Assembly: GCA_006739055.1 (NCBI GenBank)
Contig: AP019702.1
Location: 3,497,388-3,561,387 of the forward strand
Direction of reading: 5' to 3'
Source: Allostella vacuolata
GTDB taxonomy: Bacteria; Pseudomonadota; Alphaproteobacteria; ATCC43930; Allostellaceae
Length of the DNA stretch: 64,000 nt
Shown here: positions 1-64,000 of the stretch, piece by piece
Position numbering within the stretch: the stretch's first letter is position 1
Layout of the letters: each line of letters opens with the position of its first letter
Notes under the pieces: generated by a model
What the model was told of the DNA's origin: nothing
The model's input: the letters and a program-made list of their open reading frames with translations, nothing else
The model's database searches: none
Translations under genes and position numbers: made by a program

Positions 1-687
1 CAGCGGCTTCAGCCGCTTGCCGAGAGCGCCGCGGGCGATCTGCGCCCGGGTCGGCAGCGCGGCGCCGCTGGGGCGGCCGGGATAGGCGTAGATGGGGACG
101 TTGTAGCGCTTGCTGGGCTTGCGGGAGCCGCGCAGCTGCGCCTCGTAGTAGCCGGTGAAGCGGCCGGTGCCGCCATTCTCGGTCTCGACCTTGACCGGGG
201 TAAACCACTGTTCGAAGAAGCGGCGGGCGGCGACCTGGTCGCCCGGGGCGATCGACGCGGCGGCGGCGCAGACGTCGATCCAGTCGTCGGGGGTGGCGTC
301 GATGCCGATCGCGATCATCCGCTGGTTCGACAGCACCCGGCAGGAATGGAGGAGCGCCGGGACCGCCTCGGCCTGCTTGTCCTGCGACCATCCCGGCAGG
401 ATGGTGGGGCTGACCGCGGTCCGCGGCACATCGCGGACCGATGAGGAGCGCAGGATCATGTCCAGCTCCTCTACCGTGCTCTCCGCCGCCGCAAGGACGG
501 ACAGCGTCGGCGATTGCGACGATGCCGCCTCGTCCGAGGAATGCGGAACCGATGAGGAGAACGCAGCGTTCTGTACGTTGCCCTGCCCATCCATGGCGCA
601 GGCGGCGAGCGTCAGAACCAACGCCAGCGTCCCCGCGCCGGCACGAACACGACGAACAAGCGCCGATTGGCGCGTCTTGGCCGGCAC
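1..687 (-). CDS. mltA: Membrane-bound lytic murein transglycosylase A, partial (C-terminus outside window)
   Basis: Only the first 229 codons are present; the gene runs off the left edge. MltA-family enzymes cleave the glycan strand of peptidoglycan and leave a 1,6-anhydromuramyl end. The start is GTG at 687, which has a GGGGGG run just upstream and opens a lipoprotein signal peptide: basic residues, a hydrophobic core, and lipobox LAAC at residues 27-30. The protein should therefore be lipid-anchored, probably in the outer membrane. The family signature FTGYYEAQLRGS is readable at about residues 173-185, followed by KPSKRYNVPIYAYP, the region that leads into the catalytic double-psi barrel. 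The catalytic Asp lies in the missing part, so activity cannot be judged. No neighbour is clearly linked to it; 688-840 holds no gene. Confidence 0.85.
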   Translation of the reverse strand, partial: MPAKTRQSALVRRVRAGAGTLALVLTLAACAMDGQGNVQNAAFSSSVPHSSDEAASSQSPTLSVLAAAESTVEELDMILRSSSVRDVPRTAVSPTILPGWSQDKQAEAVPALLHSCRVLSNQRMIAIGIDATPDDWIDVCAAAASIAPGDQVAARRFFEQWFTPVKVETENGGTGRFTGYYEAQLRGSRKPSKRYNVPIYAYPGRPSGAALPTRAQIARGALGKRLKPL

Positions 688-840
688 CAAGCCCCCCTTT
701 CCGCCGCCTTCTCGGCGACGCCCCCCGAAATCAAAATCCGCCCGCCTCGGCTGGCGATCACCCCAATCGCCAACTGGCACGGCGCAGAGTTAGCCGCGTG
801 GAAATTCCGGTGTCAACCCGGCGCGTGTCCGCCCGGCCGT

Positions 841-1527
841 TCAACCGTCGGTGCGCAACCGGAAGCGCCGGCCTTCGATCCGGTCGGCGATCGCCCGGCA
901 GGTCAGGGCCCAGGCCGCCCCGAGCAGCCAGCCGGCCACCACGTCGGTCGGCCAGTGCACGCCCAGATAGACCCGGCTGATCCCCACCAGCGCCGTCGTG
1001 CCGATGCCGACGGCGATGACGAAGCGGCGCAGCCGCGGCTGCGGCTGCACCCGGGCCAGCAGGCCGGCCAGGGTGAGATAGGCGACCGCCGACAGCATGG
1101 CGTGCCCGCTGGGAAAGCTCGCCGTGTGGATGTCGGCCAGGTGCGCCACCAGTTCCGGCCGGGGTCGGCCGAAGGCCAGCTTAAGCGAGGCGGACAGGAT
1201 CGCCCCACCGGCGAGCGAGGCCGCCAGCAGCATGACCGAGGCCCGCTCGCGCTGCAGGGCGAGGTAGCCCGCGACCACCAGCCCGACCAGGACGATCACG
1301 GCATGGCTACCGAGCGCCGTCACGTCGCGGAAGAAGATCTCCATCCACAGCGGCCCGACCGGGTCGGCGCGGTCGAGCGGGTTGCGCAGGGCGAGCAGGA
1401 TGCCTTCGTCGACGCGGTGCAGGGGCCCGTCCTCCCCGCCCCGTACCAGGACGGCCACCAGCGCGGCGGCCGCGAAGCAGATCGCGATCAGGATGCAGGT
1501 TCGGCGAGAGAGTCCCTGGAACGGCAC
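841..1527 (-). CDS. PAP2-family membrane phosphatase
   Basis: A 228-residue integral membrane phosphatase of the PAP2 (phosphatidic acid phosphatase type 2) superfamily. The three catalytic motifs are visible: KLAFGRPRP at about 112-120, PSGH at about 135-138 and SRVYLGVHWPTDV near 180-192, interleaved with five to six hydrophobic helices. Family members dephosphorylate lipid phosphates or undecaprenyl pyrophosphate at the outer face of the inner membrane; the substrate here is not readable. I chose GTG at 1527 because the longer frame to 1644 would run into the ribosome binding site of the divergent kinase and adds an atypical Arg-rich stretch. The start is the weakest part of the call. Divergent pairing with a diacylglycerol-kinase-type lipid kinase suggests lipid phosphate turnover, which is inference. 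Confidence 0.8.
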   Translation of the reverse strand: MPFQGLSRRTCILIAICFAAAALVAVLVRGGEDGPLHRVDEGILLALRNPLDRADPVGPLWMEIFFRDVTALGSHAVIVLVGLVVAGYLALQRERASVMLLAASLAGGAILSASLKLAFGRPRPELVAHLADIHTASFPSGHAMLSAVAYLTLAGLLARVQPQPRLRRFVIAVGIGTTALVGISRVYLGVHWPTDVVAGWLLGAAWALTCRAIADRIEGRRFRLRTDG

Positions 1528-1646
1528 GATGGCAGCCCTGCCCGTCGGTTGGTGGTGGAACCAGGATGCCACACCCGCGATTGTAGCGCGTGGCCCGGCC
1601 CCCAGAAGCCGGGCGCGAACGCATCCCCGCCGCTGGAGTTCCACCG

Positions 1647-2591
1647 ATGACCGAGCCCTCGCCGATGCGGCGCACGGCCCTGCTGATCGTAAACGGCCGG
1701 GCCCGCAACGGCACGGCCGCGCTCGAGGGGCCGATCGCCTTGCTGCGCGATGCCGGCATCGAGATCGTCGAGTGCCCCTGCGGCGACGGCGATAGTGCCG
1801 GCGACCATATCCGCACCCGGGCCGGCAGCGGCTCCGGCATCACCGAGGTGATCGTCGGCGGCGGCGACGGCACCATGAACGCGGCCGCCCCGGGCCTGGT
1901 CGCCACCGGCCTGCCGCTCGGCATCCTGCCGCTCGGCACCGCCAACGACCTGGCGCGATCGCTCGACATCCCGGCCGACATCGAGGCCGCCGCCCGCATC
2001 ATCGCCGACGGCCGGGTGCGGTCGATCGACCTCGGCGACGTCAACGGCCATCTCTACTTCAACGTCGCCAGCATCGGCTTCAGCGCGGTGCTGGCGCGCG
2101 AGCTGTCGGCGGAATCGAAGAAGCGCTGGGGCGTCCTGGGCTACGCCATCACCGCCTTCCGCATCCTGCGCCGCATGCGTCCCTTCACCGCCAACATCAC
2201 CCACGACAACGGCCGGATCCGGACGAAGACGATCCAGGTCTCGGTCGGCAACGGGCGGCACTATGGCGGCGGGATGACGGTCGACGCCGAGGCCCAGCCG
2301 GACGACGGGATCCTCGACGTCTACAGCCTGGAGATCGACCATTGGTGGCGGTTGATCGCCATCGCGCCCTCGCTGCGCCGCGGCACCCACGGCGCCTGGA
2401 ACGACGTGCGCACGCTGCGCACCACCGCCTGCACCCTGACGACGCGGCGGCCGATGCGGGTCAACGCGGACGGCGAGATCGTCACCATGACGCCCGCCCG
2501 CTTCCAGGTTCACCCCGCAGCCATCCGCGTCTTCGCGCCGGATCCCGGACCGGCGGCGGATCAGCCGGCCGGCGGCTCCAGCGCCGCGTAG
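1647..2591 (+). CDS. Diacylglycerol/lipid kinase family protein (YegS/BmrU type)
   Basis: A 314-residue protein of the DAGK catalytic family, which phosphorylates lipid alcohols with ATP on the cytoplasmic side of the membrane. The N-terminal nucleotide-binding lobe has the signature VIVGGGDGTMN near residues 68-78 and LPLGTANDLARSL near 97-109; the C-terminal beta-sandwich lobe (about 140-300) contains the usual VGNGRHYGGG segment near 205-214. ATG at 1647 is preferred over an in-frame start at 1590 because GGAG sits at 1636-1639. It is divergent from the PAP2 gene. Its 3' end overlaps the convergent FkbM gene by 31 bp, an unusual tail-to-tail arrangement. The natural lipid substrate cannot be told from the sequence. 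Confidence 0.85.
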   Translation: MTEPSPMRRTALLIVNGRARNGTAALEGPIALLRDAGIEIVECPCGDGDSAGDHIRTRAGSGSGITEVIVGGGDGTMNAAAPGLVATGLPLGILPLGTANDLARSLDIPADIEAAARIIADGRVRSIDLGDVNGHLYFNVASIGFSAVLARELSAESKKRWGVLGYAITAFRILRRMRPFTANITHDNGRIRTKTIQVSVGNGRHYGGGMTVDAEAQPDDGILDVYSLEIDHWWRLIAIAPSLRRGTHGAWNDVRTLRTTACTLTTRRPMRVNADGEIVTMTPARFQVHPAAIRVFAPDPGPAADQPAGGSSAA

Positions 2592-3328
2592 ACATCGCCG
2601 GAGTTGGCCGACTGCGGCAGCGCGGCGATCCATGCGGCCATCGCCGGCCCGTCCCGCCAGCCGTCGGCCGCGAGCTGCTGGGTCTCGCCGAGCGCCGCGG
2701 AGAAGCGATAGGGGCCGAGCGCCGCCACCCGCTCGATGGCCGCATAGGCGACGTCCCGCTGGATGGTCGTGAACTCGAACGACAGGGCGGCGACCGGCTG
2801 CGACAGGCCCGCCAGCGCATCGGCCTCGAACCCCTCGACATCGATCTTGATGAAGGCCGGCCTGCCATGGCGGGCGATCAGCGCATCCAGGGTGGCGAGC
2901 GGCACCTCGACCGCGCGGTCCCAGCTCTGCCCCTCCCAGCCCGCCGCGCCGCCGGCGGCGCGGATGAAGGCGTCGGAGGCGGTGGACACGGTCGGGTTGG
3001 CGGAATTGACCCGCAGCGTCACCCGGCCGGGGGCCGCCCCGACCGCGACCGGCTCCAGCGCCACCTGCGGATCGCGGCCGTAGAGGAGGCGCAGCACCCT
3101 TACCAGGGCGGGCTGCGGCTCCACCGCCACCACCCGGCAGCCGAGGCGGCGGAACGAGGCGATGCGGTCGCCGACATGGCTGCCGACATCGAACACCAGG
3201 TCGCCCGGGCCGGCGAAACGGGCGTGCAGCCGGTCCATCGCCCGGCGCCGGTCGCGCCCCCGGTAATAGATGACGAGCGATCGGCCGATGCCCCGCGCCG
3301 ACCGCAGAAGGTGGTGCAGGCCAGTCAT
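2561..3328 (-). CDS. FkbM-family methyltransferase
   Basis: A 255-residue SAM-dependent methyltransferase of the FkbM family, which usually methylates sugar or polyketide hydroxyls. The SAM-binding motif VFDVGSHVGD lies at residues 45-54, the acidic loop VVAVEPQP near 75-82, and the family signature FIKIDVEGFEADAL near 168-181. Last gene of the operon 9250-2561: its ATG overlaps the stop of the glycosyltransferase before it (ATGA at 3325-3328), which fixes the start and implies translational coupling. In this context it probably O-methylates a sugar or the aglycone of the product assembled by the operon; that role is inferred. The 3' end runs 31 bp into the convergent lipid kinase gene. Confidence 0.85.
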   Translation of the reverse strand: MTGLHHLLRSARGIGRSLVIYYRGRDRRRAMDRLHARFAGPGDLVFDVGSHVGDRIASFRRLGCRVVAVEPQPALVRVLRLLYGRDPQVALEPVAVGAAPGRVTLRVNSANPTVSTASDAFIRAAGGAAGWEGQSWDRAVEVPLATLDALIARHGRPAFIKIDVEGFEADALAGLSQPVAALSFEFTTIQRDVAYAAIERVAALGPYRFSAALGETQQLAADGWRDGPAMAAWIAALPQSANSGDVYAALEPPAG

Positions 3329-5130
3329 CCGCCGACCGGGCCCTCGACCGTCGGACGGGTCCGGCGGTCCGCGGTTGCGAGCGACAGGGCCGGCAGCCCC
3401 GCCTGCAGCAGCTCCTCGGGCGGGGCCGTTTCCTCCGGCAGGCGGCCCAGGCCCACGCGGGTGGCCGCCCGCCCGAGCCACGGCAGCGACGTGACGATGG
3501 CGAACGGTGCTGCCAGCAGCAGCCCGGCCAGGCCGAGCTGGCCATAGGCCCAGGCCTCCCAGGAGCCGGCCAGGAAGGCCGCGGTTCCGGCCACGCCCAG
3601 CAGCGACTGCAGCCACAGGGCCCGGAAAGCCACCCGCCAGGGCACCGAATGGTCGTCGCGCATCTGTCCCGTCCAGCCGGCGCGCCGGCTGAAGGGCAGG
3701 CCCAGCAGGAAGACGGTGTGGGCGAGCGTGGTGATGGGGAAGAGCAGGAGCGAGAAGACGAGCTCCAGCACGAACCCGGCCAGGAACCGCGCGGCGCCGC
3801 CGAAGCGGCGGCGCTCCGCCGGGGTCGCCAGCACGTCGATCGCGGTCGCGATCTTGGGCGCGAAGACCAGGAGGACGGTGAGCCCGAGGACGAGCGGGCC
3901 CAGCACCGGGTCGAACAGGGGACGGCCGCCGTCCCCGGTCGCCGCCCGCCATGCGACCAGGCCGAACAGGGCGGTCCAGGCCGGCGCGCCGAAGAACATC
4001 AGCATCGCCAGCAGCAGGTGGAAGCGGCTGCCCGGCAGCAGGCCCGGCATGCCGACCAGGCGCGCATACTGCATGTTGCCGAGACACCAGCGCAGGTCGC
4101 GGCGCACGAACTCCACCAGGGTCGGCGGGTTCGCCTCCCAGCTGCCCCCTTCCTCCGGCAGCACGCGCACCTCGAACCCGGCGCGCCGCATGAGCGCCGC
4201 CTCCACCTGGTCGTGGCTCAGCACCTGGCCGCCGAAGGGCGGCCCGCCCGGCAGCGGCGGGATGTGGCAGTGGCGCGTGAAGGGATCGACCCGCAGGATC
4301 GCGTTGTGGCCCCAGTAGGGCCCGCAATCGGCCTGCCAGGCCGACGAGCCGAGCGTGTAGGAGCGCATGCCGAGACGCATGCCGAACTGGAACAGCCGGG
4401 CGAACAGGCTGGTGCTGGGCATGCCCGTGACCAGGGTCTGGACGATGCCGAAGCGCGGGTGCGCCTCCATGATCCGCACCAGCCGCAGGATCGCCGCCGG
4501 TGCCATGACGCTGTCGGCGTCGAGCGTGACCATGAAGTCGTACTCGCCGCCCCAGCGCAGGCAGAAGTCGCGGATGTTGCCGGCCTTGAAGCCCTCGTTG
4601 GAGGTGCGGCGGCGATAGGTGACGGGGCAGCGATGCTCCAGGATGGCGGCCTCCGCCTCCTCCGCCCGCACGATCTCCGGCTGGTCGGTATCGCTCAGGA
4701 CGAAGGCGTGGAAGCGGCCGCCGTGGCCGGCCCGCGCCAGCCCGTCCATCAGCTGGCCGATCGCCCGGAACGCCCGGGCCGGGTCCTCGTTGCGGATGCA
4801 GATCAGGATCGCGGTGCGCGCGGCGATCGGCGCGTCGTCCGGCACGGAGCGGGCGAACGGCGCCACGGAGGCGACTGCGTCCGGCGTCGCCAGGCGCAAG
4901 CCCAGAAAGATGGCCGCGTTCCAGAATCCGATCACGCCCCAGGGGACCGTGAAGGCGAACAGCAGCAGGATGGCGAGGTCGAGGCCCCCGAACCCGGCCG
5001 GGGCGAGTGCCGCCGCCATCAGCGCGACCATCGCCAGCCCGGTCGCGGTGCAGACGAGCGCAAAGGCCCGTCGCCGCCGGGTCACCGCCGCTGCCGTACC
5101 CTCACCTGCCGTCCCCTCACCTGCCGTCAT
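3325..5130 (-). CDS. MdoH/OpgH-like family 2 membrane glycosyltransferase
   Basis: A 601-residue GT2 membrane glycosyltransferase related to OpgH/MdoH, the UDP-glucose-dependent enzyme that makes the backbone of osmoregulated periplasmic glucans. Two helices at about 22-78 precede the catalytic domain with LSDTD at 145-149, TLDADS at 202-207, a downstream LSHDQVEAALM segment and RRDLRWCLGN (the family's QxxRW-type acceptor motif); three or four helices follow from about 370. It is much shorter than E. coli OpgH, lacking the long termini. The partner mdoG/opgG is absent; instead it sits in an operon of pteridine-fold and tailoring enzymes, so its real product may not be a periplasmic glucan. 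The N-terminus contains a duplicated TAGEG, reflecting a short direct repeat at 5098-5128. The start overlaps the upstream methyltransferase by 14 bp. Confidence 0.85.
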   Translation of the reverse strand: MTAGEGTAGEGTAAAVTRRRRAFALVCTATGLAMVALMAAALAPAGFGGLDLAILLLFAFTVPWGVIGFWNAAIFLGLRLATPDAVASVAPFARSVPDDAPIAARTAILICIRNEDPARAFRAIGQLMDGLARAGHGGRFHAFVLSDTDQPEIVRAEEAEAAILEHRCPVTYRRRTSNEGFKAGNIRDFCLRWGGEYDFMVTLDADSVMAPAAILRLVRIMEAHPRFGIVQTLVTGMPSTSLFARLFQFGMRLGMRSYTLGSSAWQADCGPYWGHNAILRVDPFTRHCHIPPLPGGPPFGGQVLSHDQVEAALMRRAGFEVRVLPEEGGSWEANPPTLVEFVRRDLRWCLGNMQYARLVGMPGLLPGSRFHLLLAMLMFFGAPAWTALFGLVAWRAATGDGGRPLFDPVLGPLVLGLTVLLVFAPKIATAIDVLATPAERRRFGGAARFLAGFVLELVFSLLLFPITTLAHTVFLLGLPFSRRAGWTGQMRDDHSVPWRVAFRALWLQSLLGVAGTAAFLAGSWEAWAYGQLGLAGLLLAAPFAIVTSLPWLGRAATRVGLGRLPEETAPPEELLQAGLPALSLATADRRTRPTVEGPVGG

Positions 5131-5998
5131 GGCCCGTTCCCTTGCCGTCGATCATCGCCCCCGCCGCCTGCGAACGGCCCGGGGCGGCCGCCCATTCCAT
5201 GGGCGGCAGGACCAGCAGGTCCTGGTGCCCGACCACCAGCGACAATTGCCCGTCGGCCAGCTGCCGGCGGCGACGGTCGGCCCAGGCGGCGATGGCCGGG
5301 CGGTCGGCGGGCGACTGCTCCGCCGCGGCCGCGGCCGCCCCCTCCAGCATCGCGGCCAGCATCGCGGACTCCGCGGGCGGGACCGTCCAGTCGCTGGCGG
5401 CGGCGAGGACCCGGGCGCCGCGGCGGCGGAATGCCGCCATGGTCCAGGCCGGCGCGGCCGGACCCAGCGCCGGCCCGTGGCCGAGCCCCTTCGGGCGCCG
5501 CTGATGGCTGTGGAACAGGCGCCCGACCAGCGCATCCGCCGGATCGCCCGGGGTCCAGCGCACCCGGCCGTCGACCACCAGCGGGGCGTAGAACGGCAAG
5601 CGCCGCCGCACCAGAAGGGCCGCCAGCCGGTCGATCCAGCCGGCGGTGGCCAGGTCGATCAGGGCGAACGCGGTGACGCCGTCGCACCCTGGGCTGAGGA
5701 CGTGGCTCCAGTCGGCGGCGAGGTTGCGGCATTGGCCGCGGGCGCGTGCCAGCGGCGGGTCGCGTTGCTGCAGCGCGCGCTGCAGCAGGGCCGGATCGCC
5801 CTCGACGAAGGTCCAGCGGGCGCGGCCGCCCAGCAGCGGCCCCAGCGCCCGGCGTCCGGCGCCGGTGCCCGCCCCCAGGTCGACCAGCCGCGGCCGGTCC
5901 GGCAGCCCGCTCGCGAACCGGCACGCCAGCCCGGGCGAACGGGCGGCATCGTCGAACGGCGCCCGCAGCGCCAGCCAGTCGGCCGAGAAGCCGCTCAA
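5117..5998 (-). CDS. Class I SAM-dependent methyltransferase, unassigned substrate
   Basis: A 293-residue Rossmann-fold methyltransferase. Motif I reads LVDLGAGTG at residues 38-46, with an acidic motif II, TFVEGDPALL, about 24 residues further on. No family-specific signature was recognised. A TTG start at 5998 overlaps the stop of the preceding glycosyltransferase (TTGA) and has GGGG about ten bases upstream; no ATG or GTG is available nearby in frame. Position between two glycosyltransferase genes, overlapping both, makes it a tailoring enzyme of the same product. The C-terminal third has a segment of alanines near 215-230 (AAAAAA) that may be a linker or low-complexity helix. Confidence 0.75.
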   Translation of the reverse strand: MSGFSADWLALRAPFDDAARSPGLACRFASGLPDRPRLVDLGAGTGAGRRALGPLLGGRARWTFVEGDPALLQRALQQRDPPLARARGQCRNLAADWSHVLSPGCDGVTAFALIDLATAGWIDRLAALLVRRRLPFYAPLVVDGRVRWTPGDPADALVGRLFHSHQRRPKGLGHGPALGPAAPAWTMAAFRRRGARVLAAASDWTVPPAESAMLAAMLEGAAAAAAEQSPADRPAIAAWADRRRRQLADGQLSLVVGHQDLLVLPPMEWAAAPGRSQAAGAMIDGKGTGHDGR

Positions 5999-7035
5999 GG
6001 GGCGAATGCCCCGACGGCATCGGCGAACTGCCGGGCGGCCACGTCCCAGTCCGGCAGCGCCGCGCCATGGCCGGCGGCCGCCCGCGTCAGGGCGCAGCGC
6101 GCCGCTGGGTCGCCGACGATCCGCCGCAGGGCCGCCGCCAGTGCCGCCACGTCACCGGGCGGCACCAGCAGCCCGGCATCGGCCGGCACCGTCTCCGGCA
6201 CCGCCCCGCCGGCGACGGCGACGATCGGCAGGCCGGCCCGGAGCGCCTCGCTCAGCGCCATGCCGTAGCCCTCGTAATGGGCCGGATGCACGAAGACGTC
6301 GGCGGCGCCATAGGCGGCGGCAAGCGCGGCATCCCCCACCTCCCCCGCCAGTTCCACCCGGCCGGCGAGGCCGGCATCGACGAGTTGCCGGCGCAGGTCG
6401 GCGACCAGCGCGGGATCGCGGTCGAGCGCACCGATACAGGTCATGCGCCACGGCTCGCCCGCCAGCGGCGCCAGCGCGGCGAAGAGCTCACGATGGCCCT
6501 TGCGCGGCACGAAGGCGGCGACGGACAGCAGGCGCACGGGCCCCGGACGGGCATCGGGGGCGCGCGGCGGCACCGGGTCGACGCCCGGCGGGACGGCCCG
6601 CAGGCGATCCGCCGGCACGCCGTAGCCGTCCCGCAGCGCGCGGGCGGTGAACGGGCTGGTGACGATGATGCCGTCGACGCGGGCCAGGTCCGCCCGCTCG
6701 GCCCGGCGCAGCCGGGCGGCATCGGCCGGGGACAGGCCCGTCTCCTCGGCCAGCGGGTGGTGCACCAGCGCGATGATGCGGCAGCCGGGCGGCCGGGCGG
6801 CCAGGTCGAAGGCCGGAAGCGCCAGACCGTCGACCAGCAGCGGCGACCCGCAGCGGCCGAGGATGCCGGCCGCCGCCGCCCTGGCCGCGTCGTCGGCGAA
6901 GGGATAGGTGCCCGCCATCTCGTGCACCGCCACCTGCCAGCCGAACCGGCGCAGGCCCAGGACGATGCGGCGGTCGTAGATGGTGCCGCCGGTCCGCCGG
7001 TCGAGGCGGCCGGGCAGCGCCAGGTCCAGGCGCAT
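5995..7035 (-). CDS. Glycosyltransferase family 4 (GT-B fold)
   Basis: A 346-residue retaining glycosyltransferase of GT4 type. The C-terminal nucleotide-sugar domain is clear: LLSVAAFVPRKGH near residue 170-182, then a segment of GAADVFVHPAHYEGYGMALSE type (about 240-265) with the EGYG...E motif that contacts the sugar nucleotide, and a closing GLLVPPGD. The N-terminal half carries a putative acceptor-binding region with LVHHPLAEETG near 110-120. ATG at 7035 is preferred because it forms TGATG with the stop of the PTPS-like gene; an in-frame GTG immediately upstream (7038) is the alternative. Immediate coupling to the PTPS-like gene suggests that the pteridine-type product is glycosylated, by analogy with biopterin glucosyltransferases of cyanobacteria; this is inference. 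Confidence 0.85.
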   Translation of the reverse strand: MRLDLALPGRLDRRTGGTIYDRRIVLGLRRFGWQVAVHEMAGTYPFADDAARAAAAGILGRCGSPLLVDGLALPAFDLAARPPGCRIIALVHHPLAEETGLSPADAARLRRAERADLARVDGIIVTSPFTARALRDGYGVPADRLRAVPPGVDPVPPRAPDARPGPVRLLSVAAFVPRKGHRELFAALAPLAGEPWRMTCIGALDRDPALVADLRRQLVDAGLAGRVELAGEVGDAALAAAYGAADVFVHPAHYEGYGMALSEALRAGLPIVAVAGGAVPETVPADAGLLVPPGDVAALAAALRRIVGDPAARCALTRAAAGHGAALPDWDVAARQFADAVGAFAP

Positions 7036-7448
7036 CACGGAGCGGCCGGGATCGGTCCTTCGAAGCTGGCCCAGGCGCGCGGCGATTCGCGCAGGATCAC
7101 CTTGAGCGAGGCGAGTCGGCCGGCCGTGTCGGGGCCGAGCTCGCCGGCCGCGGCCCGCGCGGCCAGCCGGCGGTGGATCTCCGCCGACAGGAACTCGGTG
7201 GTGGTGTTGGTGCCCGCGAAGTCGGCGACGGCGTCGAGGTTGCGATAGTCGAAGGCGGCCAGCACTTCGCGCAGGGCCGTCATCGCCCGGCCGATGTCGC
7301 AGACGACGCCGTTGGCGTCGAGGTCGGCCCGGCGGAACTCCGCCTCCACGGCGTAGGTGGCGCCGTGCAGCGCCTGGGCCGGACCGAAGAGTTCGCCCTT
7401 GAAGCTGTGGGCGATCATGAAATGGTCGCAGACGGTGACGGCATACAT
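7035..7448 (-). CDS. PTPS/QueD-fold (6-pyruvoyl-tetrahydropterin synthase-like) protein with degenerate active site
   Basis: A 137-residue T-fold protein of the 6-pyruvoyl-tetrahydropterin synthase / 6-carboxytetrahydropterin synthase family, full length for the family. Canonical members act on dihydroneopterin triphosphate using three zinc-binding His residues and a Cys/Asp/His catalytic set. Here the first zinc His is present (IAHS, H14) and the second (LHGA, H28), but the third position of HxH is Ala30; no Cys stands just before the HxH, and the Asp-His pair reads Asp67-Tyr68. Glu85 in TTTEF, equivalent to the Glu that anchors the pterin ring, is kept. It may bind a pterin but use different chemistry. 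ATG at 7448 has GAAGG upstream. It is the third gene of the operon 9250-2561. Confidence 0.75.
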   Translation of the reverse strand: MYAVTVCDHFMIAHSFKGELFGPAQALHGATYAVEAEFRRADLDANGVVCDIGRAMTALREVLAAFDYRNLDAVADFAGTNTTTEFLSAEIHRRLAARAAAGELGPDTAGRLASLKVILRESPRAWASFEGPIPAAP

Positions 7449-7479
7449 GCGGGCTTGCCTTCGGATCCGGGAAACGGGG

Positions 7480-8490
7480 TCAGGGATAGCGCACGACGTG
7501 GCAGAGCGTTCCGTCCGGCGGGCCGGCGAGGCGGGCCATGGTCCGGGGCAGGTCGGCGAAATCGCTCTCGCCGGTCAGCAGAAAGTCATAGGCGGGGTCC
7601 TGCAGCAGGTCGAGGGCGAGCGCCAGGCGGCGGCGATAGGACCAGCGCCCGCGCTGCTCCGGCGCCACCCGCCCGACCTGGGACGCGCGCAGGGTCAGGC
7701 GCCTGGCGTGGAAGGCCCCGCCCAGCGGCAGGGCCACCGGGCTCGACCCGAACCAGCTGAGGACGGTGACCACCGCCTCGTCGCCGGCCAGCGCCAGCGC
7801 CGTCACCAGCCCGTCCGGCACGCCCGAGACCTCGAAGACCCCGTCGCAGTCGGCGGGAGCGGCATCGGGAAGCGAGAAGCCGACCCCCAGGGTGGCAGCC
7901 AGCGCCGCCTTGGCCGGGTCGATGTCGACCAGCGTCACCGCCGCGCCCGGCACCGCCGCGGCGAGGCGGGCGATGGCGGCCCCGACCACGCCCGCCCCGA
8001 CCACGGCGATGCGCTGCCCCGGCAGCACCGGGGAATCCCACAGGGCGTTGACCGCGGTCTCCAGGTTGGCGGCCAGCACCGCCCGCCGGGCCGGCAGCCC
8101 GTCCGGCAGCGGCAGCACCGAATCCGCCGGGACGACGAAGCGGTCCTGGTGGGGATGGAGGCAGAAGACCATGCGGCCCTGCAGCCCGGGCGGCCCCGCC
8201 TCGACCTCGCCGACCGCGGCATAGCCGTACTTGACCGGGGCGGGAAAGGCGCCCTCCTGGAACGGGCAGCGCATGCGCGCCCATTCGCTCTCGGGAACCC
8301 GGCCGCGAAACACCAGCGTCTCGGTACCCCGGGATATTCCCGACCAGCGGCAGCGCACCGCGACCTCGCCCTCGACCGGCTCCGGCAGGGGCTGGTCGCG
8401 GATTTCGCCGCGCCCCGGTCCCGTCGTCCAGAACGCGCGGGCGGTCGCCGGCGGCAGGCCGCGGGGCGGGTCAGGCGCGGGGGCGGACAT
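7480..8490 (-). CDS. Medium-chain dehydrogenase, BchC-like, lacking the catalytic zinc ligands
   Basis: A 336-residue MDR-superfamily oxidoreductase with a GroES-like N-terminal domain and a Rossmann NAD(P) domain ([18 protein letters not shown] near 160-177). In place of the usual CGTD catalytic-zinc loop it has SGISRGTE at residues 50-57, and [10 protein letters not shown] replaces the GHE zinc signature. The same SGIS-GTE loop is found in BchC-type bacteriochlorophyllide dehydrogenases, so this looks like a zinc-independent or unusual dehydrogenase acting on an alcohol/ketone next to a ring system. ATG at 8490 overlaps the end of the RibD-like gene by 20 bp; a start at 8511 is possible. 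In the operon it may set the oxidation state of a side chain. Bacteriochlorophyll genes are not present here. Confidence 0.8.
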
Positions 8491-9250
8491 CGCAGTCGAA
8501 CAGCACATCATCCCCCATACGGAAGATGCGCGTCGGTGGACGCAGCGCCTCGGAAAGATTCACCAGCGGCGGCAGGGCCAGGGCCGGCCGGCCGGAGCCC
8601 AGGATCATCGGCGCGACCGCGATCTGCAACCGGTCGAGGCAGCCCTCGGTCAGGAAGCGCGAGACGGTGACGCCGCCGCCCTCGACGAAGATGCGCCGGC
8701 AGCCGCGCCGGCCCAGGACATCGATCACCGCGCGATAGTCGATCGTGTCGCCGCGGCGCGGCACGCCGATCACCGGCGCATCGCCGAGCATCGCCCGGTC
8801 GACCCGGTCCTCGGCGCACAGGACGACGGTCTCGGTCTCGCCGTCATGGAACAGGCGGTAGCGGTCGTCGAGCCGGCGCTCGGTATCGATGACCACCCGG
8901 ACCGGGTGCCGGCCCGGCACCCGCCGGACGGTCAGGCGCGGGTCGTCGTGGCGGACCGTGCCGGCGCCGACCACCACCGCACAGGCGAGCGCGCGCATGC
9001 GGTGCAGGTGGTCGAGGTTGGCCTGGCAGGTGATGTAGGTCGATTCGCCGGCATCGGTGGCGATGCGGCCGTCCAGGCTCTGGCCGAGATGGGCGAAGAC
9101 GGTCGGGCGCCCCTCCTCCAGGTCGAGGAACGGCCCATAGAGATCGAACAGCTCCGCGGAGGCGGGGTCGTCGCGAAAAGCCTCCGACGCCCAGCGCCGC
9201 TGCCCGGTCACATGGGCGCGCAGGGCGTCCCATGCGCGGGAGCCGTCCAC
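8471..9250 (-). CDS. Stand-alone RibD C-terminal-type (pyrimidine/pteridine) reductase
   Basis: A 259-residue protein built around the RibD_C / dihydrofolate-reductase-like reductase fold. Signatures: [12 protein letters not shown] at 53-64, [17 protein letters not shown] at 93-109, and [14 protein letters not shown] near 205-218. RibD reductases reduce the ribosyl side chain of a GTP-derived aminopyrimidine with NADPH. The deaminase half of RibD is missing and no other riboflavin gene is nearby, so it is unlikely to serve riboflavin synthesis. First gene of the operon. The start is uncertain: GTG at 9250 is given; TTG at 9277 is in frame. An AT-rich patch at 9337-9350 between this gene and phnE is the only promoter-like sequence I see. 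Confidence 0.75.
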
Positions 9251-9390
9251 AGTCTCGGCCGGGTCAGGAGGCGGCAAGGAGGGTTCACGGCTCCGCTGGC
9301 ACCGGGACCGGGAGCGGCCCTCGGAAAGGCATATGCTAGCAAAATAGGCCGCGGCCCGGCAGATGGAAGCCCTCGCGTGCCGCCAAACGC

Positions 9391-10290
9391 TCAGACCGGC
9401 GCCACGCGGCTGCCGACGATCCGCGTCCGCAGCTGGGTCGAAAGGACGTCGATCAGCGCCACCGTGGCCAGGATGATCAGGATCAGGAACGAGACATGCT
9501 GCCATTCCAGCGTGCGGATCTGCTCGGCCAGATGCAGCCCGATCCCGCCCGCGCCGACGATGCCGATGATCGTCGCCGACCGGGTGTTCGATTCGAAATA
9601 GTACAGGACCTGGCTCAGCATCACCGGCAGGACCTGGGGCAGGATCCCGAAACGGATCTGGTGCAACCGGCCGCCGCCCGACGCGATGACTCCTTCGCCC
9701 GGCCGGCGGTCGGCGGCCTCGATCGCCTCGGAGAACAGCTTGCCGAACGTGCCCATGTCCGAGGACATGATGGCCAGCACGCCGGCGAAAGGCCCGAGCC
9801 CGACGACGTTGATCCAGATCAGCGCCCAGATCAGCGTGTCGACCCCGCGCACCGTGTCGAGCCCGCGGCGCGCCAGGAAATGGACGACCCGCTGCGCCAC
9901 CACGTTCTTGGCCGCGACGAAGCCGATCGGCACCGCCAGCAGGGCCGCCACCAGGGTGCCGAGAAAGGCGATGGCCACTGTCTCGGCCAGCGCCTGGAGG
10001 TAGATCTGGAGCTTGGCGACCGTGCCGAAGTCGGGCGGCACCATCAGCACGACGAAGGTGCCGAGCTGGCCCACGCCGCGCAGCATGCGCTCGGGCGAGA
10101 AGCCGACCCACCACAGGCCGACGAACATCAGCAGCACCGGGGCGGCGGCCATGGCGAACATGGCCGCCCGGCGCGCGGGCGCCGCCTCGAAGACGTGCGG
10201 GTGGCGGCCGCGGAGTACGTCCATGCGGTCGGCCGCCTCGCGGCGGAGGGCGACGCTGCCGGCCGATGCCGGCTGCGGGGTGCGGCTCAT
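9391..10290 (-). CDS. phnE: Phosphonate ABC transporter permease (second PhnE)
   Basis: A 299-residue inner-membrane permease of the BPD_transp_1 type found in phosphonate/phosphite/phosphate-analogue importers. About six transmembrane helices are visible, beginning at residue ~45, and the EAA loop for ATPase contact reads IRFGILPQVLPVMLSQ, followed by the PhnE-typical VGAGGIGL. ATG at 10290 overlaps the stop of the first permease (ATGA), so the two are translationally coupled and probably form the heterodimeric channel. Transported substrate cannot be told from the permease. It is the last gene of the phnCDEE unit; 140 bp separate it from the following RibD-like gene. Confidence 0.9.
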   Translation of the reverse strand: MSRTPQPASAGSVALRREAADRMDVLRGRHPHVFEAAPARRAAMFAMAAAPVLLMFVGLWWVGFSPERMLRGVGQLGTFVVLMVPPDFGTVAKLQIYLQALAETVAIAFLGTLVAALLAVPIGFVAAKNVVAQRVVHFLARRGLDTVRGVDTLIWALIWINVVGLGPFAGVLAIMSSDMGTFGKLFSEAIEAADRRPGEGVIASGGGRLHQIRFGILPQVLPVMLSQVLYYFESNTRSATIIGIVGAGGIGLHLAEQIRTLEWQHVSFLILIILATVALIDVLSTQLRTRIVGSRVAPV

Positions 10291-11183
10291 CGCGATCGCT
10301 CCAGTCCGATCAGGCGGTGGCGCAGACGCTCGGTCCCGAGGTCGATCAGGATCACGGTGGCGACGATCAGCAGCAGGATGGCCGAGACGTCGGCATAGTA
10401 GAATTTGCGGATCGCCTCGATCAGGTCCTGGCCGATGCCGCCCGCGCCGACGAAACCCATGACGGAAGCGCCGCGGACGTTGACCTCGAACCGGAGCAGC
10501 GCGTAGCTGGCGAAATTCGGCAGGACCTGGGGCACGACGGCGAAGCGCATCGCCGCGATCCAGTTGGCGCCGCCGGCCGTCGCCCCCTCGACCGGCCCCA
10601 TGTCGGCATTCTCGACCACCTCGGCGAAGAGCTTGCCCAGCGCGCCTGTGGTGTGGATGGCGATCGCCATGACGCCCGGCAGCGGGCCCAGCCCGAAGGC
10701 GATCACGAAGACCAGGGCGAACACCAGCTCCGGCACGGTGCGGCAGAATTCGAGGTAGCGCTTGGCGAGGAAGCGGGCGACCGGCCAGCGCCCCACATTG
10801 CGGGCCGCCAGGAAGCACAGGCCGAACGCGCCGACGAAGCCCAGCGCCGTGCCGACATAGGCGACCAGCAGCGTCTCGGCCAGCAGCCGCAGCCACTTGA
10901 CGATGCCCCAGTACCATTCGCCGACATCGAGCAGGACCGAACGGCCGGCCAGGTCGCCCGCGTCGAACACGAACAGGCGGCCGACATAGACCGGCAGCCG
11001 ATCGAAATTCGCCGCCAGCCGGGCCAGGTCGACCTCGGCCACCAGGGCGGAAACCAGGATCGCCAGGACCAGGATGACCCCGCCCAGGATGGTCTGCCGC
11101 CGGCGGGCGCTCACCGCCGCGTCATAGGCCAGGCGCAGCGGCGCCAGCGTGCGGTCGGGCAGGCGTTGGGTGGTCTGGTGCAT
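10287..11183 (-). CDS. phnE: Phosphonate ABC transporter permease (first PhnE)
   Basis: A 298-residue permease with a single N-terminal helix at about 31-50, a periplasmic segment (about 55-100) and a five-helix core. The ATPase-coupling loop reads MRFAVVPQVLPNFASY and the family mark VGAGGIGQDL follows. It resembles its downstream neighbour, suggesting an ancestral duplication with heterodimer formation. ATG at 11183 has AGGA close upstream. Between it and phnD lies a GC-rich hairpin (11215-11247) that may lower expression of the permeases relative to the binding protein. Confidence 0.9.
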   Translation of the reverse strand: MHQTTQRLPDRTLAPLRLAYDAAVSARRRQTILGGVILVLAILVSALVAEVDLARLAANFDRLPVYVGRLFVFDAGDLAGRSVLLDVGEWYWGIVKWLRLLAETLLVAYVGTALGFVGAFGLCFLAARNVGRWPVARFLAKRYLEFCRTVPELVFALVFVIAFGLGPLPGVMAIAIHTTGALGKLFAEVVENADMGPVEGATAGGANWIAAMRFAVVPQVLPNFASYALLRFEVNVRGASVMGFVGAGGIGQDLIEAIRKFYYADVSAILLLIVATVILIDLGTERLRHRLIGLERSR

Positions 11184-11214
11184 GGGGATCCTGTGCCGGG
11201 ACCGGGCGGCAAGA

Positions 11215-11247
11215 GGGCCGCGACCGCCGTCGGGCGGGCCGCGGCCC
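11215..11247 (-). terminator. Intercistronic hairpin between phnD and phnE
   Basis: GGGCCGCG at 11215-11222 is complementary to CGCGGCCC at 11240-11247, giving an 8-bp GC stem with a 17-nt loop in the 82-bp gap between phnD and the first phnE. There is no U-tract, so it is more likely an RNA-stabilising or attenuating hairpin than a strong terminator. Confidence 0.4.
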
Positions 11248-11265
11248 CTTATGCCGCGAGTGCCG

Positions 11266-12180
11266 CTAGCTGGCGCGGCGCTTGCGCAGGTTGTCGACGA
11301 ACTTGTTCAGCTCGACGATCGGCTCGTAGTCCTTGTGGGTGGTCGGCTTCCAGATCTGCTGCTGGCCGTCCGTCAGCTTCTTGAACGCCTCCGGGTCCTT
11401 CTTCTCGACCGAGAAGAAGGCGTCGCGGATCGCCGCCTTCAGGTCGGCCGGCATGTCGGAGAGGTAGGCGACCGGCGAATTCACGATCTGGTCGGACTTG
11501 AAGATGATGCGGAAGTCCGAATACTTGGCCATGGACTTGCGGTCCATGCGCATCAGGTTCGATTCCTTCTCGTCGTTCCACCAGTTGGCGGCGACGTCGA
11601 CGGTGCCCTGCTGCAGGGCGATGATCGCGTTCTCATGGCTGCCGGTATAGACGACCCGGCCGAAGAACCGGTCCGGATCGATCTTCATCTTGTCGAGCGC
11701 GAAGCGCGGCACGTTGTTGCCCGAGGTCGAGTTGGGGTCGACCAGGCCGAGGTTCTTGCCCTTCAGATCCTCGATCTTCTGATAGGGGCTGTCCTTCTTC
11801 ACATAGAAGACCGAGTAGTAGCCGGTCGAGCCGTCGGCGTTCACCTGCATGGCGAACGGCTCCACCTTGGCGCCGGTCATGTAGGCGCGGGCATAGGAGG
11901 CCGGCCCGTACTGGGCGATGTGGATGTTGCCGGCCTTCTGGCCCTCGATCACCGCCGCATAGTCGTTGGCGATGCGCAGCGTGACCTTGGTGCCGAGCTC
12001 GCGCGCCAGATAGTCGGTGAACTTGGCGTAGCGGCCGGTCGTGCCGGACGCGTTCTCGTCGGGAACGGAGGCCAGCACCAGCTCAGGGTACTTGGCTTTC
12101 CAGCCCTGGGCCTGGGCGGCGGTGGCCGTGGCGGCGATGGCGACGGCCGCGAGGCCGGTCAGGACAGTGCGCCTCAACAT
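11266..12180 (-). CDS. phnD: Phosphonate/phosphite-type periplasmic substrate-binding protein
   Basis: A 304-residue periplasmic binding protein of the PhnD family. The N-terminus is a Sec signal peptide (LRRTVLTGLAAVAIAA...) with cleavage expected after AQA near residue 25. Family features include PDENASGTTGRYAKFTDYL near 37-55 and STSGNNVPRFAL near 150-161, the phosphonate-binding Ser/Thr loop. ATG at 12180 is chosen over a longer frame because AGGAGA lies seven bases upstream. It captures an oxyanion such as a phosphonate, phosphite or phosphate ester; which one is unknown, since no C-P lyase, phosphonatase or PtxD gene is in the window. Confidence 0.88.
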   Translation of the reverse strand: MLRRTVLTGLAAVAIAATATAAQAQGWKAKYPELVLASVPDENASGTTGRYAKFTDYLARELGTKVTLRIANDYAAVIEGQKAGNIHIAQYGPASYARAYMTGAKVEPFAMQVNADGSTGYYSVFYVKKDSPYQKIEDLKGKNLGLVDPNSTSGNNVPRFALDKMKIDPDRFFGRVVYTGSHENAIIALQQGTVDVAANWWNDEKESNLMRMDRKSMAKYSDFRIIFKSDQIVNSPVAYLSDMPADLKAAIRDAFFSVEKKDPEAFKKLTDGQQQIWKPTTHKDYEPIVELNKFVDNLRKRRAS

Positions 12181-12214
12181 GAAGATTCTCCTGGTGGGGG
12201 ATCGATAGGCGGGT

Positions 12215-13024
12215 TCAGGCGGTGGCGGGCACCGCACCGCCGAGGCCGGGCCGCTCGCGGCCGGCCTCGGGGCCGTCCATGACGTCGCCCGCCTCCAGCC
12301 CGTAGAGCTCGCGGGCCACGTCCTCGGTCAGGGCCGAGGGCACGTCGTCGAAGACGATCTGGCCGGCGGCCATGCCGATCAGCCGGTCGCAGTAGCCGCG
12401 GGCGAGGTCGAGGGAATGCAGGTTCACCATCACGGTGATGCCGTAATGGCGGTTGATGCGCTGGATCGCATCCATGACGATCCGGGTGTTGCGCGGGTCG
12501 AGCGAGGCGACCGGCTCGTCGGCGAGCAGGATCCGCGGCTCCTGCACCAGCGCGCGGGCGATGGCGACCCGCTGCTGCTGCCCGCCCGACAGGCTGTCGG
12601 CGCGCTGGGCGGCCAGCTGGCCGATGTCGAACTGCTCCAGCGCCGACAGGGCGATGGCCTTGTCCTCGGCCGGCCACAACCGCAGCAGGCTGCGATGCAT
12701 CGGGATATGGTTGAGCCGGCCGATCAGCACGTTGGTCAGCACGTCGAGGCGGCCGACCAGGTTGAACTGCTGGAACACCATGGCGCAGGTCTGCCGCCAG
12801 TCGCGCAAGGCCGTCCCGCGCAGGACCGAAACTTCGTGGCCGTCATGGAGGATGCGGCCGGCCGACGGATCGACCAAGCGGTTGATCATGCGCAGGAGGG
12901 TCGACTTGCCGGCGCCGGACCGGCCGATCACGCCGACGAACTGGCCGTCCGGCACCTGGATGTCCGCCCCGGCCACCGCCCAGCGATCGCCGAAGCGCTT
13001 TCCCACCCCTTGCAGATCGAGCAT
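12215..13024 (-). CDS. phnC: Phosphonate import ATP-binding protein
   Basis: A 269-residue ABC ATPase. Walker [10 protein letters not shown] is near residues 34-42, Q-loop [12 protein letters not shown] near 85-96, signature [15 protein letters not shown] near 145-160, Walker B ILLADEP, and H-loop HSLDLA. The segment [17 protein letters not shown] is typical of PhnC. ATG at 13024 gives a normal family length; upstream GTG and TTG codons are in frame. It is the first gene of phnCDEE, lying 34 bp upstream of phnD, and powers import through the two permeases. It follows the hybrid kinase gene in the same direction after 114 bp. Confidence 0.9.
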
Positions 13025-13138
13025 GCTGCACCGCACCAATTCTGTTCCGCGGCAAGCTGCCAGGATGCGGTGACAGGTTGATGAATACGCCGTGACAGTC
13101 GGGCGACCGCCCGGGCGAGCAGGCAGCCGCGCGCCGCT

Positions 13139-15544
13139 TCAGGCGAGCGCCGCGCGCACCTTCTGCGCCAGCTCGGCGTCGCTGTAGGGTTTGGCGACGA
13201 TGCGCTCCTCGGCGATGTCGGCGAGCGCGCCCAGGTCGGCGAAGCCGGTGATGAACATGATCGCCAGCTCCGGCCGGCGCAGCTGGGCCTCGCGCGCCAC
13301 CTCCGCCCCGTTCATGCCGGGCATCGCATAGTCGAGCAGCAGCAGGTCGAGCGGGCGGCCGTCCGACAGCATCTCCAGGGCGGCACCGCCGCTGCCGGCC
13401 TCGAGCACCTGGTAGCCGAGTTCGCGCAGGCGCGCCCCGGTGACCTCGCGGACGTCGGCATCGTCGTCGACGACCAGGATCGTGCGTCCCGCGCCGGTGC
13501 CGTCGGCCCGCGCATCGGGCGGGCGGGCGGCAGCGTGCACGGCATCGCCATCGGCCCTCGGCAGATAGACGCAGACCGTGGTGCCTTCGCCCTCGCGGGT
13601 GTCGATGCGCACGCCGCCGCCCGACTGCTTGGCGAAGCCGTAGACCTGGGCCAGGCCCAGTCCCGACCCCTCGCCCACCTTCTTCGTCGTGAAGAAGGGC
13701 TCGAACGCCTTGGCCAGCACCGCGTCCGACATCCCGGTGCCGGTATCGGTAACCGACAGGACGACATACTCGCCGGCCGCCGGCTCCTCCGGACGGCGAC
13801 CCGTGCCGGTCAGGACGATGTTGGCGGTCTCGATGGTCAGGCGGCCGCCCACCTGCATGGCATCGCGGGCGTTGATGGCGAGGTTGAGGATGATCAGCTC
13901 GATCTGGGTCGGGTCCACCAGCGCCGGCCACAGGTCCGGGGCCAGCGCCCGGTGCAGCTGGACGCTGCCGCCGAGCGTGCTCTGCAGCAACTCGCGCATG
14001 CCCTCGACCGTCTCGTTGAGGTCGGTCGGCTTCGGCTCCAGCCGCTGCCGGCGGGAGAAGGACAGGAGCTGGTTGGTCAGCTTCGCGCCCCGCTCGGCGG
14101 CCGTGCGCATGTGACCCAGCCGGCGGTGAAGCTGCTCGCTGGCGCCGGGCCGGTCCAGGATGCGTTCGGCAAAGCCGATATTGCCGAGGATGATGGTCAG
14201 CAGGTTGTTGAAGTCGTGGGCGACGCCCGACGTCAGCTGGCCCACCGCCTCCAGCCGCTGCATCTGGCGCAACGTCGCCTCGATCCGCTCGCGCTCCTCG
14301 ATCTGGGCCAGGAGCTGGCGATTGGCGGCGGCGAGCTCGCTGGTCGCGTGCTTCTCCTCCGTCACGTCGCGGCCGACGGCGTAGATCAGGTCGTTGGCCG
14401 GTACCGCCGTCCAGGCGATCCAGCGATAGGCGCCGTCGCGGCGGCGATAGCGGTTCTCGAACCGCTCGATGCGGCCGCTTTCGCGCATCGTATCGATCAC
14501 CGACGCGGCCAGGGGCCGGTCGTCGGGATGGACCAGGTCGACGAGCCGCCCGGCCATGAGCTCCTCCTCGCGCCAGCCGAGCGTCTCCTGCCAGGCCGGG
14601 TTGAGGGCGACCGGGGCGGTGTCGAGCCGCTTCACGACCATCAGGTCACGCGACAGGCGCCAGGCCCTGTCCCGCTCGTGGGTCCGCTCCTCGACACGCG
14701 CCTCCAGCGCCTCGTTGAGGCGGCGCAGCCCGGCCTCGGTGCGCTTGCGTTCGGTCACGTCCTGGACGACGCCGATGACCCGCGTGCAGACGCCGTTCTC
14801 GAAGAAGGCCCGGCCATGGGTGGCGACCCACCGCTCGGCGCCGATCGGGCGCTCGGTGCGGTGCTCCTCGACCACCTCGCCCCGGCCGGCCGGGTCGGTC
14901 GCGGCCAGGATCGCGGAACGGAAAGTCGCCCGGTCGCCCGGATGGCAGCCGGCGACGAAATCCTCGAAGCCGATGTCGGCATCGGTCAGGATCCCGAACA
15001 GGGTCCGGCAGCGGCGGTCGCAGGCCATGCGGCCAGTCGCCGGCTCGAGGTCCCACAGGCCAAGCCGCGCAGCGTCGACGGCGAGACGCAACCCGACCTC
15101 GCTGGCACGGAGCGCCATCTCCGCCCGCCGCCGCTCGTTGCGCTCGCGCGCCTCCATCAGCGCCCGTTCGACGGCGGCCGGCAGGCGATGGAGGTTGCGC
15201 TTCATCACATAGTCGGTCGCCCCCTGCTTCAGGGCGTCGGTCGCGAACTCCTCGCCGACGATGCCCGAGACGAAGAGGAACGGCACGTCCGGCAGCCGGG
15301 TCCGCGCCAGCCCGAGCGCCTGCAGCCCGTCGAATCCGGGCAGGAGGTAGTCGGCCAGGATGATGTCGATCCCGCCGGCATCGAGCGCGGCCACGAACGC
15401 CTCGCGATCAGCGACATGGATGACCGAGAAGGATGCGTCGCCGGCATCGAGGTAGCTGCGGGCGAGCTCCGCATCGATCTGGCTGTCCTCCAGCAGGAGG
15501 ACGGTGACGGGCCTGTCGTCACCCGGCGGCAGCGTGGCCGCCAC
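13139..15544 (-). CDS. Hybrid histidine kinase: REC-PAS-PAS-HisKA-HATPase-REC
   Basis: An 801-residue soluble hybrid kinase. Domains in order: receiver at about 14-130 (phospho-Asp in LADYLLPGFDG), PAS about 150-270, PAS about 290-400 after a coiled coil, HisKA with SGVAHDFNNLL near 440-450, HATPase with INARDAMQ, DTGTGMS and GSGLGLAQVYG, and a C-terminal receiver at about 680-800 (LLLLDYAMPGMNG). No membrane segment is seen. GTG at 15544 begins one base after the stop of the response regulator gene and has GGGAG five bases upstream, so it is coupled to it. Third gene of the bacteriophytochrome operon, hence a likely member of a light-responsive phosphorelay. The output is unknown, since no DNA-binding domain occurs in the three proteins. 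Confidence 0.88.
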   Translation of the reverse strand: MAATLPPGDDRPVTVLLLEDSQIDAELARSYLDAGDASFSVIHVADREAFVAALDAGGIDIILADYLLPGFDGLQALGLARTRLPDVPFLFVSGIVGEEFATDALKQGATDYVMKRNLHRLPAAVERALMEARERNERRRAEMALRASEVGLRLAVDAARLGLWDLEPATGRMACDRRCRTLFGILTDADIGFEDFVAGCHPGDRATFRSAILAATDPAGRGEVVEEHRTERPIGAERWVATHGRAFFENGVCTRVIGVVQDVTERKRTEAGLRRLNEALEARVEERTHERDRAWRLSRDLMVVKRLDTAPVALNPAWQETLGWREEELMAGRLVDLVHPDDRPLAASVIDTMRESGRIERFENRYRRRDGAYRWIAWTAVPANDLIYAVGRDVTEEKHATSELAAANRQLLAQIEERERIEATLRQMQRLEAVGQLTSGVAHDFNNLLTIILGNIGFAERILDRPGASEQLHRRLGHMRTAAERGAKLTNQLLSFSRRQRLEPKPTDLNETVEGMRELLQSTLGGSVQLHRALAPDLWPALVDPTQIELIILNLAINARDAMQVGGRLTIETANIVLTGTGRRPEEPAAGEYVVLSVTDTGTGMSDAVLAKAFEPFFTTKKVGEGSGLGLAQVYGFAKQSGGGVRIDTREGEGTTVCVYLPRADGDAVHAAARPPDARADGTGAGRTILVVDDDADVREVTGARLRELGYQVLEAGSGGAALEMLSDGRPLDLLLLDYAMPGMNGAEVAREAQLRRPELAIMFITGFADLGALADIAEERIVAKPYSDAELAQKVRAALA

Positions 15545-15545
15545 G

Positions 15546-15998
15546 TCAGCTCCCGCGCCGCGGCAGCGGCGGCGGCTCGTTGAGGATGGCCCAGAACATG
15601 CCCAGATCCTGGATCGCCTCGTGGAATTCGTTGAAATTCACGGGCTTCACGACGAAGGCGTTGACGCCCAGCTCGTAGCTGCGGACCAGATCGCGCTCCT
15701 CGCGCGAGGAGGTCAGCATGACGACGGGAATCCGCCGGCGATCGGGATCGAGCTTGACCTGCTCCAGGACCTCGAGCCCGTCCACCTTGGGCAGCTTGAG
15801 GTCGAGCAGGACGACCGCCGGATCGCCCGGGTCGCGGCTGGCATACTCGTTGCGGCCGTGCAGGTAGTCCAGGGCCTCGGCCCCGTCGCGAACCACGACG
15901 ATTTCATTCGCCAGGTTGCATTTGGCCAGCGCCGCCAGGGTCAGCTCGAGATCCCTGGGATTATCTTCGACCAGAAGGATAGGTCTAAGATCGGACAA
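15546..15998 (-). CDS. Single-domain response regulator (Rcp1-like)
   Basis: A 150-residue lone receiver domain of the Rcp1/phytochrome-partner type. Acidic pocket residues are in LLVEDNPRDLEL near 8-19, the phospho-acceptor in VVLLDLKLPKVDG near 62-74, the conserved Thr/Ser in VVMLTSSREERD and the Lys in FVVKPVNFNEF. The DPAVVLLDLKLP block and the long beta4-alpha4 region match partners of phytochrome kinases. TTG at 15998 is preferred to the longer frame (to 16085) because AGGAGGAG lies a few bases upstream and the start overlaps the kinase stop by 14 bp. It should take phosphate from the phytochrome kinase and may pass it to the hybrid kinase. Confidence 0.85.
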   Translation of the reverse strand: MSDLRPILLVEDNPRDLELTLAALAKCNLANEIVVVRDGAEALDYLHGRNEYASRDPGDPAVVLLDLKLPKVDGLEVLEQVKLDPDRRRIPVVMLTSSREERDLVRSYELGVNAFVVKPVNFNEFHEAIQDLGMFWAILNEPPPLPRRGS

Positions 15999-18165
15999 CG
16001 CGCTCCTCCTTTCCTCGCTTCGGAAGCGTGAAGCGGAACGCCGCTCCGCGGCCCAATGTTCCCTGTGCGTCAATTCGGCCGCCATGACGGTCGACGATTC
16101 GTTTGGTCAGGGCCAGCCCGATTCCCGTGCCCTCGAACTCCTCCACCCGGTGCAGCCTCTGGAAGACGCCGAACAGCTTGCCGACATAGGCCATGTCGAA
16201 GCCGACCCCGTTGTCGGCGATGCGGTAGCTGGTCCCGTCCGCCTCGACGGCGCCCGAAATCTCGATGATCGCGGGATCGCGGCCGCGGGAGTACTTGGCG
16301 GCGTTGCCGATCAGGTTGAGCAGCGCCTGGCGGATCAGGCTCGGGTCGCCCCAGGCGGCCGGCAGTTCGCCGACGCGCCAGTCGATGGCGCGTCCTGGGT
16401 GCTCGTGCTCGACCGCGCGCCGCACCTCGGCCACCAGCTTGTTCATGTCGATCCGGATCATCGCGAGGCTGGCCCGGCCGAGGTGCGAGAAGCGCAACAG
16501 GTCGTCGACCAGGCGCCCGGCGGACAGCGCCGCCTCGACGATGTTGGTGATGTAGTGGAGCGACTTCTCGTCGAGCCCCGCCTCCTTCTGCCGCAGCAGC
16601 TCGGCATAGCCGACGATGTGGCGGAACGGCGCGCGCAGGTCGTGCGACACCGAGTAGGAGAATGACTCGAGTTCGCGGTTGGTGCGCTGCAGCTCCTCGG
16701 TCAGGGCGGCGCGCTCCTCGGCGCGGCGCAGCACGAAATCGACGATCGCGTTGCGGAACTCCCGCGCGCTCTCCGCCTCCGCCTCCGACCAGGGCAGCGC
16801 GCGGCCGCGAAGCTGCTCCTTCCACTGCTCGAACGAGTGGCGCGGGTGGATGCGGCCGTCCTCGCCCGGCTCCGCCTTGCGCCGGTCGCCCGCCCAGCGG
16901 ACGGTGCGCACGACCTCCGGCCGGAACCAGAACAGCGCATCGTCATGCAGGCCGGAAATGGACACCGCGACGACGCCGCTGCCCGCGTCGGCGTATTCCG
17001 CGGCCTCCGGCAGGGCCGCCGACAGGTGATCGGTCCGGAACAGCGGCGCGGTGCGGTCCGCCCGCAGCCAGCCGGCCAGGCGGCGGATCGCATCGGCCGG
17101 CGGCGTCAGCCCGACGGTCCCCACCTCGCCATCGAACAGGATGGCCGCACCGGCGGCGCCGGCCAGCTCCATCCAGGGTTCCGGGTTGGCCACCAGCCCC
17201 TCGCGCAGGTTCGGGACCCGGGCCAGGCGCACCAGCAACCCGCTCTCGACGCGCTTCAGCGCGATGCGCCGCGCCGCCGTTGCGTGCCGTTCGCGGGCAC
17301 CGATCTGGTGCGAGACCACCCGCCCGAGGAAGTCGCAGGCCGCGCGGACCGGTGCTGCGATCCGGCGGGCCAGGCCGTGGTGGCAGGAGATCAGGCCCCA
17401 CAGCCGGCCGTCGACGACCAGCGACACCGACATGGAGGACCAGGTGCCCATGTTGCGCATGTATTCGAGATGGACCGGCGAGACGCTGCGCAGGCCGCAC
17501 CCGCCGAGGTCGAGCGGCAGGCCGTCGATGGGGCTGGCTGCGGGCTCGATCGGCACGGGCTCATAGCCGGCGTCGGGAATGATCCGGATGCGGTTGACGC
17601 GATAGAGCTCGCGGGCCTGGGCCGGGATGTCGGACGCCGGGAAGCGCAGTTCGAGATAGGACGGCAGCTGCCCGTCGCCATCCTCCGCCACCACCGTGCC
17701 GTGCCCGTCGCCGTCGAAGCGATAGGCGAGCACCCGGTTGAAGCCCGTCAGGGCGCGGACCTCGCGCACCGTCGCCTGCAGGATGTCGCCGATCTCGGCC
17801 ATCGGATCGATCTGGTCGAGGAAGCGACGCAGGCGCGGATGCGGGCCCTCTCCGGGCTGCTCCGCCTGCTCGAATTCGAGAATCCAGCCTTGCGCGGTCG
17901 TCTGCACCGCAAGCTGGAACGGGCGGCCGGCGAACCGGACGGGCCGGAAGCCCTCCTCGGCGGTCGCGCCTGCAAGGTCGGCCAGCTCCGCCAGCTGTCC
18001 CGCCGTCCAGCCGCCCTCGCCCACGCCCAGAAAGGCCGCGGCGTTGGCGCTCGCCTGGAGAAGGCGGCCGCTCCCGGGATCCAGGACGACGAGGCATCCG
18101 TGCGGCTGGATGCTTCCCGGGATGCGGATGGGTTCCTGTGCGCAGATGTCCAGATCGTCGGTCAT
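15985..18165 (-). CDS. bphP: Bacteriophytochrome sensor histidine kinase
   Basis: A 726-residue red/far-red photoreceptor kinase with the order PAS-GAF-PHY-HisKA-HATPase. Cys8, in DICAQEPIRIPGSIQPHG, is the thioether site for biliverdin used by bacterial phytochromes. The GAF domain has RFPASDIPAQARELY (the DIP motif around the pyrrole water), and the PHY tongue ends in PRHSF. The kinase part has YSVSHDLRAPF (phospho-His near residue 514), then NLIGNAAKYS and DNGVGFD. The photosensory core looks complete. ATG at 18165 has only a weak ribosome binding site. First gene of a three-gene operon. No heme oxygenase (bphO) gene is in the window, so biliverdin must come from elsewhere. Confidence 0.93.
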   Translation of the reverse strand: MTDDLDICAQEPIRIPGSIQPHGCLVVLDPGSGRLLQASANAAAFLGVGEGGWTAGQLAELADLAGATAEEGFRPVRFAGRPFQLAVQTTAQGWILEFEQAEQPGEGPHPRLRRFLDQIDPMAEIGDILQATVREVRALTGFNRVLAYRFDGDGHGTVVAEDGDGQLPSYLELRFPASDIPAQARELYRVNRIRIIPDAGYEPVPIEPAASPIDGLPLDLGGCGLRSVSPVHLEYMRNMGTWSSMSVSLVVDGRLWGLISCHHGLARRIAAPVRAACDFLGRVVSHQIGARERHATAARRIALKRVESGLLVRLARVPNLREGLVANPEPWMELAGAAGAAILFDGEVGTVGLTPPADAIRRLAGWLRADRTAPLFRTDHLSAALPEAAEYADAGSGVVAVSISGLHDDALFWFRPEVVRTVRWAGDRRKAEPGEDGRIHPRHSFEQWKEQLRGRALPWSEAEAESAREFRNAIVDFVLRRAEERAALTEELQRTNRELESFSYSVSHDLRAPFRHIVGYAELLRQKEAGLDEKSLHYITNIVEAALSAGRLVDDLLRFSHLGRASLAMIRIDMNKLVAEVRRAVEHEHPGRAIDWRVGELPAAWGDPSLIRQALLNLIGNAAKYSRGRDPAIIEISGAVEADGTSYRIADNGVGFDMAYVGKLFGVFQRLHRVEEFEGTGIGLALTKRIVDRHGGRIDAQGTLGRGAAFRFTLPKRGKEERVVRS

Positions 18166-18367
18166 CGGCAGGGCTGCCTGGTCCGAAGCCGACCCGGCGA
18201 GACCGACCGGACGGAGTCCCGGCGTTCCTCAGATGCTCTTTTCATCGCCCCCGTTTCCGCGGCAAGCGTTGCCGACGGGCCCGGCCGACGGATTGTCCGG
18301 CCGGGCGCGCCATCGGGCGTGGAAACACCGGAGCGGCCCCTGCGTTCCCTGCAACCTGCGCGCGGCA

Positions 18368-18383
18368 GGGGCGGGTCCGCCCC
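18368..18383 (-). terminator. GC hairpin downstream of the aldolase gene
   Basis: GGGGCGG-GT-CCGCCCC forms a 7-bp perfect stem 15 bases after the aldolase stop codon. It lacks a T-run on the minus strand, so it is a probable but atypical terminator separating the aldolase from bphP. Confidence 0.4.
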
Positions 18384-18397
18384 CGCCGCCCGGGCGA

Positions 18398-19180
18398 TCA
18401 GCCGAAGCTGCGCATGAACTTGGCCCGCTGCGTCGCGGCCGCCATCAGGAGCGACAGGTCGTTGCCGGAAAGGATCATCCGCACGCCCATGTCGATGTAC
18501 TTCTTCATCGGCTCCTCGACATAGACGCCGCCCATGCCGGCCCACTTGCCGTGCTTCTTGCAGGCCGCAATCACCGTTTCGTAGGCCTGGACGACGTCCG
18601 GGTGGGTCAGCTGCCCGGACAGGCCCATTTCCATCGTCAGGTCGCTGGTCCCGATCATCAGCACGTCGATGCCGGGCACGGCGGCGATGGCGTCGGCATT
18701 GGCGATCGCCGTCGGCGTCTCCAGCATGACCACCACCAGCATCGCCTTGTTGAAGGCGGCGGCGGCCTCGGCGTTGGATACGGGTGCGAAGTTCAGCTGC
18801 GGCATTCCGCCCGCGACCGAGCGATGCCCCTGCGGCGGATAGCGCAGGCGGTCGGCCACCGTCTGTGCCTCCTCCCCGGTATCGACGTGGGGAATGACGA
18901 TGCCCATGGCCCCGCCGTCCAGCGCCCGGGTCGCCATGTCGTACTGCCCGTTCGGCACCCGGACGATCGGGGCGATGCCGACGCCGTTGGCGGCGACCGA
19001 AATCTGCACGGCCGTGTCGAGCGACATGGCGTTGTGCTCCAGGTCGATGAACAGCCAGTCGAAGCCGGCCGTCTTCATCGCCGCGGCGATGTCGACGGTG
19101 CGCGCCTGGCGCAGGCCGACGCCGGCCGCGACTTGCCCGGCCTCGAGGCGCGTGCGCGCCGAGTTCGCGATTTCGACCAT
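18398..19180 (-). CDS. HpcH/HpaI-family aldolase (2-oxo acid class II type)
   Basis: A 260-residue TIM-barrel aldolase of the HpcH/HpaI/citrate lyase beta family. These metal-dependent enzymes cleave 4-hydroxy-2-oxo acids to pyruvate and an aldehyde. Visible signatures: WLFIDLEHNAMS near 43-54, IAPIVRVPNG near 73-82, GAMGIVIPHVDTGEEA near 94-109, VVMLETPTAIAN (metal-binding Glu) near 150-161 and DVLMIGTSDLTMEMG (metal-binding Asp) near 173-187. ATG at 19180 has AGGAGG upstream and is certain. It stands alone, divergent from higBA; the substrate is unknown. Confidence 0.87.
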   Translation of the reverse strand: MVEIANSARTRLEAGQVAAGVGLRQARTVDIAAAMKTAGFDWLFIDLEHNAMSLDTAVQISVAANGVGIAPIVRVPNGQYDMATRALDGGAMGIVIPHVDTGEEAQTVADRLRYPPQGHRSVAGGMPQLNFAPVSNAEAAAAFNKAMLVVVMLETPTAIANADAIAAVPGIDVLMIGTSDLTMEMGLSGQLTHPDVVQAYETVIAACKKHGKWAGMGGVYVEEPMKKYIDMGVRMILSGNDLSLLMAAATQRAKFMRSFG

Positions 19181-19278
19181 GGTGGTTTCCTCCTGGTGGG
19201 TGGCGGCCCCGGCGCTGCGGGCACCGCAGATGACCAGTCCGGTATACGGCGACACGGCTGCTCGACCAAGCCCGACCC

Positions 19279-19307
19279 TTGTACCCAATTCGGGAACATC
19301 GTATGCT
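19279..19307 (+). promoter_or_regulatory. Sigma-70-type promoter of higBA, possibly leaderless
   Basis: TTGTAC (19279-19284) and TATGCT (19302-19307) are separated by exactly 17 bp. Transcription would begin about seven bases downstream, at or next to the GTG at 19314 that is the only usable start for higB. ACCCA at 19283-19287 and TGGGT at 19307-19311 form an inverted repeat across the promoter that could be a HigA operator. Confidence 0.55.
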
Positions 19308-19313
19308 GGGTTT

Positions 19314-19616
19314 GTGCAGCTGATCGCCCGCAGTCACCTCGTGGCCTATGCGCGGAGGCATCCCCGTGCGGCAGATGCCATCACTGCATGGGTTACGATC
19401 GTCAGGGCAGCGCGCTGGAACAGCATGCAGGATGTCGTGGCTGCATACCCGACCGCGAAGGTGCTGAACGGGGAGCGGGCGCGGTTCGAGATCCGGGGCG
19501 GGAGCTACCGGCTGATCGTCGCCTTCTATTTCCCGCATCAGATCGCGTTCGTGAAATTCATCGGCACACACGCCGAGTACGACGCCGTGGATGCCCTGAC
19601 GGTGGATCAGTTCTGA
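19314..19616 (+). CDS. higB: HigB-type mRNA interferase toxin
   Basis: A 100-residue toxin of the HigB/RelE superfamily, which cleaves mRNA at the ribosome when freed from its antitoxin. Recognisable are the N-terminal LVAYARRHPRAADAI helix, AARWNSMQDV, the strand RARFEIRGGSYRLIVAF and the closing FVKFIGTHAEYDAVDA, the standard end of HigB proteins with the catalytic-region His and Tyr. GTG at 19314 is the only in-frame start after the promoter. No ribosome binding site precedes it, and the predicted transcription start coincides with it. Toxin precedes antitoxin, the usual order for higBA. Confidence 0.88.
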   Translation: MQLIARSHLVAYARRHPRAADAITAWVTIVRAARWNSMQDVVAAYPTAKVLNGERARFEIRGGSYRLIVAFYFPHQIAFVKFIGTHAEYDAVDALTVDQF

Positions 19617-19628
19617 AGGAGCCGTGCC

Positions 19629-20033
19629 GTGGAGATTCGCCCCATCCGCACCGACGATGACCATGCAGAGGCCGTCCGCGAGATCGCGCGGCTCTGGCAG
19701 GCCGAGGCAGGATCGCCGGATGCCGACCGTCTGGCCGTCCTGGCGACCCTGGTCGATGTCTACGAGACACGACGCTGGCCGACGGCGGCGCTGTCGCCGA
19801 TCGAGATGATCCGGCACGCGATGGAGGACCAGGGACGCACGCAGCAGGATCTGGCCGCCCTGCTCGGCGGTTCCCGCTCCCGTGCCTCGGAAGTGCTGTC
19901 CGGACGGCGGCCGCTCAGCGTCTGGATGATCCATGCGCTGCATCAGGCATGGGGAATCCCCGCCGAGGCGCTCACCGCCCCTTACGCCGTGTCACCCAGG
20001 CCCGGCAAGGCAAGGGCCGGTGCCGCGGGGTAG
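19629..20033 (+). CDS. higA: HigA-type antitoxin, XRE-family DNA-binding
   Basis: A 134-residue antitoxin. The N-terminal half (about 1-60) should wrap the toxin; the C-terminal half is a helix-turn-helix with GRTQQDLAALLGGSRSRASEVLSGRRPLS near 68-97. GTG at 19629 has AAGGAG (about 19617-19622) at good spacing and lies 12 bp after higB, so both are one transcript. It should neutralise HigB and repress the promoter. The C-terminal tail (after about 118) is Pro/Lys/Ala-rich and probably disordered. Confidence 0.88.
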   Translation: MEIRPIRTDDDHAEAVREIARLWQAEAGSPDADRLAVLATLVDVYETRRWPTAALSPIEMIRHAMEDQGRTQQDLAALLGGSRSRASEVLSGRRPLSVWMIHALHQAWGIPAEALTAPYAVSPRPGKARAGAAG

Positions 20034-20037
20034 AACC

Positions 20038-20850
20038 CTAGGCGGTCGGCTTGCGCCGCTGCTCGGCCGCCACGAACAGTTCCAGGCCGATCACCCGGTC
20101 GAGCAGGAAGACGATGGCGATGGTGAAGCCGATCAGGATCGCCGAGATGGCGGCGATCACCGGGCTGCCGCTGTCCTGGATGGTCGAGAAGATCTTGACC
20201 GGCAGGGTCGACAGGTCGGGCCCGACCAGGAACAGGCTGACCGTCACCTCGTCGAACGAGATGATGAAGGTGAAGAGCAGCGCCGTCACCAGCCCCGGGC
20301 GCAGGAGCGGCAGGGTCACCTTGCGGAAGGTGTAGAAGGGCGGGGCGCCCAGCGACATCGCCGCCTCCTCCACCGCCAGGTCGTGCTTGCGCATGGCGGC
20401 CACGATCGGCCGCCAGGCATAGGGGATGGTCAGGATGAAATGGGCCAGCAGCAGGCCGAGGAAATTGCCCGTCCAGCCGAAGATGCCGACCAGCCCCAGC
20501 ATGATCACGCCGAGCGCCGCGTGCGGAAAGATCAGCGGCAGCAGGATCAGCGTCTCCAGCCCCTGGGTCATCGGCAGGCGCTGGCGGGTGACGGCGAGGG
20601 CGCCCAGGAAGGTGACGAAAGTGGACAGCATGGCCGCCAGCGCGGCCAGCAGGGTGCTGAGGCCGAGCGTCGCCAGCCAGTCGGCGCTGCTGAAGAACTC
20701 CGCATACCAGCGCAGCGACAGCTCGCCCGGCGGGAAGCCGATGTAGCCGGCCTTGGTGAAGGACGACAGGATGACGATGATGATCGGCGCCGGCAGGAAC
20801 AGGAGGACCGCGGCGACGATGGTACGGTGGGCGACGATCCAGGCGGTCAT
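20038..20850 (-). CDS. Spermidine/putrescine-type ABC transporter permease (PotC-like)
   Basis: A 270-residue permease with six predicted helices. The ATPase-coupling EAA loop reads EEAAMSLGAPPFYTFRKVTLPLLRPG near 165-190, characteristic of class I polyamine/iron/thiamine-type importers. It is encoded last in the four-gene unit ATPase-binding protein-permease-permease, and its ATG overlaps the previous stop (ATGA). Family position (PotC side) follows from the MTAWIVAHRTIVAAVLLFLPAP-type N-terminal helix and gene order. Transported ligand is unknown. The gene ends four bases after higA, tail to tail. Confidence 0.88.
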   Translation of the reverse strand: MTAWIVAHRTIVAAVLLFLPAPIIIVILSSFTKAGYIGFPPGELSLRWYAEFFSSADWLATLGLSTLLAALAAMLSTFVTFLGALAVTRQRLPMTQGLETLILLPLIFPHAALGVIMLGLVGIFGWTGNFLGLLLAHFILTIPYAWRPIVAAMRKHDLAVEEAAMSLGAPPFYTFRKVTLPLLRPGLVTALLFTFIISFDEVTVSLFLVGPDLSTLPVKIFSTIQDSGSPVIAAISAILIGFTIAIVFLLDRVIGLELFVAAEQRRKPTA

Positions 20851-21680
20851 GCCGCGCCCTTCAGGTTGCGCGACACGCGCCGCTCCAGCCACTGCAGGGG
20901 CAGCACCACCAGGAAGGCGGTCGCGGTCAGGATCACGGCCAGCGTCGCGGCCTTGGGGAAGTCGAAGAGCTGGAACATCTCCTGGTAGATCTGGGTCCCC
21001 AGCATGCGGTCGCGCAGGCCGCCCAGCAGCAGCGGCGTGATGATCGCGCCGGTCGACATCAGGTAGACCAGCATGACGCCCGAAATCACCCCCGGCAGGG
21101 ACAGCGGCAGCACCACCCGCCGGAACGTCTCCAGCGGCCCGGCGCCGAGGCTCATGCTCGCCTCCTCCAGCGCCCGCTCGAGCTGCAGGAAGACGGCCAG
21201 GATCGCCAGGATCATGAACGGGCAGAAGACGTGGACGAGGCCGATGACCACGCCCGTGGTGTTGAACAGCAGGCGCAGCGGGCTGTCGATGACGCCGAGC
21301 CAGCCGAGGAAGCCGTTGAGCAGGCCGCGGTTGCCCAGGATGACGATCCAGCCATAGGTGCGCACGACCACGCTGACCAGCCAGGGCAGCAGGATCAGCA
21401 CCAGCAGCCAGTCGCGCCGCCCCTGGAAGCGGGCGATGAAATAGGCGACCGGATAGCTGATGAAGAGGCTGACCACGGTGGTCAGCCCCGCCACCCAGAG
21501 CGTGCGGATCAGCACGTCGATATAGTCGGCCCGCGCGAAGAATTGCCGGTAGAGGTCGAGCCCCGGGCCGTCCGGCCCGTTGAAGGACGACCACACCAGC
21601 TCGCCCAGCCCGAACAGGAACAGGCCCAGCACGCAGAGGAGCGGCAGCAGGAGCAGCCACGCCCATCGACCCAGACGCAT
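20847..21680 (-). CDS. Spermidine/putrescine-type ABC transporter permease (PotB-like)
   Basis: A 277-residue permease with an N-terminal helix at about 7-27, a periplasmic loop with FNGPDGPGLDLYRQFF, and a five-helix core. The coupling loop reads EEASMSLGAGPLETFRRVVLPLSLPG near 165-190. It forms the channel with the PotC-like partner encoded immediately downstream. ATG at 21680 is the first in-frame start; 35 bp separate it from the binding-protein gene. Confidence 0.88.
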   Translation of the reverse strand: MRLGRWAWLLLLPLLCVLGLFLFGLGELVWSSFNGPDGPGLDLYRQFFARADYIDVLIRTLWVAGLTTVVSLFISYPVAYFIARFQGRRDWLLVLILLPWLVSVVVRTYGWIVILGNRGLLNGFLGWLGVIDSPLRLLFNTTGVVIGLVHVFCPFMILAILAVFLQLERALEEASMSLGAGPLETFRRVVLPLSLPGVISGVMLVYLMSTGAIITPLLLGGLRDRMLGTQIYQEMFQLFDFPKAATLAVILTATAFLVVLPLQWLERRVSRNLKGAA

Positions 21681-21715
21681 GACGCCCGCCCCTGCCCGCT
21701 ACCGGTCCGTCCGCC

Positions 21716-22765
21716 TCAGCGCGACAGCAGCTGCTCGACCATCGCGACCCGCTCCTTGTGGGTCCGCGCGATCACGTCCCAGTCCGGCTGGTACAGCCGG
21801 TCCATCAGGGCCGGCAGCTTCATGCCGAAATTGGCCTCGTGCTCGGCCGAGATCGGGGTCGAGGTGTTGAGCGGGATGTAGCCCGACAGGTCGAGCATCT
21901 TGGCCTGCTGCGCCGACTCCAGCGCCGACTTCAGGAACGCCTTGTAGGCTTCCGGATGCTTGGCGCCCTTGGGCACCACCAGGATGTAGGGGATGGCGAG
22001 GCTGCCTTCCTTGGGCAGCACGAACTCGATGTTCTTCACGCCCGACTTCTTCAGGCCCCAGACGCGGGTGACGTAGTAGGGCGCGGCCGTCACCTCGCCG
22101 CGGGTCAGCAGCGTGTTGAGGTGGGCCATGGAGTTGTAGACGTTGAGCGCGTTGGCACCCAGCGCCTTCAACAGCGGGATGCCCGGCTCGATGTTCTTCT
22201 CGTCGCCGCCGGCGATCTTGGCGAAGATGACGAGGTCGTAGGTCGAGCCATAGATCGGCCGGGTGACCGACAGCTTGCCCTTCCATTTCGGGTTCGCCAG
22301 GTCGTTCCACGACTGGAAGTCGGAGACCTTGGCGAGGTCCGTGTTCACGGCGATGCCGTAATACTGGAAATAGGCCGGGATGCCGATCAGGCGCCCGTCG
22401 GCCGCCTTCATCTTGTAGCTCTCCGGCACGTGCTTCAGGTCGGGGAAGTCGGCCGGGTCGAACGTCTCCAGCAGGCCGTCGCGATGCAGGTTGGCCGCGT
22501 TGAAGTAGGTCGCGACCGCCATGTTGTATTGCGGGTTGGCCCGCTGGGCGCGGATCTGCGGCTCCGGGTCGGGCCACTCGTTGATCTTGACCGGGATGCC
22601 GGTCGCCTGGGTGAAGGGCTCGGCCACCCCGGCGCGCCAGGTGGCGCTGGTGCCGCCGCCCCAGGCGCCCATGACGATCTCGCCCTTGCCCTGGGCCAGG
22701 ACCGGTGCGGACGAGAGCGCGAGGGCCAGCGCCGCCGCCTGGACGATGAACGAACGTCTATCCAT
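21716..22765 (-). CDS. Periplasmic substrate-binding protein of the PotD/iron(III) family
   Basis: A 349-residue extracellular solute-binding protein. The N-terminus DRRSFIVQAAALALALSSAPVLAQ has a twin-arginine-like RRSF motif, a hydrophobic stretch and an AQ-type cleavage site near residue 24. GEIVMGAWGGGTSATW begins the mature fold; the two-lobed architecture is implied by length. ATG at 22765 is fixed by AGGAGG just upstream; an in-frame ATG at 22780 overlaps that site. Ligand could be a polyamine, an amine-containing opine, thiamine or a metal complex; no residue pattern I can read decides this. Confidence 0.87.
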   Translation of the reverse strand: MDRRSFIVQAAALALALSSAPVLAQGKGEIVMGAWGGGTSATWRAGVAEPFTQATGIPVKINEWPDPEPQIRAQRANPQYNMAVATYFNAANLHRDGLLETFDPADFPDLKHVPESYKMKAADGRLIGIPAYFQYYGIAVNTDLAKVSDFQSWNDLANPKWKGKLSVTRPIYGSTYDLVIFAKIAGGDEKNIEPGIPLLKALGANALNVYNSMAHLNTLLTRGEVTAAPYYVTRVWGLKKSGVKNIEFVLPKEGSLAIPYILVVPKGAKHPEAYKAFLKSALESAQQAKMLDLSGYIPLNTSTPISAEHEANFGMKLPALMDRLYQPDWDVIARTHKERVAMVEQLLSR

Positions 22766-22789
22766 GGAAACCTCCTGCATCGTTCTTGT

Positions 22790-23908
22790 TCAGCGCCCCG
22801 GCGAACCCGCCGGAGGCGCCAGCAGCACCGCGTCGTCCGCGGCCCAGGTCAGCGCCACGCGCTGGCCCACGGCGAGCGGCGCGGTGCCGGGGCTGGCGGG
22901 TGCGGCCACCAGCAGTCGGGCCTCCCCGGCCTCGACCGTGTAGCGGTGGGCGGCACCGGCATAGACCACCTCCAGCACCCGGGCATCCATGCGCCAGGGG
23001 CTGGCGGAATCGGCGAAGCGCACGTTCTCCGGCCGGATCGACAGGCGGACGCCGGTGCCCGCGCGGGCATCGCCGGCCGGCGCCGGCACGTCGCGCCCCA
23101 GCACCGGGACGGAGACCGTGGCAGTCGGCCCGGCGACGCTGGAAACGCGGCCCGTGAGCAGGTTGGTGTCGCCGACGAAGGTGGCGACGAACTCGGTCGT
23201 CGGGCGGTTGTAGACCCGGTCGGCGGTATCCAGCTGCTCGACCCGCCCGCCGTTCATCACGGCGATGCGGTCGGACATGGTGATCGCCTCTTCCTGGTCG
23301 TGCGTCACGAAGATGAAGGTGGTGCCGGTGCGCTGCTGGATCTGCTTCAGCTCCAGCTGCAGCTGCCGGCGCAGCTTGAGGTCGAGCGCGCCCAGCGGCT
23401 CGTCCAGCAGCATCACCGCCGGGCGGATGACGAGCGCGCGGGCCAGTGCCACGCGCTGCCGCTGGCCGCCCGACAGCTCGTGCACCCGGCGCTCGCCATA
23501 GCCCGACAGCTCGACCAGGGCCAGCGCCTCGTCCACCGAGCGGGCGATCGTCTCGGCCGGCTGGCGGCGGACGCGCAGGCCGAAGGCGATGTTCTCGCCG
23601 ACCGTCAGGTGGGGAAACAGCGCGAGATTCTGGAAGACCAGCCCGATCGGCCGGCGATAGGGCGGAATGCCCTGGATCGGCTTGCCGTCGATGGCGATGG
23701 TCCCCGAATCGGGATGCTCGAACCCGGCCACCATGCGCAGGATCGTGGTCTTGCCGCAGCCGGACGGACCGAGCAGCGTCAGGAACTCGCCCCGCCGCAC
23801 GGCGAGCGACACGCCATCCACCGCCCGGTGGCGGCCGAAGGTCTTCACCACCCCGTCGAGGGTCAACAGCGTATCCGGCTGGGCCAATGCAGATCCTGAA
23901 ACGAACAT
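22790..23908 (-). CDS. ABC transporter ATPase, PotA-like
   Basis: A 372-residue ABC ATPase with a C-terminal TOBE regulatory domain. Walker A GPSGCGKTT near 47-55, Q-loop VFQNLALFPHLTVGEN, signature LSGGQRQRVALARAL, Walker B VMLLDEPLGALD and H-loop THDQEEA are all intact. The TOBE part starts at about 245, with LSIRPENVRF near 295-304. First gene of the transporter unit, 24 bp before the binding-protein gene. It is divergent from the alpha/beta hydrolase gene; the shared 147-bp gap must hold both promoters. Confidence 0.9.
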   Translation of the reverse strand: MFVSGSALAQPDTLLTLDGVVKTFGRHRAVDGVSLAVRRGEFLTLLGPSGCGKTTILRMVAGFEHPDSGTIAIDGKPIQGIPPYRRPIGLVFQNLALFPHLTVGENIAFGLRVRRQPAETIARSVDEALALVELSGYGERRVHELSGGQRQRVALARALVIRPAVMLLDEPLGALDLKLRRQLQLELKQIQQRTGTTFIFVTHDQEEAITMSDRIAVMNGGRVEQLDTADRVYNRPTTEFVATFVGDTNLLTGRVSSVAGPTATVSVPVLGRDVPAPAGDARAGTGVRLSIRPENVRFADSASPWRMDARVLEVVYAGAAHRYTVEAGEARLLVAAPASPGTAPLAVGQRVALTWAADDAVLLAPPAGSPGR

Positions 23909-24055
23909 CGCGGAATTTCATTATGACGCGAATGCGGCGGCGCGCGCCAGACCGTTCCGGCGAGATTCGCACACGCGACGAAGGGCGTTGTCGGGCCGGC
24001 GGCCGCCGTGCCAACGTGGCGGCCGTCCATCCCCATCCAGCCTCGCGAGCCCCCC

Positions 24056-24982
24056 ATGTTCGAGCCCGGAACCGAAGCCTATCTCGCCCGCATCGCCGAG
24101 GTCTGCGGCCCGCCGAAGCCGCCCCGCTCGCTCGAGGAACGGCGCGACGCGTTCGACCGGCGCGGCCATGTGTGGTGGCGGCCGGCGCCGGACACGCTCG
24201 ACGTGCGCAACTGGCAGATCGGGATGGGCGGCCATGAGATCCCGGTGCGGCTCTATCGCCGCAAGGATGCGGTGCGGCCGCCGGTGATCCTCTATTTCCA
24301 TGGCGGCGGCTTCGTGAACGGCTCGATCGACAGCCATGACGCGGTGACCTGGGGGCTGGCGGAGGAGACGGGTGCGCTGGTCGTCAGCGTGCAGTACCGC
24401 CGCCCGCCGGAGAGCCCCTACCCCGCCGCCACCGACGATTGCTGGTCGGCCCTGCAATGGGTGCTGCGCCAGGGCGACTGGCTCGATGCCGATACCGGCC
24501 GGGTCGCGGTCGCGGGCGACAGCGCCGGCGGCTGCCTGGCCGCGGCGACGGCGATCCAGGTTCGCGACCGGCAGGCCCCGCCCTTGCGGCTGCAGGCCCT
24601 GTTCTACCCCTGCATCGACACCAACACCGACCGGGCCATCTACGAGCAGAGCCGCGACCCGTTCGTCAGCCGGGCCGGGATGCGCTTCTACTGGGAGCAG
24701 TATCTGCAGGGCCGGCTCGACACGACCGACCCGGTGGCGGCCCCGCACCAGGCCCGAAACCTGGCCGGCCTGGCCCCGGCCTTCGTCCAGACCGCCGAGC
24801 ACGACCCCCTGGCCGAGGAGGGCGAGGAGTATGCGGCCCGCCTGCAGGCGGCCGGGGTGGCGGTCACCCTCGACCGCGTGCCCGGCACGATCCACGGGCT
24901 GATGCGCGCCCGCTTCGCCAGCGATGCCTGCCGCGCCGCCTTCGAGCGTGCGGCCGCGGCGCTCAGCACCGCGCTCGCCTGA
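24056..24982 (+). CDS. Alpha/beta hydrolase, hormone-sensitive lipase family
   Basis: A 308-residue esterase/carboxylesterase of the HSL family. The oxyanion motif is LYFHGGGFVNG near 80-90, the nucleophile elbow VAGDSAGG near 153-160, the acid Asp probably in AEHDPLAEEGEEYA near 252-265 and the catalytic His in TIHGLM near 280-285. ATG at 24056 leaves the typical N-terminal cap; the ribosome binding site is weak. It is followed after 11 bp by an SDR gene, so an ester could be hydrolysed and the freed alcohol oxidised. Both are divergent from the polyamine-type importer, which suggests a related substrate but does not prove it. Confidence 0.88.
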   Translation: MFEPGTEAYLARIAEVCGPPKPPRSLEERRDAFDRRGHVWWRPAPDTLDVRNWQIGMGGHEIPVRLYRRKDAVRPPVILYFHGGGFVNGSIDSHDAVTWGLAEETGALVVSVQYRRPPESPYPAATDDCWSALQWVLRQGDWLDADTGRVAVAGDSAGGCLAAATAIQVRDRQAPPLRLQALFYPCIDTNTDRAIYEQSRDPFVSRAGMRFYWEQYLQGRLDTTDPVAAPHQARNLAGLAPAFVQTAEHDPLAEEGEEYAARLQAAGVAVTLDRVPGTIHGLMRARFASDACRAAFERAAAALSTALA

Positions 24983-24993
24983 AGGGCCCGATC

Positions 24994-25764
24994 ATGACCG
25001 ACAGCACGCGCTTCGCCGGCAAGGTCGCCATCGTCACCGGGGCCGCCAGCGGCATCGGGCTGGCGACCGCCGTCCGCTTCGCCCAGGAAGGCGCCCGGGT
25101 GATCGCCGTCGACGTCGACGGCGAGCGGCTGACCCGGGCCATCGCCACCACCGGGCTCGCCAACCTGCTGCACCTGTGCGTCGACGTGGCGGCGGACGAA
25201 TCCCCGGCCGCCATCGTCGGCATGGCGCGGGAGCGCTTCGACCGGCTCGACATCCTGGTCAACAATGCCGGCATCGGCGGCTCGCGGCCGATCGGCGAGA
25301 CGCCCGACGACGCCATCGACCGCATGCTGTCGGTCAACCTGCGCAGCGTCCTGCGCCTGACGCGCGAGGCGCTGGCGCTGCTGCCGCGCCCGGGCGGGCG
25401 GATCATCAACACCGGCTCGGTCTTCGGCCTGTCCGGCTTTCCCGGCAGCGCCGTCTATGGCGCGACCAAGGCCGCCGTCATGCAGCTGACGCGGCAGATG
25501 GCGGCCGACTATGCCCCGCACGGCATCCTGGTCAACGCGGTCGCCCCCGGCTGCATCGACACCGGCATGACCGGCCGGCGCATCCGCGAGGACGCCTGGT
25601 ACCAGAAGTCGATGATCGAGACGACGCCGATCGGCCGCGTCGGCCAGCCGGAGGAGATCGCCTCGGTCGTGGCCTTCCTCGCCTCCGACGACGCCTCCTT
25701 CATGGCCGGCGCCGTCATCCCGGTCGACGGCGGCTGGAGCGGCGTGCACTACATGCCGCGGTAG
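24994..25764 (+). CDS. Short-chain dehydrogenase/reductase (classical SDR)
   Basis: A 256-residue NAD(P)-dependent oxidoreductase. The cofactor motif is VTGAASGIG near 13-21, NNAG near 87-90, the catalytic Ser in NTGSVFGLSG and Tyr/Lys in YGATKAA near 155-161. VDVDGERL after the second strand suggests NAD preference because of the acidic residue. ATG at 24994 has GAAGGG upstream. It is probably cotranscribed with the hydrolase gene. Substrate unknown. Confidence 0.9.
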   Translation: MTDSTRFAGKVAIVTGAASGIGLATAVRFAQEGARVIAVDVDGERLTRAIATTGLANLLHLCVDVAADESPAAIVGMARERFDRLDILVNNAGIGGSRPIGETPDDAIDRMLSVNLRSVLRLTREALALLPRPGGRIINTGSVFGLSGFPGSAVYGATKAAVMQLTRQMAADYAPHGILVNAVAPGCIDTGMTGRRIREDAWYQKSMIETTPIGRVGQPEEIASVVAFLASDDASFMAGAVIPVDGGWSGVHYMPR

Positions 25765-26148
25765 CGCGCCCGCCACCAGCGGCCTGCGAACCCGCCGGGG
25801 GTGAAACCGGCGGGGGCTGACGAGAACGGCGCGCTGGACATCGGCAAAAGCGTCCCTCGACCAGGCTCGGGATGAGGAACTTTTCCTTTCTCCACAAGCG
25901 TTTGCGCCGATGGAGAAGTCCCCTTCATAGAAGCAGGGCACTGCCCGCCGGCCAAAGCGTCCCTCGACCATGCGCAGGACGAGGCCGTCTCAATTGGCGG
26001 AAGCACTGGTGGAATAACGGAAATTTCCTCACCCTGAGCGCAGTCGAAGGGCGCTTTGGCCGTCGGCCAATGCTCCATTCGACGGCCGCCGGCGGCTCAT
26101 TCCCGGCGGGCTGGGCCCTGGTCGAGGGACGCTACGACCGTCGGCCGC
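25765..26148. repeat. Gene-free interval filled with interspersed repeat units, both orientations
   Basis: This 384-bp gap has no credible gene. It holds two kinds of repeated module. Module Q (AGCGTCCCTCGACC followed by a GGATGAGG-like end) occurs on the plus strand at about 25848-25878 and 25956-25987 and on the minus strand at about 26032-26070 and 26120-26140. Module P (GC-rich, with a GGGAATGA-type loop between CCGCC arms) occurs at about 25791-25817 (+) and 26081-26110 (-). The minus-strand copy at 26121-26140 (CGGTCGTAGCGTCCCTCGAC) is identical over 20 bases to one at 52105-52124. The opposed copies could fold into a long hairpin between the convergent SDR and M20 peptidase genes. It is probably a REP-like element family; a mobile origin is inferred. 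Confidence 0.7.
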
Positions 26149-27318
26149 TCACTCCAGCCGCTCGAACATCCCCGCCAGCAGCCGCGCTCGGGGACCCAGC
26201 GAGGACACCAGCAGGTGCTCGCCATGGGTATGGGCGCCGTCGCCGCAGACGCCGAGCCCGTCCAGCGTCGGGATGCCGAGCGCGCCCGTGAAGTTGCCGT
26301 CGCTGCCGCCGCCGAACTGCCCGTGCTGCAACTCGAAGCCGAGGTCGCCGGCTACCCCGCGCGCGGTCTCGAACAGGTCGAGCGTGCCGGCATGGGGGCG
26401 AAAGAGCGGCCGGACCGACCCCGCCTCGACCTCGACCCGCACCCCGTCGGCCTCGCCGGCCAGGCCCGCCATGCGCGCGCGCACCAGGTCCATGTCGGCC
26501 TCGCTCGGGGCCACGCACAGGACCTCGGCATAGCATTCGATCGGGATGACGTTGACGAAGGTGCCGCCGCGCACCACGCCGACGCTGTAGGTCTGGCCGC
26601 GCGAGCGGTCCGACCAGCTTTCGATCCGCTCGATCAGGTTGGCCATGGCGCGCACCGCGCTGCGGCCGAGGCGGTTGTTCTCGGACCCGGCATGGGCCGG
26701 CTGGCCGTGGACGCGCAGCTTGTAGCGCAGGAAGGCATGGCGGCCCGTCACCACCCGGCCGTCCGCGCCCTTGGCCGGCTCCGGCACCAGCACGAAGGCG
26801 CTGCGCTGCGCCTCTTCCTCGATCAGGCGCCGGGTCGAGGGGCTGCCGACCTCCTCGTCCGGGATGAACATGAAGGTGACCGGCAGCTCGGGGCCGCCGC
26901 TGCGCTCCACCACCCGGCGCAGGGCGTGGCAGGCGAGATACATCCCGCCCTTCATGTCATAGGTCCCGGGACCGTAGAAGCGGTCGCCGTCGCGCCGCAT
27001 CGGCAGGGGGCCGTCCAGGGTGCCGAGGGTGTGGACGGTGTCGAGATGGCCCAGCACCAGGATGCCCGGCCCGTCCTGGCGGCCGGGGATGCGCGCCTTG
27101 ACCACGTCCGCATAGCCGTCCGTGCCGGGAATGCGCTCGATCTCCGCCCCGACCGTGCGCATCGCCTGCTCGGCCAGGTCCATCATCCGGTTGACGCCGG
27201 GCGGGTGGATGGTCGGGCTCTCGACCCCGATCCATTCGCGGATGCCGGCCAGGATCTCCTCGCCGTCGAAGCCGTCGTCGTTCGGGGTACTCGTGGGGGG
27301 AGTGCTCATGGGCCTCAT
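26149..27318 (-). CDS. M20-family metallopeptidase (glutamate carboxypeptidase/deacylase type)
   Basis: A 389-residue dizinc hydrolase of family M20. Metal ligands and catalytic residues are in ILVLGHLDTVH near 86-96, GPGTYDMKGG near 115-124 and FIPDEEVGS near 150-158; a dimerisation domain (about 190-300) with RVHGQPAHAGSENNRLG follows, and the last His is in GDGAHTHGEHL near the C-terminus. Members remove Glu or acyl groups from N-acyl amino acids. ATG at 27318 overlaps the stop of the TauD gene (ATGA); ATG at 27309 is an alternative. As the last gene of the hydantoinase operon it may cleave the N-carbamoyl or N-acyl product of ring opening; this is inference. Confidence 0.88.
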   Translation of the reverse strand: MRPMSTPPTSTPNDDGFDGEEILAGIREWIGVESPTIHPPGVNRMMDLAEQAMRTVGAEIERIPGTDGYADVVKARIPGRQDGPGILVLGHLDTVHTLGTLDGPLPMRRDGDRFYGPGTYDMKGGMYLACHALRRVVERSGGPELPVTFMFIPDEEVGSPSTRRLIEEEAQRSAFVLVPEPAKGADGRVVTGRHAFLRYKLRVHGQPAHAGSENNRLGRSAVRAMANLIERIESWSDRSRGQTYSVGVVRGGTFVNVIPIECYAEVLCVAPSEADMDLVRARMAGLAGEADGVRVEVEAGSVRPLFRPHAGTLDLFETARGVAGDLGFELQHGQFGGGSDGNFTGALGIPTLDGLGVCGDGAHTHGEHLLVSSLGPRARLLAGMFERLE

Positions 27319-28196
27319 GCCGAAAGGGCCGCGGGTGCGCGATAGGGCAGCGGGCCCTCGACGGTGCGCGAGTGCGGGAAGCGGCGGTTGCCGTCGGGAT
27401 CGCCGACCGGCGTGCGGCGCAGGGTGCGGCGGTGGCTGGTGTCGAACGGCTCGCGGGCATGCTGCAGGATGATGTTGTCCCACAGCAGCATGTCGCCCGG
27501 CTGCCAGCGGTGGCGGTAGCCGAAGCGCGGATCGGCGATCCAGCCGCGCAGCTCGGCGATCAGCGCCTCGCCCTCGGCGATCGGCAGCTCGTTGATGCGC
27601 ACGGCGGTGTGCTCGCTCAGGAACACGGCCCTGGTGCCGGTGTCGGGATCGGTCCAGAGCAGCGGGTGGACCGCGCGCAGCGCCGCGTCCGATGCCCCCT
27701 CCTCCGTCGAGCGCCGGGCATAGTCGCCCGTATAGTCGAACAGCTGGTAGGAGCTGAGCCCTTCCAGCCGCTGCCGCAGCGCCTCGGGCAGGGCGGCATA
27801 GACCGCCGCGCAGTTGGAGAACAGCGTGTCGCCGCCGGCCGGCGGGATCTCGATCCCGTACAGCCCGATCGCCTTCAGCGGGTGGACGAAGAAGGTGTTG
27901 TCCGAATGGAAGTAGAGCTCGCCGTCGCCGAGGATGCCGTCGGCGCGCGCGTTGGAGACGTAGGCTGCCTTGGCCTTCTGCATGGCCGGGCTGCGGCGGG
28001 AGATCGGGCCGAAGACCTCTGCGAAGCGCAGCTGGTCATCCTCTTCCAGCTTCTGGCCGCGCACCAGCAGCAGGTGATGGCGGCGATAGAGGTCGAGCAG
28101 TGCCTCGGCCGTCGCCGCATCGAACGGCTGCGACAGGTCGAGGCCCAGGATCTCGACGCCGAGGGCGGGGCTGAGGGCGCGGGTGCTCAAGGTCAT
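27315..28196 (-). CDS. TauD/TfdA-family Fe(II)/2-oxoglutarate-dependent dioxygenase
   Basis: A 293-residue non-haem iron oxygenase. The iron ligands are His97 and Asp99 in LYFHSDNTFF and a distal His in DTSHRRTLRRTP near residue 260-272, which also carries the Arg that binds 2-oxoglutarate. N-terminal segment ALGVEILGLDLSQP is typical of the family. ATG at 28196 has GGAGGT upstream. Family members hydroxylate the carbon next to sulfonate, carboxylate or amine groups. The gene lies inside the hydantoinase/FAD-oxidoreductase operon and overlaps the M20 gene, so an N- or C-hydroxylation step in degradation of one substrate is likely. The upstream gap contains a perfect tandem repeat (28208-28243). 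Confidence 0.88.
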   Translation of the reverse strand: MTLSTRALSPALGVEILGLDLSQPFDAATAEALLDLYRRHHLLLVRGQKLEEDDQLRFAEVFGPISRRSPAMQKAKAAYVSNARADGILGDGELYFHSDNTFFVHPLKAIGLYGIEIPPAGGDTLFSNCAAVYAALPEALRQRLEGLSSYQLFDYTGDYARRSTEEGASDAALRAVHPLLWTDPDTGTRAVFLSEHTAVRINELPIAEGEALIAELRGWIADPRFGYRHRWQPGDMLLWDNIILQHAREPFDTSHRRTLRRTPVGDPDGNRRFPHSRTVEGPLPYRAPAALSA

Positions 28197-28207
28197 GGGG
28201 ACCTCCG

Positions 28208-28243
28208 TGGCCGGAGTGAAGGAATTGGCCGGAGTGAAGGAAT
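28208..28243. repeat. Perfect tandem duplication of an 18-bp unit
   Basis: TGGCCGGAGTGAAGGAAT occurs twice, back to back, at 28208-28225 and 28226-28243, in the gap between the FAD oxidoreductase stop and the TauD ribosome binding site. The last base of copy two is part of the FAD oxidoreductase stop codon. Probably a slippage duplication with no evident function. Confidence 0.85.
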
Positions 28244-29538
28244 CAGGCCGCGAAGCCGAGCGCGTCGCGGAACTTGTACCAGGCGATGGCGCCGGCGATC
28301 CCCGGCCCGCGCAGGCCGTGGAACGGCACCGTGGCGAACGGCGTGTCGGGGAAATCCAGCGCCGGGTCGCCACCGTCCGTCATCTTGTCGGCCATCACCG
28401 CGCCCATCGTGGTGGCGAGTGCCACGCCGCGGCCGTTGTAGCCCAGCACCGTCCACAGGCCGGGGGCCGGGCGGTGGATGCGCGGCAGCTCGTCCAGCGT
28501 CATGTCGATGCGCCCGCACCAAGCGTGCTTCCACTCGATGCGCCCCAGCATCGGAAAGCGCCGCTCGGCCGCGCGCGCGATGGCCGCCAGCGTCGACGGG
28601 CTCGGCGTGTCGCCGAGCGGGCCGCGCCCGCCCATGACGAGGCGCCCGGCGGCATCGATCCGGAAATAGTTCGACAGCTTGCGGGTGTCGGAGACGACCG
28701 CCCGGCACGGCAGAACCGAGGCCCGCAGGTTGGCCGACAGGGGTGCGGTCGCCATCTGGGCGCTCTGCACGCCGACGAAGGTCCGGGCGAGGCCCGGCCA
28801 CAGCCGGTCGGTATAGGCGCCGGTCGCCAGCATCACCTGGCCCGCGACCAGGCTGCCGCGGTCGGTCGCGACCCGCCACTTGCCGGCCGCCTGGGCCAGG
28901 CTCTCGACCGGGCTGCGGGCGAAGACCTGCGCCCCCTGCCCGATCGCCGCCCGGGCCAGGCCGCGGACATAGGCCAGCGGCTGGATGGCGCCGGCCCGCC
29001 GGTCATGGAGGCCGCCCAGATACTGGTCGGTGCCCAGCATCCGCACCGTCTCGTCGCGCGACACCAGCACGGCATCGACGCCGCGCGCGGCCATCTCCTT
29101 GGCCGTCTTCTCCAGGTAGGCCATGGCCATCGGCGAATGGGCGCCGCGGAACCAGCCGTTCCGCTCCAGCCCGCACTCGATGCCGTAGCGGCGGACGATC
29201 TCGTAGACACGCTCGCCGGCGCCGTCGCCCAGCGCCACCATCCGCTCGGCCCGTTCGCCGCCGAAGCGGGCGGCCAGTTCCTCGCGGCCGCGCTTCAGGC
29301 CCGGGATGACCTGCCCGCCATTCAGGCCGGACGCGCCCTCGCCGATCTCCCTCGCCTCCACTACCGCCGCGCGCACCCCGCGCTCGGCCAGGTGCAGCGC
29401 GGTGGACAGGCCGGTGAAGCCGCCGCCGACAATCGCGACGTCGACCGCCAGCTCACCTTCCAGCGAGGGACATTCCGGGCCGGGGGCGGCGGTCGCCGCC
29501 CACAGCGACCCGCCCGCGAGCAGGGCTGCGCCGTCCAT
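28243..29538 (-). CDS. FAD-dependent amine/amino acid oxidoreductase (DAO family, PuuB-like)
   Basis: A 431-residue flavoprotein of the D-amino-acid-oxidase superfamily. The dinucleotide-binding motif VDVAIVGGGFTGLSTALHLAE lies near 32-52, followed by GASGLNGGQVIPGLK (about 68-82), the block common to gamma-glutamylputrescine oxidases. The C-terminal FAD-closing segment reads LWTVLGYNGRGVALATTMG near 375-393. It should oxidise a secondary or primary amine to an imine with release of ammonia or an aldehyde. The start is ATG 29538, three bases after the hydantoinase B gene; the first 30 residues resemble those of PuuB-type enzymes and do not look like an export signal. Confidence 0.87.
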   Translation of the reverse strand: MDGAALLAGGSLWAATAAPGPECPSLEGELAVDVAIVGGGFTGLSTALHLAERGVRAAVVEAREIGEGASGLNGGQVIPGLKRGREELAARFGGERAERMVALGDGAGERVYEIVRRYGIECGLERNGWFRGAHSPMAMAYLEKTAKEMAARGVDAVLVSRDETVRMLGTDQYLGGLHDRRAGAIQPLAYVRGLARAAIGQGAQVFARSPVESLAQAAGKWRVATDRGSLVAGQVMLATGAYTDRLWPGLARTFVGVQSAQMATAPLSANLRASVLPCRAVVSDTRKLSNYFRIDAAGRLVMGGRGPLGDTPSPSTLAAIARAAERRFPMLGRIEWKHAWCGRIDMTLDELPRIHRPAPGLWTVLGYNGRGVALATTMGAVMADKMTDGGDPALDFPDTPFATVPFHGLRGPGIAGAIAWYKFRDALGFAA

Positions 29539-29541
29539 CGC

Positions 29542-31212
29542 CTACTCGGCCGCTTCCTGCCGCTGGTAGAGGCGCCGGGCCGTCGCCGGCCGCAGCAGCC
29601 CGTCGGCCAGGTCGCGTTCGATATCCCGCGGGTCGCGCAGGTGCGGCTGGCCGTAGCCGCCGCCGCCGCCCAGCAGGACCTCGACGATGTCGCCCTTGCG
29701 CACCGGGTTGGCCGACTTCGAGCGCAGCTCGATGACCTGGTCGCCGCGCAGGATCCGGGCATGGCCCAGCACCCCGGCCGAGCCGCCGGCCAGCCCCTCG
29801 GCCGGATGGCGGAAATGGTCGGAGTACATCGAGAAGGTGGCGCCGTCCTTCAGGATCTCGTAGCGGCGATAGAAGCCGGCCCCGCCGCGGTGGGCGCCAT
29901 GGCCGAAGGAATCCACCGCCAGCTCGTAGCTGTGGATGCGGAAGAAGTCGTAGCCCGCGTCCAGCGCCTCCACCGGTGTGTTGGCGCAGTTCGACAGGCC
30001 GTTGTCGACGCCGTCGCAGCCATCGACCGCGCGCGACCCGCCATAGCCGCCGCCCATCGGCTCCAGATGCACGGCGTAGCCGTCCTCGCCCATGCGGGCG
30101 AGGCAGGTGACGGTGGTGGTGTTGAAGCCGAGTGCCGGGACCAGCTCCGGCACCGCCTGGGACAGGGCCATCATCACCGCGTCATAGGCCCGGTAGGCGG
30201 ACAGCATGCGGGCGCGCACCGGCGCCGGCGGCTTCGGGTTGACGATGCTGCCATAGGGCGCCGTCACCGAGATCGGTCGCTTCAGCCCCTCGTTGAAGGG
30301 GATGTCGGGGCTGGTCAGCACCGACTTCACCGCCGACAGGGCGGCCGACACGGTGGACGAGAACGGGCAGTTGATGTTGCGCCGGACCTGCGGGGCGCTG
30401 CCGTCGAAGTCGATCGCGACGCTTTCCCCGGCGATGGTCAGGCGGCAGCGGATCGGGATCGCCTCGTCGCCGATGCCGTCGTCGTCGAGCAGCGCCTCGC
30501 CGTGATAGGTGCCGTCCGGCACCCGGGCGATGGCCGCACGCACGCGGCGCTCGGAATAGTCGAGCAGCTCGCGCATCGTCTCCTTGAAGGCGGCCGCGCC
30601 GTACTTCTCGCACAGCTGGCGGACGCGGGCCGCGCCCATGGCGTTGGCCGCGAACTGGGCGTTGAAGTCGCCGATGGTCTGGTCGGGGACGCGGATGTTG
30701 TGGGCCACCAGCCGCTCCAGCCGGCCGCCGTTCCAATCCTTGTCCATGTTCCAGCAGGAGGGCGGGATGCGCAGGCCCTCGGCGATGACGTCGGTCGCCT
30801 CCGCCGTCAGGCCGGCGCTGCCGCCGCCGACGTCGAGATGGTGGGCGACGCTGGCGCTGAAGCCGACCACCTCGCCCTCGAAGAAGATCGGCGTGAAGAT
30901 GAAGACGTCCTGCAGGTGCTGGCCGCCGGCGAAGGGGTCGTTGTTGATGAAGAAGTCGCCCTCGACCAGCGTGTCGGCCGGGTGCAGCTCCAGGCACGGC
31001 CGGATGGTGGCGCCGATGGGACCCAGCTGCATCGGGATCAGCTCGGCCTGGGCGACCACGTTGCCGTCGCGGTCGAGCAGTGCGGCCGAGCCGTCGCGGG
31101 CCTCGCGCAGGATGGTCGAGTAGGCCGAGCGGATCAGCTTCACGCCCATCTCGCGGGCGGCCGCCTGCAGGCTCTGGCTGATGACGGCGTAGTCGATCGG
31201 ATCGAGTTTCAT
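29542..31212 (-). CDS. hyuB: Hydantoinase B / 5-oxoprolinase subunit
   Basis: A 556-residue HyuB-type subunit, of usual length. Signatures: FINNDPFAGGQHLQDVFIFTP near 108-128, VAHHLDVGG near 142-150, and GGGYGGSRAVDGCDGVDNG near 375-393. Together with HyuA it hydrolyses a cyclic amide such as hydantoin, 5-oxoproline or N-methylhydantoin with ATP, or carboxylates a ketone in related enzymes. The gene begins three bases after hyuA and ends three bases before the FAD oxidoreductase gene, so the three are strictly co-translated. Substrate cannot be set by sequence reading alone. Confidence 0.92.
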   Translation of the reverse strand: MKLDPIDYAVISQSLQAAAREMGVKLIRSAYSTILREARDGSAALLDRDGNVVAQAELIPMQLGPIGATIRPCLELHPADTLVEGDFFINNDPFAGGQHLQDVFIFTPIFFEGEVVGFSASVAHHLDVGGGSAGLTAEATDVIAEGLRIPPSCWNMDKDWNGGRLERLVAHNIRVPDQTIGDFNAQFAANAMGAARVRQLCEKYGAAAFKETMRELLDYSERRVRAAIARVPDGTYHGEALLDDDGIGDEAIPIRCRLTIAGESVAIDFDGSAPQVRRNINCPFSSTVSAALSAVKSVLTSPDIPFNEGLKRPISVTAPYGSIVNPKPPAPVRARMLSAYRAYDAVMMALSQAVPELVPALGFNTTTVTCLARMGEDGYAVHLEPMGGGYGGSRAVDGCDGVDNGLSNCANTPVEALDAGYDFFRIHSYELAVDSFGHGAHRGGAGFYRRYEILKDGATFSMYSDHFRHPAEGLAGGSAGVLGHARILRGDQVIELRSKSANPVRKGDIVEVLLGGGGGYGQPHLRDPRDIERDLADGLLRPATARRLYQRQEAAE

Positions 31213-31215
31213 GGC

Positions 31216-33225
31216 TCAGCCCTTCCGCATCACGATGTTGTCGGCCGGGTCGCGCTCGGCCGTCCAGCCGGTCGGCAGGTAGGTCGTCGCGGTGGCACCC
31301 GACAGGATGATCGGTCCCTGCACCGCCTCGCCCACCACCATGCGCCCGGCCGGCAGGTGCCGGCACGAATTCCAGCGGCCGTTCTCGTACAGGTCATGCA
31401 CCGCCTCGGCGGTTTCGTCGTCGGCCGGCATGGTCAGCGGCTGGCGGGCCGCGACCGGGACCGATGCGCCGACCCGGAACGACACGATCTCGACCTTCTG
31501 GTTGGCGCCCAGGCCGTGGAAGAAGACGCGATAATGCGCCTCCTCGAACGATTTCAGGAGCGATTCGGCGGTGATCGCCGCCAGCCCCGCCTCGTCGAAA
31601 TCGACCGAGATCTCGAACGCCTGGCCGACGAAGCGCATCTCGGCGGTGTAGGTGAAGTCAAGCGGCCCCGAGAAGCCCATCGCCCGGAAATCGGCGGTCA
31701 GCTCGTCCTGGAGGCGGCGGAACACCGCCACCCCCTCGGTCGCGCCGCGCTCCAGCCGCATCTGGCTGGTGAGCGTCGCGTACTTGGTGAAGTCCGACGC
31801 GATCAGGCCATAGGCCGAGATGACGCCCGGGTTGGGCGGCACGACGATGGTGCGCACGCCAAGCTGGTCGGCGATCGAGGCCGCGTGCAGGGGCCCGCCG
31901 CCGCCGAACGGCAGCAGCGCGTAGTCGCGCGGGTCGCGGCCGCGCTCGGTCGAGACCAGCTGGATCGCCCGCACGATGTTGGCGTTGACGAGCTTGATGG
32001 CGCTTTCGGCCATGCCCTCGATCGACAGGCCGAAGCGCTCGGCCAAGGGCGCGAAGGCCTGGCGGGCCAGCTCCGGGTCGATCGACATGCGGCCGCCGAG
32101 GAAGGCCTCCGGCCGGACCGCGCCGACGATCAGCTGGGCGTCGGTCACGGTCGGCTCGGTGCCGCCGCGCATGTAGCAGGCGGGGCCGGGGTCGGCGCCG
32201 GCGCTGCGCGGGCCGACCCGCAGCATGCCGCCGTCATCGACCCAGACGATCGAGCCGCCGCCGCCGCCGACCGTGACGATGTCGAGCACCGGGGTCTGGA
32301 TCGGCAGCCCGTCGATCTCGGTCTCGTTGGCGAGTGCAGCCTTGCCGCCCTCGGCCAGGCAGACGTCGGTCGAGGTGCCACCCATGTCGAAGGTGATGAC
32401 GTCGGCGAAGCCCGAGCGCATCGACTGCCGCACCGCGCCGACCACGCCGGCGGCCGGGCCGGAGAAGAGCGCGGTGATGGCGCTCTTGCGCATGGCGATC
32501 GCCGGCAGCCGGCCGCCGTTCGACTGCATGACGCTGAAGCGGCCGGCGAAGCCGTCGCCCGCCAGCCGCTGCTCGAAGCCGCCCAGGTACCGGTCGATCA
32601 CCGGCTGGACGAAGGCCGACAGGGTGGTGGTCGAGGCGCGCTCGAATTCGCGGAACACCCGACTCACATCGTGCGAGCAGGTGACGAGGATCCCCGGCAG
32701 GGCCGCCTCGACGATCGCGGCGACGCGGCGCTCATGCTCCGGGTTGGCATAGGCGTTGAGCAGGCAGATGGCGACCGCGCCGTACTTGCCCTCCACCAGG
32801 CGCGGCAGCACCTCGGCCCGGAAGCGCGCCTCGTCGAACTCGACGGCCGTCGATCCGTCGCCCAGCACCCGTTCCGTCACCTCGAAGGTGTCGCGGCGGG
32901 CCACCACCGGCACCGGCTTGCGGTACTCGAGGTCGTAGATCTGGCGCCGGTCGTGGCGCTGCAGCTGCAGGATGTCGCGGAAGCCCGCGGTCACCAGGAA
33001 GGCGAGCCGGGCGCCCTTGCGCTCCAGCACCGCGTTGGTGGCAACCGTCGAGCCATGCGCCAGGTCCTCGACCGCCGCGAAGTCGAGCCCCGCCGCCCGC
33101 ATGGCGTTGTGGGCGCCGATGTCCGGGCTCTTCGGCGTGCTCGGCACCTTGGTGATCAGGATCCGGTCGCCGTCGAACGCCACCAGGTCGGTGAAAGTGC
33201 CGCCGACTTCTACGCCCACTCGCAT
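31216..33225 (-). CDS. hyuA: Hydantoinase A / 5-oxoprolinase subunit
   Basis: A 669-residue HyuA subunit with the ATP-binding fold. MRVGVEVGGTFTDLVAF forms the N-terminal phosphate loop; the second nucleotide segment DVITFDMGGTSTDVCL is near 275-290, and LLPFGGGGPLHA near 440-451. It couples ATP to ring opening of a cyclic amide with HyuB. The start is ATG 33225, 24 bp after the TRAP permease gene. With its neighbours it makes the core of a catabolic operon preceded by uptake functions. Confidence 0.92.
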   Translation of the reverse strand: MRVGVEVGGTFTDLVAFDGDRILITKVPSTPKSPDIGAHNAMRAAGLDFAAVEDLAHGSTVATNAVLERKGARLAFLVTAGFRDILQLQRHDRRQIYDLEYRKPVPVVARRDTFEVTERVLGDGSTAVEFDEARFRAEVLPRLVEGKYGAVAICLLNAYANPEHERRVAAIVEAALPGILVTCSHDVSRVFREFERASTTTLSAFVQPVIDRYLGGFEQRLAGDGFAGRFSVMQSNGGRLPAIAMRKSAITALFSGPAAGVVGAVRQSMRSGFADVITFDMGGTSTDVCLAEGGKAALANETEIDGLPIQTPVLDIVTVGGGGGSIVWVDDGGMLRVGPRSAGADPGPACYMRGGTEPTVTDAQLIVGAVRPEAFLGGRMSIDPELARQAFAPLAERFGLSIEGMAESAIKLVNANIVRAIQLVSTERGRDPRDYALLPFGGGGPLHAASIADQLGVRTIVVPPNPGVISAYGLIASDFTKYATLTSQMRLERGATEGVAVFRRLQDELTADFRAMGFSGPLDFTYTAEMRFVGQAFEISVDFDEAGLAAITAESLLKSFEEAHYRVFFHGLGANQKVEIVSFRVGASVPVAARQPLTMPADDETAEAVHDLYENGRWNSCRHLPAGRMVVGEAVQGPIILSGATATTYLPTGWTAERDPADNIVMRKG

Positions 33226-33249
33226 CGCGAAAACGCCCTTTCGAGACCG

Positions 33250-34557
33250 TCAGTTCATGAAGCTGGGAAGATACAGAGAGATGATCGGGAAGCTGATCAG
33301 CAGCGCCAGCGTGACCATGTCCGTGGCGATGAACCAGGCGGCGCCGCGGAAGATGGTGGTCAGGGATATGGCGTTGCCGAGCGTGCTCTTCATCACGAAG
33401 ACGTTGAGCCCGACCGGCGGCGTCACCAGGCCGATTTCCAGCAGCTTGACCACGATGATGCCGAACCAGATCAGGTCGATGCCGACCTGCTGCAGGATCG
33501 GGATCATGATCGGGGCCGTCAGCAGCATGATGCCGATCGAATCGATGAAGCAGCCGAGCAGCAGGTAGACCGCGCAGATGATCAGGATGACCAGCAGGGG
33601 CGAGGCCTCCGCGCCCAGAAGCAGCCCCGTCAGCGACCCCGGCACGCCCGTCAGGCCGAGGAAGCGGCCGTAGAGACCGGCCCCCACGGCGATGATGAAG
33701 AGCGAGGCGGTGCCCTCGGCCGCCAGCCGCACGGCGCTGCCCAGCGCCTTGACCCGGAGCTGGCGCCGGACCATGGCGATGCAGATGGCCAGTGCCGCGC
33801 CGATCGCGCCGGCCTCGGTCGGGGTGCACCAGCCGGAATAGATGCCGCCCAGCACGCCCACGATCAGGACCGGCAGCGGCCAGGCGTCGCGGAGGGCGGA
33901 AATGCGCTCGGCCATGCCCGGGCGCTGCTCGATGTCGGGTGCCAGCGACGGCTTCAGCTTCACCCGGATGATGATCATCGCCGAGAACATCAGGGCCGAC
34001 AGCAGCCCCGGCAGGATGCCGGCCACGAACAGCTTGCTGACCGAGACCCCGGCAAAGACGGCGTAGACGACCATCAGGATGCTGGGCGGGATCAGCGAGC
34101 CCAGCGTGCCGGCCGACGCGACGCTGCCGGCGGCAAGGCCGGGATCGTAGCGATGGCGCAGCATCTCCGGCACGGCGATCCGGCTCATGCCCGCCGCGGT
34201 CGCCACCGACGAGCCGGAGGCGGCGGCGAACAGGGTGCAGGCGGCGACCGAAGAGACGGCGAGACCGCCCGGCATACCGGCCAGGAAGACCCGCGCGGCC
34301 CGAAAAAGGTTGGTCGTCAGCCCGGTTTCCGTGCAGATGTATCCCATGAGCATGAACATGGGTACGGCCGACAGCGACCAGTCGCCGATCAGCTCGAACG
34401 GCACGGTGGTGAGGAGGGAGAACGAAACCCGGAAATTCGCGATGATCGCGAGGCCGACGAACGCGATGGATGCCAGCGCCACGCCGATCGGCACCCGCAG
34501 AAGCAGGAGCACGATGAGCATCGGCATGCTGAGGTAACCGATCGTCAAGCTGCTCAT
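33250..34557 (-). CDS. dctM: TRAP transporter large permease (DctM)
   Basis: A 435-residue ion-coupled permease of the DctM family, with about 12-13 hydrophobic helices starting at residue 5. Typical segments are VPMFMLMGYICTETGL near 65-80, GSLIPPSILMVVY near 150-162 and LVTPPVGLNVFVMK near 365-378. ATG at 34557 is chosen over a frame from 34623 because it starts directly before the first helix. It uses a Na+ or H+ gradient with a small permease and a periplasmic binding protein; those two are encoded 1-4 kb away in other transcripts (35475-36614 and 37964-38500). First gene of the hyu operon, divergent from the XRE-cupin regulator. Confidence 0.93.
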   Translation of the reverse strand: MSSLTIGYLSMPMLIVLLLLRVPIGVALASIAFVGLAIIANFRVSFSLLTTVPFELIGDWSLSAVPMFMLMGYICTETGLTTNLFRAARVFLAGMPGGLAVSSVAACTLFAAASGSSVATAAGMSRIAVPEMLRHRYDPGLAAGSVASAGTLGSLIPPSILMVVYAVFAGVSVSKLFVAGILPGLLSALMFSAMIIIRVKLKPSLAPDIEQRPGMAERISALRDAWPLPVLIVGVLGGIYSGWCTPTEAGAIGAALAICIAMVRRQLRVKALGSAVRLAAEGTASLFIIAVGAGLYGRFLGLTGVPGSLTGLLLGAEASPLLVILIICAVYLLLGCFIDSIGIMLLTAPIMIPILQQVGIDLIWFGIIVVKLLEIGLVTPPVGLNVFVMKSTLGNAISLTTIFRGAAWFIATDMVTLALLISFPIISLYLPSFMN

Positions 34558-34691
34558 GCGCCCTAACTCTCCCCCTGCCAGCGCCGCGATGTCCCGGCGA
34601 AATCCCGTTCCGAAGCAGGTCATGCACGAACGGGACCCCGGGGGAGCCGCCCCCGCCCCCGCGAAGCAAACCCGTGACCAAATGGCGCAAT

Positions 34692-34733
34692 TTCACTATA
34701 GGAAGTGGGGTGAAGAAATGTCACGAAAATTTC
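34692..34733. promoter_or_regulatory. AT-rich operator/promoter region with two inverted repeats
   Basis: In the 220-bp gap between divergent dctM and the XRE-cupin gene, an unusually AT-rich stretch holds TTCAC (34692-34696) with GTGAA (34710-34714), and next to it GAAAT (34715-34719) with ATTTC (34729-34733). The adjacent regulator is the obvious candidate to bind here. Exact promoter boxes are not clear. Confidence 0.4.
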
Positions 34734-34777
34734 AGCGTACCGATGCTCGGTAGCGACCACGGGAGTAACGACGACCC

Positions 34778-35416
34778 ATGGCACGGCAACCCTCATCCCG
34801 CATGACGGCATCCGGCGCCGTCCTCGCCGATCCGGCAGAGATCGATCCCCCATCCGACCTGCAGGGCTGGGACGGCCGGCAGCTCCATGAACTCCGCCGC
34901 GCCCGCGGCCTGACCCTGAAGGAACTGTCGATCGCCAGCGGCCTGTCGATCGGCCTCCTCAGCCAGTTGGAGCGCGGCATCTCCGCCCCCACCATCCGCT
35001 CGCTACAGGCCGTTTCCAAGGCGCTGAAGATCCCGCCCAGCTGGTTCTTCCAGACCCAGGACGGCGCCGAGCCGGGCGAGCAGAGCATCATCGTCCGCCA
35101 GGGGCGCGGCCGGCTGATGGCCTTCTCCAACGATTTCCGCAAGGAGCTGGTGACGCCCGACCTGTCGGGCGCCCTGGAGGGGCTGCTGGTCACCATCGAG
35201 CCGGGCGGCTCCTCCGGCCCCCGTCCCTACCACCATCCGGGCGAGGAGATGGGCTTCGTCCTGGCCGGCGAGATGGAACTGTGGGTGGAAGAGGTCCGCT
35301 ACCACCTGCAGACCGGCGACAGCTTCCGCTTCCGCAGCGAGCGGCCGCACCGCTTCGCCAACCCGGGCGCCAAGCCGGCCCGGGTGCTGTGGGTGGTCAC
35401 CCCGCCCTTCTACTGA
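34778..35416 (+). CDS. XRE-family transcriptional regulator with cupin sensor domain
   Basis: A 212-residue regulator: helix-turn-helix at about 32-86 (LHELRRARGLTLKELSIASG and LSQLERGISAPTIRSL) followed by a cupin_2 effector domain at about 130-205, with PYHHPGEEMGFVLAGEMELWV and GDSFRFRSERPHRF. PuuR-type relatives control amine or amino acid catabolism. Being divergent from the dctM-hyuAB-FAD-tauD-M20 operon, it is the likely local regulator, sensing a substrate or intermediate in the cupin pocket. GGGAG upstream is rather far from ATG 34778, so a slightly later start is possible. A strong palindrome follows the gene. Confidence 0.9.
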   Translation: MARQPSSRMTASGAVLADPAEIDPPSDLQGWDGRQLHELRRARGLTLKELSIASGLSIGLLSQLERGISAPTIRSLQAVSKALKIPPSWFFQTQDGAEPGEQSIIVRQGRGRLMAFSNDFRKELVTPDLSGALEGLLVTIEPGGSSGPRPYHHPGEEMGFVLAGEMELWVEEVRYHLQTGDSFRFRSERPHRFANPGAKPARVLWVVTPPFY

Positions 35417-35435
35417 TCCGGGCGAAGCGTCGAAC

Positions 35436-35461
35436 GGGGCGGCGGCGCGCGCCGCCGCCCC
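35436..35461. terminator. Perfect 26-bp palindrome between convergent genes
   Basis: Two perfect 13-base GC arms (35436-35448 and 35449-35461, GGGGCGGCGGCGC and its complement) meet without a loop, midway between the stops of the XRE-cupin gene and dctP. It probably acts as a bidirectional terminator, although T-runs are absent on both sides. Confidence 0.55.
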
Positions 35462-35474
35462 GCCTCCGACCGGC

Positions 35475-36614
35475 CTACTTCAGGCCGTAGGTCTTGGGAT
35501 CGACCTTGTCGAAGAGTTCCTTCTTCAGGATCTCGTAGCGCTTCTGCTCGTCCATCGGGTCGACCCCGGCGAAGAGCTTCTCCCACTTCTCCACCGACGC
35601 CTTGTACTCGGCGACGACCGCCTCGGCGACCGAGAGCTCGACCTTGAACTTCTGCTGGGACATCTTGCCCAGTTCCTTGGCGTCCGCCGCGATGAACTTC
35701 TCGGTCGCGGCGACCAGGTCGGCAGTGGGCTTCACCATCTGCACACCCTTGCCGCCCATCTCCTTCTCGGTGTCGACGGTGTTGCGGATATAGGCGATCG
35801 ACGAGCGCACCGAGGCGCGGGCCGCCTGGTCCAGCAGCATCGCGCGCTGCTCGGGCTTCAGGCCCTTCCAGAAGCCGGGGTTGTAGCCCCACATCGGGCC
35901 GGAGAAGTAGACCCCGAGCGGCAGGTCGACGACGTACTTCGAGACGTCCCACCAGCTGCGCGACTTCAGCGATTCCAGCGGGTTCATGCCGCAGTCGAGC
36001 GTGCCGCGCTCCAGCCCGGTGAAGATCTCGCTCGACGGCACGTTGACCGACACCGCGCCCATGGCCACCGCCCAGCGGTCCCACAGGCTGCCCGGCATGC
36101 GCAGGCGCTTGCCCTTGATGTCGGACAGGGACGAGATCTTGGTGCGGCACAGCAGCAGGTAGGGCGACGTCGAGTAGCCGCCGCCATAGACGACGCCGAC
36201 CTTCTTGTACTCCGCCTGGATCGCCGCGTTCTTGAACGACACCTCGGTGCTGGCCGCCAGCGAGACGTAGATGTCCGAGTTGTACAGGGACATGTCGGCC
36301 AGCACGTTGGTGATCGGCAGCTCCGACGGGGTGTAGGTGCCGGCGTGGTAGGCGACCGTCGCCAGCCCGTCGCGGATGCCGGGCAGCGTGGAGCGCGCGG
36401 GCACCAGCGAGCCGCCGAGGAACACCTTGAAGGTGATGGCGCCGTTGCTGGCCTTGGCGACGTCCTTCGCCCATTCCGTGTAGTTGTAGACCGAGAACGG
36501 GTGGTTCTGATCGAGGAAGTTGTTGGCGATGTATTCCGCCCCTGCCGCCGGAGCGGCTACGGCCCCCGAAAGGGCGATCGCCAGTGCCGCGCCGCGCATC
36601 GAAATCCGCTTCAT
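35475..36614 (-). CDS. dctP: TRAP transporter periplasmic substrate-binding protein (DctP family)
   Basis: A 379-residue binding protein. The signal peptide covers about residues 1-26 (MKRISMRGAALAIALSGAVAA...AGA). Typical DctP features are HPFSVYNYTEWAKDV near 38-52, the central ligand-Arg region LSDIKGKRLRMPGS near 163-176, and FTGLERGTLDCGMNPLES near 197-214, where a carboxylate ligand is usually clamped. ATG at 36614 has AGGAGG upstream. It lies 24 bp downstream of an Old Yellow Enzyme gene and is cotranscribed with it. It should serve the DctM and DctQ encoded nearby. TRAP ligands are nearly always carboxylates, which restricts the substrate of the whole region. Confidence 0.9.
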   Translation of the reverse strand: MKRISMRGAALAIALSGAVAAPAAGAEYIANNFLDQNHPFSVYNYTEWAKDVAKASNGAITFKVFLGGSLVPARSTLPGIRDGLATVAYHAGTYTPSELPITNVLADMSLYNSDIYVSLAASTEVSFKNAAIQAEYKKVGVVYGGGYSTSPYLLLCRTKISSLSDIKGKRLRMPGSLWDRWAVAMGAVSVNVPSSEIFTGLERGTLDCGMNPLESLKSRSWWDVSKYVVDLPLGVYFSGPMWGYNPGFWKGLKPEQRAMLLDQAARASVRSSIAYIRNTVDTEKEMGGKGVQMVKPTADLVAATEKFIAADAKELGKMSQQKFKVELSVAEAVVAEYKASVEKWEKLFAGVDPMDEQKRYEILKKELFDKVDPKTYGLK

Positions 36615-36638
36615 GCTGCTGCCTCCTGTTCCTGACGT

Positions 36639-37835
36639 CTATTCCGCCGCCGCTTCCGATACGGCGAGCGTCCTGCTTCGCACCTTGAGCCACCAGCCAT
36701 AGGCGGGCGGCCATTCCTCGAAGGCCTCCGGACCACGCAGCGCGACTGCCGCCTGGGCCGGCCAATGGGGATTGAAGAGCGCCTCGCGGCCGATCGCCAC
36801 GAAGTCGGCGCGGCCCTCGGCGACGATCGATTCCGCCAGGCGCGGGTCGCGGATCAGGCCGACCGCCATGGTCCGCAGGCCGGTGTCGCGGCGCACGCGC
36901 TCGGCATAGGGCACCTGGTAGCCGGGCTCGCGGCGGACCACCGCCGTCGTGGTGCGCCGGCCGAGCCCGCCCGACGAACAGTCGACGACATCGACCCCAT
37001 GGTCGGCGAAGGCCCGGGACAGAGCCACCGTCTCGTCCAGCGTCCAGCCGCCGTCGGCATCGTCGACGCAGGACAGGCGGAAGAAGATCGGCTTGTCGGC
37101 CGGCCACTCCGAGCGGGCGGCGTCGGCCACCTGCAGCGCGTAGCGCATGCGGTTCTCCAGGCTGCCGCCATACTCGTCCTGCCGCGTGTTGGAGAGCGGC
37201 GACAGGAACGAGTGGATCAGGTAGCCGTGGGCACCGTGGATGTTGAGCGCCTCGAAACCCGCCTCGCGCACCCGGCGGGCGGCGGCGGCGAACTGGTCGA
37301 GGCTGACCTGGATCTCGTCCCGGGAAATCTCCTGCGGCGTCGGCCAGCCGGGATTGGCCGGGATCGCCGAGGCCGACACGGTCGGCCAGGGGTGCTCGCC
37401 GCGCAGCGCCACGTCCGCGTCGGACATGGGATTGAAGCCGTGCCAGGGCCGCTGCACGCTTCCCTTGCGCCCGGCATGGTTGATCTGCGCGCCGGGGACC
37501 GCGCCATGGGCGGCGATCGCCTCTGCCAGGCGGGCCAGCGGGGCAATCTGCCGGTCCTCCCAGGCGCCGATGTCGCCCCAGGTCAGCCGGCCTTCGGGAC
37601 AGATGCCGAGCGCCTCGGTGAAGACCAGCCCCGCGCCGCCGACCGCATAGGCCGACAGGTGGCGGGTGTGCCAGTCGGTCGGCATGCCCTCGGCCGTGCC
37701 TGCATACTGCTGCATCGGCGAGATGACGATGCGGTTGCGGAACCGGACGCCGCGGACGGTGATCGGGTCGAGCACGCTCGCGGCCTGCGCTGGGCTCGGG
37801 CTTTGCGTCGGGCTCGGGCTTTGCGCTGGGCTCAT
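36639..37835 (-). CDS. Old Yellow Enzyme family NADH:flavin oxidoreductase (YqjM/XenA-like)
   Basis: A 398-residue FMN-dependent ene-reductase with TIM-barrel fold. Signatures: NRIVISPMQQYAGTAEGMPTDWH near 35-57 (FMN site, with Gln in place of the common Cys after Met), INHAGRKGS near 118-126, and the catalytic-site block NIHGAHGYLIHSFLSPLSN near 197-215. Relatives reduce activated C=C bonds, for example in heterocycle degradation. ATG 37835 is taken; the N-terminus has a short SPSPTQSPSPAQ repeat. It forms an operon with dctP, so the reduced substrate is probably imported by the TRAP system. A paralogue lies at 40971-42131. Confidence 0.9.
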   Translation of the reverse strand: MSPAQSPSPTQSPSPAQAASVLDPITVRGVRFRNRIVISPMQQYAGTAEGMPTDWHTRHLSAYAVGGAGLVFTEALGICPEGRLTWGDIGAWEDRQIAPLARLAEAIAAHGAVPGAQINHAGRKGSVQRPWHGFNPMSDADVALRGEHPWPTVSASAIPANPGWPTPQEISRDEIQVSLDQFAAAARRVREAGFEALNIHGAHGYLIHSFLSPLSNTRQDEYGGSLENRMRYALQVADAARSEWPADKPIFFRLSCVDDADGGWTLDETVALSRAFADHGVDVVDCSSGGLGRRTTTAVVRREPGYQVPYAERVRRDTGLRTMAVGLIRDPRLAESIVAEGRADFVAIGREALFNPHWPAQAAVALRGPEAFEEWPPAYGWWLKVRSRTLAVSEAAAE

Positions 37836-37883
37836 GGAGGCGTACCCTTCTTCAATCGACGATGTCGGCACGACAATGAAACT

Positions 37884-37903
37884 TGTTGAAGGATATTTCA
37901 ACA
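37884..37903. promoter_or_regulatory. 20-bp palindromic operator candidate
   Basis: TGTTGAAGGATATTTCAACA has perfect 7-base arms and a 6-base spacer, in the 128-bp gap between the divergent Old Yellow Enzyme gene and dctQ. Its AT content stands out against the surrounding GC-rich DNA. Perfect symmetry and position point to a dimeric regulator controlling both directions. Confidence 0.6.
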
Positions 37904-37963
37904 TGACCCATCGTCGGTCGAACGGATTGAACCGGCCGGCCGGCCGGTGGAAGGGACGGCGGA

Positions 37964-38500
37964 ATGGGCTGGTATGATCGGGTCGCGACCGGGGCGGCCA
38001 AGCTGCTGATGTGGGTCGGCTGCTGCGCGGTGGTGCTGATGGCCCTTCATGTGACCTGGGACGTGGTCCAGCGCACCTTCTTCGGCCGCGGCATGCTGGG
38101 CACGACCGAGATCGTCTCGTTCTACTACATGGTGGCCGTGGTCTGCTTCCCGCTCGCCTGGATCGAGCGGCGCGACGAGCACATCAACGTCGAGATCCTC
38201 TACCAGCGCATGCCCGTGGGCATCCAGCGGCTGATGAGCCTGTTCGCCGTGCTGTGCTCGGCCGGCTTCTTCTCGGCCTTCGCCTATCGCTCCTGGCTCG
38301 ACGCGCTGAGCGCGTTCTCGACCGGCGAGACGATGATGGGCTATGCCGAGATCGCCATCTGGCCCGCGCGCTTCATCCTGCCGATCTCGTTCGCGCTCGT
38401 GGTCGTCGTCTGCGTCGGCCAGATCGGCCGGCTGCTGCTCGGCGCGCCGCCCGCCGGGTCGGCCGCCGCACCCGAGGAGGACGCCACCTTCCGCGCCTGA
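37964..38500 (+). CDS. dctQ: TRAP transporter small permease (DctQ)
   Basis: A 178-residue membrane protein with four hydrophobic helices (about 12-34, 48-68, 88-110, 132-155). The segment GTTEIVSFYYMVAVVCFPLAWIERRDEHINVEIL near 45-78, especially RRDEHINVE, is the DctQ signature. It completes the TRAP system with DctM and DctP but is transcribed in the opposite direction from both, divergent from the OYE-dctP unit. ATG 37964 has a GGCGGA sequence directly upstream. An MFS transporter gene follows after 28 bp. Confidence 0.9.
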   Translation: MGWYDRVATGAAKLLMWVGCCAVVLMALHVTWDVVQRTFFGRGMLGTTEIVSFYYMVAVVCFPLAWIERRDEHINVEILYQRMPVGIQRLMSLFAVLCSAGFFSAFAYRSWLDALSAFSTGETMMGYAEIAIWPARFILPISFALVVVVCVGQIGRLLLGAPPAGSAAAPEEDATFRA

Positions 38501-38528
38501 TCCGCCGCGGCCGCGCCGGGGGCGCCCC

Positions 38529-39743
38529 TTGAGCGACCTTGCCCCGCGCCCGGCCGCCGGCCCGGTCATCGCGCTTACCCTGACGCACCAGGTCGCGGTG
38601 TCGCTGGCGGCGGCGACGTTTCCGATCCTGCTGCCGGCTCTGGCCGGGGACGCAGGGCTGGGCGGCGACGCCGCCGGGGCCTATGCGATGGCGCTCTATG
38701 CCGGCGCCATCCTCGCCACCTTCTTCTGCCAGGCAGGCTTCGCGGCCGCCGGCATCGCCACCACCAGCACGCTCTGCGTGCTCCTGGCCGGGCTGTCGCT
38801 GCCGCTGATCCTGCCCGGCACCCTGCCGGCGGTGCTGGTGGCGGGCGCCCTGGTCGGCGTCGGCTACGGGCCGACCACCCCCGCCAGCTCCTCGATGATC
38901 CTGCCGTTCGTGCCGGCGGGCCGGGCCAACTTCCTCTTCTCGCTGCGCCAGACCGGGGCGCCGCTCGGCGTGCTGTGCGCCGGGCTGCTGATCCCGCCCC
39001 TGGTCGGGCGGATCGGCTGGGCCGACACGGTGCTGGTCGTGGCGGCCCTGGTCACGCTCGCCGCACTGGCCGGGGTCCGGTTCGCGCGCCGCCTCGACCG
39101 GGTGCTGGAGCGGCCGCGGGTCGACCTGCGCCGCACCCCGCGGGCGGTCGCAGCAGCGCTCGCCCGCCGGCCGCTGCGGCGCCTCATCTCGGTCTCGTGC
39201 CTGTTCGCCGCCATGCTGGCGACGGTCAACGCCTACATCCCCTACAGCGTCGCGACCCTGGGCCAGACCTCGCTGACGGTCGCCGGCTGGGCCGCCGCCT
39301 CGGCCCAGGTCGGTGCCGTCGCCGGCCGCCTCTTCTGGGGCGCCCTGGCCGACCGCATCGGCGCCATGGGCCGGGTGCTGGCGATGCTGGGGGTCGGCAT
39401 GGCGGTCGCGGTGGCGCTGCTCGCCTCGATCCGGCCCGACTGGCCGGTGGTGGCGATGCTGGGCGCGGCCTTCGCGCTGGGCGCCACCGGCGCCGGCTGG
39501 GGCGGGCTGGTGCTGGCCGAGGTGACCCGGATCGTGCCCCGGGCAGAGGTCGGCACCGCGACCACCGCGCTGATGGTCTTCAACTATATCGGCGTCTTCA
39601 TCGGCCCGCCGCTGGTGGCGGGCGCCCTGCTCGCCACCGGCAGCCTGCCGCTGGCCTTGCTCACCCTGATCGCGGGGTCGCTGACCGGCGCCGCGATCGC
39701 CTGGTTCGGCCTGAAGGCCGCCCCGTCCGCCGACCGCGGCTGA
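38529..39743 (+). CDS. Major facilitator superfamily transporter
   Basis: A 404-residue polytopic protein with twelve likely helices. MFS marks include SLRQTGAPLG near 140-149, the helix 4/5 substrate region, and WGALADRIGAMGRVL near 270-284, corresponding to the cytoplasmic loop motif between helices 8 and 9; the loop 2-3 motif is poor. The start is TTG 38529, with a GGGGGCG stretch upstream; no better start exists before the first helix. It follows dctQ closely, hence probably one transcript. Direction and ligand are unknown; an uptake or efflux partner for the same catabolic substrate is plausible. Confidence 0.85.
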   Translation: MSDLAPRPAAGPVIALTLTHQVAVSLAAATFPILLPALAGDAGLGGDAAGAYAMALYAGAILATFFCQAGFAAAGIATTSTLCVLLAGLSLPLILPGTLPAVLVAGALVGVGYGPTTPASSSMILPFVPAGRANFLFSLRQTGAPLGVLCAGLLIPPLVGRIGWADTVLVVAALVTLAALAGVRFARRLDRVLERPRVDLRRTPRAVAAALARRPLRRLISVSCLFAAMLATVNAYIPYSVATLGQTSLTVAGWAAASAQVGAVAGRLFWGALADRIGAMGRVLAMLGVGMAVAVALLASIRPDWPVVAMLGAAFALGATGAGWGGLVLAEVTRIVPRAEVGTATTALMVFNYIGVFIGPPLVAGALLATGSLPLALLTLIAGSLTGAAIAWFGLKAAPSADRG

Positions 39744-39780
39744 CCCGGGCGGCGTCCCGTCCGGCCCCCTGCCCCGCGCG

Positions 39781-40905
39781 CTACGCCGCGTCCGGCAGGG
39801 GGTCGAGCGACCGGCAGTCGTCGGCGTCCCAGCCGATCTCGACCGGCTCGCCCGGCGCCGGCAGGGCGGCGCCGGCTGTGCTCGCCAGCTTCACGACGAA
39901 CCCGCTGGTGCCCGGCACCGCCAGGCGGGCGCGAACATGGTCGCCGTGATAGATCAGCTCCTCCACCCGCGCCACGATCCGGTTGTCGGGTGCGGGGCCG
40001 CCCTCCAGCCGGCGGACGCGTTCGGGCCGGATCGACAGGGTGGTCGCCCCGCCGGGCGCGATCCCGCCGGCGGCCAGCGCACGGACCGGGAAGCCGCCCG
40101 TGGTCTCGACCAGGCAGTGGCGGCCGTCGACCGCGCGCACCCGGCCGTCCAGCCGGTTGCTCTCGCCGATGAAGCGGGCGACGAAGGCCCGGGTCGGCCG
40201 CTCGTAGATCTCGTCCGGCGGGCCCACCTGCTCCACCCGGCCATCCTTGAAGACGGCGATGCGATCGGACAGGGTCAGCGCCTCGGACTGGTCGTGGGTG
40301 ACGTAGACGATGGTGACCCCGAGCCTGTCATGGATGTGCTTGATCTCGAGCTGGAGCTGCTCGCGCAGCTGTTTGTCGAGCGCGCCCAAGGGCTCGTCCA
40401 TCAGCACGATGTCGGGTTCGAAGACGAGTGCCCGGGCCAGCGCCACCCGCTGCTGCTGCCCACCCGACAGCTCGGCCGGGCGGCGGCGGCCATGGCCCGG
40501 CAGCCGCACGAGGTCGAGCGCCTTCTCGGCCCGGCGGCGCGCGTCCGCGCGCCCGATGCCGCGCACCGACAGCGGGAACTCCACGTTCTCGGCCACCGTC
40601 ATGTGCGGGAAGAGGGCGTAGTGCTGGAAGACGACGCCGATGTTGCGGCGATGGGGCGGGATGCGGCGCACCGAGCGGCCGTTGACCAGGATGTCGCCGG
40701 CGCTCGGCGTCTCGAACCCGGCCAGCATCATCAGCGAGGTCGTCTTCCCGGATCCGGAGGGGCCGAGGAAGCTCACGAACTCGCCCCGGTCGATCGCCAG
40801 GTCGAGCCCGCGCACCGCCGCCGTCTCGCCGCCATAGGTCTTCGACACGCCGACGAAGGCGACCAGCGGGTCGACGGACGGCCGGGTCTGGACGGCGGCG
40901 GTCAT
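39781..40905 (-). CDS. Orphan ABC transporter ATPase, PotA/UgpC type with TOBE domain
   Basis: A 374-residue ATPase, complete: Walker A GPSGSGKTT near 48-56, Q-loop VFQHYALFPHMTVAEN, signature [15 protein letters not shown], Walker B IVLMDEPLGALD, H-loop THDQSEA, and TOBE domain from about 250 with LSIRPERVRRL. No permease or binding protein gene adjoins it, so its partners must be encoded elsewhere, or it serves the polyamine-type system at 20038-22765, which already has its own ATPase. ATG 40905 has AGGA about eleven bases upstream. It is the third minus-strand gene after ridA and the second Old Yellow Enzyme gene. Confidence 0.88.
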   Translation of the reverse strand: MTAAVQTRPSVDPLVAFVGVSKTYGGETAAVRGLDLAIDRGEFVSFLGPSGSGKTTSLMMLAGFETPSAGDILVNGRSVRRIPPHRRNIGVVFQHYALFPHMTVAENVEFPLSVRGIGRADARRRAEKALDLVRLPGHGRRRPAELSGGQQQRVALARALVFEPDIVLMDEPLGALDKQLREQLQLEIKHIHDRLGVTIVYVTHDQSEALTLSDRIAVFKDGRVEQVGPPDEIYERPTRAFVARFIGESNRLDGRVRAVDGRHCLVETTGGFPVRALAAGGIAPGGATTLSIRPERVRRLEGGPAPDNRIVARVEELIYHGDHVRARLAVPGTSGFVVKLASTAGAALPAPGEPVEIGWDADDCRSLDPLPDAA

Positions 40906-40970
40906 GGTACGGTGTGTCCTGGCCTCGATCAGCATGGACCAGGGGCAAGGCAGGAACCGTACCAGCCGGA

Positions 40971-42131
40971 TCATCCCCCGGCGGAAGATTCGCTCCAGAT
41001 CCGGTCCAGTTGCCGCTCGCGCCGCTCCAGCCACCACCCATATTGCTGCGGCCATTCGCCGAAGCCCCGGTCGGGCAGGCCGAGCGCGCGGGCGGCATGC
41101 ACCGGCCAGTTCGGCTGGTTCATCAGCTCGCGGCCGATGGCGACGATGTCCGCCTGGCCGGATGCGACGATCGCGTCGGCCTGGGCCGGCTCCAGGATCA
41201 GGCCGACGGCCATGGTGGCGATCCCCGCGTCGGCGCGGATGCGCGCGGCGTAGGGCACCTGGAAGCCCAGCCCGCGCGGTGCGGCCCGCCCCGCGGTCGC
41301 CGACCCGGCCAGGCCGCCCGAGGAGCAGTCGACGACGTCGACGCCGCGCGCCTTCAGCTCGCGGGCATAGGCGACGCTGTCCTCCAGCGTCCAGCCGCCG
41401 TCCAGCCCGTCGACCGACGAGATGCGGACGAAGAGCGGCCGGTCGGCCGGCCATGCCGCCCGCACCGTCTCCACCACCTCCAGCGGGAACCGCATGCGGC
41501 CGGCCAGGTCGCCGCCATAGGCATCGTTGCGCCGGTTGGCGAGCGGCGACAGGAAGGAATGCAGCAGGTAGCCGTGCGCCGAATGGACCTCCAGCACGGC
41601 GAAGCCGGCGGCCGCCGCCCGCAGGGTGGCATCCCGCCATGCGGCCCGGACGGTCGCGAGGCCGGGCGCGTCGAGCGCCTCGGGCACCAGCCAGCCCTCG
41701 TCCAGCGGCACGGCGCTGGCTGCCACCACCGGCCAGGCGCGCTCGCCGCCCGCCTGGTCGGCCTCGGTCAGGGCACCGTTGCCCTGCCAGGGCCGCTGCA
41801 TGCTGGCCTTGCGCCCGGCATGGGCCAGCTGGATCGCCGGCAGCGCGCCATGGGCCGCCAGGAAGCGGGCGATGCGGGCGAGCGGCCCGGCATGGGCGTC
41901 GGACCACAGGCCGAGGTCACCGTAAGTGATGCGCCCCCGCGCCTCCACCGCCGTCGCTTCCACGAAGACGATGCCGGCGCCGCCCTGGGCGAACTTGCCG
42001 AGATGGACGAGGTGCCAGTCGTCGGCCAGGCCGTCGGTCGCGCAGTACTGGCACATGGGCGACAGCGCGATGCGATTGCGCGCGGTCACCCCGCGCAGCG
42101 CGATCGGGGTGAAGAGGGGCGGGAGCGTCAT
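40971..42131 (-). CDS. Old Yellow Enzyme family NADPH dehydrogenase (YqjM/NamA-like)
   Basis: A 386-residue FMN-dependent ene-reductase. NRIALSPMCQYCATDGLADDWH near 19-40 has the Cys typical of YqjM-class enzymes that tunes the flavin; LAHAGRKAS near 100-108 and EVHSAHGYLLHSFLSPLAN near 180-198 complete the active site; the C-terminal YGWWLERRE contributes to the neighbouring subunit. It is clearly related to the copy at 36639-37835, which lacks that Cys, so the two may differ in redox potential or substrate. It follows ridA by seven bases. Confidence 0.92.
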   Translation of the reverse strand: MTLPPLFTPIALRGVTARNRIALSPMCQYCATDGLADDWHLVHLGKFAQGGAGIVFVEATAVEARGRITYGDLGLWSDAHAGPLARIARFLAAHGALPAIQLAHAGRKASMQRPWQGNGALTEADQAGGERAWPVVAASAVPLDEGWLVPEALDAPGLATVRAAWRDATLRAAAAGFAVLEVHSAHGYLLHSFLSPLANRRNDAYGGDLAGRMRFPLEVVETVRAAWPADRPLFVRISSVDGLDGGWTLEDSVAYARELKARGVDVVDCSSGGLAGSATAGRAAPRGLGFQVPYAARIRADAGIATMAVGLILEPAQADAIVASGQADIVAIGRELMNQPNWPVHAARALGLPDRGFGEWPQQYGWWLERRERQLDRIWSESSAGG

Positions 42132-42138
42132 CGGGGCG

Positions 42139-42486
42139 TCACTTGGCGGCGATGACCATGATCTCGACCAGGACGCCGGGGCCGAGGTCGGCGACGCCGA
42201 TGCCGGCGCGCGCCGGCAGGTGGGCGGGGCTCAGCCATTCCTTCCACACGGCGTTGAGGGCCGGCTTCTGGGACAGGTCGGTCATGTAGATGGTGGCCGA
42301 GAGGATCCTGTCCTTGTTGGAGCCGTGCGCCGCCAGGAGCTGGTCGATCTGCTCGGTGATGCTGCGCATCTGGCCGGTCATGTCGGCCGAGCTGTCCTCG
42401 CCGACCGTGCCGGCCAGGTAGAGGACGCCATTGTGCTCGACCACTTCGTGGAGGATTTCGCCGTAGCTGCTGCTGCGCTGGATCAT
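42139..42486 (-). CDS. RidA/YjgF/YER057c family enamine/imine deaminase
   Basis: A 115-residue trimeric-barrel protein of the Rid family. Family members hydrolyse reactive enamines and imines released by amine oxidation or PLP enzymes. NGVLYLAGTVGED (about 19-31), the central helix region DRILSATIYMTDL and LPARAGIGVADLGPGVLVEI near 90-109 are typical; Arg in PARAG corresponds to the substrate-carboxylate Arg. ATG 42486 is supported by GAGG upstream. Association with Old Yellow Enzymes and an FAD amine oxidoreductase 13 kb away fits a pathway with imine intermediates. Its upstream region is cut by the IS element insertion (42549). Confidence 0.88.
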   Translation of the reverse strand: MIQRSSSYGEILHEVVEHNGVLYLAGTVGEDSSADMTGQMRSITEQIDQLLAAHGSNKDRILSATIYMTDLSQKPALNAVWKEWLSPAHLPARAGIGVADLGPGVLVEIMVIAAK

Positions 42487-42548
42487 GTCGCCTCGCCAGG
42501 ATGGGGGATGGCGCGGGCCCGGCACGGGCCCGACTGACCGCAGCCTAG

Positions 42549-43412
42549 GTCACGCACTCATAAACGGGTAGCGGTTTGAGGGCTGTCGTGATTCCCTCTG
42601 GCGAGGGAGAGTATGGATGAAGCCTCGCCGGTACGAGATCACGGACTTCGAGTGGTCGATCATTGAGCTGCTGTTGCCGAACAAGCCGCGCGGAGTGCCG
42701 CGCGTGGACGACCGCCGGGTGCTGAACGGCATCTACTGGCGGCTGCGGACGGGTTCGCCGTGGGCGGACATCCCGGAGCGCTACGGGCCGGCGACGACCT
42801 GCTACAACCGCTTCGTCCGGTGGCGCAAGCTGGGGGTCTGGGATCGCATCTTCGCGGCGGTTTCGGCGGCCTACGACGGGGACCTCCAGATGATCGACAG
42901 CTCTTCGATCCGCGTCCACCAGCACGGTGCGAACGGTAAAAAGGGGGGCCGGAAGCCACCTGCGGGGACGTTCCTGACCCCCGATGCATGGGGCGCTCGC
43001 GAGGTGGGCTGACGACGAAGATCCATGCCTTGGTCGATGCCGAGGGGCGGCCCGTCGCCGTGAAGCTGACGCCGGGGCAGGCGCATGACGGCCGCAGTGC
43101 GGCCGACATGCTGGACGGAATGAAAGAGGGGCAGATCCTGCTGGCCGACCGCGCCTACGATTCCAATGCCCTGCGCCAGGCGCTGGCCGATCGAGGCGCC
43201 TGGGCCTGCGTCAAGCCCAAGCGCAACCGCAAGGCCACTGTCGCCTTCAGTCCCTTCCTCTACCGCTACCGCAACCTCGTCGAGCGCTTCTTCAGCAAGC
43301 TCAAGCACTTCCGCGCCGTAGCCACCCGCTTCGAGAAGCACCCCGAAAACTACCTCGCCCTCGTCAAGCTCGCAGCCACCAGAATTTGGCTACGTCATTA
43401 TGAGTCGGTGAC
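42549..43412 (+). mobile_element. IS5-family insertion sequence, 864 bp
   Basis: Complete element. Imperfect 15-bp terminal inverted repeats lie at 42549-42563 (GTCACGCACTCATAA) and 43398-43412, differing at two positions. The element is flanked by CTAG on both sides (42545-42548 and 43413-43416), read as the target-site duplication; removing the element and one CTAG restores one uninterrupted sequence. It carries two overlapping frames of a DDE transposase joined by a -1 shift. Both ends and the frames look intact, so it could be recent and active. The stop codon of the second frame lies in the right-hand CTAG, outside the element. Confidence 0.9.
42617..43012 (+). CDS. IS5-family transposase, frame A
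   Basis: A 131-residue first frame with the N-terminal DNA-binding part and first catalytic Asp. EITDFEWSIIELLLPNKPRG opens the DUF4096/helix-turn-helix domain; RRVLNGIYWRLRTGSPWADIPERYGP is the family block; DGDLQMIDSSSIRVHQH at 89-105 holds the first Asp of the DDE triad. After KKGG (about 108-111) the frame leaves the family pattern. GGGGGGC at 42943-42949 is in the correct phase (G GGG GGC) for a -1 slip into frame B. Translation without the shift ends at 43012 and would give an inactive N-terminal fragment that may regulate transposition. Confidence 0.88.
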   Translation: MKPRRYEITDFEWSIIELLLPNKPRGVPRVDDRRVLNGIYWRLRTGSPWADIPERYGPATTCYNRFVRWRKLGVWDRIFAAVSAAYDGDLQMIDSSSIRVHQHGANGKKGGRKPPAGTFLTPDAWGAREVG

Positions 43413-43416
43413 CTAG
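42988..43416 (+). CDS. IS5-family transposase, frame B (fused to frame A by -1 frameshift)
   Basis: The C-terminal catalytic part. MGRSRGGLTTKIHALVDA begins the retained domain; the second Asp is in LLADRAYDS and the Glu in YRYRNLVERFFSKLKHFR, completing DDE. As a fusion from 42617 with a shift at 42943-42949 the product would be about 266 residues, normal for this group, with the junction reading DPRCMGRSRGG. The ATG at 42988 is internal to that fusion and need not be a start. The TAG at 43414-43416 belongs to the target-site duplication, not to the element. Confidence 0.88.
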   Translation: MGRSRGGLTTKIHALVDAEGRPVAVKLTPGQAHDGRSAADMLDGMKEGQILLADRAYDSNALRQALADRGAWACVKPKRNRKATVAFSPFLYRYRNLVERFFSKLKHFRAVATRFEKHPENYLALVKLAATRIWLRHYESVT

Positions 43417-43526
43417 CCTATTCCGCCGCCTCGGACAGCGGCTCGTCCTGCGACCGGGCGCGCATCGCGGGCGCCTGGGAACAATCGGCCGGCGCGGACA
43501 TTGAACCGTCGTCGGAGGTCGCGCCT

Positions 43527-44285
43527 ATGTGGACATCGCCCTGGGCCAGGTGGGGGATCGTGCTCGGCTTTGCGCTGGGCGGCTTCTTCGACGGCATCCT
43601 GCTCCACCAGATCCTGCAATGGCACCATCTGCTCAGCCTCGTGCCGGGGCTGGCCGACCTTCGGCTGCAGGTACTCTGGGACGGCTATTTCCACGCGCTC
43701 ATGTACCTGGTCGCCGTCCTCGGCCTGTGGGGGCTCTGGCGCGCCGGTCGGGGTGCCGCATCGACCGCCGGACGGGGCCTGGCGGCCGCCCTGCTGGTCG
43801 GGTTCGGGCTGTGGCACGTCGTGGACGGCGTCCTGTCCCACTGGGTCCTCGGCATTCACCGGATCAAGCTGGACAGCGAGGCGCCGCTGCTGTGGGACCT
43901 GCTCTGGCTGGTGGCGTTCGGGCTGGCTCCGATGGCGGCGGGATGGCTCCTGGCGCGGGGAGACGGCGGCGCCCCGGGCCGGGCGGCCCCGACCATCGCC
44001 CTGCTGCTGCTGACCGCCGGCACTGCGGGCGCCGGCGCGTGGTCGCTCCGGCCTCCGCCGGGCCAGCCCTTCACGACCGTCGTCTTCCGGCCGGGGCTGG
44101 CGCCCGGGCAGGCGATCGCCGCGCTCGCCGCCGCCGATGCGCGATTGGTGTGGGCCGACCCGTCGCTGGGGGTGGTCGTGGTGGCCGTCGACCCCGGGCG
44201 CCGGTGGCGCCTCTATGCGCAGGGCGCGCTCCTGGTGAGCGGGTCGGGCGTCCCGGCGGGATGTCTCGACTGGAGCCGGGTATAG
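43527..44285 (+). CDS. DUF2243 integral membrane protein
   Basis: A 252-residue membrane protein of the uncharacterised DUF2243 family. The family block GFFDGILLHQILQWHHLLS lies near 19-37, then DGYFHALMYLVAVLGLWGLW and VDGVLSHWVLGIHRIK; the conserved His residues (HQ, WHH, YFH, SHW, IH) in or near helices suggest metal or haem binding but this is unproven. Four helices cover about 10-165; a C-terminal soluble domain (about 180-252) is extra relative to the core. ATG 43527 has GGAGGT seven bases upstream. A near-consensus EcfG promoter (GGAAC-N16-CATT) lies at 43478-43502. It is the first gene after the IS element. Confidence 0.82.
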   Translation: MWTSPWARWGIVLGFALGGFFDGILLHQILQWHHLLSLVPGLADLRLQVLWDGYFHALMYLVAVLGLWGLWRAGRGAASTAGRGLAAALLVGFGLWHVVDGVLSHWVLGIHRIKLDSEAPLLWDLLWLVAFGLAPMAAGWLLARGDGGAPGRAAPTIALLLLTAGTAGAGAWSLRPPPGQPFTTVVFRPGLAPGQAIAALAAADARLVWADPSLGVVVVAVDPGRRWRLYAQGALLVSGSGVPAGCLDWSRV

Positions 44286-44301
44286 GCGCTCGGCGCCCGG
44301 C

Positions 44302-44706
44302 CTACAGGATGGGGGTGACCGCCATGGTCGAGACATGGGCGGATACCACCTTCCAGCCGACCTCCGGAAAGCGCACCCAGGTCTGGCTCTGCCGGCCGAT
44401 CAGGTCGCGGCCGCGCACCTTGAACTCCAGGTTCACGGTGGCAAGGTTGCGGCCGACGGTCAGGATCTCGAGCCGGATGCGCCGCTCCTTGGTGCCGGGG
44501 CCGGGCGGACGGGCGACCCGGTGGGCATGGATCTGGGCGAAGCCGTAGCCGTTCTCGTTCATGCCGTAGCGCACGGTGTGCGGGCTGTCCCAGAAGGTGG
44601 CGTCGAGCACCGCCACGTCCTTCTCCACCAGGGCCACCTCGTAGCGCTCGAAGAGGTCGCGGACCTCCTCCACCACGTCCGGCATGTTCAGGCTGCGGTC
44701 GCTCAA
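44302..44706 (-). CDS. AtzH/HpxZ-like SnoaL-fold protein (DUF3225 type)
   Basis: A 134-residue NTF2-like protein matching the AtzH/HpxZ group, small partners of amidases in cyanuric acid/carboxyurea and oxalurate degradation. Typical stretches are VEEVRDLFERYEVALVEKDV near 12-31, FWDSPHTVRYG near 38-48 and GRQSQTWVRFPEVGWKVVSAHVS near 103-125. TTG at 44706 is preferred to ATG 44685 because it overlaps the gntR stop and GGGGAG is seven bases upstream. No partner amidase lies beside it; instead it follows a GntR regulator and an SMP-30 lactonase. A role in nitrogen compound catabolism is likely but unspecified. Confidence 0.78.
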   Translation of the reverse strand: MSDRSLNMPDVVEEVRDLFERYEVALVEKDVAVLDATFWDSPHTVRYGMNENGYGFAQIHAHRVARPPGPGTKERRIRLEILTVGRNLATVNLEFKVRGRDLIGRQSQTWVRFPEVGWKVVSAHVSTMAVTPIL

Positions 44707-45467
44707 GCGCTGCTCCCCTCGTCGGCCGCCGGGGCGGTACCGGCGAAGTTCGGGTAGTGCCGCGTGAAGGTGCGCCATCCGCTCTCGATGTGCTCCTCCA
44801 TCGCCGCCGTCACCCGAAGCACGTCGCGTGCCTGCAGCGCGTCCAGGATGTCGCGATGCTCGTCGGCGACGCTGAACTGCCGGCCGGGCATGACCGTCAG
44901 CAGGTCGAACGGGTACTTGGCCCACAGGATGCGCACGAAGTGCAGCGCCTGCGGCTGGCGGGCCATCTCGTACAGCCGGAAGTGGAAGCGGAAGTTGGCG
45001 CTGCGCGCGGCGTCGTGGTCGCCGCGCTCGGCCGCCGCCCGGATCTCGTCGTTGAGCCCTTCCAGGGCGTCGACCCCGGCATCGTCGATGGCCCGGGCCG
45101 CGGCCCGGGTCAGGCGCGATTCCAGGATCAGGCGGAGCTCGTAGAGCTCTTCCGCCTCGCCCACCTGGAACGGCGCCACCACCGCGCCACGGTGCGAGGA
45201 GCCGACCACATAGCCCTGCGCCTCCAGGAGCTTGAGCGCCTCGCGCACCGGGGTGATGGAGAGATCGAGCATCTGCGCGATCTCGGCCTGCTTCAGCTTC
45301 TGGCCGCGGGCGAAGAAGCCGGAGATGATGCGCTCGCGCAGGAACTCGGCCACCTGCCCTTCCTTGGTGCGGAAGGCGATCGGCGCCGCCTGGCCGATGG
45401 AATCGGCCCTGCGGGCCGGGTCCCGTGCCGGGATGCTCGCGCGGGTAGTACGTCCGGGAATTCTCAT
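44703..45467 (-). CDS. GntR-family regulator with FCD effector domain
   Basis: A 254-residue regulator of the FadR subfamily. The winged helix occupies about 35-100 (QVAEFLRERIISGFFARGQKL, LDLSITPVREALKLLEAQGYV), and the all-helical FCD ligand domain about 105-240, with metal-binding-type residues in RFHFRLYEMA and DEHRDILDAL. Such regulators usually bind a carboxylic acid and repress the neighbouring catabolic and uptake genes. ATG 45467 has AGGAG upstream. It lies 22 bp after the SMP-30 gene; likely targets are the repeats around 46433-46534 between the two divergent units. Confidence 0.9.
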   Translation of the reverse strand: MRIPGRTTRASIPARDPARRADSIGQAAPIAFRTKEGQVAEFLRERIISGFFARGQKLKQAEIAQMLDLSITPVREALKLLEAQGYVVGSSHRGAVVAPFQVGEAEELYELRLILESRLTRAAARAIDDAGVDALEGLNDEIRAAAERGDHDAARSANFRFHFRLYEMARQPQALHFVRILWAKYPFDLLTVMPGRQFSVADEHRDILDALQARDVLRVTAAMEEHIESGWRTFTRHYPNFAGTAPAADEGSSA

Positions 45468-45489
45468 CCCTGCTCCTGTAGCACGGGAA

Positions 45490-46401
45490 TCACGGGACTT
45501 GCACACCGCGCTCGCCGACATGCACCGCATAGAGCGAGCTCGCCGCGGTGACGAACAGGCGGTTGCGCTTCGGCCCGCCGAAGGCGAGGTTGGTCACCAC
45601 TTCGGGAAAGCGGATCTTGCCGATCAGCACGCCGTCGGGCGCGATACAGTGGACCCCGTCGCCGGCGCTGGTCCAGACGTGCCCGGTGGTATCGACGCGC
45701 AACCCGTCCGGGATGCCCGGCGACACCGCCGCGAAGACCCGCCGCCCGGTCAGCAGGCCGCCCGCGCCGACGTCGAAGGCGAGGATGTGGTGGGCGCCGT
45801 CCGGATCGTGGCTGGCGCTGGAATCGGCGACGTAGAGGATCGATTCGTCGGGCGAGAAGGCCAGGCCGTTGGGCTTGCCGAGGCTGTCCGTCGCCACCGT
45901 CAGGTCGCCGCGATGCGGGTCGTAGCGGAAGACGTTGTTGGCGCCGATCTCGCTCTCCGCCTTGTCGCCGGTATAGTCGCTGAGGATGCCGTAGTCGGGA
46001 TCGGTGAACCACACCGTGTCGTCCGACTTCACCACCACGTCGTTGGGCGAGTTGAGCCGCCGGCCGAGATGGCGGTCGACCAGGACGGTGATGGTGCCGT
46101 CATGCTCGGTCCGCGTCACCCGCCGGCCGCCGCTCTCGCAGGTGACGAGGCGCCCCTGCCGGTCCCGGGTGTTGCCGTTGGCGTTCATCGCCGGATAGCG
46201 GAAGACGGTCGCCGGCGCCCCCTCGACCCAGCGCAGGATGCAATTGTTGGGGATGTCGCTCCACAGCAGGTACTGGCCGTCGGCGAACCAGACCGGCCCC
46301 TCCGCCCAGCGCATGCCCGTGTGCAGCCGCTCGATGCGGGCGTTGGCGACGACGCTGAGGCGGAAGCGCTTGAAGTCGATAATCTCGAACTCGGGATTCA
46401 T
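45490..46401 (-). CDS. SMP-30/gluconolactonase-family beta-propeller hydrolase
   Basis: A 303-residue six-bladed propeller lactonase. The metal-binding Glu is in MRWAEGPVWFADGQYLLWSDI near 30-50; further blocks are NGNTRDRQGRLVTCE near 75-89, NSPNDVVVKSDDTVWFTDPDYG near 117-138 (Asn/Asp metal ligands), KPNGLAFSPDESILYVAD near 176-193 and PDGLRVDTTGHVWT. Family members open sugar-acid lactones. ATG 46401 has GAGGA upstream. First gene of the SMP-30-gntR-atzH-like unit, divergent from the Liv-type transporter, so a lactone or sugar acid may be the ligand. Confidence 0.9.
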   Translation of the reverse strand: MNPEFEIIDFKRFRLSVVANARIERLHTGMRWAEGPVWFADGQYLLWSDIPNNCILRWVEGAPATVFRYPAMNANGNTRDRQGRLVTCESGGRRVTRTEHDGTITVLVDRHLGRRLNSPNDVVVKSDDTVWFTDPDYGILSDYTGDKAESEIGANNVFRYDPHRGDLTVATDSLGKPNGLAFSPDESILYVADSSASHDPDGAHHILAFDVGAGGLLTGRRVFAAVSPGIPDGLRVDTTGHVWTSAGDGVHCIAPDGVLIGKIRFPEVVTNLAFGGPKRNRLFVTAASSLYAVHVGERGVQVP

Positions 46402-46432
46402 GGGCGTTCCTCGGCTGATCGTTCGGGCGATC

Positions 46433-46448
46433 ATGCATGGTGCATTGT
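46433..46448. promoter_or_regulatory. Operator candidate in the SMP-30 upstream region
   Basis: ATGCA-TGG-TGCAT (46433-46445) is a perfect short inverted repeat overlapping TGCATTGT (46441-46448). The same octamer in reverse, ACAATGCA, recurs at 46527-46534 over the -10 box of the divergent transporter. A pair of GntR binding sites is the simplest reading. Confidence 0.45.
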
Positions 46449-46500
46449 TTGGCAGGCTACCCCGCGGCCGGCCTTCCTGTCACTGCCGGTCGGATCCGGC

Positions 46501-46531
46501 TTGACAGCCACGCGCGGCCCGTCCGTACAAT
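46501..46531 (+). promoter_or_regulatory. Sigma-70-like promoter of the Liv-type transporter operon
   Basis: TTGACA at 46501-46506 matches the -35 consensus exactly, and TACAAT at 46526-46531 is a good -10 box. The 19-bp spacer is longer than optimal, which suggests a weak or activator/repressor-controlled promoter. ACAATGCA covers the -10 box. Confidence 0.5.
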
Positions 46532-46584
46532 GCATTCTATAAGTTTGTGGGCCGAGTAGCGGCCCCGTGCCTGGAGGAACACCC

Positions 46585-47757
46585 ATGATGATGAACGCGA
46601 AGGCGGCGATGGCGGCCGTCTGCGGGCTGGCGGCGCTCGCCGCGGCGCAGCCGACGGTCGCCCAGGAGGACCTGAAGGTCGGCGTGATCGCGGCCCTGTC
46701 GGGCGGCGGCACGGCCTGGGGCCTCGGCCTGCAGCGCGGCGTGCAGATCGCGCTCGACGAGGTCAACACGGCCGGCGGCCTGAAGGTCGCGGGCAAGACC
46801 TACAAGCTGTCGATGGTCGCCTTCGACGACCAGTACAACGCCGCCCAGGCCAAGACCGCGGCCGAGCGCCTGGTCAACCAGGAGAAGATCAGCTTCCTGT
46901 TCGGGCCGGTCGGCTCGCCGGGCGCGCTCGGCTCCCTGCCGGTGACGCAGCCGGCAAAGGTCCTGCAGTTCGTCGACGGCTACGCCCCGGCGATCCTGAA
47001 GAACGAGTGGCACGCCGGCTACGTCTTCCGGGTCAACAACAGCAACCGGGAATTCGCCGGGCCGATCGTCAAGTGGATCCGGCAGACCATGCCGGAGGTG
47101 AAGAAGATCGGCATGATCGCGCCCAACGACGCCGTCGGCCAGGCCGCGGTGCCGATCCTGGTCGACGCCTACAAGAAGGAAGGCTTCGACGTCTGGGTCG
47201 AGTATTACGAGCGCGGCTCCAAGGAGTTCACCCCGCTCATCGTCCGCATGATGGCGCAGAAGGTCGACCTGTTCGAGATCAACAGCAATGCGCCGGGCGA
47301 GGCCGGGCTGATGGTCAAGCAGGCCCGCCAGGTGGGCTTCCGCGGCAAGATCCTGCAGTCGGGCGGGGCCGGCGTCGACGAGATGATCGAGATCGCCGGG
47401 CCGCTCGCCGAAGGCTTCCTCAAGTACGACGTGATCGAGTTCACCGCGCCCGAGGTGAAGCCGCTGGTCGACGCCTACAACAAGAAGTACCAGGGCATCA
47501 TCAACGGCATGGTGCCGATCTACTACAACGCCGCCCACATCCTGCTGGAGGCCATCCGCCGCGCCGACTCCCTCGACACCACCAAGGTGCGCGACGAGAT
47601 CGAGAAGATGGAAGGCTGGGAAACCAAGATGTTCGGCAAGCTGGCCTGGACCGGGCAGGCCGAGTACGGCGCGAAGCACCAGATCGCCCAGCCCTTCTTC
47701 ATCAAGGAGGTCAAGGGCGGCAAGGGAACGGTCAAGACCGTTCTGAAGCCGGAGTAA
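46585..47757 (+). CDS. Branched-chain-amino-acid-type periplasmic binding protein
   Basis: A 390-residue LivJ/LivK-type binding protein (Peripla_BP_6). A signal peptide covers about 1-27 (MAAVCGLAALAAAQPTVAQ). LKVGVIAALSGGGTAWGLGLQRGVQIALDEVN begins the mature fold; the ligand-loop region SPGALGSLPVTQ near 112-123 and hinge regions follow. ATG 46585 (first of three) has GGAGG upstream. It opens a five-gene transporter unit plus SDR. Liv-type systems take up many ligands besides amino acids, and the SMP-30 and SDR neighbours suggest a sugar-acid or hydroxy-acid type ligand; unproven. Confidence 0.9.
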   Translation: MMMNAKAAMAAVCGLAALAAAQPTVAQEDLKVGVIAALSGGGTAWGLGLQRGVQIALDEVNTAGGLKVAGKTYKLSMVAFDDQYNAAQAKTAAERLVNQEKISFLFGPVGSPGALGSLPVTQPAKVLQFVDGYAPAILKNEWHAGYVFRVNNSNREFAGPIVKWIRQTMPEVKKIGMIAPNDAVGQAAVPILVDAYKKEGFDVWVEYYERGSKEFTPLIVRMMAQKVDLFEINSNAPGEAGLMVKQARQVGFRGKILQSGGAGVDEMIEIAGPLAEGFLKYDVIEFTAPEVKPLVDAYNKKYQGIINGMVPIYYNAAHILLEAIRRADSLDTTKVRDEIEKMEGWETKMFGKLAWTGQAEYGAKHQIAQPFFIKEVKGGKGTVKTVLKPE

Positions 47758-47767
47758 GGCCGCACCA

Positions 47768-47817
47768 GGCCGGGCCTGCCCGCCCCTCCCCCGGGAGGCG
47801 CGGCTGCGGGCCCGGCC
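47768..47817 (+). terminator. Large GC hairpin between binding-protein gene and livH
   Basis: GGCCGGGC (47768-47775) pairs with GCCCGGCC (47810-47817), and inside the loop CCTCCC pairs with GGGAGG. The position right after a binding-protein gene fits an RNA structure that keeps expression of the binding protein above that of the membrane components. No T-run follows. Confidence 0.45.
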
Positions 47818-47832
47818 GGCCGGCGCAACGCC

Positions 47833-48702
47833 ATGCTGTCCCCGATCCTCCTCGGCCAGGCCGTCGTCAACGGCATCAGCCTCAGCGCCATCTACATCCT
47901 GGTGGCGCTCGGCTTCACGCTGCTGTTCGGCATCATGCGGGTGGTCAACTTCGCCCATGGCGCCTTCGCCATGCTGGGCGGATACGCGCTCTACTACGTC
48001 TATGGACGCTGGGGGGTGCCCTACCTGATCGCCGCGCCCCTGTCGGCGCTGGGGGTGGCTCTGGCGGCGCTGGTCCTGGAACGGCTGGTCTATCGCTGGT
48101 TCTACCAGAAGATGTTCCAGAGCATGATCGGCCTGCTCGGCCTGGAGATGGCGATCGTCTTCACCGCCGTGATCATCTGGGACCCGCATGAGCGCTCGGT
48201 GCCGGCGGCACTCGCCGGCATCGTCGAGGTCGGCGGGATCATCGTGCCGACCGACAAGCTGGTGATCGTCGGCGTGGCCGCGGTGGCGCTGGCCGCCTTC
48301 TACCTGTTCACGAAGTTCTCGAAGTACGGGCTGGCGATGCGCGCGGCCGCCCAGGACGTGGAGATCGCCGCGGCCCAGGGCATCGACACCACCCGCATCT
48401 ACCAGCTGGCCTTCGTCATCGCGATCTTCATGGCGGCGCTGGCCGGCGGCTTCTACGCCCAGACCTATGCCCTGTCGCCGCTGATGGGCGAGCGGCCGCT
48501 GATGATGGCCTTCATCGTCGTCATCCTGGGCGGCATGGGCAGCATCCCGGGCGTGGCCCTGGGCGGCATCATCCTGGGCTTCGCCGAGAGCTTCCTCGGT
48601 ACCTTCTACGGCGGCTCGGTCGCCGTGTTCGCCTCGTTCGGCGCCGTCATCCTCTTGCTCATCTTCCGCCCCTGGGGCCTGCTCGGGACGCCCGAGACAT
48701 GA
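47833..48702 (+). CDS. livH: Branched-chain-amino-acid-type ABC permease LivH
   Basis: A 289-residue permease with eight or so helices. Typical segments are LFGIMRVVNFAHGAFAMLGGY near 33-53, RAAAQDVEIAAAQGIDTTRIYQLAF near 172-196 (ATPase contact) and FIVVILGGMGSIPGVALGGIILG near 226-248. It pairs with LivM. ATG 47833 gives the standard N-terminus; its ribosome binding site is weak, in line with the preceding hairpin. The stop overlaps the livM start (ATGA). Confidence 0.92.
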   Translation: MLSPILLGQAVVNGISLSAIYILVALGFTLLFGIMRVVNFAHGAFAMLGGYALYYVYGRWGVPYLIAAPLSALGVALAALVLERLVYRWFYQKMFQSMIGLLGLEMAIVFTAVIIWDPHERSVPAALAGIVEVGGIIVPTDKLVIVGVAAVALAAFYLFTKFSKYGLAMRAAAQDVEIAAAQGIDTTRIYQLAFVIAIFMAALAGGFYAQTYALSPLMGERPLMMAFIVVILGGMGSIPGVALGGIILGFAESFLGTFYGGSVAVFASFGAVILLLIFRPWGLLGTPET

Positions 48703-49679
48703 CCGACGCCAGCCTTTCCCCCCTGGCGCTGGCGCCCCGCGCCGGCGGCCGCCCGCTCGCCATCGCGGCCGCGGTCGTCGCCGTGCTGGCCCTGGTCCCG
48801 CTGGTCATCGCCGACAAGTTCATCCTGTCGCTCGGCTCGACCGTCTTCATCACCGCGATCGCCGCCGCCAGCCTGCACCTCATCATCCGCACCGGCCACA
48901 TCTCGCTTGGCCATGCCGCCTTCATGGGGATCGGCGCCTATGCCTCGGTCCTGACGGTGATGGAGCTGGGCCTGCCGTTCGCGGCCGGCGTGCTGGCCGC
49001 GTTCGTCGCCCCGTGCCTGCTGGCGCTGGCCATAGGGCCGCTGGTGCTGCGCCTGACCGGCAAGTACTTCGTGCTCGTCACCTTCCTCTTCGGCGAGATC
49101 GTGCGGATGGTCTTCGTCGAATGGAAGAGCGTGACCGGCGGCGCCAACGGCATCTTCGGGATCCCGGCCCCGGCCCCGGTCTTCAACGACCCGGCCGCCT
49201 ACTACTACCTGTCACTGGGGGCGGGCGTGCTGCTGGTCGGCTTCATCGCCCGCCTGCTCGCGTCGGAGGTCGGCCGGGCGATCGACGCGGTGCGCGAGAG
49301 CGAGCGGCTGGCCCATTGCTCCGGCATCCCGGTGCTGCGCCTCAAGGTGACGATCTTCGCGCTCGGCTGCGGCATCGTCGGCATCGCGGGCGCGCTCCAG
49401 GGGCACTTCATCCGCTATGTCGACCCGACCTCCTACTCGGTCGTCCAGTCGCTCAACCTGGTGGTGGTCAACGTCATCGGCGGCATGCAGACCCTGGTCG
49501 GGCCGCTGGTCGGCACCCTCTTCTACCTGATCCTGCCGGAGATGCTGCGCGGCTATGTCGAGCTGCAGCGCATCATCTTCGGCATCATCCTGATCATCGT
49601 CATGGCCTTCCTGCCGGGCGGGCTGGTGGAACTGGGCGGCCGGGCGCTGCAGCTCGTCCGGCGGAGGGCCGGGTCGTGA
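48699..49679 (+). CDS. livM: Branched-chain-amino-acid-type ABC permease LivM
   Basis: A 326-residue permease. Family segments are IRTGHISLGHAAFMGIGAYASVL near 63-85, LVTFLFGEIVRMVF near 127-140, AIDAVRESERLAHCSGIPVLRLK near 191-213 (ATPase contact) and VIGGMQTLVGPLVGTLFYLILPE near 262-284. Eight or nine helices are predicted by eye. It overlaps livH upstream (ATGA) and livG downstream (GTGA), so all are co-translated. Confidence 0.92.
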   Translation: MTDASLSPLALAPRAGGRPLAIAAAVVAVLALVPLVIADKFILSLGSTVFITAIAAASLHLIIRTGHISLGHAAFMGIGAYASVLTVMELGLPFAAGVLAAFVAPCLLALAIGPLVLRLTGKYFVLVTFLFGEIVRMVFVEWKSVTGGANGIFGIPAPAPVFNDPAAYYYLSLGAGVLLVGFIARLLASEVGRAIDAVRESERLAHCSGIPVLRLKVTIFALGCGIVGIAGALQGHFIRYVDPTSYSVVQSLNLVVVNVIGGMQTLVGPLVGTLFYLILPEMLRGYVELQRIIFGIILIIVMAFLPGGLVELGGRALQLVRRRAGS

Positions 49680-50458
49680 CCGCACTGCTCTCGGTCACCA
49701 GCCTGCATCGCCAGTTCGGCGGCCTGACCGCCGTTCGCGACCTCTCCTTCGATGTCGCCGAGGGCGAGATCCTGGGGGTGATCGGCCCCAACGGCGCCGG
49801 CAAGACGACCGCCATCAACCTCGTCAGCGGGGTCATCCCGCCGACCAGCGGCCGGGTCGAGTTCCGCGGCGAGGACGTGACCGGCCTGCCCCCGCACCGG
49901 CTGGTCGGGCGCGGCATCGTCCGCACCTTCCAGTCGACCACCGTCTATGGCGACCGCACGGTGCGCGAGAACGGCATGCGCGGCGCCTATCTCGGCCTCT
50001 ATCCCGGATTCTTCGCCACCCTCTTCGACACCGCCCACGCCCGGCGCATGCGCGCCGAGGCGACCGCCGTGGTCGACGAGCTGCTCGACTGGCTGGGCCT
50101 GACGGAGGTGGCGGAGGACAAGGCGGGCAGCCTGCCCTACGGCCACCAGAAGACGCTCGGCATGATCATCGCGCTCGCCTCACGGCCGCGCCTGATCATG
50201 CTGGACGAGCCGGTGGCGGGCCTCGGCGGCGGCGACGCCGACCATGTGCGCGACACCATCAAGCGGGTGCGCGGCCGCGGCATCACCGTCATCGTCATCG
50301 ACCACAACATGCGCTTCATGTCCGGCCTGTGCGACCGGGTGCTGGTCATGCACCAGGGCGCCCGCCTCGCCGTCGGCACGCCCCAGCAGGTGCTGGCCGA
50401 CCCCGCCGTCATCGAAGCCTACCTCGGGAAGCGTCATGCCGCTCTTGCAGGTCACTGA
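49676..50458 (+). CDS. livG: Branched-chain-amino-acid-type ABC ATPase LivG
   Basis: A 260-residue ATPase. Walker A GPNGAGKTT near 38-46, the LivG-type VRTFQSTTVYGDRTVREN near 81-98, signature region LPYGHQKTLGMIIALAS (a variant of LSYGQQRRLEIARAL), Walker B LIMLDEPVAGL and H-loop IDHNM. The His and Lys in the signature loop are unusual, but the catalytic residues are intact. GTG 49676 overlaps the livM stop. The 3' end overlaps livF by 23 bp. Confidence 0.9.
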   Translation: MTALLSVTSLHRQFGGLTAVRDLSFDVAEGEILGVIGPNGAGKTTAINLVSGVIPPTSGRVEFRGEDVTGLPPHRLVGRGIVRTFQSTTVYGDRTVRENGMRGAYLGLYPGFFATLFDTAHARRMRAEATAVVDELLDWLGLTEVAEDKAGSLPYGHQKTLGMIIALASRPRLIMLDEPVAGLGGGDADHVRDTIKRVRGRGITVIVIDHNMRFMSGLCDRVLVMHQGARLAVGTPQQVLADPAVIEAYLGKRHAALAGH

Positions 50459-51146
50459 CCTCCAGGTGCGCTACGGGCGCATCCTGGGAACCAACGGGAT
50501 CTCCTTCAGCCTGGAGGCGGGCGAGAGCCTGGCCCTGGTCGGCAGCAACGGCGCCGGCAAGAGCAGCACGCTCAAGGCCATCCTCGGCATGGCCGAGTGG
50601 CCGCAGGGCCAGATCCTGCTCGACGGGCAGGACCTGCGGGGCAGCAAGACCTCCGACATCGTCCGCCAGGGGGTCGGCTTCTCGCCCGAGGGGCGGCGCG
50701 TCTTCCCGATGATGTCGGTCGCCGACAACCTGCGCGCCGGCGCCTTCACCCGGCCGCGCGAGGAGGCGGCGGAGCGGATGGAGGCGATGTTCGCCTACTT
50801 CCCGCGCCTGCGCGAACGCGCGGGCCAGCGCGCCAGCAGCCTGAGCGGCGGCGAGCAGCAGATGCTGGCGATCGGCCGGGCGCTGATGTCGCGCCCGCGC
50901 CTGCTGCTGCTCGACGAGCCGTCGCTCGGCCTGGCGCCGATCATCGTCGAGCGTATCGGCGAGATCATCGAGGAGGTGCAGCGCCGCGAGGGCCTGACCT
51001 TCATCCTGGCCGAGCAGAACGCCAACTGGGCGATGCGTGTGGCCAAGCGCGCGGTCATCCTGGAGCTCGGCCGCTCGACGATCGCCGGCGACTGCGCCAC
51101 CCTGCTCGACGACCCGCGGGTGCAGAACGCCTATCTCGGCCTCTGA
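50436..51146 (+). CDS. livF: Branched-chain-amino-acid-type ABC ATPase LivF
   Basis: A 236-residue ATPase, usual LivF size. Walker A GSNGAGKSS near 36-44, GVGFSPEGRRVFPMMSVADNL near 82-102 (LivF hallmark), signature LSGGEQQMLAIGRAL near 137-151, Walker B LLLLDEPSLGLAP and H-loop AEQNA. It forms the ATPase heterodimer with LivG. ATG 50436 lies inside livG, giving tight coupling. An SDR gene follows after 26 bp. Confidence 0.92.
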   Translation: MPLLQVTDLQVRYGRILGTNGISFSLEAGESLALVGSNGAGKSSTLKAILGMAEWPQGQILLDGQDLRGSKTSDIVRQGVGFSPEGRRVFPMMSVADNLRAGAFTRPREEAAERMEAMFAYFPRLRERAGQRASSLSGGEQQMLAIGRALMSRPRLLLLDEPSLGLAPIIVERIGEIIEEVQRREGLTFILAEQNANWAMRVAKRAVILELGRSTIAGDCATLLDDPRVQNAYLGL

Positions 51147-51172
51147 CCCGCCCCATCTTCAAGGAAGTTCCG

Positions 51173-51940
51173 ATGCAGATTCCCGACCTCGCGGGCAAGG
51201 TCGCCCTCGTCACCGGCTCGTCCACCGGCATCGGCGCCGCCGTCGCGCGGGCCTTCGGCGCCCAGGGCATGGCGGTCGGCGTCCACTACAATTCGACCCG
51301 GGCCGAGGCCGAGGCGGTCGCGGCCGACATCGAGGCGGCCGGCGGCCGCGCCCTCGTCCTGCAGGGCGACGTGCGCGATGCCAAGGTCTCCGCCCGGCTG
51401 GTGGAACAGACCGCCGAGGCGTTCGGCGCGCTCCACGTCCTGGTCGCCAATGCGGGCTCGGTGGTCGAGCGCAAGCCGATCGAGCAGGCGGACGACGCCC
51501 TCTACGACCATGTCCTCGACCTCAACGCCCGCTCGGTGTTCGTCTCGGCCCGGGCCGCCATCCCGCTGCTGCGGGCCGCCGGCGGCGGCTCGATCATCTC
51601 CACCACCTCGCTCGCCGCCCGCAACGGCGGCGGCGGCGGCTCGGTGCTCTACGCCGCCGCCAAGGGCTTCGTGTCGAGCTTCACCCGCGGGCTGGCCAAG
51701 GAGGTCGCCCGCGACCGCATCCGGGTCAACGCGGTCGCCCCCGGCGTCATCATGACCCCCTTGCAGGAGCGGCTGACGCCCGAGCGCCAGATCGAGGCCG
51801 CCATCCGCCTGACCCCCATGCGCCGCACCGGCACCGTCGACGAGTGCGTCGGCGCCTACCTCTACCTGGCGTCCGAGAGCCTGTCCGGCTTCGTCACCGG
51901 CCAGGTGCTGGAGGTCAATGGCGGCATCCTGATGCCGTAG
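51173..51940 (+). CDS. Short-chain dehydrogenase/reductase (classical SDR)
   Basis: A 255-residue oxidoreductase. Cofactor motif VTGSSTGIG near 14-22; HYNSTRAEAE after the second strand suggests NADP use; VANAG near 92-96 in place of NNAG; catalytic Ser in ISTTSLAARN and Tyr/Lys in YAAAKGF near 160-166. It ends the transporter operon and probably acts on the imported compound, perhaps oxidising a hydroxyl before or after the SMP-30 lactonase step. AAGGAAG precedes ATG 51173. Confidence 0.9.
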   Translation: MQIPDLAGKVALVTGSSTGIGAAVARAFGAQGMAVGVHYNSTRAEAEAVAADIEAAGGRALVLQGDVRDAKVSARLVEQTAEAFGALHVLVANAGSVVERKPIEQADDALYDHVLDLNARSVFVSARAAIPLLRAAGGGSIISTTSLAARNGGGGGSVLYAAAKGFVSSFTRGLAKEVARDRIRVNAVAPGVIMTPLQERLTPERQIEAAIRLTPMRRTGTVDECVGAYLYLASESLSGFVTGQVLEVNGGILMP

Positions 51941-51994
51941 GCGGAGGGGCGGCCGGGAGAAGAATCGCTTTTTGGGAGCGAGAAGCAGAAAGCC

Positions 51995-52130
51995 GGCACA
52001 TCGGTCATAGCGTCTCTCGACAGAGCACGGGGATGAGTTCCCACCGGTTGGCCCGCCCCCCGGGAATGAAACCGCCGGCGGCCGTCGACAGGAGCTCTGG
52101 CCACCGGTCGTAGCGTCCCTCGACGGGCAA
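51995..52130. repeat. Second copy cluster of the interspersed repeat family
   Basis: In the gap between the SDR gene and the broken DUF1801 gene, module Q occurs twice in direct orientation (CGGTCATAGCGTCTCTCGAC at 52002-52021 and CGGTCGTAGCGTCCCTCGAC at 52105-52124) with one copy of module P (GGGAATGAAACCGCCGGCGG, 52062-52081) between them. The second Q copy is identical over 20 bases to the reverse strand at 26121-26140. The rest of 51941-52219 holds no gene. Confidence 0.7.
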
Positions 52131-52219
52131 TGCTCAGTTTCTATGTAGGTGCCTCGTCACTTGCACAAAATTGTAGGAGAAGGCTGGCTGCTCTTCCCTG
52201 CCGAACAGGAGCCCACCCC

Positions 52220-52785
52220 ATGACCAAGGCGGCGACAACCCAGCCCGTCCTCCTCGCCGGCGGCAACCCGCAGATCGCCAAGGGCTACGGCGACGCGCCG
52301 GTCCAGGCCTACATCGCGGCGATGCCGGGCTGGAAGCACGCGCTCGGCCGGCGTCTCGACGCTCTCGTGGTGCGCGCCGTCCCGGGCGTGCAGAAGGCGG
52401 TCAAGTGGAACTCGCCGTTCTACGGCGTCGAGGGCAGGGCTGGTTCCTCAGCTTCCACTGCATGACCCGGTACGTGAAGGTTGCGTTCTTCCGCGGCGCG
52501 GCGCTGCAGCCGCTTCCACCCGGCACCTCCAGGCAGAAGGACGTGCGCTACCTCGACATCCACGAGGACAAGCCGTTCGACGAAGAGCAGTTCGTCGAGT
52601 GGGTGAAGCAGGCGAGCCGGCTGCCCGGCGAGCGGATGCAGGCGCCGCTCGCCGGACGCATTGCCCCTACCCCTGCCCGCGCAGCTCCGCCAGGCCCGCC
52701 TTCTGCCGGCCCTCGGCGTCGAAGTTGGAGGGGTCGAGCCAGCGCTCGAAGCCGGCCTTCACCGCCGGCCATTCCTTGTCGGTGA
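52220..52785 (+). pseudogene. DUF1801 (YdhG-like) gene broken by a one-base frameshift
   Basis: The first frame from ATG 52220 (AGGAG upstream) reads a normal DUF1801 start, IAKGYGDAPVQAYIAAMPGW, and then VRAVPGVQKAVKWNSPFYGVEG. There it goes out of register and stops at 52465. The next frame continues the same domain with GQGWFLSFHCMTRYVKVAFFRG, KDVRYLDIHEDKPFDEEQFVEWVKQASRLPGERM. Restoring one base near 52431-52440 joins them. Family proteins usually end soon after the LPGERM segment; here no stop follows and the frame runs on to 52785, so the 3' end also seems altered. A sequencing error is the alternative for the shift. Confidence 0.8.
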
Positions 52786-53377
52786 TCGAGAACCAGGCGG
52801 TGTCGCGGTTGCGGCCCTTGTAGACCACCGCCTGGCGGAAGATGCCCTCGAAGACGAAGCCGTAGCGGGCGGCGGCTGCCCGCGACGGCGCGTTCAGGTC
52901 GTCGCACTTCCACTCGTAGCGGCGGTAGCCGAGCTCGTCGAACACCCGGCGCATCATCAGGTACATGGCCTCGGTCGCGGCCGGCTTGCGCTGCAGGCGG
53001 GGCGAATAGTTGATGTGGCCGACCTCGATCACCCCGTTGGGCGGGTCGATGCGCAGGTAGCTGGCGACGCCGACGGCCTTGCCCCCGGCATCGACGATGG
53101 CGTGGAAGAACGGGTCGTCGCCGGCCGCCATCCGGCCCATGTAGTCGCGATAGGCCTCGAAGCCCTGCGGCGCGTCGATGCCGAGATAGGTCCAGTTGGC
53201 GCCCGACGCGTCGTCGCCGTTGGCCGCGAACAGGTCCTGGGCGTGCTGCGCGATGTCGAGCGGCTCCACCCGGCAGAAGCGGCCGACCATCGCCGTCCGG
53301 GGCGGCCGCGGGCGCGGCGTCCAGTCGGGAACGGGCATTCCGACCGGCTGGCCGAAGGAGTTGCGGAGCTGGGTCAT
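52667..53377 (-). CDS. GNAT-family N-acetyltransferase (RimJ/RimL-like)
   Basis: A 236-residue acetyltransferase of the Acetyltransf_3 type. RFCRVEPLDIAQHAQDLFAAN near 33-53 starts the fold; VGVASYLRIDPPNGVIEVGHINYSPRLQRKPAATEAMYLMM near 102-142 covers strand 4 and the acetyl-CoA loop (QRKPAATEA being the pyrophosphate-binding segment); ARYGFVFEGIFRQAVVYKGRNRDTAWFSI near 170-200 ends it. The substrate may be a protein N-terminus, antibiotic or small amine. ATG 53377. Its 3' end overlaps the degenerate tail of the DUF1801 pseudogene on the other strand. Confidence 0.88.
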   Translation of the reverse strand: MTQLRNSFGQPVGMPVPDWTPRPRPPRTAMVGRFCRVEPLDIAQHAQDLFAANGDDASGANWTYLGIDAPQGFEAYRDYMGRMAAGDDPFFHAIVDAGGKAVGVASYLRIDPPNGVIEVGHINYSPRLQRKPAATEAMYLMMRRVFDELGYRRYEWKCDDLNAPSRAAAARYGFVFEGIFRQAVVYKGRNRDTAWFSITDKEWPAVKAGFERWLDPSNFDAEGRQKAGLAELRGQG

Positions 53378-53465
53378 GTCGGATCCGGGAGCGAGAGGGC
53401 GAACGAGGCGGAGGCCGACGATAGCGCGGCCGGACCGGCGGCGGTAGCGGCGCAGAGCAACCGCC

Positions 53466-53490
53466 GGAACGAAGCCCGGGCCGCGGCGTT
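53466..53490 (+). promoter_or_regulatory. Consensus EcfG (general stress sigma factor) promoter
   Basis: GGAAC at 53466-53470 and CGTT at 53487-53490 are separated by exactly 16 bp, the known EcfG-type -35/-10 pattern of Alphaproteobacteria. It lies 36 bp before the DUF3309 start codon, less than 2 kb from the phyR-nepR-ecfG locus. Confidence 0.75.
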
Positions 53491-53526
53491 CATCCCATCG
53501 TCACAGCCCCTGGAAGGGACCGCCCC

Positions 53527-53682
53527 GTGCTCAGCACCGTCCTCATCGTCATCCTGATCCTGATCGTCATCGGCGCCCTGCCCACCTGGTCCTACAGCCG
53601 AAGCTGGGGCTATGCGCCGACCGGCCTGCTTTCGACCGTCCTGATCGTCGTGCTGATCCTGGCCCTTCTCGGCCGGGTGTAG
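53527..53682 (+). CDS. DUF3309 small membrane protein
   Basis: A 51-residue protein with two hydrophobic segments: LSTVLIVILILIVIGALPTW and TGLLSTVLIVVLILALLG, joined by SYSRSWGYAP. This is the standard architecture and wording of DUF3309, a family of tiny membrane proteins often found in stress regulons. GTG 53527 has GGAAGGGA upstream. Its promoter (53466-53490) matches EcfG, so it should be induced by general stress. Function is unknown; a role in envelope stress tolerance is inferred from regulation only. SemiSWEET follows after 32 bp. Confidence 0.85.
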   Translation: MLSTVLIVILILIVIGALPTWSYSRSWGYAPTGLLSTVLIVVLILALLGRV

Positions 53683-53714
53683 CGAACGGGCCAGGCAGGG
53701 CAAGACGCCGGCCG

Positions 53715-54068
53715 ATGGACCTCGCGCCATGGCTGGGTGGGGCGGCGACCGTCTGCTCCACCGTCAGCTTCGCCCCGCAGGCATGGAAGGTGATCCGCAC
53801 CCGGCGGACGGACGGCATCTCGGTCAGGACCTACTCCGTCACCGTCGCCGCCTTCGCCTGCTGGCTCGGCTACGGGCTGATGCTGGGCGAGTGGCCGATC
53901 ATCGTGTCCAACGTCGTCTGCCTGGCCTTCTCGATCTTCATCCTGACGATGACGGTCCTGCCGCGCCGCAGCCGCGAGGCGGTGGCCGGGGCGATCGCGC
54001 CCCCGCTCCAGCCGCCGCTCGATCCGCCGGCCGATCAGCCGGGCGGGCCGGCGCAGAACAGCGCCTGA
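53715..54068 (+). CDS. SemiSWEET family (PQ-loop) transporter
   Basis: A 117-residue three-helix protein of the SemiSWEET family, which forms dimeric sugar uniporters. WLGGAATVCSTVSFAPQAWKVIRTRRTDGIS near 6-36 contains the conserved PQ motif, and ACWLGYGLMLGEWPIIVSNVVCLAFSIFILTM near 48-79 covers helices two and three with the Asn that faces the substrate (SNVV). A Pro-rich tail (about 93-112) follows. It may share the EcfG promoter with DUF3309. The 3' end overlaps phyR by 34 bp tail to tail. Confidence 0.88.
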   Translation: MDLAPWLGGAATVCSTVSFAPQAWKVIRTRRTDGISVRTYSVTVAAFACWLGYGLMLGEWPIIVSNVVCLAFSIFILTMTVLPRRSREAVAGAIAPPLQPPLDPPADQPGGPAQNSA

Positions 54069-54835
54069 GAGACGGCAATCTGCAGCACTTCCGGCTCGAA
54101 CGGCTTGGACACGATGAACACCGGCTCGACCCGCTCGCCGGTCAGCAGGCGCTCGGGAAAGGCGGTCACGAAGACGACCGGCAGAGCCACGGTACGCAGG
54201 ATCGCCTCGACCGCCGCGATTCCGGTGTTTCCATCCTCGAGCTGGATGTCGGCCAGGATCAGGCTGGGACTGCCGGTCCGCGCCAGCTCGACCGCCTGGT
54301 CCGATCGGGCCGCCACGCCAGCGACCTGATGTCCCATCTCGGTGACGATGCCGGCGATGTCGAGCGCGATCACCGCCTCGTCCTCGATGATCAGGACGCG
54401 CGCCGGCGCCTCCTCCTTCAGCGCCGCCCAGGCCTCGTCGAGGAGGCGGGAAAGCGCGTCCGGCGTGACATCCAGCACATGGGCGGCCTCCGAGCGCGGC
54501 AATCCCTCGGTGTGGACCAGCAACAGCGCCTCGCGAAAGCGCCGCGGCAACTGTCCGACCCGCTGCTCCAGGCGGCGCTGCACCGGGTCCCCCCCGGACA
54601 GCGTCCCTTCCTCCGCACGGGGAGGAACCGTCTGCGGACCGAGCACGTTGTGCAGGCATCGGAACAGATCGGCCCGCGTCAGCGGCCCGGATCCGGCCTC
54701 GGCCTTGGCGACAATCTGCTGGAGGGCACGCTTGACGAACCCGTCACCCGTCTCCTGCGACCCTGTCAGGGCCCGCGCGTGGCGCCGCATGAATGGCAGC
54801 TGTGCGGCGATCCGGGCTCTTTGCTTTTCGTCCAT
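54035..54835 (-). CDS. phyR: PhyR anti-anti-sigma response regulator
   Basis: A 266-residue protein with an N-terminal sigma-factor-like domain (about 1-140, degenerate sigma2 and sigma4, e.g. QLPRRFREALLLVHTEGLPRSEAAHVL) and a C-terminal receiver (about 146-260; VLIIEDEAVIALDI, phospho-Asp in LILADIQLEDG, Thr in VVFVTAFPE, Lys in IVSKPFEPE). On phosphorylation PhyR binds NepR and frees EcfG. ATG 54835 is followed by the usual sigma-like start. It is divergent from nepR-ecfG across 129 bp in which I could not find the expected EcfG promoter. Confidence 0.95.
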   Translation of the reverse strand: MDEKQRARIAAQLPFMRRHARALTGSQETGDGFVKRALQQIVAKAEAGSGPLTRADLFRCLHNVLGPQTVPPRAEEGTLSGGDPVQRRLEQRVGQLPRRFREALLLVHTEGLPRSEAAHVLDVTPDALSRLLDEAWAALKEEAPARVLIIEDEAVIALDIAGIVTEMGHQVAGVAARSDQAVELARTGSPSLILADIQLEDGNTGIAAVEAILRTVALPVVFVTAFPERLLTGERVEPVFIVSKPFEPEVLQIAVSQALFCAGPPG

Positions 54836-54964
54836 GAGCGATCCCGTGCGTTGCCAGGCGGTCCGAATATCGCAGCTTTCGCCGTGTCCGGTAGATGGGG
54901 ACTGCGCTTCCCGTTGAAAGGAGCAGCCGCCGCTCCGGCGGTCCACCGAACGAAGGGTATCATA

Positions 54965-55240
54965 GTGAGCAGAGTGGAAAGAATTCCGCTGGGAGACCGA
55001 TTCGGGGGCGCCGATGCCTCCAGGCCTGCACTGGCGGCTGGCGAGCGGCCGGACCGCCCGGGCCCCGCACTGGCATCGGGCCATCTCGGCTCGCGGCCGG
55101 CGGCGAACCGCAACCGGCCGTCGGGCAGCCCGCAGCGCCGGGACTGGCTGGAGACGAAGCTGAAGGGACTGTACGACGAAGTTGCGGCCGAGCCGCTTCC
55201 GCCGTCGCTGCAGGAACTGATCGATAGACTCGATGGATAG
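54965..55240 (+). CDS. nepR: NepR anti-sigma factor
   Basis: A 91-residue protein. The C-terminal 30 residues read DWLETKLKGLYDEVAAEPLPPSLQELIDRLD, the conserved two-helix NepR segment that holds EcfG or PhyR. The first 55 residues are Pro/Gly/Arg-rich and probably disordered, as in other NepR proteins. GTG 54965 has AAGGG eight bases upstream; a second GTG four codons on is possible. The stop overlaps the ecfG start by 8 bp, so sigma and anti-sigma are translated together. Confidence 0.9.
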   Translation: MSRVERIPLGDRFGGADASRPALAAGERPDRPGPALASGHLGSRPAANRNRPSGSPQRRDWLETKLKGLYDEVAAEPLPPSLQELIDRLDG

Positions 55241-55868
55241 CGGTCGGGAACAGGCGGCGGTCTGGCTCGCGCCGGCCGACGACGAGCAGTATCCGGCGAC
55301 CGAGGCACGCGATGTCCCGGCGCGCAGCATCCGTGAGGAGCTCATCACCTGCCTGCCCCAGCTGCGTGCCTTCGCCCGCTCCCTGACCGGACACCGGGAA
55401 CTGGCCGACGACCTGGTGCAGGATGCGATCGTCCGCGCGCTGGCCGCCCAGGATTCGTTCCGCCCCGGCACCAACTTCCGCGCCTGGATCTTCACCATCC
55501 TGCGGAACCTGTTCTTCACGGAGCGGCGGAAGAGCCGCATGGTCGTCCAGTCGATCGACACCATGGACCAGGATCTGATTCCCGTGGCCCCCTCGCAGGA
55601 GAGCACCGTCGAGTTCGACGATTTCCGGGTCGCGCTGATGAAGCTGCCGCACGACCAGCGCGAGGCGCTGATCCTCGTCGGGGCAAGCGGAATGAGTTAT
55701 GAAGAGGCAGCCCAGGTGTCCGGGTGCGCGGTCGGAACGGTCAAGAGCCGGGTATCGCGCGCCAGGCGGACTCTGGTGCAGCTGACCGGCCGGACCGAGG
55801 ATCCCGACCGCGAAGCCGTCGGTGCGCCCGCCTCCGCGACCGTCCGGCCGGGCCCGGCCGACGCGTGA
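55233..55868 (+). CDS. ecfG: EcfG-type general stress sigma factor
   Basis: A 211-residue ECF sigma factor. Region 2: LPQLRAFARSLTGHRELADDLVQDAIVRAL near 43-72, then FRPGTNFRAWIFTILRNLFFTERRK near 78-102; region 4: MKLPHDQREALILVGASGMSYEEAAQVSGCAVGTVKSRVSRAR near 136-178. The combination of FRAWIFTILRN and location next to phyR/nepR identifies the EcfG class (sigma of the GGAAC/CGTT promoter). ATG 55233 lies within nepR. The C-terminal 30 residues are Pro/Ala-rich and variable. Confidence 0.95.
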   Translation: MDSGREQAAVWLAPADDEQYPATEARDVPARSIREELITCLPQLRAFARSLTGHRELADDLVQDAIVRALAAQDSFRPGTNFRAWIFTILRNLFFTERRKSRMVVQSIDTMDQDLIPVAPSQESTVEFDDFRVALMKLPHDQREALILVGASGMSYEEAAQVSGCAVGTVKSRVSRARRTLVQLTGRTEDPDREAVGAPASATVRPGPADA

Positions 55869-55918
55869 CTTCGGCACAGTCCGGCGGGGCCACTCCCGCC
55901 GGGCGAGGCCGGTTCCGG

Positions 55919-57757
55919 ATGGTTGGGAACGTGTGGACCAGTTTGACGAGCTTCTTCGACCCATTGCGGGCTCGCCTCGCCCTGGCCCTTGCGGTGGCCC
56001 TGGTCCCGATCGTCGTCTATGACCTCGTCCTCGCCTATCGCGGATACCGGGATGCGGAAGAGCGCGGCTGGACGACCGTGCGCCAGTTGGCGATCGTCGC
56101 CTCCAACAGCCAGAACGCCCTGATCGAAGGCACCCGCCGGCTGATGGTCGGCTTGGGCGAAAGCCGTGCGGTACGCGCCGCCGCGGCCGGGATCCCCTCG
56201 CCCGACTGTTCCCGCACGATGGCCCGGGTAGCCGCTTCGCTGCCCGAGTACAGCGACCTGGCCGTGGTCGACGGCAGCGGCCGGGTGCAGTGCAGCGCGA
56301 TCGATCGCAGCATCGGCGCCGACGTGTCGCAGATGCCCTGGTTCCAGGGCATGAAGGAGACCCAGGGCTTCACGCTCGGATACTTCACCCTGTCGCGCGA
56401 GACGGCGGAGCCGATCATCAGCGCCCTGCTGCCGACCAGCGGCCCCGACGGCACCCCGGCCGGAGCCATCGTCGCGGGAATCCGACTGCCCTGGCTCGGC
56501 AGCCTCGCCCAGAAGCATGGCCTGCCGGACGACGGGGTCGTCTACCTGCTCGACGCCAAGGGCACGGTGATGACCAGCTCCGACCACTTCGTCGCCGCGC
56601 CGGAGCCGGCGCACGGCATCCCGCCCAGCCGCAAGACGTCCGGCGAGGCGACCACGCCGTCCGTGGATCTGCTGGCATCGATCGCCGCCCGCCGCGCGAC
56701 CGAGTTCGTCACGACCGGCGGCGACGGCCGCGAGCGGTTCTTCAGCGCCGCCAACCTGGAGAACGGCAGCCTCTACATCCTGTTCGGCATGCCGAGCGCC
56801 AGCGCCATGAGCTGGAGCCACTACCAGACGATCGCCTTCATCGTCGGGCCCCTGCTGATGCTGCTGATGGCGATCGCCGTCGCCGTGATCGGCGGCGAGC
56901 TGCTGATCGCGCGCGGCATCCGCGCCCTGCTCCAGACGGTCGATTCCTACGGTCGCGACGAGCTCGACGCGCAGCCGAACGTCGGCCGCAGCGCGCGCGA
57001 GATCCGCCAGTTCGCCGAGGCCTTCTCGGAGATGGCCCGCAAGATCTCCTCGCGGGAGAGCGAGCTCCGCCGTTCGCTCGACGAGAAGGACGCCCTGCTG
57101 CGGGAGGTGCACCACCGGGTCAAGAACAACCTGCAGATCGTCACCAGCTTCCTCAACCTGCAGTCCAAGAGCACCAAGGACGCAGCGGCGCGCGAGGTGC
57201 TGATGGAGGCCCGCGTGCGGGTGCGGGCGCTGGCCCTCGTCCATCGCTACCTCTATGAGAGCGGCGACGTCCGCCAGGTCGACTTCGCCGCCATGGCCGA
57301 GGCCCTGACCGACCAGCAGTCCCATGCCCAGGGCCTGCATTCCCGCGGCATCGTCATCCACTCGACCTTCGACCATGCCCCGATCCCGGCGGCGGCGGCC
57401 GTGCCGGTCGCCCTGCTGATCACCGAGGCGCTCAGCAACGCCATCAAGCACGGCTATCCGGACGGCAGGACCGGCGCCATCGAGATGACCTTCACCCGGC
57501 CGGAACCCGGCCAGGCCATCCTGACCATCTCCGACGACGGGGTCGGCCCGGACTTCGACGCCGACGGTAGCCCGCTATACAGGGCCGGGATCGGCATCGC
57601 CCTGATGCAGGCCTTCTCGCGCCAGCTCGGCGGGGCCATGTCGCTGGAGGCCGCGCCCGCGGGCGGCGCTGCGGTCGTCGTCCGCTTCCCGCTGCTGACC
57701 GAGGTCGCGGACGAGCCGGACGAGGCGGAGGAACCCGGGGAAGCGGGCGCCGCCTGA
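55919..57757 (+). CDS. Membrane sensor histidine kinase, HisKA_2/HWE-type, probable general-stress (PhyK-like) kinase
   Basis: A 612-residue kinase. A helix at about 17-40 (LALALAVALVPIVVYDLVLAY), a periplasmic dCache-like sensor (about 42-300), a second helix near 305-330, a HAMP-like linker, then EVHHRVKNNLQIVTSFLNLQS near 398-418, the phospho-His box of the HisKA_2 class, and an ATPase domain with LLITEALSNAIKHGYPDG, SDDGVGPD and GIGIALMQAFSRQLGG. HisKA_2/HWE kinases phosphorylate PhyR in other Alphaproteobacteria, and the location straight after ecfG supports that role. ATG 55919 is taken; GTG 55865 overlapping the ecfG stop would add 18 residues. Confidence 0.87.
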   Translation: MVGNVWTSLTSFFDPLRARLALALAVALVPIVVYDLVLAYRGYRDAEERGWTTVRQLAIVASNSQNALIEGTRRLMVGLGESRAVRAAAAGIPSPDCSRTMARVAASLPEYSDLAVVDGSGRVQCSAIDRSIGADVSQMPWFQGMKETQGFTLGYFTLSRETAEPIISALLPTSGPDGTPAGAIVAGIRLPWLGSLAQKHGLPDDGVVYLLDAKGTVMTSSDHFVAAPEPAHGIPPSRKTSGEATTPSVDLLASIAARRATEFVTTGGDGRERFFSAANLENGSLYILFGMPSASAMSWSHYQTIAFIVGPLLMLLMAIAVAVIGGELLIARGIRALLQTVDSYGRDELDAQPNVGRSAREIRQFAEAFSEMARKISSRESELRRSLDEKDALLREVHHRVKNNLQIVTSFLNLQSKSTKDAAAREVLMEARVRVRALALVHRYLYESGDVRQVDFAAMAEALTDQQSHAQGLHSRGIVIHSTFDHAPIPAAAAVPVALLITEALSNAIKHGYPDGRTGAIEMTFTRPEPGQAILTISDDGVGPDFDADGSPLYRAGIGIALMQAFSRQLGGAMSLEAAPAGGAAVVVRFPLLTEVADEPDEAEEPGEAGAA

Positions 57758-57767
57758 TCGCGCTCCG

Positions 57768-58850
57768 CTACGGCCCGGCCGGGCTGGCCTGGAGGTCCAT
57801 CCGCTCGGCATCCGCGAAGGACACCATCCGCCCCGCGCCCTCGTCCCACAGCGCGTAGCGCCAGCCGCGCAGACCGTCGCGCAGCGACAGGGTCGGCACC
57901 TGTTGCAGGACCGGATTGGCCTCGTGGCAGGCACGCAGCCGGTAGTTGGCGATGCGCGGGTTGAGGTGATGGATGTGGTGGAAGCCGATATTGCCGGTGA
58001 ACCAGCGCAGCACCGGCGTCAGCCGCAGGTAGGAGGATCCTTCGAGCGCGGCCGACCGGAACCGCCAGCGTTCGTGACGCATCCACAGCGTGCCCTCGAA
58101 CCGGTGCTGGACCGAGAACAGCCACACCCCCACGATCGCGGCCACCGCCATGATCGGCAGGTGCACGGCCAGCACCCGCCCGAAGCCGAAGGCGAGGCCG
58201 AGGCCGACGAACGCGGCCACCACCGCCGCGTTGGTCAGGTGAACCGCGCGGCGCTCGTGCCGCCAGTCGCGCGGCGCGTCGAACGGCAGGCGATAGAGCA
58301 GGATGAAGACGATCGGCGGCAGCAGCAGATGGGCGACCAGCGGGTGGCGGAGCAGCCGGTGGTGGCGCCGGGCGCGCCGGCCGAGCTGCCGGTACTCCGC
58401 CACCGTGAGGCAGGACGAATAGATGTCGAGCCCGGAATCGCGGCGGTCGAGGTCGTTCCACGAGGCGTGATGGTTGGCATGCTGACGCCGCCACATCTGG
58501 AACGGGGTCAGGGTGAAGAGCCCGCAGAGCGACCCGAGCCAGGCATTGGCGCGACGCGACCCGAAGAAGGCGCCGTGACCGCAATCATGCTGGATGATGA
58601 AGATCCGGACCGTGAAGCCGGCCGCCGGCACGGCCAGCGCCGCCAGCGCGATCCAGGCCCACCACGCCCCGAGCGGGTCCGCCTGCCCGACGCCGGCCAC
58701 CCAGTACATGGCCGCCATGGTCGCCAGCAGGCCGCCGAAGGAGGATGCGATCTGCCCGATGCTGCGGGCCGGAATGGGCGTACGGAAGGATGCGAGATCG
58801 AGCGCGGGCTCGGCACCGACCGCTGTTTGGCGTATTGCTTCAGTTCTCAT
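57768..58850 (-). CDS. Membrane fatty acid desaturase
   Basis: A 360-residue di-iron desaturase with the three His boxes: HDCGH at 88-92, HANHH at 124-128 and HHIHH near 282-286. Four hydrophobic helices surround them. The spacing matches acyl-lipid or acyl-CoA delta-type desaturases (FA_desaturase family, DesA-like). It introduces double bonds and adapts membrane fluidity; ferredoxin or a cytochrome would supply electrons. ATG 58850 is chosen with GGAGGG about nine bases upstream. It is convergent with the stress kinase gene and downstream of the GH130 gene after 128 bp, which include an AT-rich stretch and the palindrome CTTCCCGGGAAG near 58944-58955. Confidence 0.9.
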   Translation of the reverse strand: MRTEAIRQTAVGAEPALDLASFRTPIPARSIGQIASSFGGLLATMAAMYWVAGVGQADPLGAWWAWIALAALAVPAAGFTVRIFIIQHDCGHGAFFGSRRANAWLGSLCGLFTLTPFQMWRRQHANHHASWNDLDRRDSGLDIYSSCLTVAEYRQLGRRARRHHRLLRHPLVAHLLLPPIVFILLYRLPFDAPRDWRHERRAVHLTNAAVVAAFVGLGLAFGFGRVLAVHLPIMAVAAIVGVWLFSVQHRFEGTLWMRHERWRFRSAALEGSSYLRLTPVLRWFTGNIGFHHIHHLNPRIANYRLRACHEANPVLQQVPTLSLRDGLRGWRYALWDEGAGRMVSFADAERMDLQASPAGP

Positions 58851-58978
58851 CAAATACTGCCCTCCTCATTCCGAGGGATCAAGGCGAGTATGCCGCTTGG
58901 CATTGCATCCCGATCGCCACGCGGGGTCAGAAGAACTTATACCACACTTCCCGGGAAGCCGGTCTGTTTATAATTGTC

Positions 58979-60280
58979 TTATGCCGTTTCCATCGCCCGC
59001 AGCAGCGCGGCGATCTCGATCGTCGCGAAGTTGGAGAAGGTGTCGGAGATGGCATAGGGCAGGATGATCCGGCTGCCGTGGCGGATCGCCCCGCAGGTGT
59101 AGACGACGTTGGGCACGTAGCCCTCGCGCTCGGAAGGCTCCGGGCGGACCAGCGGCTCGCGGGCCCGGGCGATCACCCGCGACGGGTCGTGCTTGTCGAG
59201 AAGGACCGCGCCGATCGCGTACTTGCGGACCGGCCCGACGCCGTGGGTCAGCAGCAGCCAGCCCTCGTCCAGTTCGATCGGCGAGCCGCAATTGCCGATC
59301 TGGACGAACTCCCACGGGAACTTGGGACGCAGGAACGCCGCACCATCCTCCCAGTGGTGGAGGTCGTCGGAATGCATCAGGTAGAGGTTCTCGTTGTCCT
59401 GGCGGCCGATCATCGCGTAGCGGCCGTCGATGCGCCGCGGAAAGAGCGCCATGCCCTTGTTCCGGGCGGCCCGGCCGCGCAGGGGGCAGAGGCGGAACGA
59501 CACGAAGTCGGTGGTCTCGATCATCTCCGAGCGGATCGCCCGGCCGCTGTAGGCGGTATAGGTGCCGTAGAAGACCTTTCGCCCGTCCTCGTCGAACTCC
59601 ACGAAGCGGGCGTCCTCGATCCCGTTCGCCTGCGCATCGGTCAAGGGGAAGATCACCCGCTCGCTGACGTCCCCGTCGGCCGGAAAGGTCACATCGAGCG
59701 TGTCGCCGTCCGGGCCGGACACGCGGCTGCGCAGCGTGGGCACGGCCGCCAGGCGCGCCGTCGGGTCGACCGAGACGCTGCCGTCGGCAGCGATCGTGCC
59801 GGCGCGGAAGGTCAGCGAGGAGACGTGCCCCTCCCCCACCGCGCGCAGGCTGAGGATGAAGCGCCGGCCGCCCGGCGGCGCGCCGGCCTGGTCGGGGTGG
59901 GCGACGATGCTGGGATTGAACAGGGCCGCCGCCTCGAACGAGTACTCATGCAGGAAGTAGGCGCCGACGAGCTGGCGCTGGATCCGGCTGAAGCCCGCAT
60001 GCTCCGCCAGCGCGTCCTCCATCTCGTCGGCCCGGGCCTCGAACGTCGCCAGCAGGTTGCGGTGGCGGCCCTGGAAATTCTCCAGCACGTCCGCCAGCTG
60101 GGTCGCCGCCACCTCCGGGTCGAGTGCCAGGACCCGATCGACGATGTGGTTGGCGCGCGTCTTGTCGGTCGGGTTCAGGTCGCGCGGCTCGGTCGCCGGC
60201 TTGAACGGCCGCACGACCACCCGGGCCGGGTCGGGACGCAGGTAGAGCGCCTGCCGGTTGACGAACGTGGCTTTGGACAA
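58979..60280 (-). CDS. Glycoside hydrolase family 130 (beta-mannoside phosphorylase-type) protein
   Basis: A 433-residue five-bladed propeller of the GH130 type, the family of mannosyl-glucose and 1,2-beta-oligomannan phosphorylases and hydrolases. Features: VVVRPFKPA near 19-27, GIEDARFVEFDEDGRKVFYGTYTAYSG (the catalytic-Asp block, about 255-281), MALFPRRIDGRYAMIGRQDNENLYL near 310-335 and GSPIELDEGWLLLTHGVG near 370-387. The start is TTG 60280, with GAGGG close upstream; no ATG or GTG is available in frame before it. It follows the glycosyltransferase gene by 79 bp. Whether it phosphorolyses or hydrolyses is not decided by what I can see. Confidence 0.85.
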   Translation of the reverse strand: MSKATFVNRQALYLRPDPARVVVRPFKPATEPRDLNPTDKTRANHIVDRVLALDPEVAATQLADVLENFQGRHRNLLATFEARADEMEDALAEHAGFSRIQRQLVGAYFLHEYSFEAAALFNPSIVAHPDQAGAPPGGRRFILSLRAVGEGHVSSLTFRAGTIAADGSVSVDPTARLAAVPTLRSRVSGPDGDTLDVTFPADGDVSERVIFPLTDAQANGIEDARFVEFDEDGRKVFYGTYTAYSGRAIRSEMIETTDFVSFRLCPLRGRAARNKGMALFPRRIDGRYAMIGRQDNENLYLMHSDDLHHWEDGAAFLRPKFPWEFVQIGNCGSPIELDEGWLLLTHGVGPVRKYAIGAVLLDKHDPSRVIARAREPLVRPEPSEREGYVPNVVYTCGAIRHGSRIILPYAISDTFSNFATIEIAALLRAMETA

Positions 60281-60359
60281 ATTGCCCTCGGGGTCGCGGA
60301 CGGGGTTTCGGGACAGCAGGCGTCTGCGCGGCGCGGCGCGGCGCGGGCGACGGCAGGGC

Positions 60360-62645
60360 CTAGGCGATGGCCACCGCCAGCGGCGCGGGCGTCGTGCGGC
60401 CGCCGGTCGCGCGGGCGAGCCGGCGCATCTCGGCCAGGCCCAGCAGGTAGGACAGGACCGACTCTCCCCCCTGGTTCTCGTTGGCACGGTCGGGATGCAG
60501 TCCGTCGCCGCAGCCGCCGGTAAGCGGGTCGACGAGCGGCACGGCCAGGTCGTTGGCGCCGAGGAACCAGGCGAAGGCCCGCGATGCCTCGACCCGCCAC
60601 TGCCGGTCGCCGTCAGCCCGCCAGGCGGACAGGCAGGCCGAGATCGCGGCCGTCGCCTCCAGGGGCTGCTGGTCGAAGGCCCGCGGCGCCTGCCGCCCCT
60701 GGTCGGCGAAACCCTGGGTCCCGACCGGCCGGAACAGGCCGGCAGGCGACGTCTGCTGGCCCATCAGCCAGCGCAGCGAGCCGAGCCCGGCCGTGACGTA
60801 GGCGGGGGTCCGCGTCGCCATCCCGGTCACGATCATCGCCTGGGACAGGCGCGCATTGTCGTAGGACAGCCCTTCCTCGAACCAGGTCCAGTCCGGGGTG
60901 TGCACGGCCGCGAAGAGGGCCATCAGCCGGTCCGCCAGCAACCGGCGGCTGCCGTCGGCGCGCACATCCTCCGGCACCGCCGCGCAGTAGCCGTCGAGCC
61001 CGAGCAGGATGAACGCCCAGGCGCGCGGCGAGCGGATCTCCGCGGCGGTCGGCATCGCCTCGGCGAACAGCGCGGCTGCCCACCGCCGGCGGGCGGGCGC
61101 GGCATCGCTGCGGGCGCACTGGCCGAGCGCCCACAGCGTGCGCCCGTGGCTGTCCTCGGAGCCGCGATCCTCGAGCCAGCGCCGGTCGAAGCCCATGAAG
61201 TTGCGGAACCGCCGCGTATCCGGGTTCCAGGCATGCTGGACGAAGGCCGCCAGGCGCGCCGTCAGCGCCTCGGGCAGGCGCTGCTCGGCCGGGTCGTTCA
61301 GCGCGCAGGCCAGGAGCAGCGCGCGGGCGTTGTCGTCGACGCAGTAGCCATGGGCACGGTCGGGCACCGAATGGATCGCGTGCTGGAAGAGGCCGGTGTC
61401 GTCGCACATGGCGAGGAAGTGGCCGAGCTGCATCGCCGGAGGGGTCCGCTCCCGCGGCGGCGCAGTGCCGCCCGGCCGCGGCACCACCTTCAGCCGGTGG
61501 GCGCGCCGCGCCCCGTCGAAGACCCCGAGATAGCGCTCCGCCACCCTGGCCCAGGTCATCGGGCGGCTCGCCGAATAGGCTCGCCGGCGCATCGCCTGGC
61601 GGCCGGGCTCGTCGCGCAGCAGGCCGGCGATGGCGTCGCCGATCGCCGCCGCGTCGCCGAACGGCACCAGGATGCCGCGGCCGTCCGCCAGCAGTTCCTG
61701 CGCGTGCCAGTAGGGCGTGGAGACGACCGCCTTGCCCAGGCCGAAGCTGTAGGCGAGCGTCCCCGATGTCATCTGCGCCTCGTTGAGGTAGGGCGTGGCG
61801 TAGACGTCGCTCATCGAGATGAAGGCGAGCAGGGTCTCCTGATCGACGAACTGATCGAGGAAGACGACCTGGTCCTCGACGCCGAGGGCCCGAGCGCGTG
61901 CGACCAGGCTTTCGCGATAGGCTTCGCCCTGGTGGCGGACGAGGTTGGGGTGGGTGGCGCCGAGCACGACGTAGACGGCATCCGCGCGGCTCTCCAGGAT
62001 CCGCGGCATGGCGTCGATCATGACCTCGATGCCCTTGTTCGGGGACAACAGCCCGAAGGTCAGGATGACCGTCCTGCCCGCGAAGCCGAGCCGGCCCTTG
62101 GCCTCGTCGGGCTCGACGAAGGCGAAATCGGGGATGCCGTGCGCGATCACCTCGATCTTGTCCGCGGGCACCAGATAGCGGGAGCGCAGCATCTCCCGCC
62201 CCTTCTCGGCCATGACCACGACCTTGGCCGAGGCGGCGATGACCTGCTCCAGCACCTCGCGCTGCCGCGGCGTCGGCTCTGCCAGCACCGTGTGCAGGGT
62301 GGTGACGACCGGCATGGTCAGGCGCGCCAGCAGGGCCAGGACATGGTCGCCGCAATCGCCGCCGAAGATCCCGAACTCATGCTGCAGCGAGACGACGTCG
62401 AACTGGCCGGCATTCAGGAAATCCGCCGCCCGCTCATAATCCTCCATCCGGTCGTCATGGACCTGGATGCCGACCGTGGGCGGATAGTCGTAGGTCTGAC
62501 CATGGTCGGTCATGGCGACGATCGCGGTCGCCGCCTCCCGGCAGGACGCCGCCACCGCCTGCTGCAGGTCGGTCGTGAAGGTGGCGATGCCGCAGCGGCG
62601 GGGCAGCGAGTTGCCGATGAAGGCGAGACGGCGGATCGCGGTCAT
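60360..62645 (-). CDS. GT4 glycosyltransferase fused to an alpha/alpha-barrel glycosidase-like domain
   Basis: A 761-residue two-domain protein. The N-terminal 370 residues are a GT-B glycosyltransferase: GNSLPRRCGIATFTTDLQQA near 11-30, QHEFGIFGG near 88-96, HGIPDFAFV near 165-173, LTFGLLSPNKGIEV near 190-203 and YLNEAQMTSGTLAYSFGLGKAVVSTPY near 285-311 (an EAQMTSG acidic motif). The C-terminal 370 residues start at about 400 with GLFQHAIHSVPDRAHGYCVDDNARALL and SHGRTLWALGQC and resemble six-hairpin (alpha/alpha)6 glycosidases. The start overlaps the manA stop (ATGA). The cluster with manA and GH130 implies synthesis and remodelling of a mannose glycan; the fused domain may be a regulator or a hydrolase. 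Confidence 0.85.
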   Translation of the reverse strand: MTAIRRLAFIGNSLPRRCGIATFTTDLQQAVAASCREAATAIVAMTDHGQTYDYPPTVGIQVHDDRMEDYERAADFLNAGQFDVVSLQHEFGIFGGDCGDHVLALLARLTMPVVTTLHTVLAEPTPRQREVLEQVIAASAKVVVMAEKGREMLRSRYLVPADKIEVIAHGIPDFAFVEPDEAKGRLGFAGRTVILTFGLLSPNKGIEVMIDAMPRILESRADAVYVVLGATHPNLVRHQGEAYRESLVARARALGVEDQVVFLDQFVDQETLLAFISMSDVYATPYLNEAQMTSGTLAYSFGLGKAVVSTPYWHAQELLADGRGILVPFGDAAAIGDAIAGLLRDEPGRQAMRRRAYSASRPMTWARVAERYLGVFDGARRAHRLKVVPRPGGTAPPRERTPPAMQLGHFLAMCDDTGLFQHAIHSVPDRAHGYCVDDNARALLLACALNDPAEQRLPEALTARLAAFVQHAWNPDTRRFRNFMGFDRRWLEDRGSEDSHGRTLWALGQCARSDAAPARRRWAAALFAEAMPTAAEIRSPRAWAFILLGLDGYCAAVPEDVRADGSRRLLADRLMALFAAVHTPDWTWFEEGLSYDNARLSQAMIVTGMATRTPAYVTAGLGSLRWLMGQQTSPAGLFRPVGTQGFADQGRQAPRAFDQQPLEATAAISACLSAWRADGDRQWRVEASRAFAWFLGANDLAVPLVDPLTGGCGDGLHPDRANENQGGESVLSYLLGLAEMRRLARATGGRTTPAPLAVAIA

Positions 62646-63568
62646 GCCCGCGCCTCGCCGGGCGTGGGCGACCACGCCGCAGCGACCGGCAGGGCGCGGA
62701 GCAACCCACCCTCCGGCCGGGCCAGCAGGCCGGGCGCGGGCTTGTCCGCGTGATAGGCCACCAGTGCGGTCATGCCGTCTGGACCGGCTGCGATGCGGGC
62801 CCGCTCGGCCTCCAGGAACATCGCCCCGCCCATGGCAATCGGGACCGTGCCGACCTGGGCGTCGCCCTCCACCACCAGCATCCAGGTCTCCGGCCCGGCA
62901 TCCAGCTCCCAGCTGGAATCCGGGCCGATCGCGATCCGCTCCAGGACGAAGTGCGGCGTGGCCACCAGGAGGGTGCGCGCGTCGGCGAGGCGGCGGGGGG
63001 TCGCATGCGCCGCAGCCGGACCCGCATCGGCGACCGCGATGGCCTGGTCGACATGCAGGTCCCGCTGCCGCCCATAGTCGAACAGGCGGAAGGTCGCGTC
63101 GCTGCTCTGCTGGATCTCGGCCAGTACCAGTCCGGCACCGACGGCATGGATGGTCCCGGCCGGGACCGACACCACATCGCCCGGAGCGACCGGCCGCAGC
63201 TGCACCAGGTCGGCGATCGAGCCGTCGGCGACGGCCGCGCGCAGTTCCGCCACGGTGACCGGGTGCTTCAGGCCGACCGCGACATGGGCGCCGGGTGCGG
63301 CCGAAAGAATGTACCAGGCCTCGCTCTTGCCATGGTCGAGACCGATCGAGCGGGCGAAGGCGTCGCCCGGATGGACCTGGATGGACAGCGGTTCGGACGT
63401 GAAGAGCAGCTTGAGCAGCAAGGCCGGGGCGGTGGTGTCGGGGTTCGGGCGCTGGAACCAGATCTCGCCGACCGGGGCGCCGTCCGGGTCCGGTGCGCTC
63501 CATGGTCCCAGGTCGACGCTTCCCCACGGCTTCCGCACGATCCTGGCCCGCGCATGCTCGATCGTCAT
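62642..63568 (-). CDS. manA: Class I mannose-6-phosphate isomerase
   Basis: A 308-residue cupin-type isomerase that interconverts fructose 6-phosphate and mannose 6-phosphate. Zinc ligands are seen in LSIQVHPGDAFA (Gln and His) near 72-83, in GKSEAWYILSA (Glu) near 90-100 and in VPAGTIHAVGAGLVLAEIQQSSDATFRLFDYGR near 145-177, which also has the YGR end of the active site. ATG 63568 has GGAGGG upstream. First gene of the manA-glycosyltransferase-GH130 unit, providing mannose phosphate for GDP-mannose. The 261-bp region upstream holds no gene; it is AT-richer at 63645-63700 and has a small inverted repeat (CCCTC/GAGGG near 63729-63745). Confidence 0.9.
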   Translation of the reverse strand: MTIEHARARIVRKPWGSVDLGPWSAPDPDGAPVGEIWFQRPNPDTTAPALLLKLLFTSEPLSIQVHPGDAFARSIGLDHGKSEAWYILSAAPGAHVAVGLKHPVTVAELRAAVADGSIADLVQLRPVAPGDVVSVPAGTIHAVGAGLVLAEIQQSSDATFRLFDYGRQRDLHVDQAIAVADAGPAAAHATPRRLADARTLLVATPHFVLERIAIGPDSSWELDAGPETWMLVVEGDAQVGTVPIAMGGAMFLEAERARIAAGPDGMTALVAYHADKPAPGLLARPEGGLLRALPVAAAWSPTPGEARA

Positions 63569-63829
63569 TCGTCCCTCCACTGGGAATGCAGCGTCCATGC
63601 GCCGTGTCTACAGGACGCGGCCGACCATGCCGTCCCCAGCCCCACATAATCGCCGTGAAAAGGAATACAGTCGGATCTGCAGTCTAATATTTACGCATTC
63701 GGCGCGATCCATTCGATCGTTCGCCGGCCCTCCTGAAATGAGGGGGATAGAGCCAATTACAAGCGATAGTTTTCTTCCGGCGAGACAGTCGACGACGCCC
63801 GCCCCGACCGGCAGCCGAACCGGCCCGGC

Positions 63830-64000
63830 CTACATGCGGAACACGCCGAACCGCGTCTCCTCGACCGGCGCGTTGAGGGCCGCCGACAGGCCCAGCGCCA
63901 GCACCCGGCGGGTGTCGGCGGGCGCGATCACGCCGTCGTCCCACAGCCGCGCGCTGGCATAGTAGGGATGGCCCTGGGTCTCGTACTGGCGGCGGATCGG
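63830..64000 (-). CDS. Acyl-CoA (methylcrotonyl-CoA type) carboxylase carboxyltransferase subunit, C-terminal fragment
   Basis: Only the last 56 codons plus stop are here; the gene continues beyond the right edge. The readable end, [20 protein letters not shown] and [21 protein letters not shown] then TRFGVFRM, is the conserved C-terminus of the beta subunit of biotin-dependent methylcrotonyl-CoA/geranyl-CoA carboxylases, including the SARLWDDG active-site region near the acyl-CoA. It transfers carboxyl from carboxybiotin to the acyl-CoA in leucine or isoprenoid breakdown. Distinguishing MccB from AtuC-type or propionyl-CoA homologues needs the missing part. Confidence 0.85.

Follow-up and report, generated by a model that had tools for sequence, protein, structure and literature searches.

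What product would a compact bacterial operon yield when it joins a riboflavin-type reductase and a pterin-fold protein to glycosyltransferases and methyltransferases? The question is raised by seven minus-strand genes in a stretch of 64,000 nucleotides from Allostella vacuolata (contig AP019702.1, 3,497,388 to 3,561,387), hereafter called the window:

g1, 8471-9250, minus strand: RibD_C-type reductase without a deaminase domain (PF01872, 142 bits)
g2, 7480-8511, minus strand: BchC-like medium-chain dehydrogenase (MDR) without the usual zinc Cys and His (TIGR01202, 47 bits)
g3, 7035-7448, minus strand: PTPS-fold protein of the SCO6650 subfamily (PF01242, 82 bits; PDB 3D7J)
g4, 5995-7038, minus strand: GT4 glycosyltransferase (PF00534, Glycos_transf_1, 92 bits)
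g5, 5117-5998, minus strand: class I SAM methyltransferase (fold of the AlphaFold model)
g6, 3325-5130, minus strand: orphan-clade MdoH-like membrane GT2, accessory (NCBIfam MdoH models; Glyco_trans_2_3, 63 bits)
g7, 2561-3328, minus strand: FkbM methyltransferase, accessory (TIGR01444, 80 bits; Methyltransf_21/FkbM, 58 bits, Pfam)

The gene coordinates agree with the preliminary description, in which five of the six junctions overlap and the remaining one is a 31-bp gap; from g1 to g7 there are a 41-nt overlap, the gap, and overlaps of 4, 4, 14 and 4 nt. The start of g1 was taken as GTG, and the starts of g1 and g2 are uncertain, the first overlap shrinking to 20 nt if g2 starts at its third in-frame Met. 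A promoter and terminator scan of 1500-13200 returned no promoter-like and one terminator-like site, no more than in shuffled sequences.

The set had been described as a seven-gene operon whose members should co-occur across genomes. Its tight packing stands, but conservation resolves it into a core of five genes, g1 to g5, and two accessories, with all seven seen together only in the window's genus. Among 80 fetched loci from four bacterial phyla, which are the nearest of at least 584 and not a random sample, all five core genes lie inside 8 kb in 51, and the g2-type dehydrogenase is present in all 80. The core extends over at least four bacterial phyla. Moreover, when 289 alphaproteobacterial genomes were searched, relatives of g2 and of g3 turned up in the same 36, and in 35 of these the two lie near each other on a single contig; they form the most constant pair of the cluster. 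As the gene order recurs in other genomes with other surroundings, the arrangement reflects more than chance, and the expectation of a conserved gene set holds for the core. Relatives of g5 were found by tblastn in just 9 of 15 neighbourhoods of the window's order. RibD_C was not found within 8 kb in 16 of the 80 loci, and these 16 include five actinobacterial loci having GTP cyclohydrolase II (GCH II) and creatininase. Many RibD_C genes per genome were seen in the nine actinobacterial genomes searched, an observation that settles nothing on the loci without RibD_C.

The family profile of g3 matches the solved structure of SCO6650 (PDB 3D7J, E 2.7e-63), and the FGPAQ-x-x-HGAT motif of that subfamily is present, so that homology and motif both place g3 there. 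The residues that define PTPS and QueD are another matter. Their zinc-binding HGH aligns with HGA in g3, position 30 being Ala in the window protein and in 91 of 93 sequences, while the other two zinc His are kept in all 93; the catalytic Cys is replaced by Ala24 and the catalytic His by Tyr68. Asp67, at the catalytic Asp position, is shared by 24 of the 93 relatives only, 57 having Asn. All 93 sequences have a Glu at position 121, taken to be the residue that holds the pterin; it lines up with the Glu conserved in two QueD-type proteins from the order. In addition, g3 misses the QueD equivalog cut-off (40.4 against 89.25 bits). Judged by these residues, g3 is not a PTPS or QueD, and with the zinc His and the catalytic Cys and His gone, it cannot be credited with a canonical step in pterin or deazapurine synthesis. 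A phage origin was also considered and rejected: the subfamily profile hit 12 viral-contig stretches by pattern, with no real relatives among them.

The reductase g1 passes the RibD_C Pfam cut-off (142.1 against 24.1 bits) and falls below those of two NCBIfam models (ribD_Cterm, 145.1 against 150.15; archaeal reductase, 124.4 against 186.45). Its best solved relatives are 2AZN (E 7.6e-26) and 6P8C (E 9.5e-25), the latter a 2,5-diamino-6-ribosylamino-4(3H)-pyrimidinone 5'-phosphate reductase, and Pfam and NCBIfam profile scans found no deaminase domain. Its neighbour g2 has an MDR fold (Z 31.6 to 4OH1) and misses the BchC equivalog cut-off (TIGR01202, 47.4 against 291.25 bits). Ser60 and Leu66 occupy the zinc Cys and His positions in a weak (14-bit) alignment stretch with RspB, and g2 thus seems to lack zinc ligands; if so, zinc-type alcohol oxidation is not available to it. 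A polyol-dehydrogenase reading was dropped: names of polyol, ketose or sugar-acid dehydrogenases fill seven of the 11 best VIA-align rows, but ordinary alcohol dehydrogenases score only 2 Z lower.

Among the decorating enzymes, g4 keeps Glu256 and Glu264, conserved in at least 97% of 87 sequences, and g7 passes the FkbM cut-off (TIGR01444, 80 against 37.7 bits). The Pfam match of g5 is weak (E 0.033), and its AlphaFold model (pLDDT 92.0) adopts a class I methyltransferase fold, superposing on 3MGG with Z 19.3 and 3.6 Å over 238 residues; in structure comparison its matches span many class I enzymes with no clear substrate specificity.

A GTP-derived starting compound had been proposed for the operon, and the neighbourhoods of the core lend this partial support. 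GCH II, creatininase or both lie within 8 kb of the core in 29 of the 80 loci, each family in 19, and one haloarchaeal cluster includes a GCH IIa by annotation. Where GCH II is linked, the proteins belong to several separate lineages. Of 12 sister-family genomes in the window's order, 10 have GCH II next to the core, but the four genomes from the window's own genus all lack this linkage. As stated earlier for GTP cyclohydrolases, the window (3.50-3.56 Mb) holds no match to PF00925 (GCH II), the two matches of the genome lying at 3.32 and 5.64 Mb; the unlinked GCH II of this genome groups with the linked GCH II of the sister-family genomes. The GCH II beside the core in this order may double as the riboflavin GCH II, which makes its linkage weaker evidence. 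A tie between creatininase and the loss of a GCH II Tyr was rejected, since creatininase lies in the stretch at 6 of 6 non-Tyr loci but also at 5 of the 15 loci with Tyr; the non-Tyr GCH II, six in all, form one clade and hence represent a single event.

Nine NCBIfam MdoH models match the accessory g6, two above cut-off (502.8 against 419 and 462.4 against 328) and seven below, and g6 falls in a clade separate from the MdoG-partnered MdoH (support 100/100). The remark that MdoH is separated here from its usual partner proved right: the genome has an mdoG-mdoH pair at 3.97 Mb, and g6 is a second copy without an adjoining MdoG. The distribution of this orphan MdoH was followed in 108 stretches, comprising the 80 loci, the window, 14 stretches from its order (without L031 and L035; L055 represents the genome of L031) and 13 plasmid stretches (without L044, L070 and L071), with L074 and L027, which share one contig, each counted. 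Several of the stretches stop at contig ends, where an absence weighs less. It is absent from 95 of them. A cluster-type CDP-alcohol phosphotransferase is found in 63 of these 95, but in none of the 13 with orphan MdoH and in none of 10 whole genomes with orphan MdoH. The two modules therefore exclude each other in the loci examined; the orphan MdoH clade and the absence of the phosphotransferase beside it are both new here. In the linked phosphotransferases, at least 97% of 53 sequences keep D111, D114, G115, A118, R119, G128, D132 and D136; of three that were scanned, two match PgsA weakly, under its cut-off.

Inferring every chemical step, the pterin-like core and its export, we propose that the operon is a SCO6650-type biosynthetic cluster that diverts a riboflavin-pathway intermediate into a glycosylated, methylated pterin-like molecule, a reading to which we give an even chance. 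The GCH II product, 2,5-diamino-6-ribosylamino-4(3H)-pyrimidinone 5'-phosphate, would be drawn away from riboflavin synthesis and reduced by g1 without deamination; g2 and g3 would turn the reduced pyrimidine into a pterin-like core, to be decorated by g4 and g5. The decorated core may then be attached or moved, in many lineages, by a CDP-alcohol phosphotransferase that a flippase-like protein sometimes accompanies; in the window's genus the orphan MdoH-like g6 would replace this enzyme, adding a sugar and probably exporting the product, with g7 contributing a methyl group. Against this reading count the low share of loci with linked GCH II, the 16 loci lacking RibD_C nearby, the partial recovery of g5 relatives in the order and the apparent loss of zinc ligands from g2. 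A more specific and much less probable version is a GCH I-independent pterin route ending in a novel class of envelope pterin glycoconjugates common to bacteria and haloarchaea. Here, RibD_C would make the ribityl form, whose 2'-hydroxyl the zinc-less g2 would oxidise to a ketone; condensation of this ketone with the 5-amino group, in g3, would give a 7,8-dihydroneopterin phosphate by way of the deoxy-pentulose intermediate that GTP cyclohydrolase I also forms. The pterin would next be glycosylated, methylated and put into or across the membrane by the phosphotransferase, with or without the flippase, or by orphan MdoH.

The second ring might, however, never close. RibD_C yields a ribityl chain in known pathways, and a ribityl-pyrimidine could serve as the head group, with an envelope phospholipid or glycan assembled on its chain by the phosphotransferase or by orphan MdoH, while g3 only binds the pyrimidine. 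The conserved phosphotransferase residues, the weak PgsA matches and the loss of the PTPS catalytic Cys and His from g3 all suit such a product, but a pterin-binding fold would then be needless, and yet g2 and g3 are the cluster's most constant pair; this alternative is unlikely, though of some weight. Membership of g1 and GCH II in riboflavin families would also fit a flavin derivative or a riboflavin boost, with g1 as a spare RibD reductase and the flavin modified by the remaining genes. That is a slight prospect: no deaminase domain was found in g1, a scan of ten of the 18 recurrent neighbour families showed no lumazine or riboflavin synthase family, and the genome has a further RibD_C match, within a 421-aa open frame, close to its second GCH II match, the one at 3.32 Mb.

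Periplasmic glucan, made by g6 and decorated by the remaining genes, is comparably improbable. Two of the nine MdoH cut-offs are cleared, and canonical-clade MdoH genes occur in seven other fetched loci, with MdoG adjoining in all four checked; against this, most loci do without orphan MdoH, and a glucan-only reading loses weight since g6 is an additional copy, on a branch apart, in a genome with its own mdoG-mdoH pair. The faintest chance falls to a queuosine or deazapurine-type pathway through the QueD reaction. The relatives of g3 are annotated 6-carboxytetrahydropterin synthase, but the altered zinc His, Cys and catalytic His positions and the sub-cut-off score led to its rejection.

The proposed pterin-like product can be set beside several known systems. 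The preliminary description knew of no pathway with this gene set, and a literature search, with most subscription journals outside its coverage, likewise found no published account; the family is nevertheless not wholly unfamiliar, as SCO6650 of Streptomyces coelicolor, of the same PTPS-fold subfamily as g3, has a solved structure. Its neighbour SCO6655 is a GTP cyclohydrolase II. A version of the cluster on a Streptomyces plasmid includes creatininase, and its GCH II has Met where E. coli has Tyr105. The window operon, by contrast, lacks creatininase but carries RibD_C, orphan MdoH and FkbM, and the GCH II found elsewhere in its genome is of the Tyr type. MdoGH/OpgGH, of which g6 is an MdoH homologue, differs in clade, in the adjoining MdoG and in g6 being an additional copy. 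The cyanobacterial pteridine glycoside route runs through GTP cyclohydrolase I and an active PTPS, unlike the present cluster, whose g3 has lost PTPS residues and whose linked cyclohydrolase is of type II. The product predicted from the genes would resemble the cyanobacterial compounds in combining pterin, sugars and methylation. Those described in PMC3546692 include cyanopterin, with an O-methyl sugar, and a tetrahydrobiopterin glucoside, the biopterin route using sepiapterin reductase. The creatininase-family genes near the core invite comparison with deformylation of the GTP cyclohydrolase product by archaeal ArfB and bacterial BrbF, the latter, formerly annotated creatininase, acting on a formylamino pyrimidine (PMC9478397); the window operon itself has no creatininase.

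Were the pterin reading true, it would offer a second way of building this ring system and a clue to the passage of pterins into the periplasm, a route called unknown in a 2026 review (PMC13259868). The recurrence of the g2/g3 pair across alphaproteobacterial genomes suggests that its product is a common metabolite, probably drawn from GTP. The current public labels, zinc-binding alcohol dehydrogenase for the relatives of g2 and the synthase name for those of g3, stand despite the missing residues that define these enzymes.

The genes compared here support a dedicated pathway, read from sequence, in which the product of GTP cyclohydrolase II (GCH II) would be turned into a glycosylated, probably methylated molecule that would be handled at the membrane. 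In Allostella vacuolata, whose genome is a single contig of 5.83 Mb with the window at 3,497,388-3,561,387, the coordinates agree with the preliminary description of seven minus-strand genes, five of whose six junctions overlap (by 41, 4, 4, 14 and 4 nt), with 31 bp between the genes at the sixth; where the first two genes start is uncertain.

8471-9250, minus strand, RibD_C reductase
7480-8511, minus strand, BchC-like dehydrogenase
7035-7448, minus strand, PTPS-fold protein
5995-7038, minus strand, GT4 glycosyltransferase
5117-5998, minus strand, methyltransferase
3325-5130, minus strand, MdoH-like protein
2561-3328, minus strand, FkbM methyltransferase

Immediately upstream, likewise on the minus strand, is a PhnC/PhnD/PhnE-like ABC transporter (9391-13039) that two genus-mates (L023 and L024) also have; the remaining order neighbourhoods gave no PhnD match.

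Within the order, the PTPS-fold protein has a match at an E value of 0.001 in 18 of 43 genomes, its own included. In 16 of these the identity is at least 59%; the other two matches, at 37%, are QueD-type as judged by residues. Fifteen order neighbourhoods besides the window were fetched and relatives called by tblastn at 1e-5; the dehydrogenase, PTPS-fold protein and GT4 have relatives in all 15 (the dehydrogenase of L035 being cut by a contig end), the reductase in 13 and the methyltransferase in nine. The MdoH-like and FkbM genes occur jointly only in three genus-mates, and one further order genome, G019, has the former close to the core; the complete seven-gene set is therefore observed only in the genus. 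Of the seven genes first described as one operon, five form a core that recurs widely, and the two downstream genes are accessories.

A profile scan of genome contigs, with one genome per species, yielded at least 595 pattern matches, at least 584 of them relatives, the best 80 of which were analysed; by record titles and labels these span Pseudomonadota, Actinomycetota, Gemmatimonadota and Acidobacteriota. Up to 8 kb away from the PTPS-fold gene, these best 80 of at least 584 carry the dehydrogenase (80), GT4 (76), methyltransferase (66), RibD_C (64), CDP-alcohol phosphotransferase (44), flippase-like LPG_synthase_TM (27), GCH II (19), creatininase (19), FkbM (18), sulfatase-like (18), MdoH (10) and cytochrome b561 (6) genes. 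The core is complete in 51 of the 80; if only the 48 loci having 8 kb on either side are considered, 37 are complete. In an even sample of the class, relatives of the PTPS-fold protein (E 1e-20) and of the dehydrogenase (E 1e-40, up to seven candidates scored per genome), at thresholds chosen in this analysis, were found in the identical 36 of 289 alphaproteobacterial genomes; by listed positions the pair lies within about 2 kb in 35, that of G077 being split over two contigs. Two small alphaproteobacterial genomes of 1.4-1.6 Mb (G202 and G299) retain a diverged pair. The set, variably complete, is also present on plasmid records of Rhizobiaceae, Rhodobacterales, Methylosinus, Thiodictyon, Streptomyces and Microbacterium, and on haloarchaeal ones with a more distant PTPS-fold protein. 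Several cases speak against a strict unit: a Streptomyces anthocyanicus plasmid (L044, 9001-9426) has the PTPS-fold gene without other core genes, GT4 is absent between the PTPS-fold gene and methyltransferase in two roseobacter-type plasmids and one Haloarcula version, and a Rhodococcus dehydrogenase match sits in a different gene context.

The PTPS-fold protein, with the motif FGPAQ-x-x-HGAT, was compared with the PTPS 2G64, two QueD-type proteins of the order and 93 relatives. Ala replaces both the third zinc His (in 91 of 93 relatives) and the catalytic Cys (in 90 of 93), and the catalytic His has become Tyr (Tyr in 72 relatives, Phe in 13); the catalytic Asp is present in the window protein but in only 24 of 93 relatives, whereas Glu121, which aligns with a conserved Glu of the two QueD-type proteins, is present in all 93. 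Among solved structures the PTPS-fold protein is closest to 3D7J, "Uncharacterized protein SCO6650", reportedly a protein without zinc and without PTPS activity. On plasmid records L038-L042 the PTPS-fold protein is annotated as 6-carboxytetrahydropterin synthase and the dehydrogenase as zinc-binding alcohol dehydrogenase, although the residues that define these names are missing from the family. The structural model of the dehydrogenase (pLDDT 92.6) has a medium-chain dehydrogenase fold, best matching 4OH1 (Z 31.6, with 2.6 A across 296 residues), and its zinc Cys/His positions read Ser60/Leu66, in a weakly aligned stretch. The reductase is closest to 2AZN and to 6P8C, whose name is 2,5-diamino-6-ribosylamino-4(3H)-pyrimidinone 5'-phosphate reductase. 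Enzymes of this kind work ahead of deamination. The fifth core protein is a class I methyltransferase by predicted fold.

GCH II, creatininase or both lie within 8 kb in 29 of the best 80 of at least 584 loci, both in nine. Since the linked GCH II proteins form several well-separated lineages (Micromonosporaceae; Zoogloea; Actinomadura/Nocardiopsis/Streptomyces; Acidobacteriota; and a long form mostly of Pseudomonadota), repeated recruitment to the clusters is suggested. Among 21 GCH II proteins (20 of the 80 loci with the gene within 9 kb, plus one Streptomyces plasmid), 15 keep the Tyr that aligns with E. coli Tyr105, and the other six carry Met, His or Gln there. Creatininase is in the stretch at all six non-Tyr loci versus five of the 15 Tyr loci, while RibD_C accompanies all 15 Tyr-type proteins and is absent from all five non-Tyr loci among the 80. 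Work on SCO6655 reportedly showed that GCH II, once this Tyr is lost, goes no further than the formylated intermediate. BrbF, formerly annotated as creatininase, removes the formyl group from the formylated GCH II intermediate, according to an excerpt of PMC9478397; an excerpt of PMC2853524 lists SCO6655 as GTP cyclohydrolase II and nothing further. The haloarchaeal plasmid version L043 (8211-10414) has a gene annotated GTP cyclohydrolase IIa; its PTPS-fold protein reads HSHH in place of HGAT.

Of the 12 sister-family genomes in the order, 10 have GCH II adjoining the core; none of the four genus members does. The GCH II at 5.64 Mb in the window genome clusters with the linked sister-family proteins (support 86/87 and 90/94, under the starred level) and may serve riboflavin too. 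At the riboflavin locus near 3.317 Mb (L061) the GCH II match aligned poorly around the Tyr105 region, for which reason this gene may be degenerate, leaving that at 5.64 Mb as the only active GCH II.

For the glycosylated, methylated pteridine- or deazapurine-like product first proposed, the GTP-derived start, glycosylation and probable methylation are backed; as to a pterin-like nature, we infer it from the PTPS-type fold, from the Glu that all relatives retain and from the recruitment of cyclohydrolases to the clusters. A hypothetical scheme leading from the GCH II product by way of dihydroneopterin is chemically plausible. Cyanopterin is described in part of PMC3546692 as a methylated, glycosylated pterin, and a portion of PMC13259868 states the mechanism of pterin passage across the membrane as unknown.

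On the membrane side, the MdoH-like gene does stand apart from MdoG, as described: a separate mdoG-mdoH pair lies at 3.969-3.973 Mb, its MdoH 39% identical to the window protein. In a tree of 21 MdoH proteins, 12 that are cluster-linked without adjoining MdoG (from the genus, G019, four betaproteobacterial genomes, Lamprocystis, Methylosinus and Neorhizobium) split from nine MdoG-partnered ones with support of 100/100. No MdoG match was found anywhere in G019 and the four betaproteobacterial genomes; in Methylosinus and Neorhizobium the search covered the plasmid only. This orphan MdoH is present in 13 of 108 classified stretches, none of which has a CDP-alcohol phosphotransferase, versus 63 of the 95 others (Fisher p 3.5e-6, uncorrected for relatedness), or a flippase-like gene, versus 32 of 95 (p 0.009). 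Whole-genome profile searches for the phosphotransferase gave no match in ten orphan-MdoH genomes; the profile matched eight of eight order members, which had been chosen as already having the gene beside the core, so that this figure shows only that the search works. Because both states occur inside the order and inside Rhizobiaceae, the module swap probably occurred more than once. MdoH of the canonical clade is found in seven further stretches (L100, L114, L118, L119, L130, L137 and L147), six of them with the phosphotransferase; it lies up to about 10 kb from the core, and MdoG adjoins it in the four checked.
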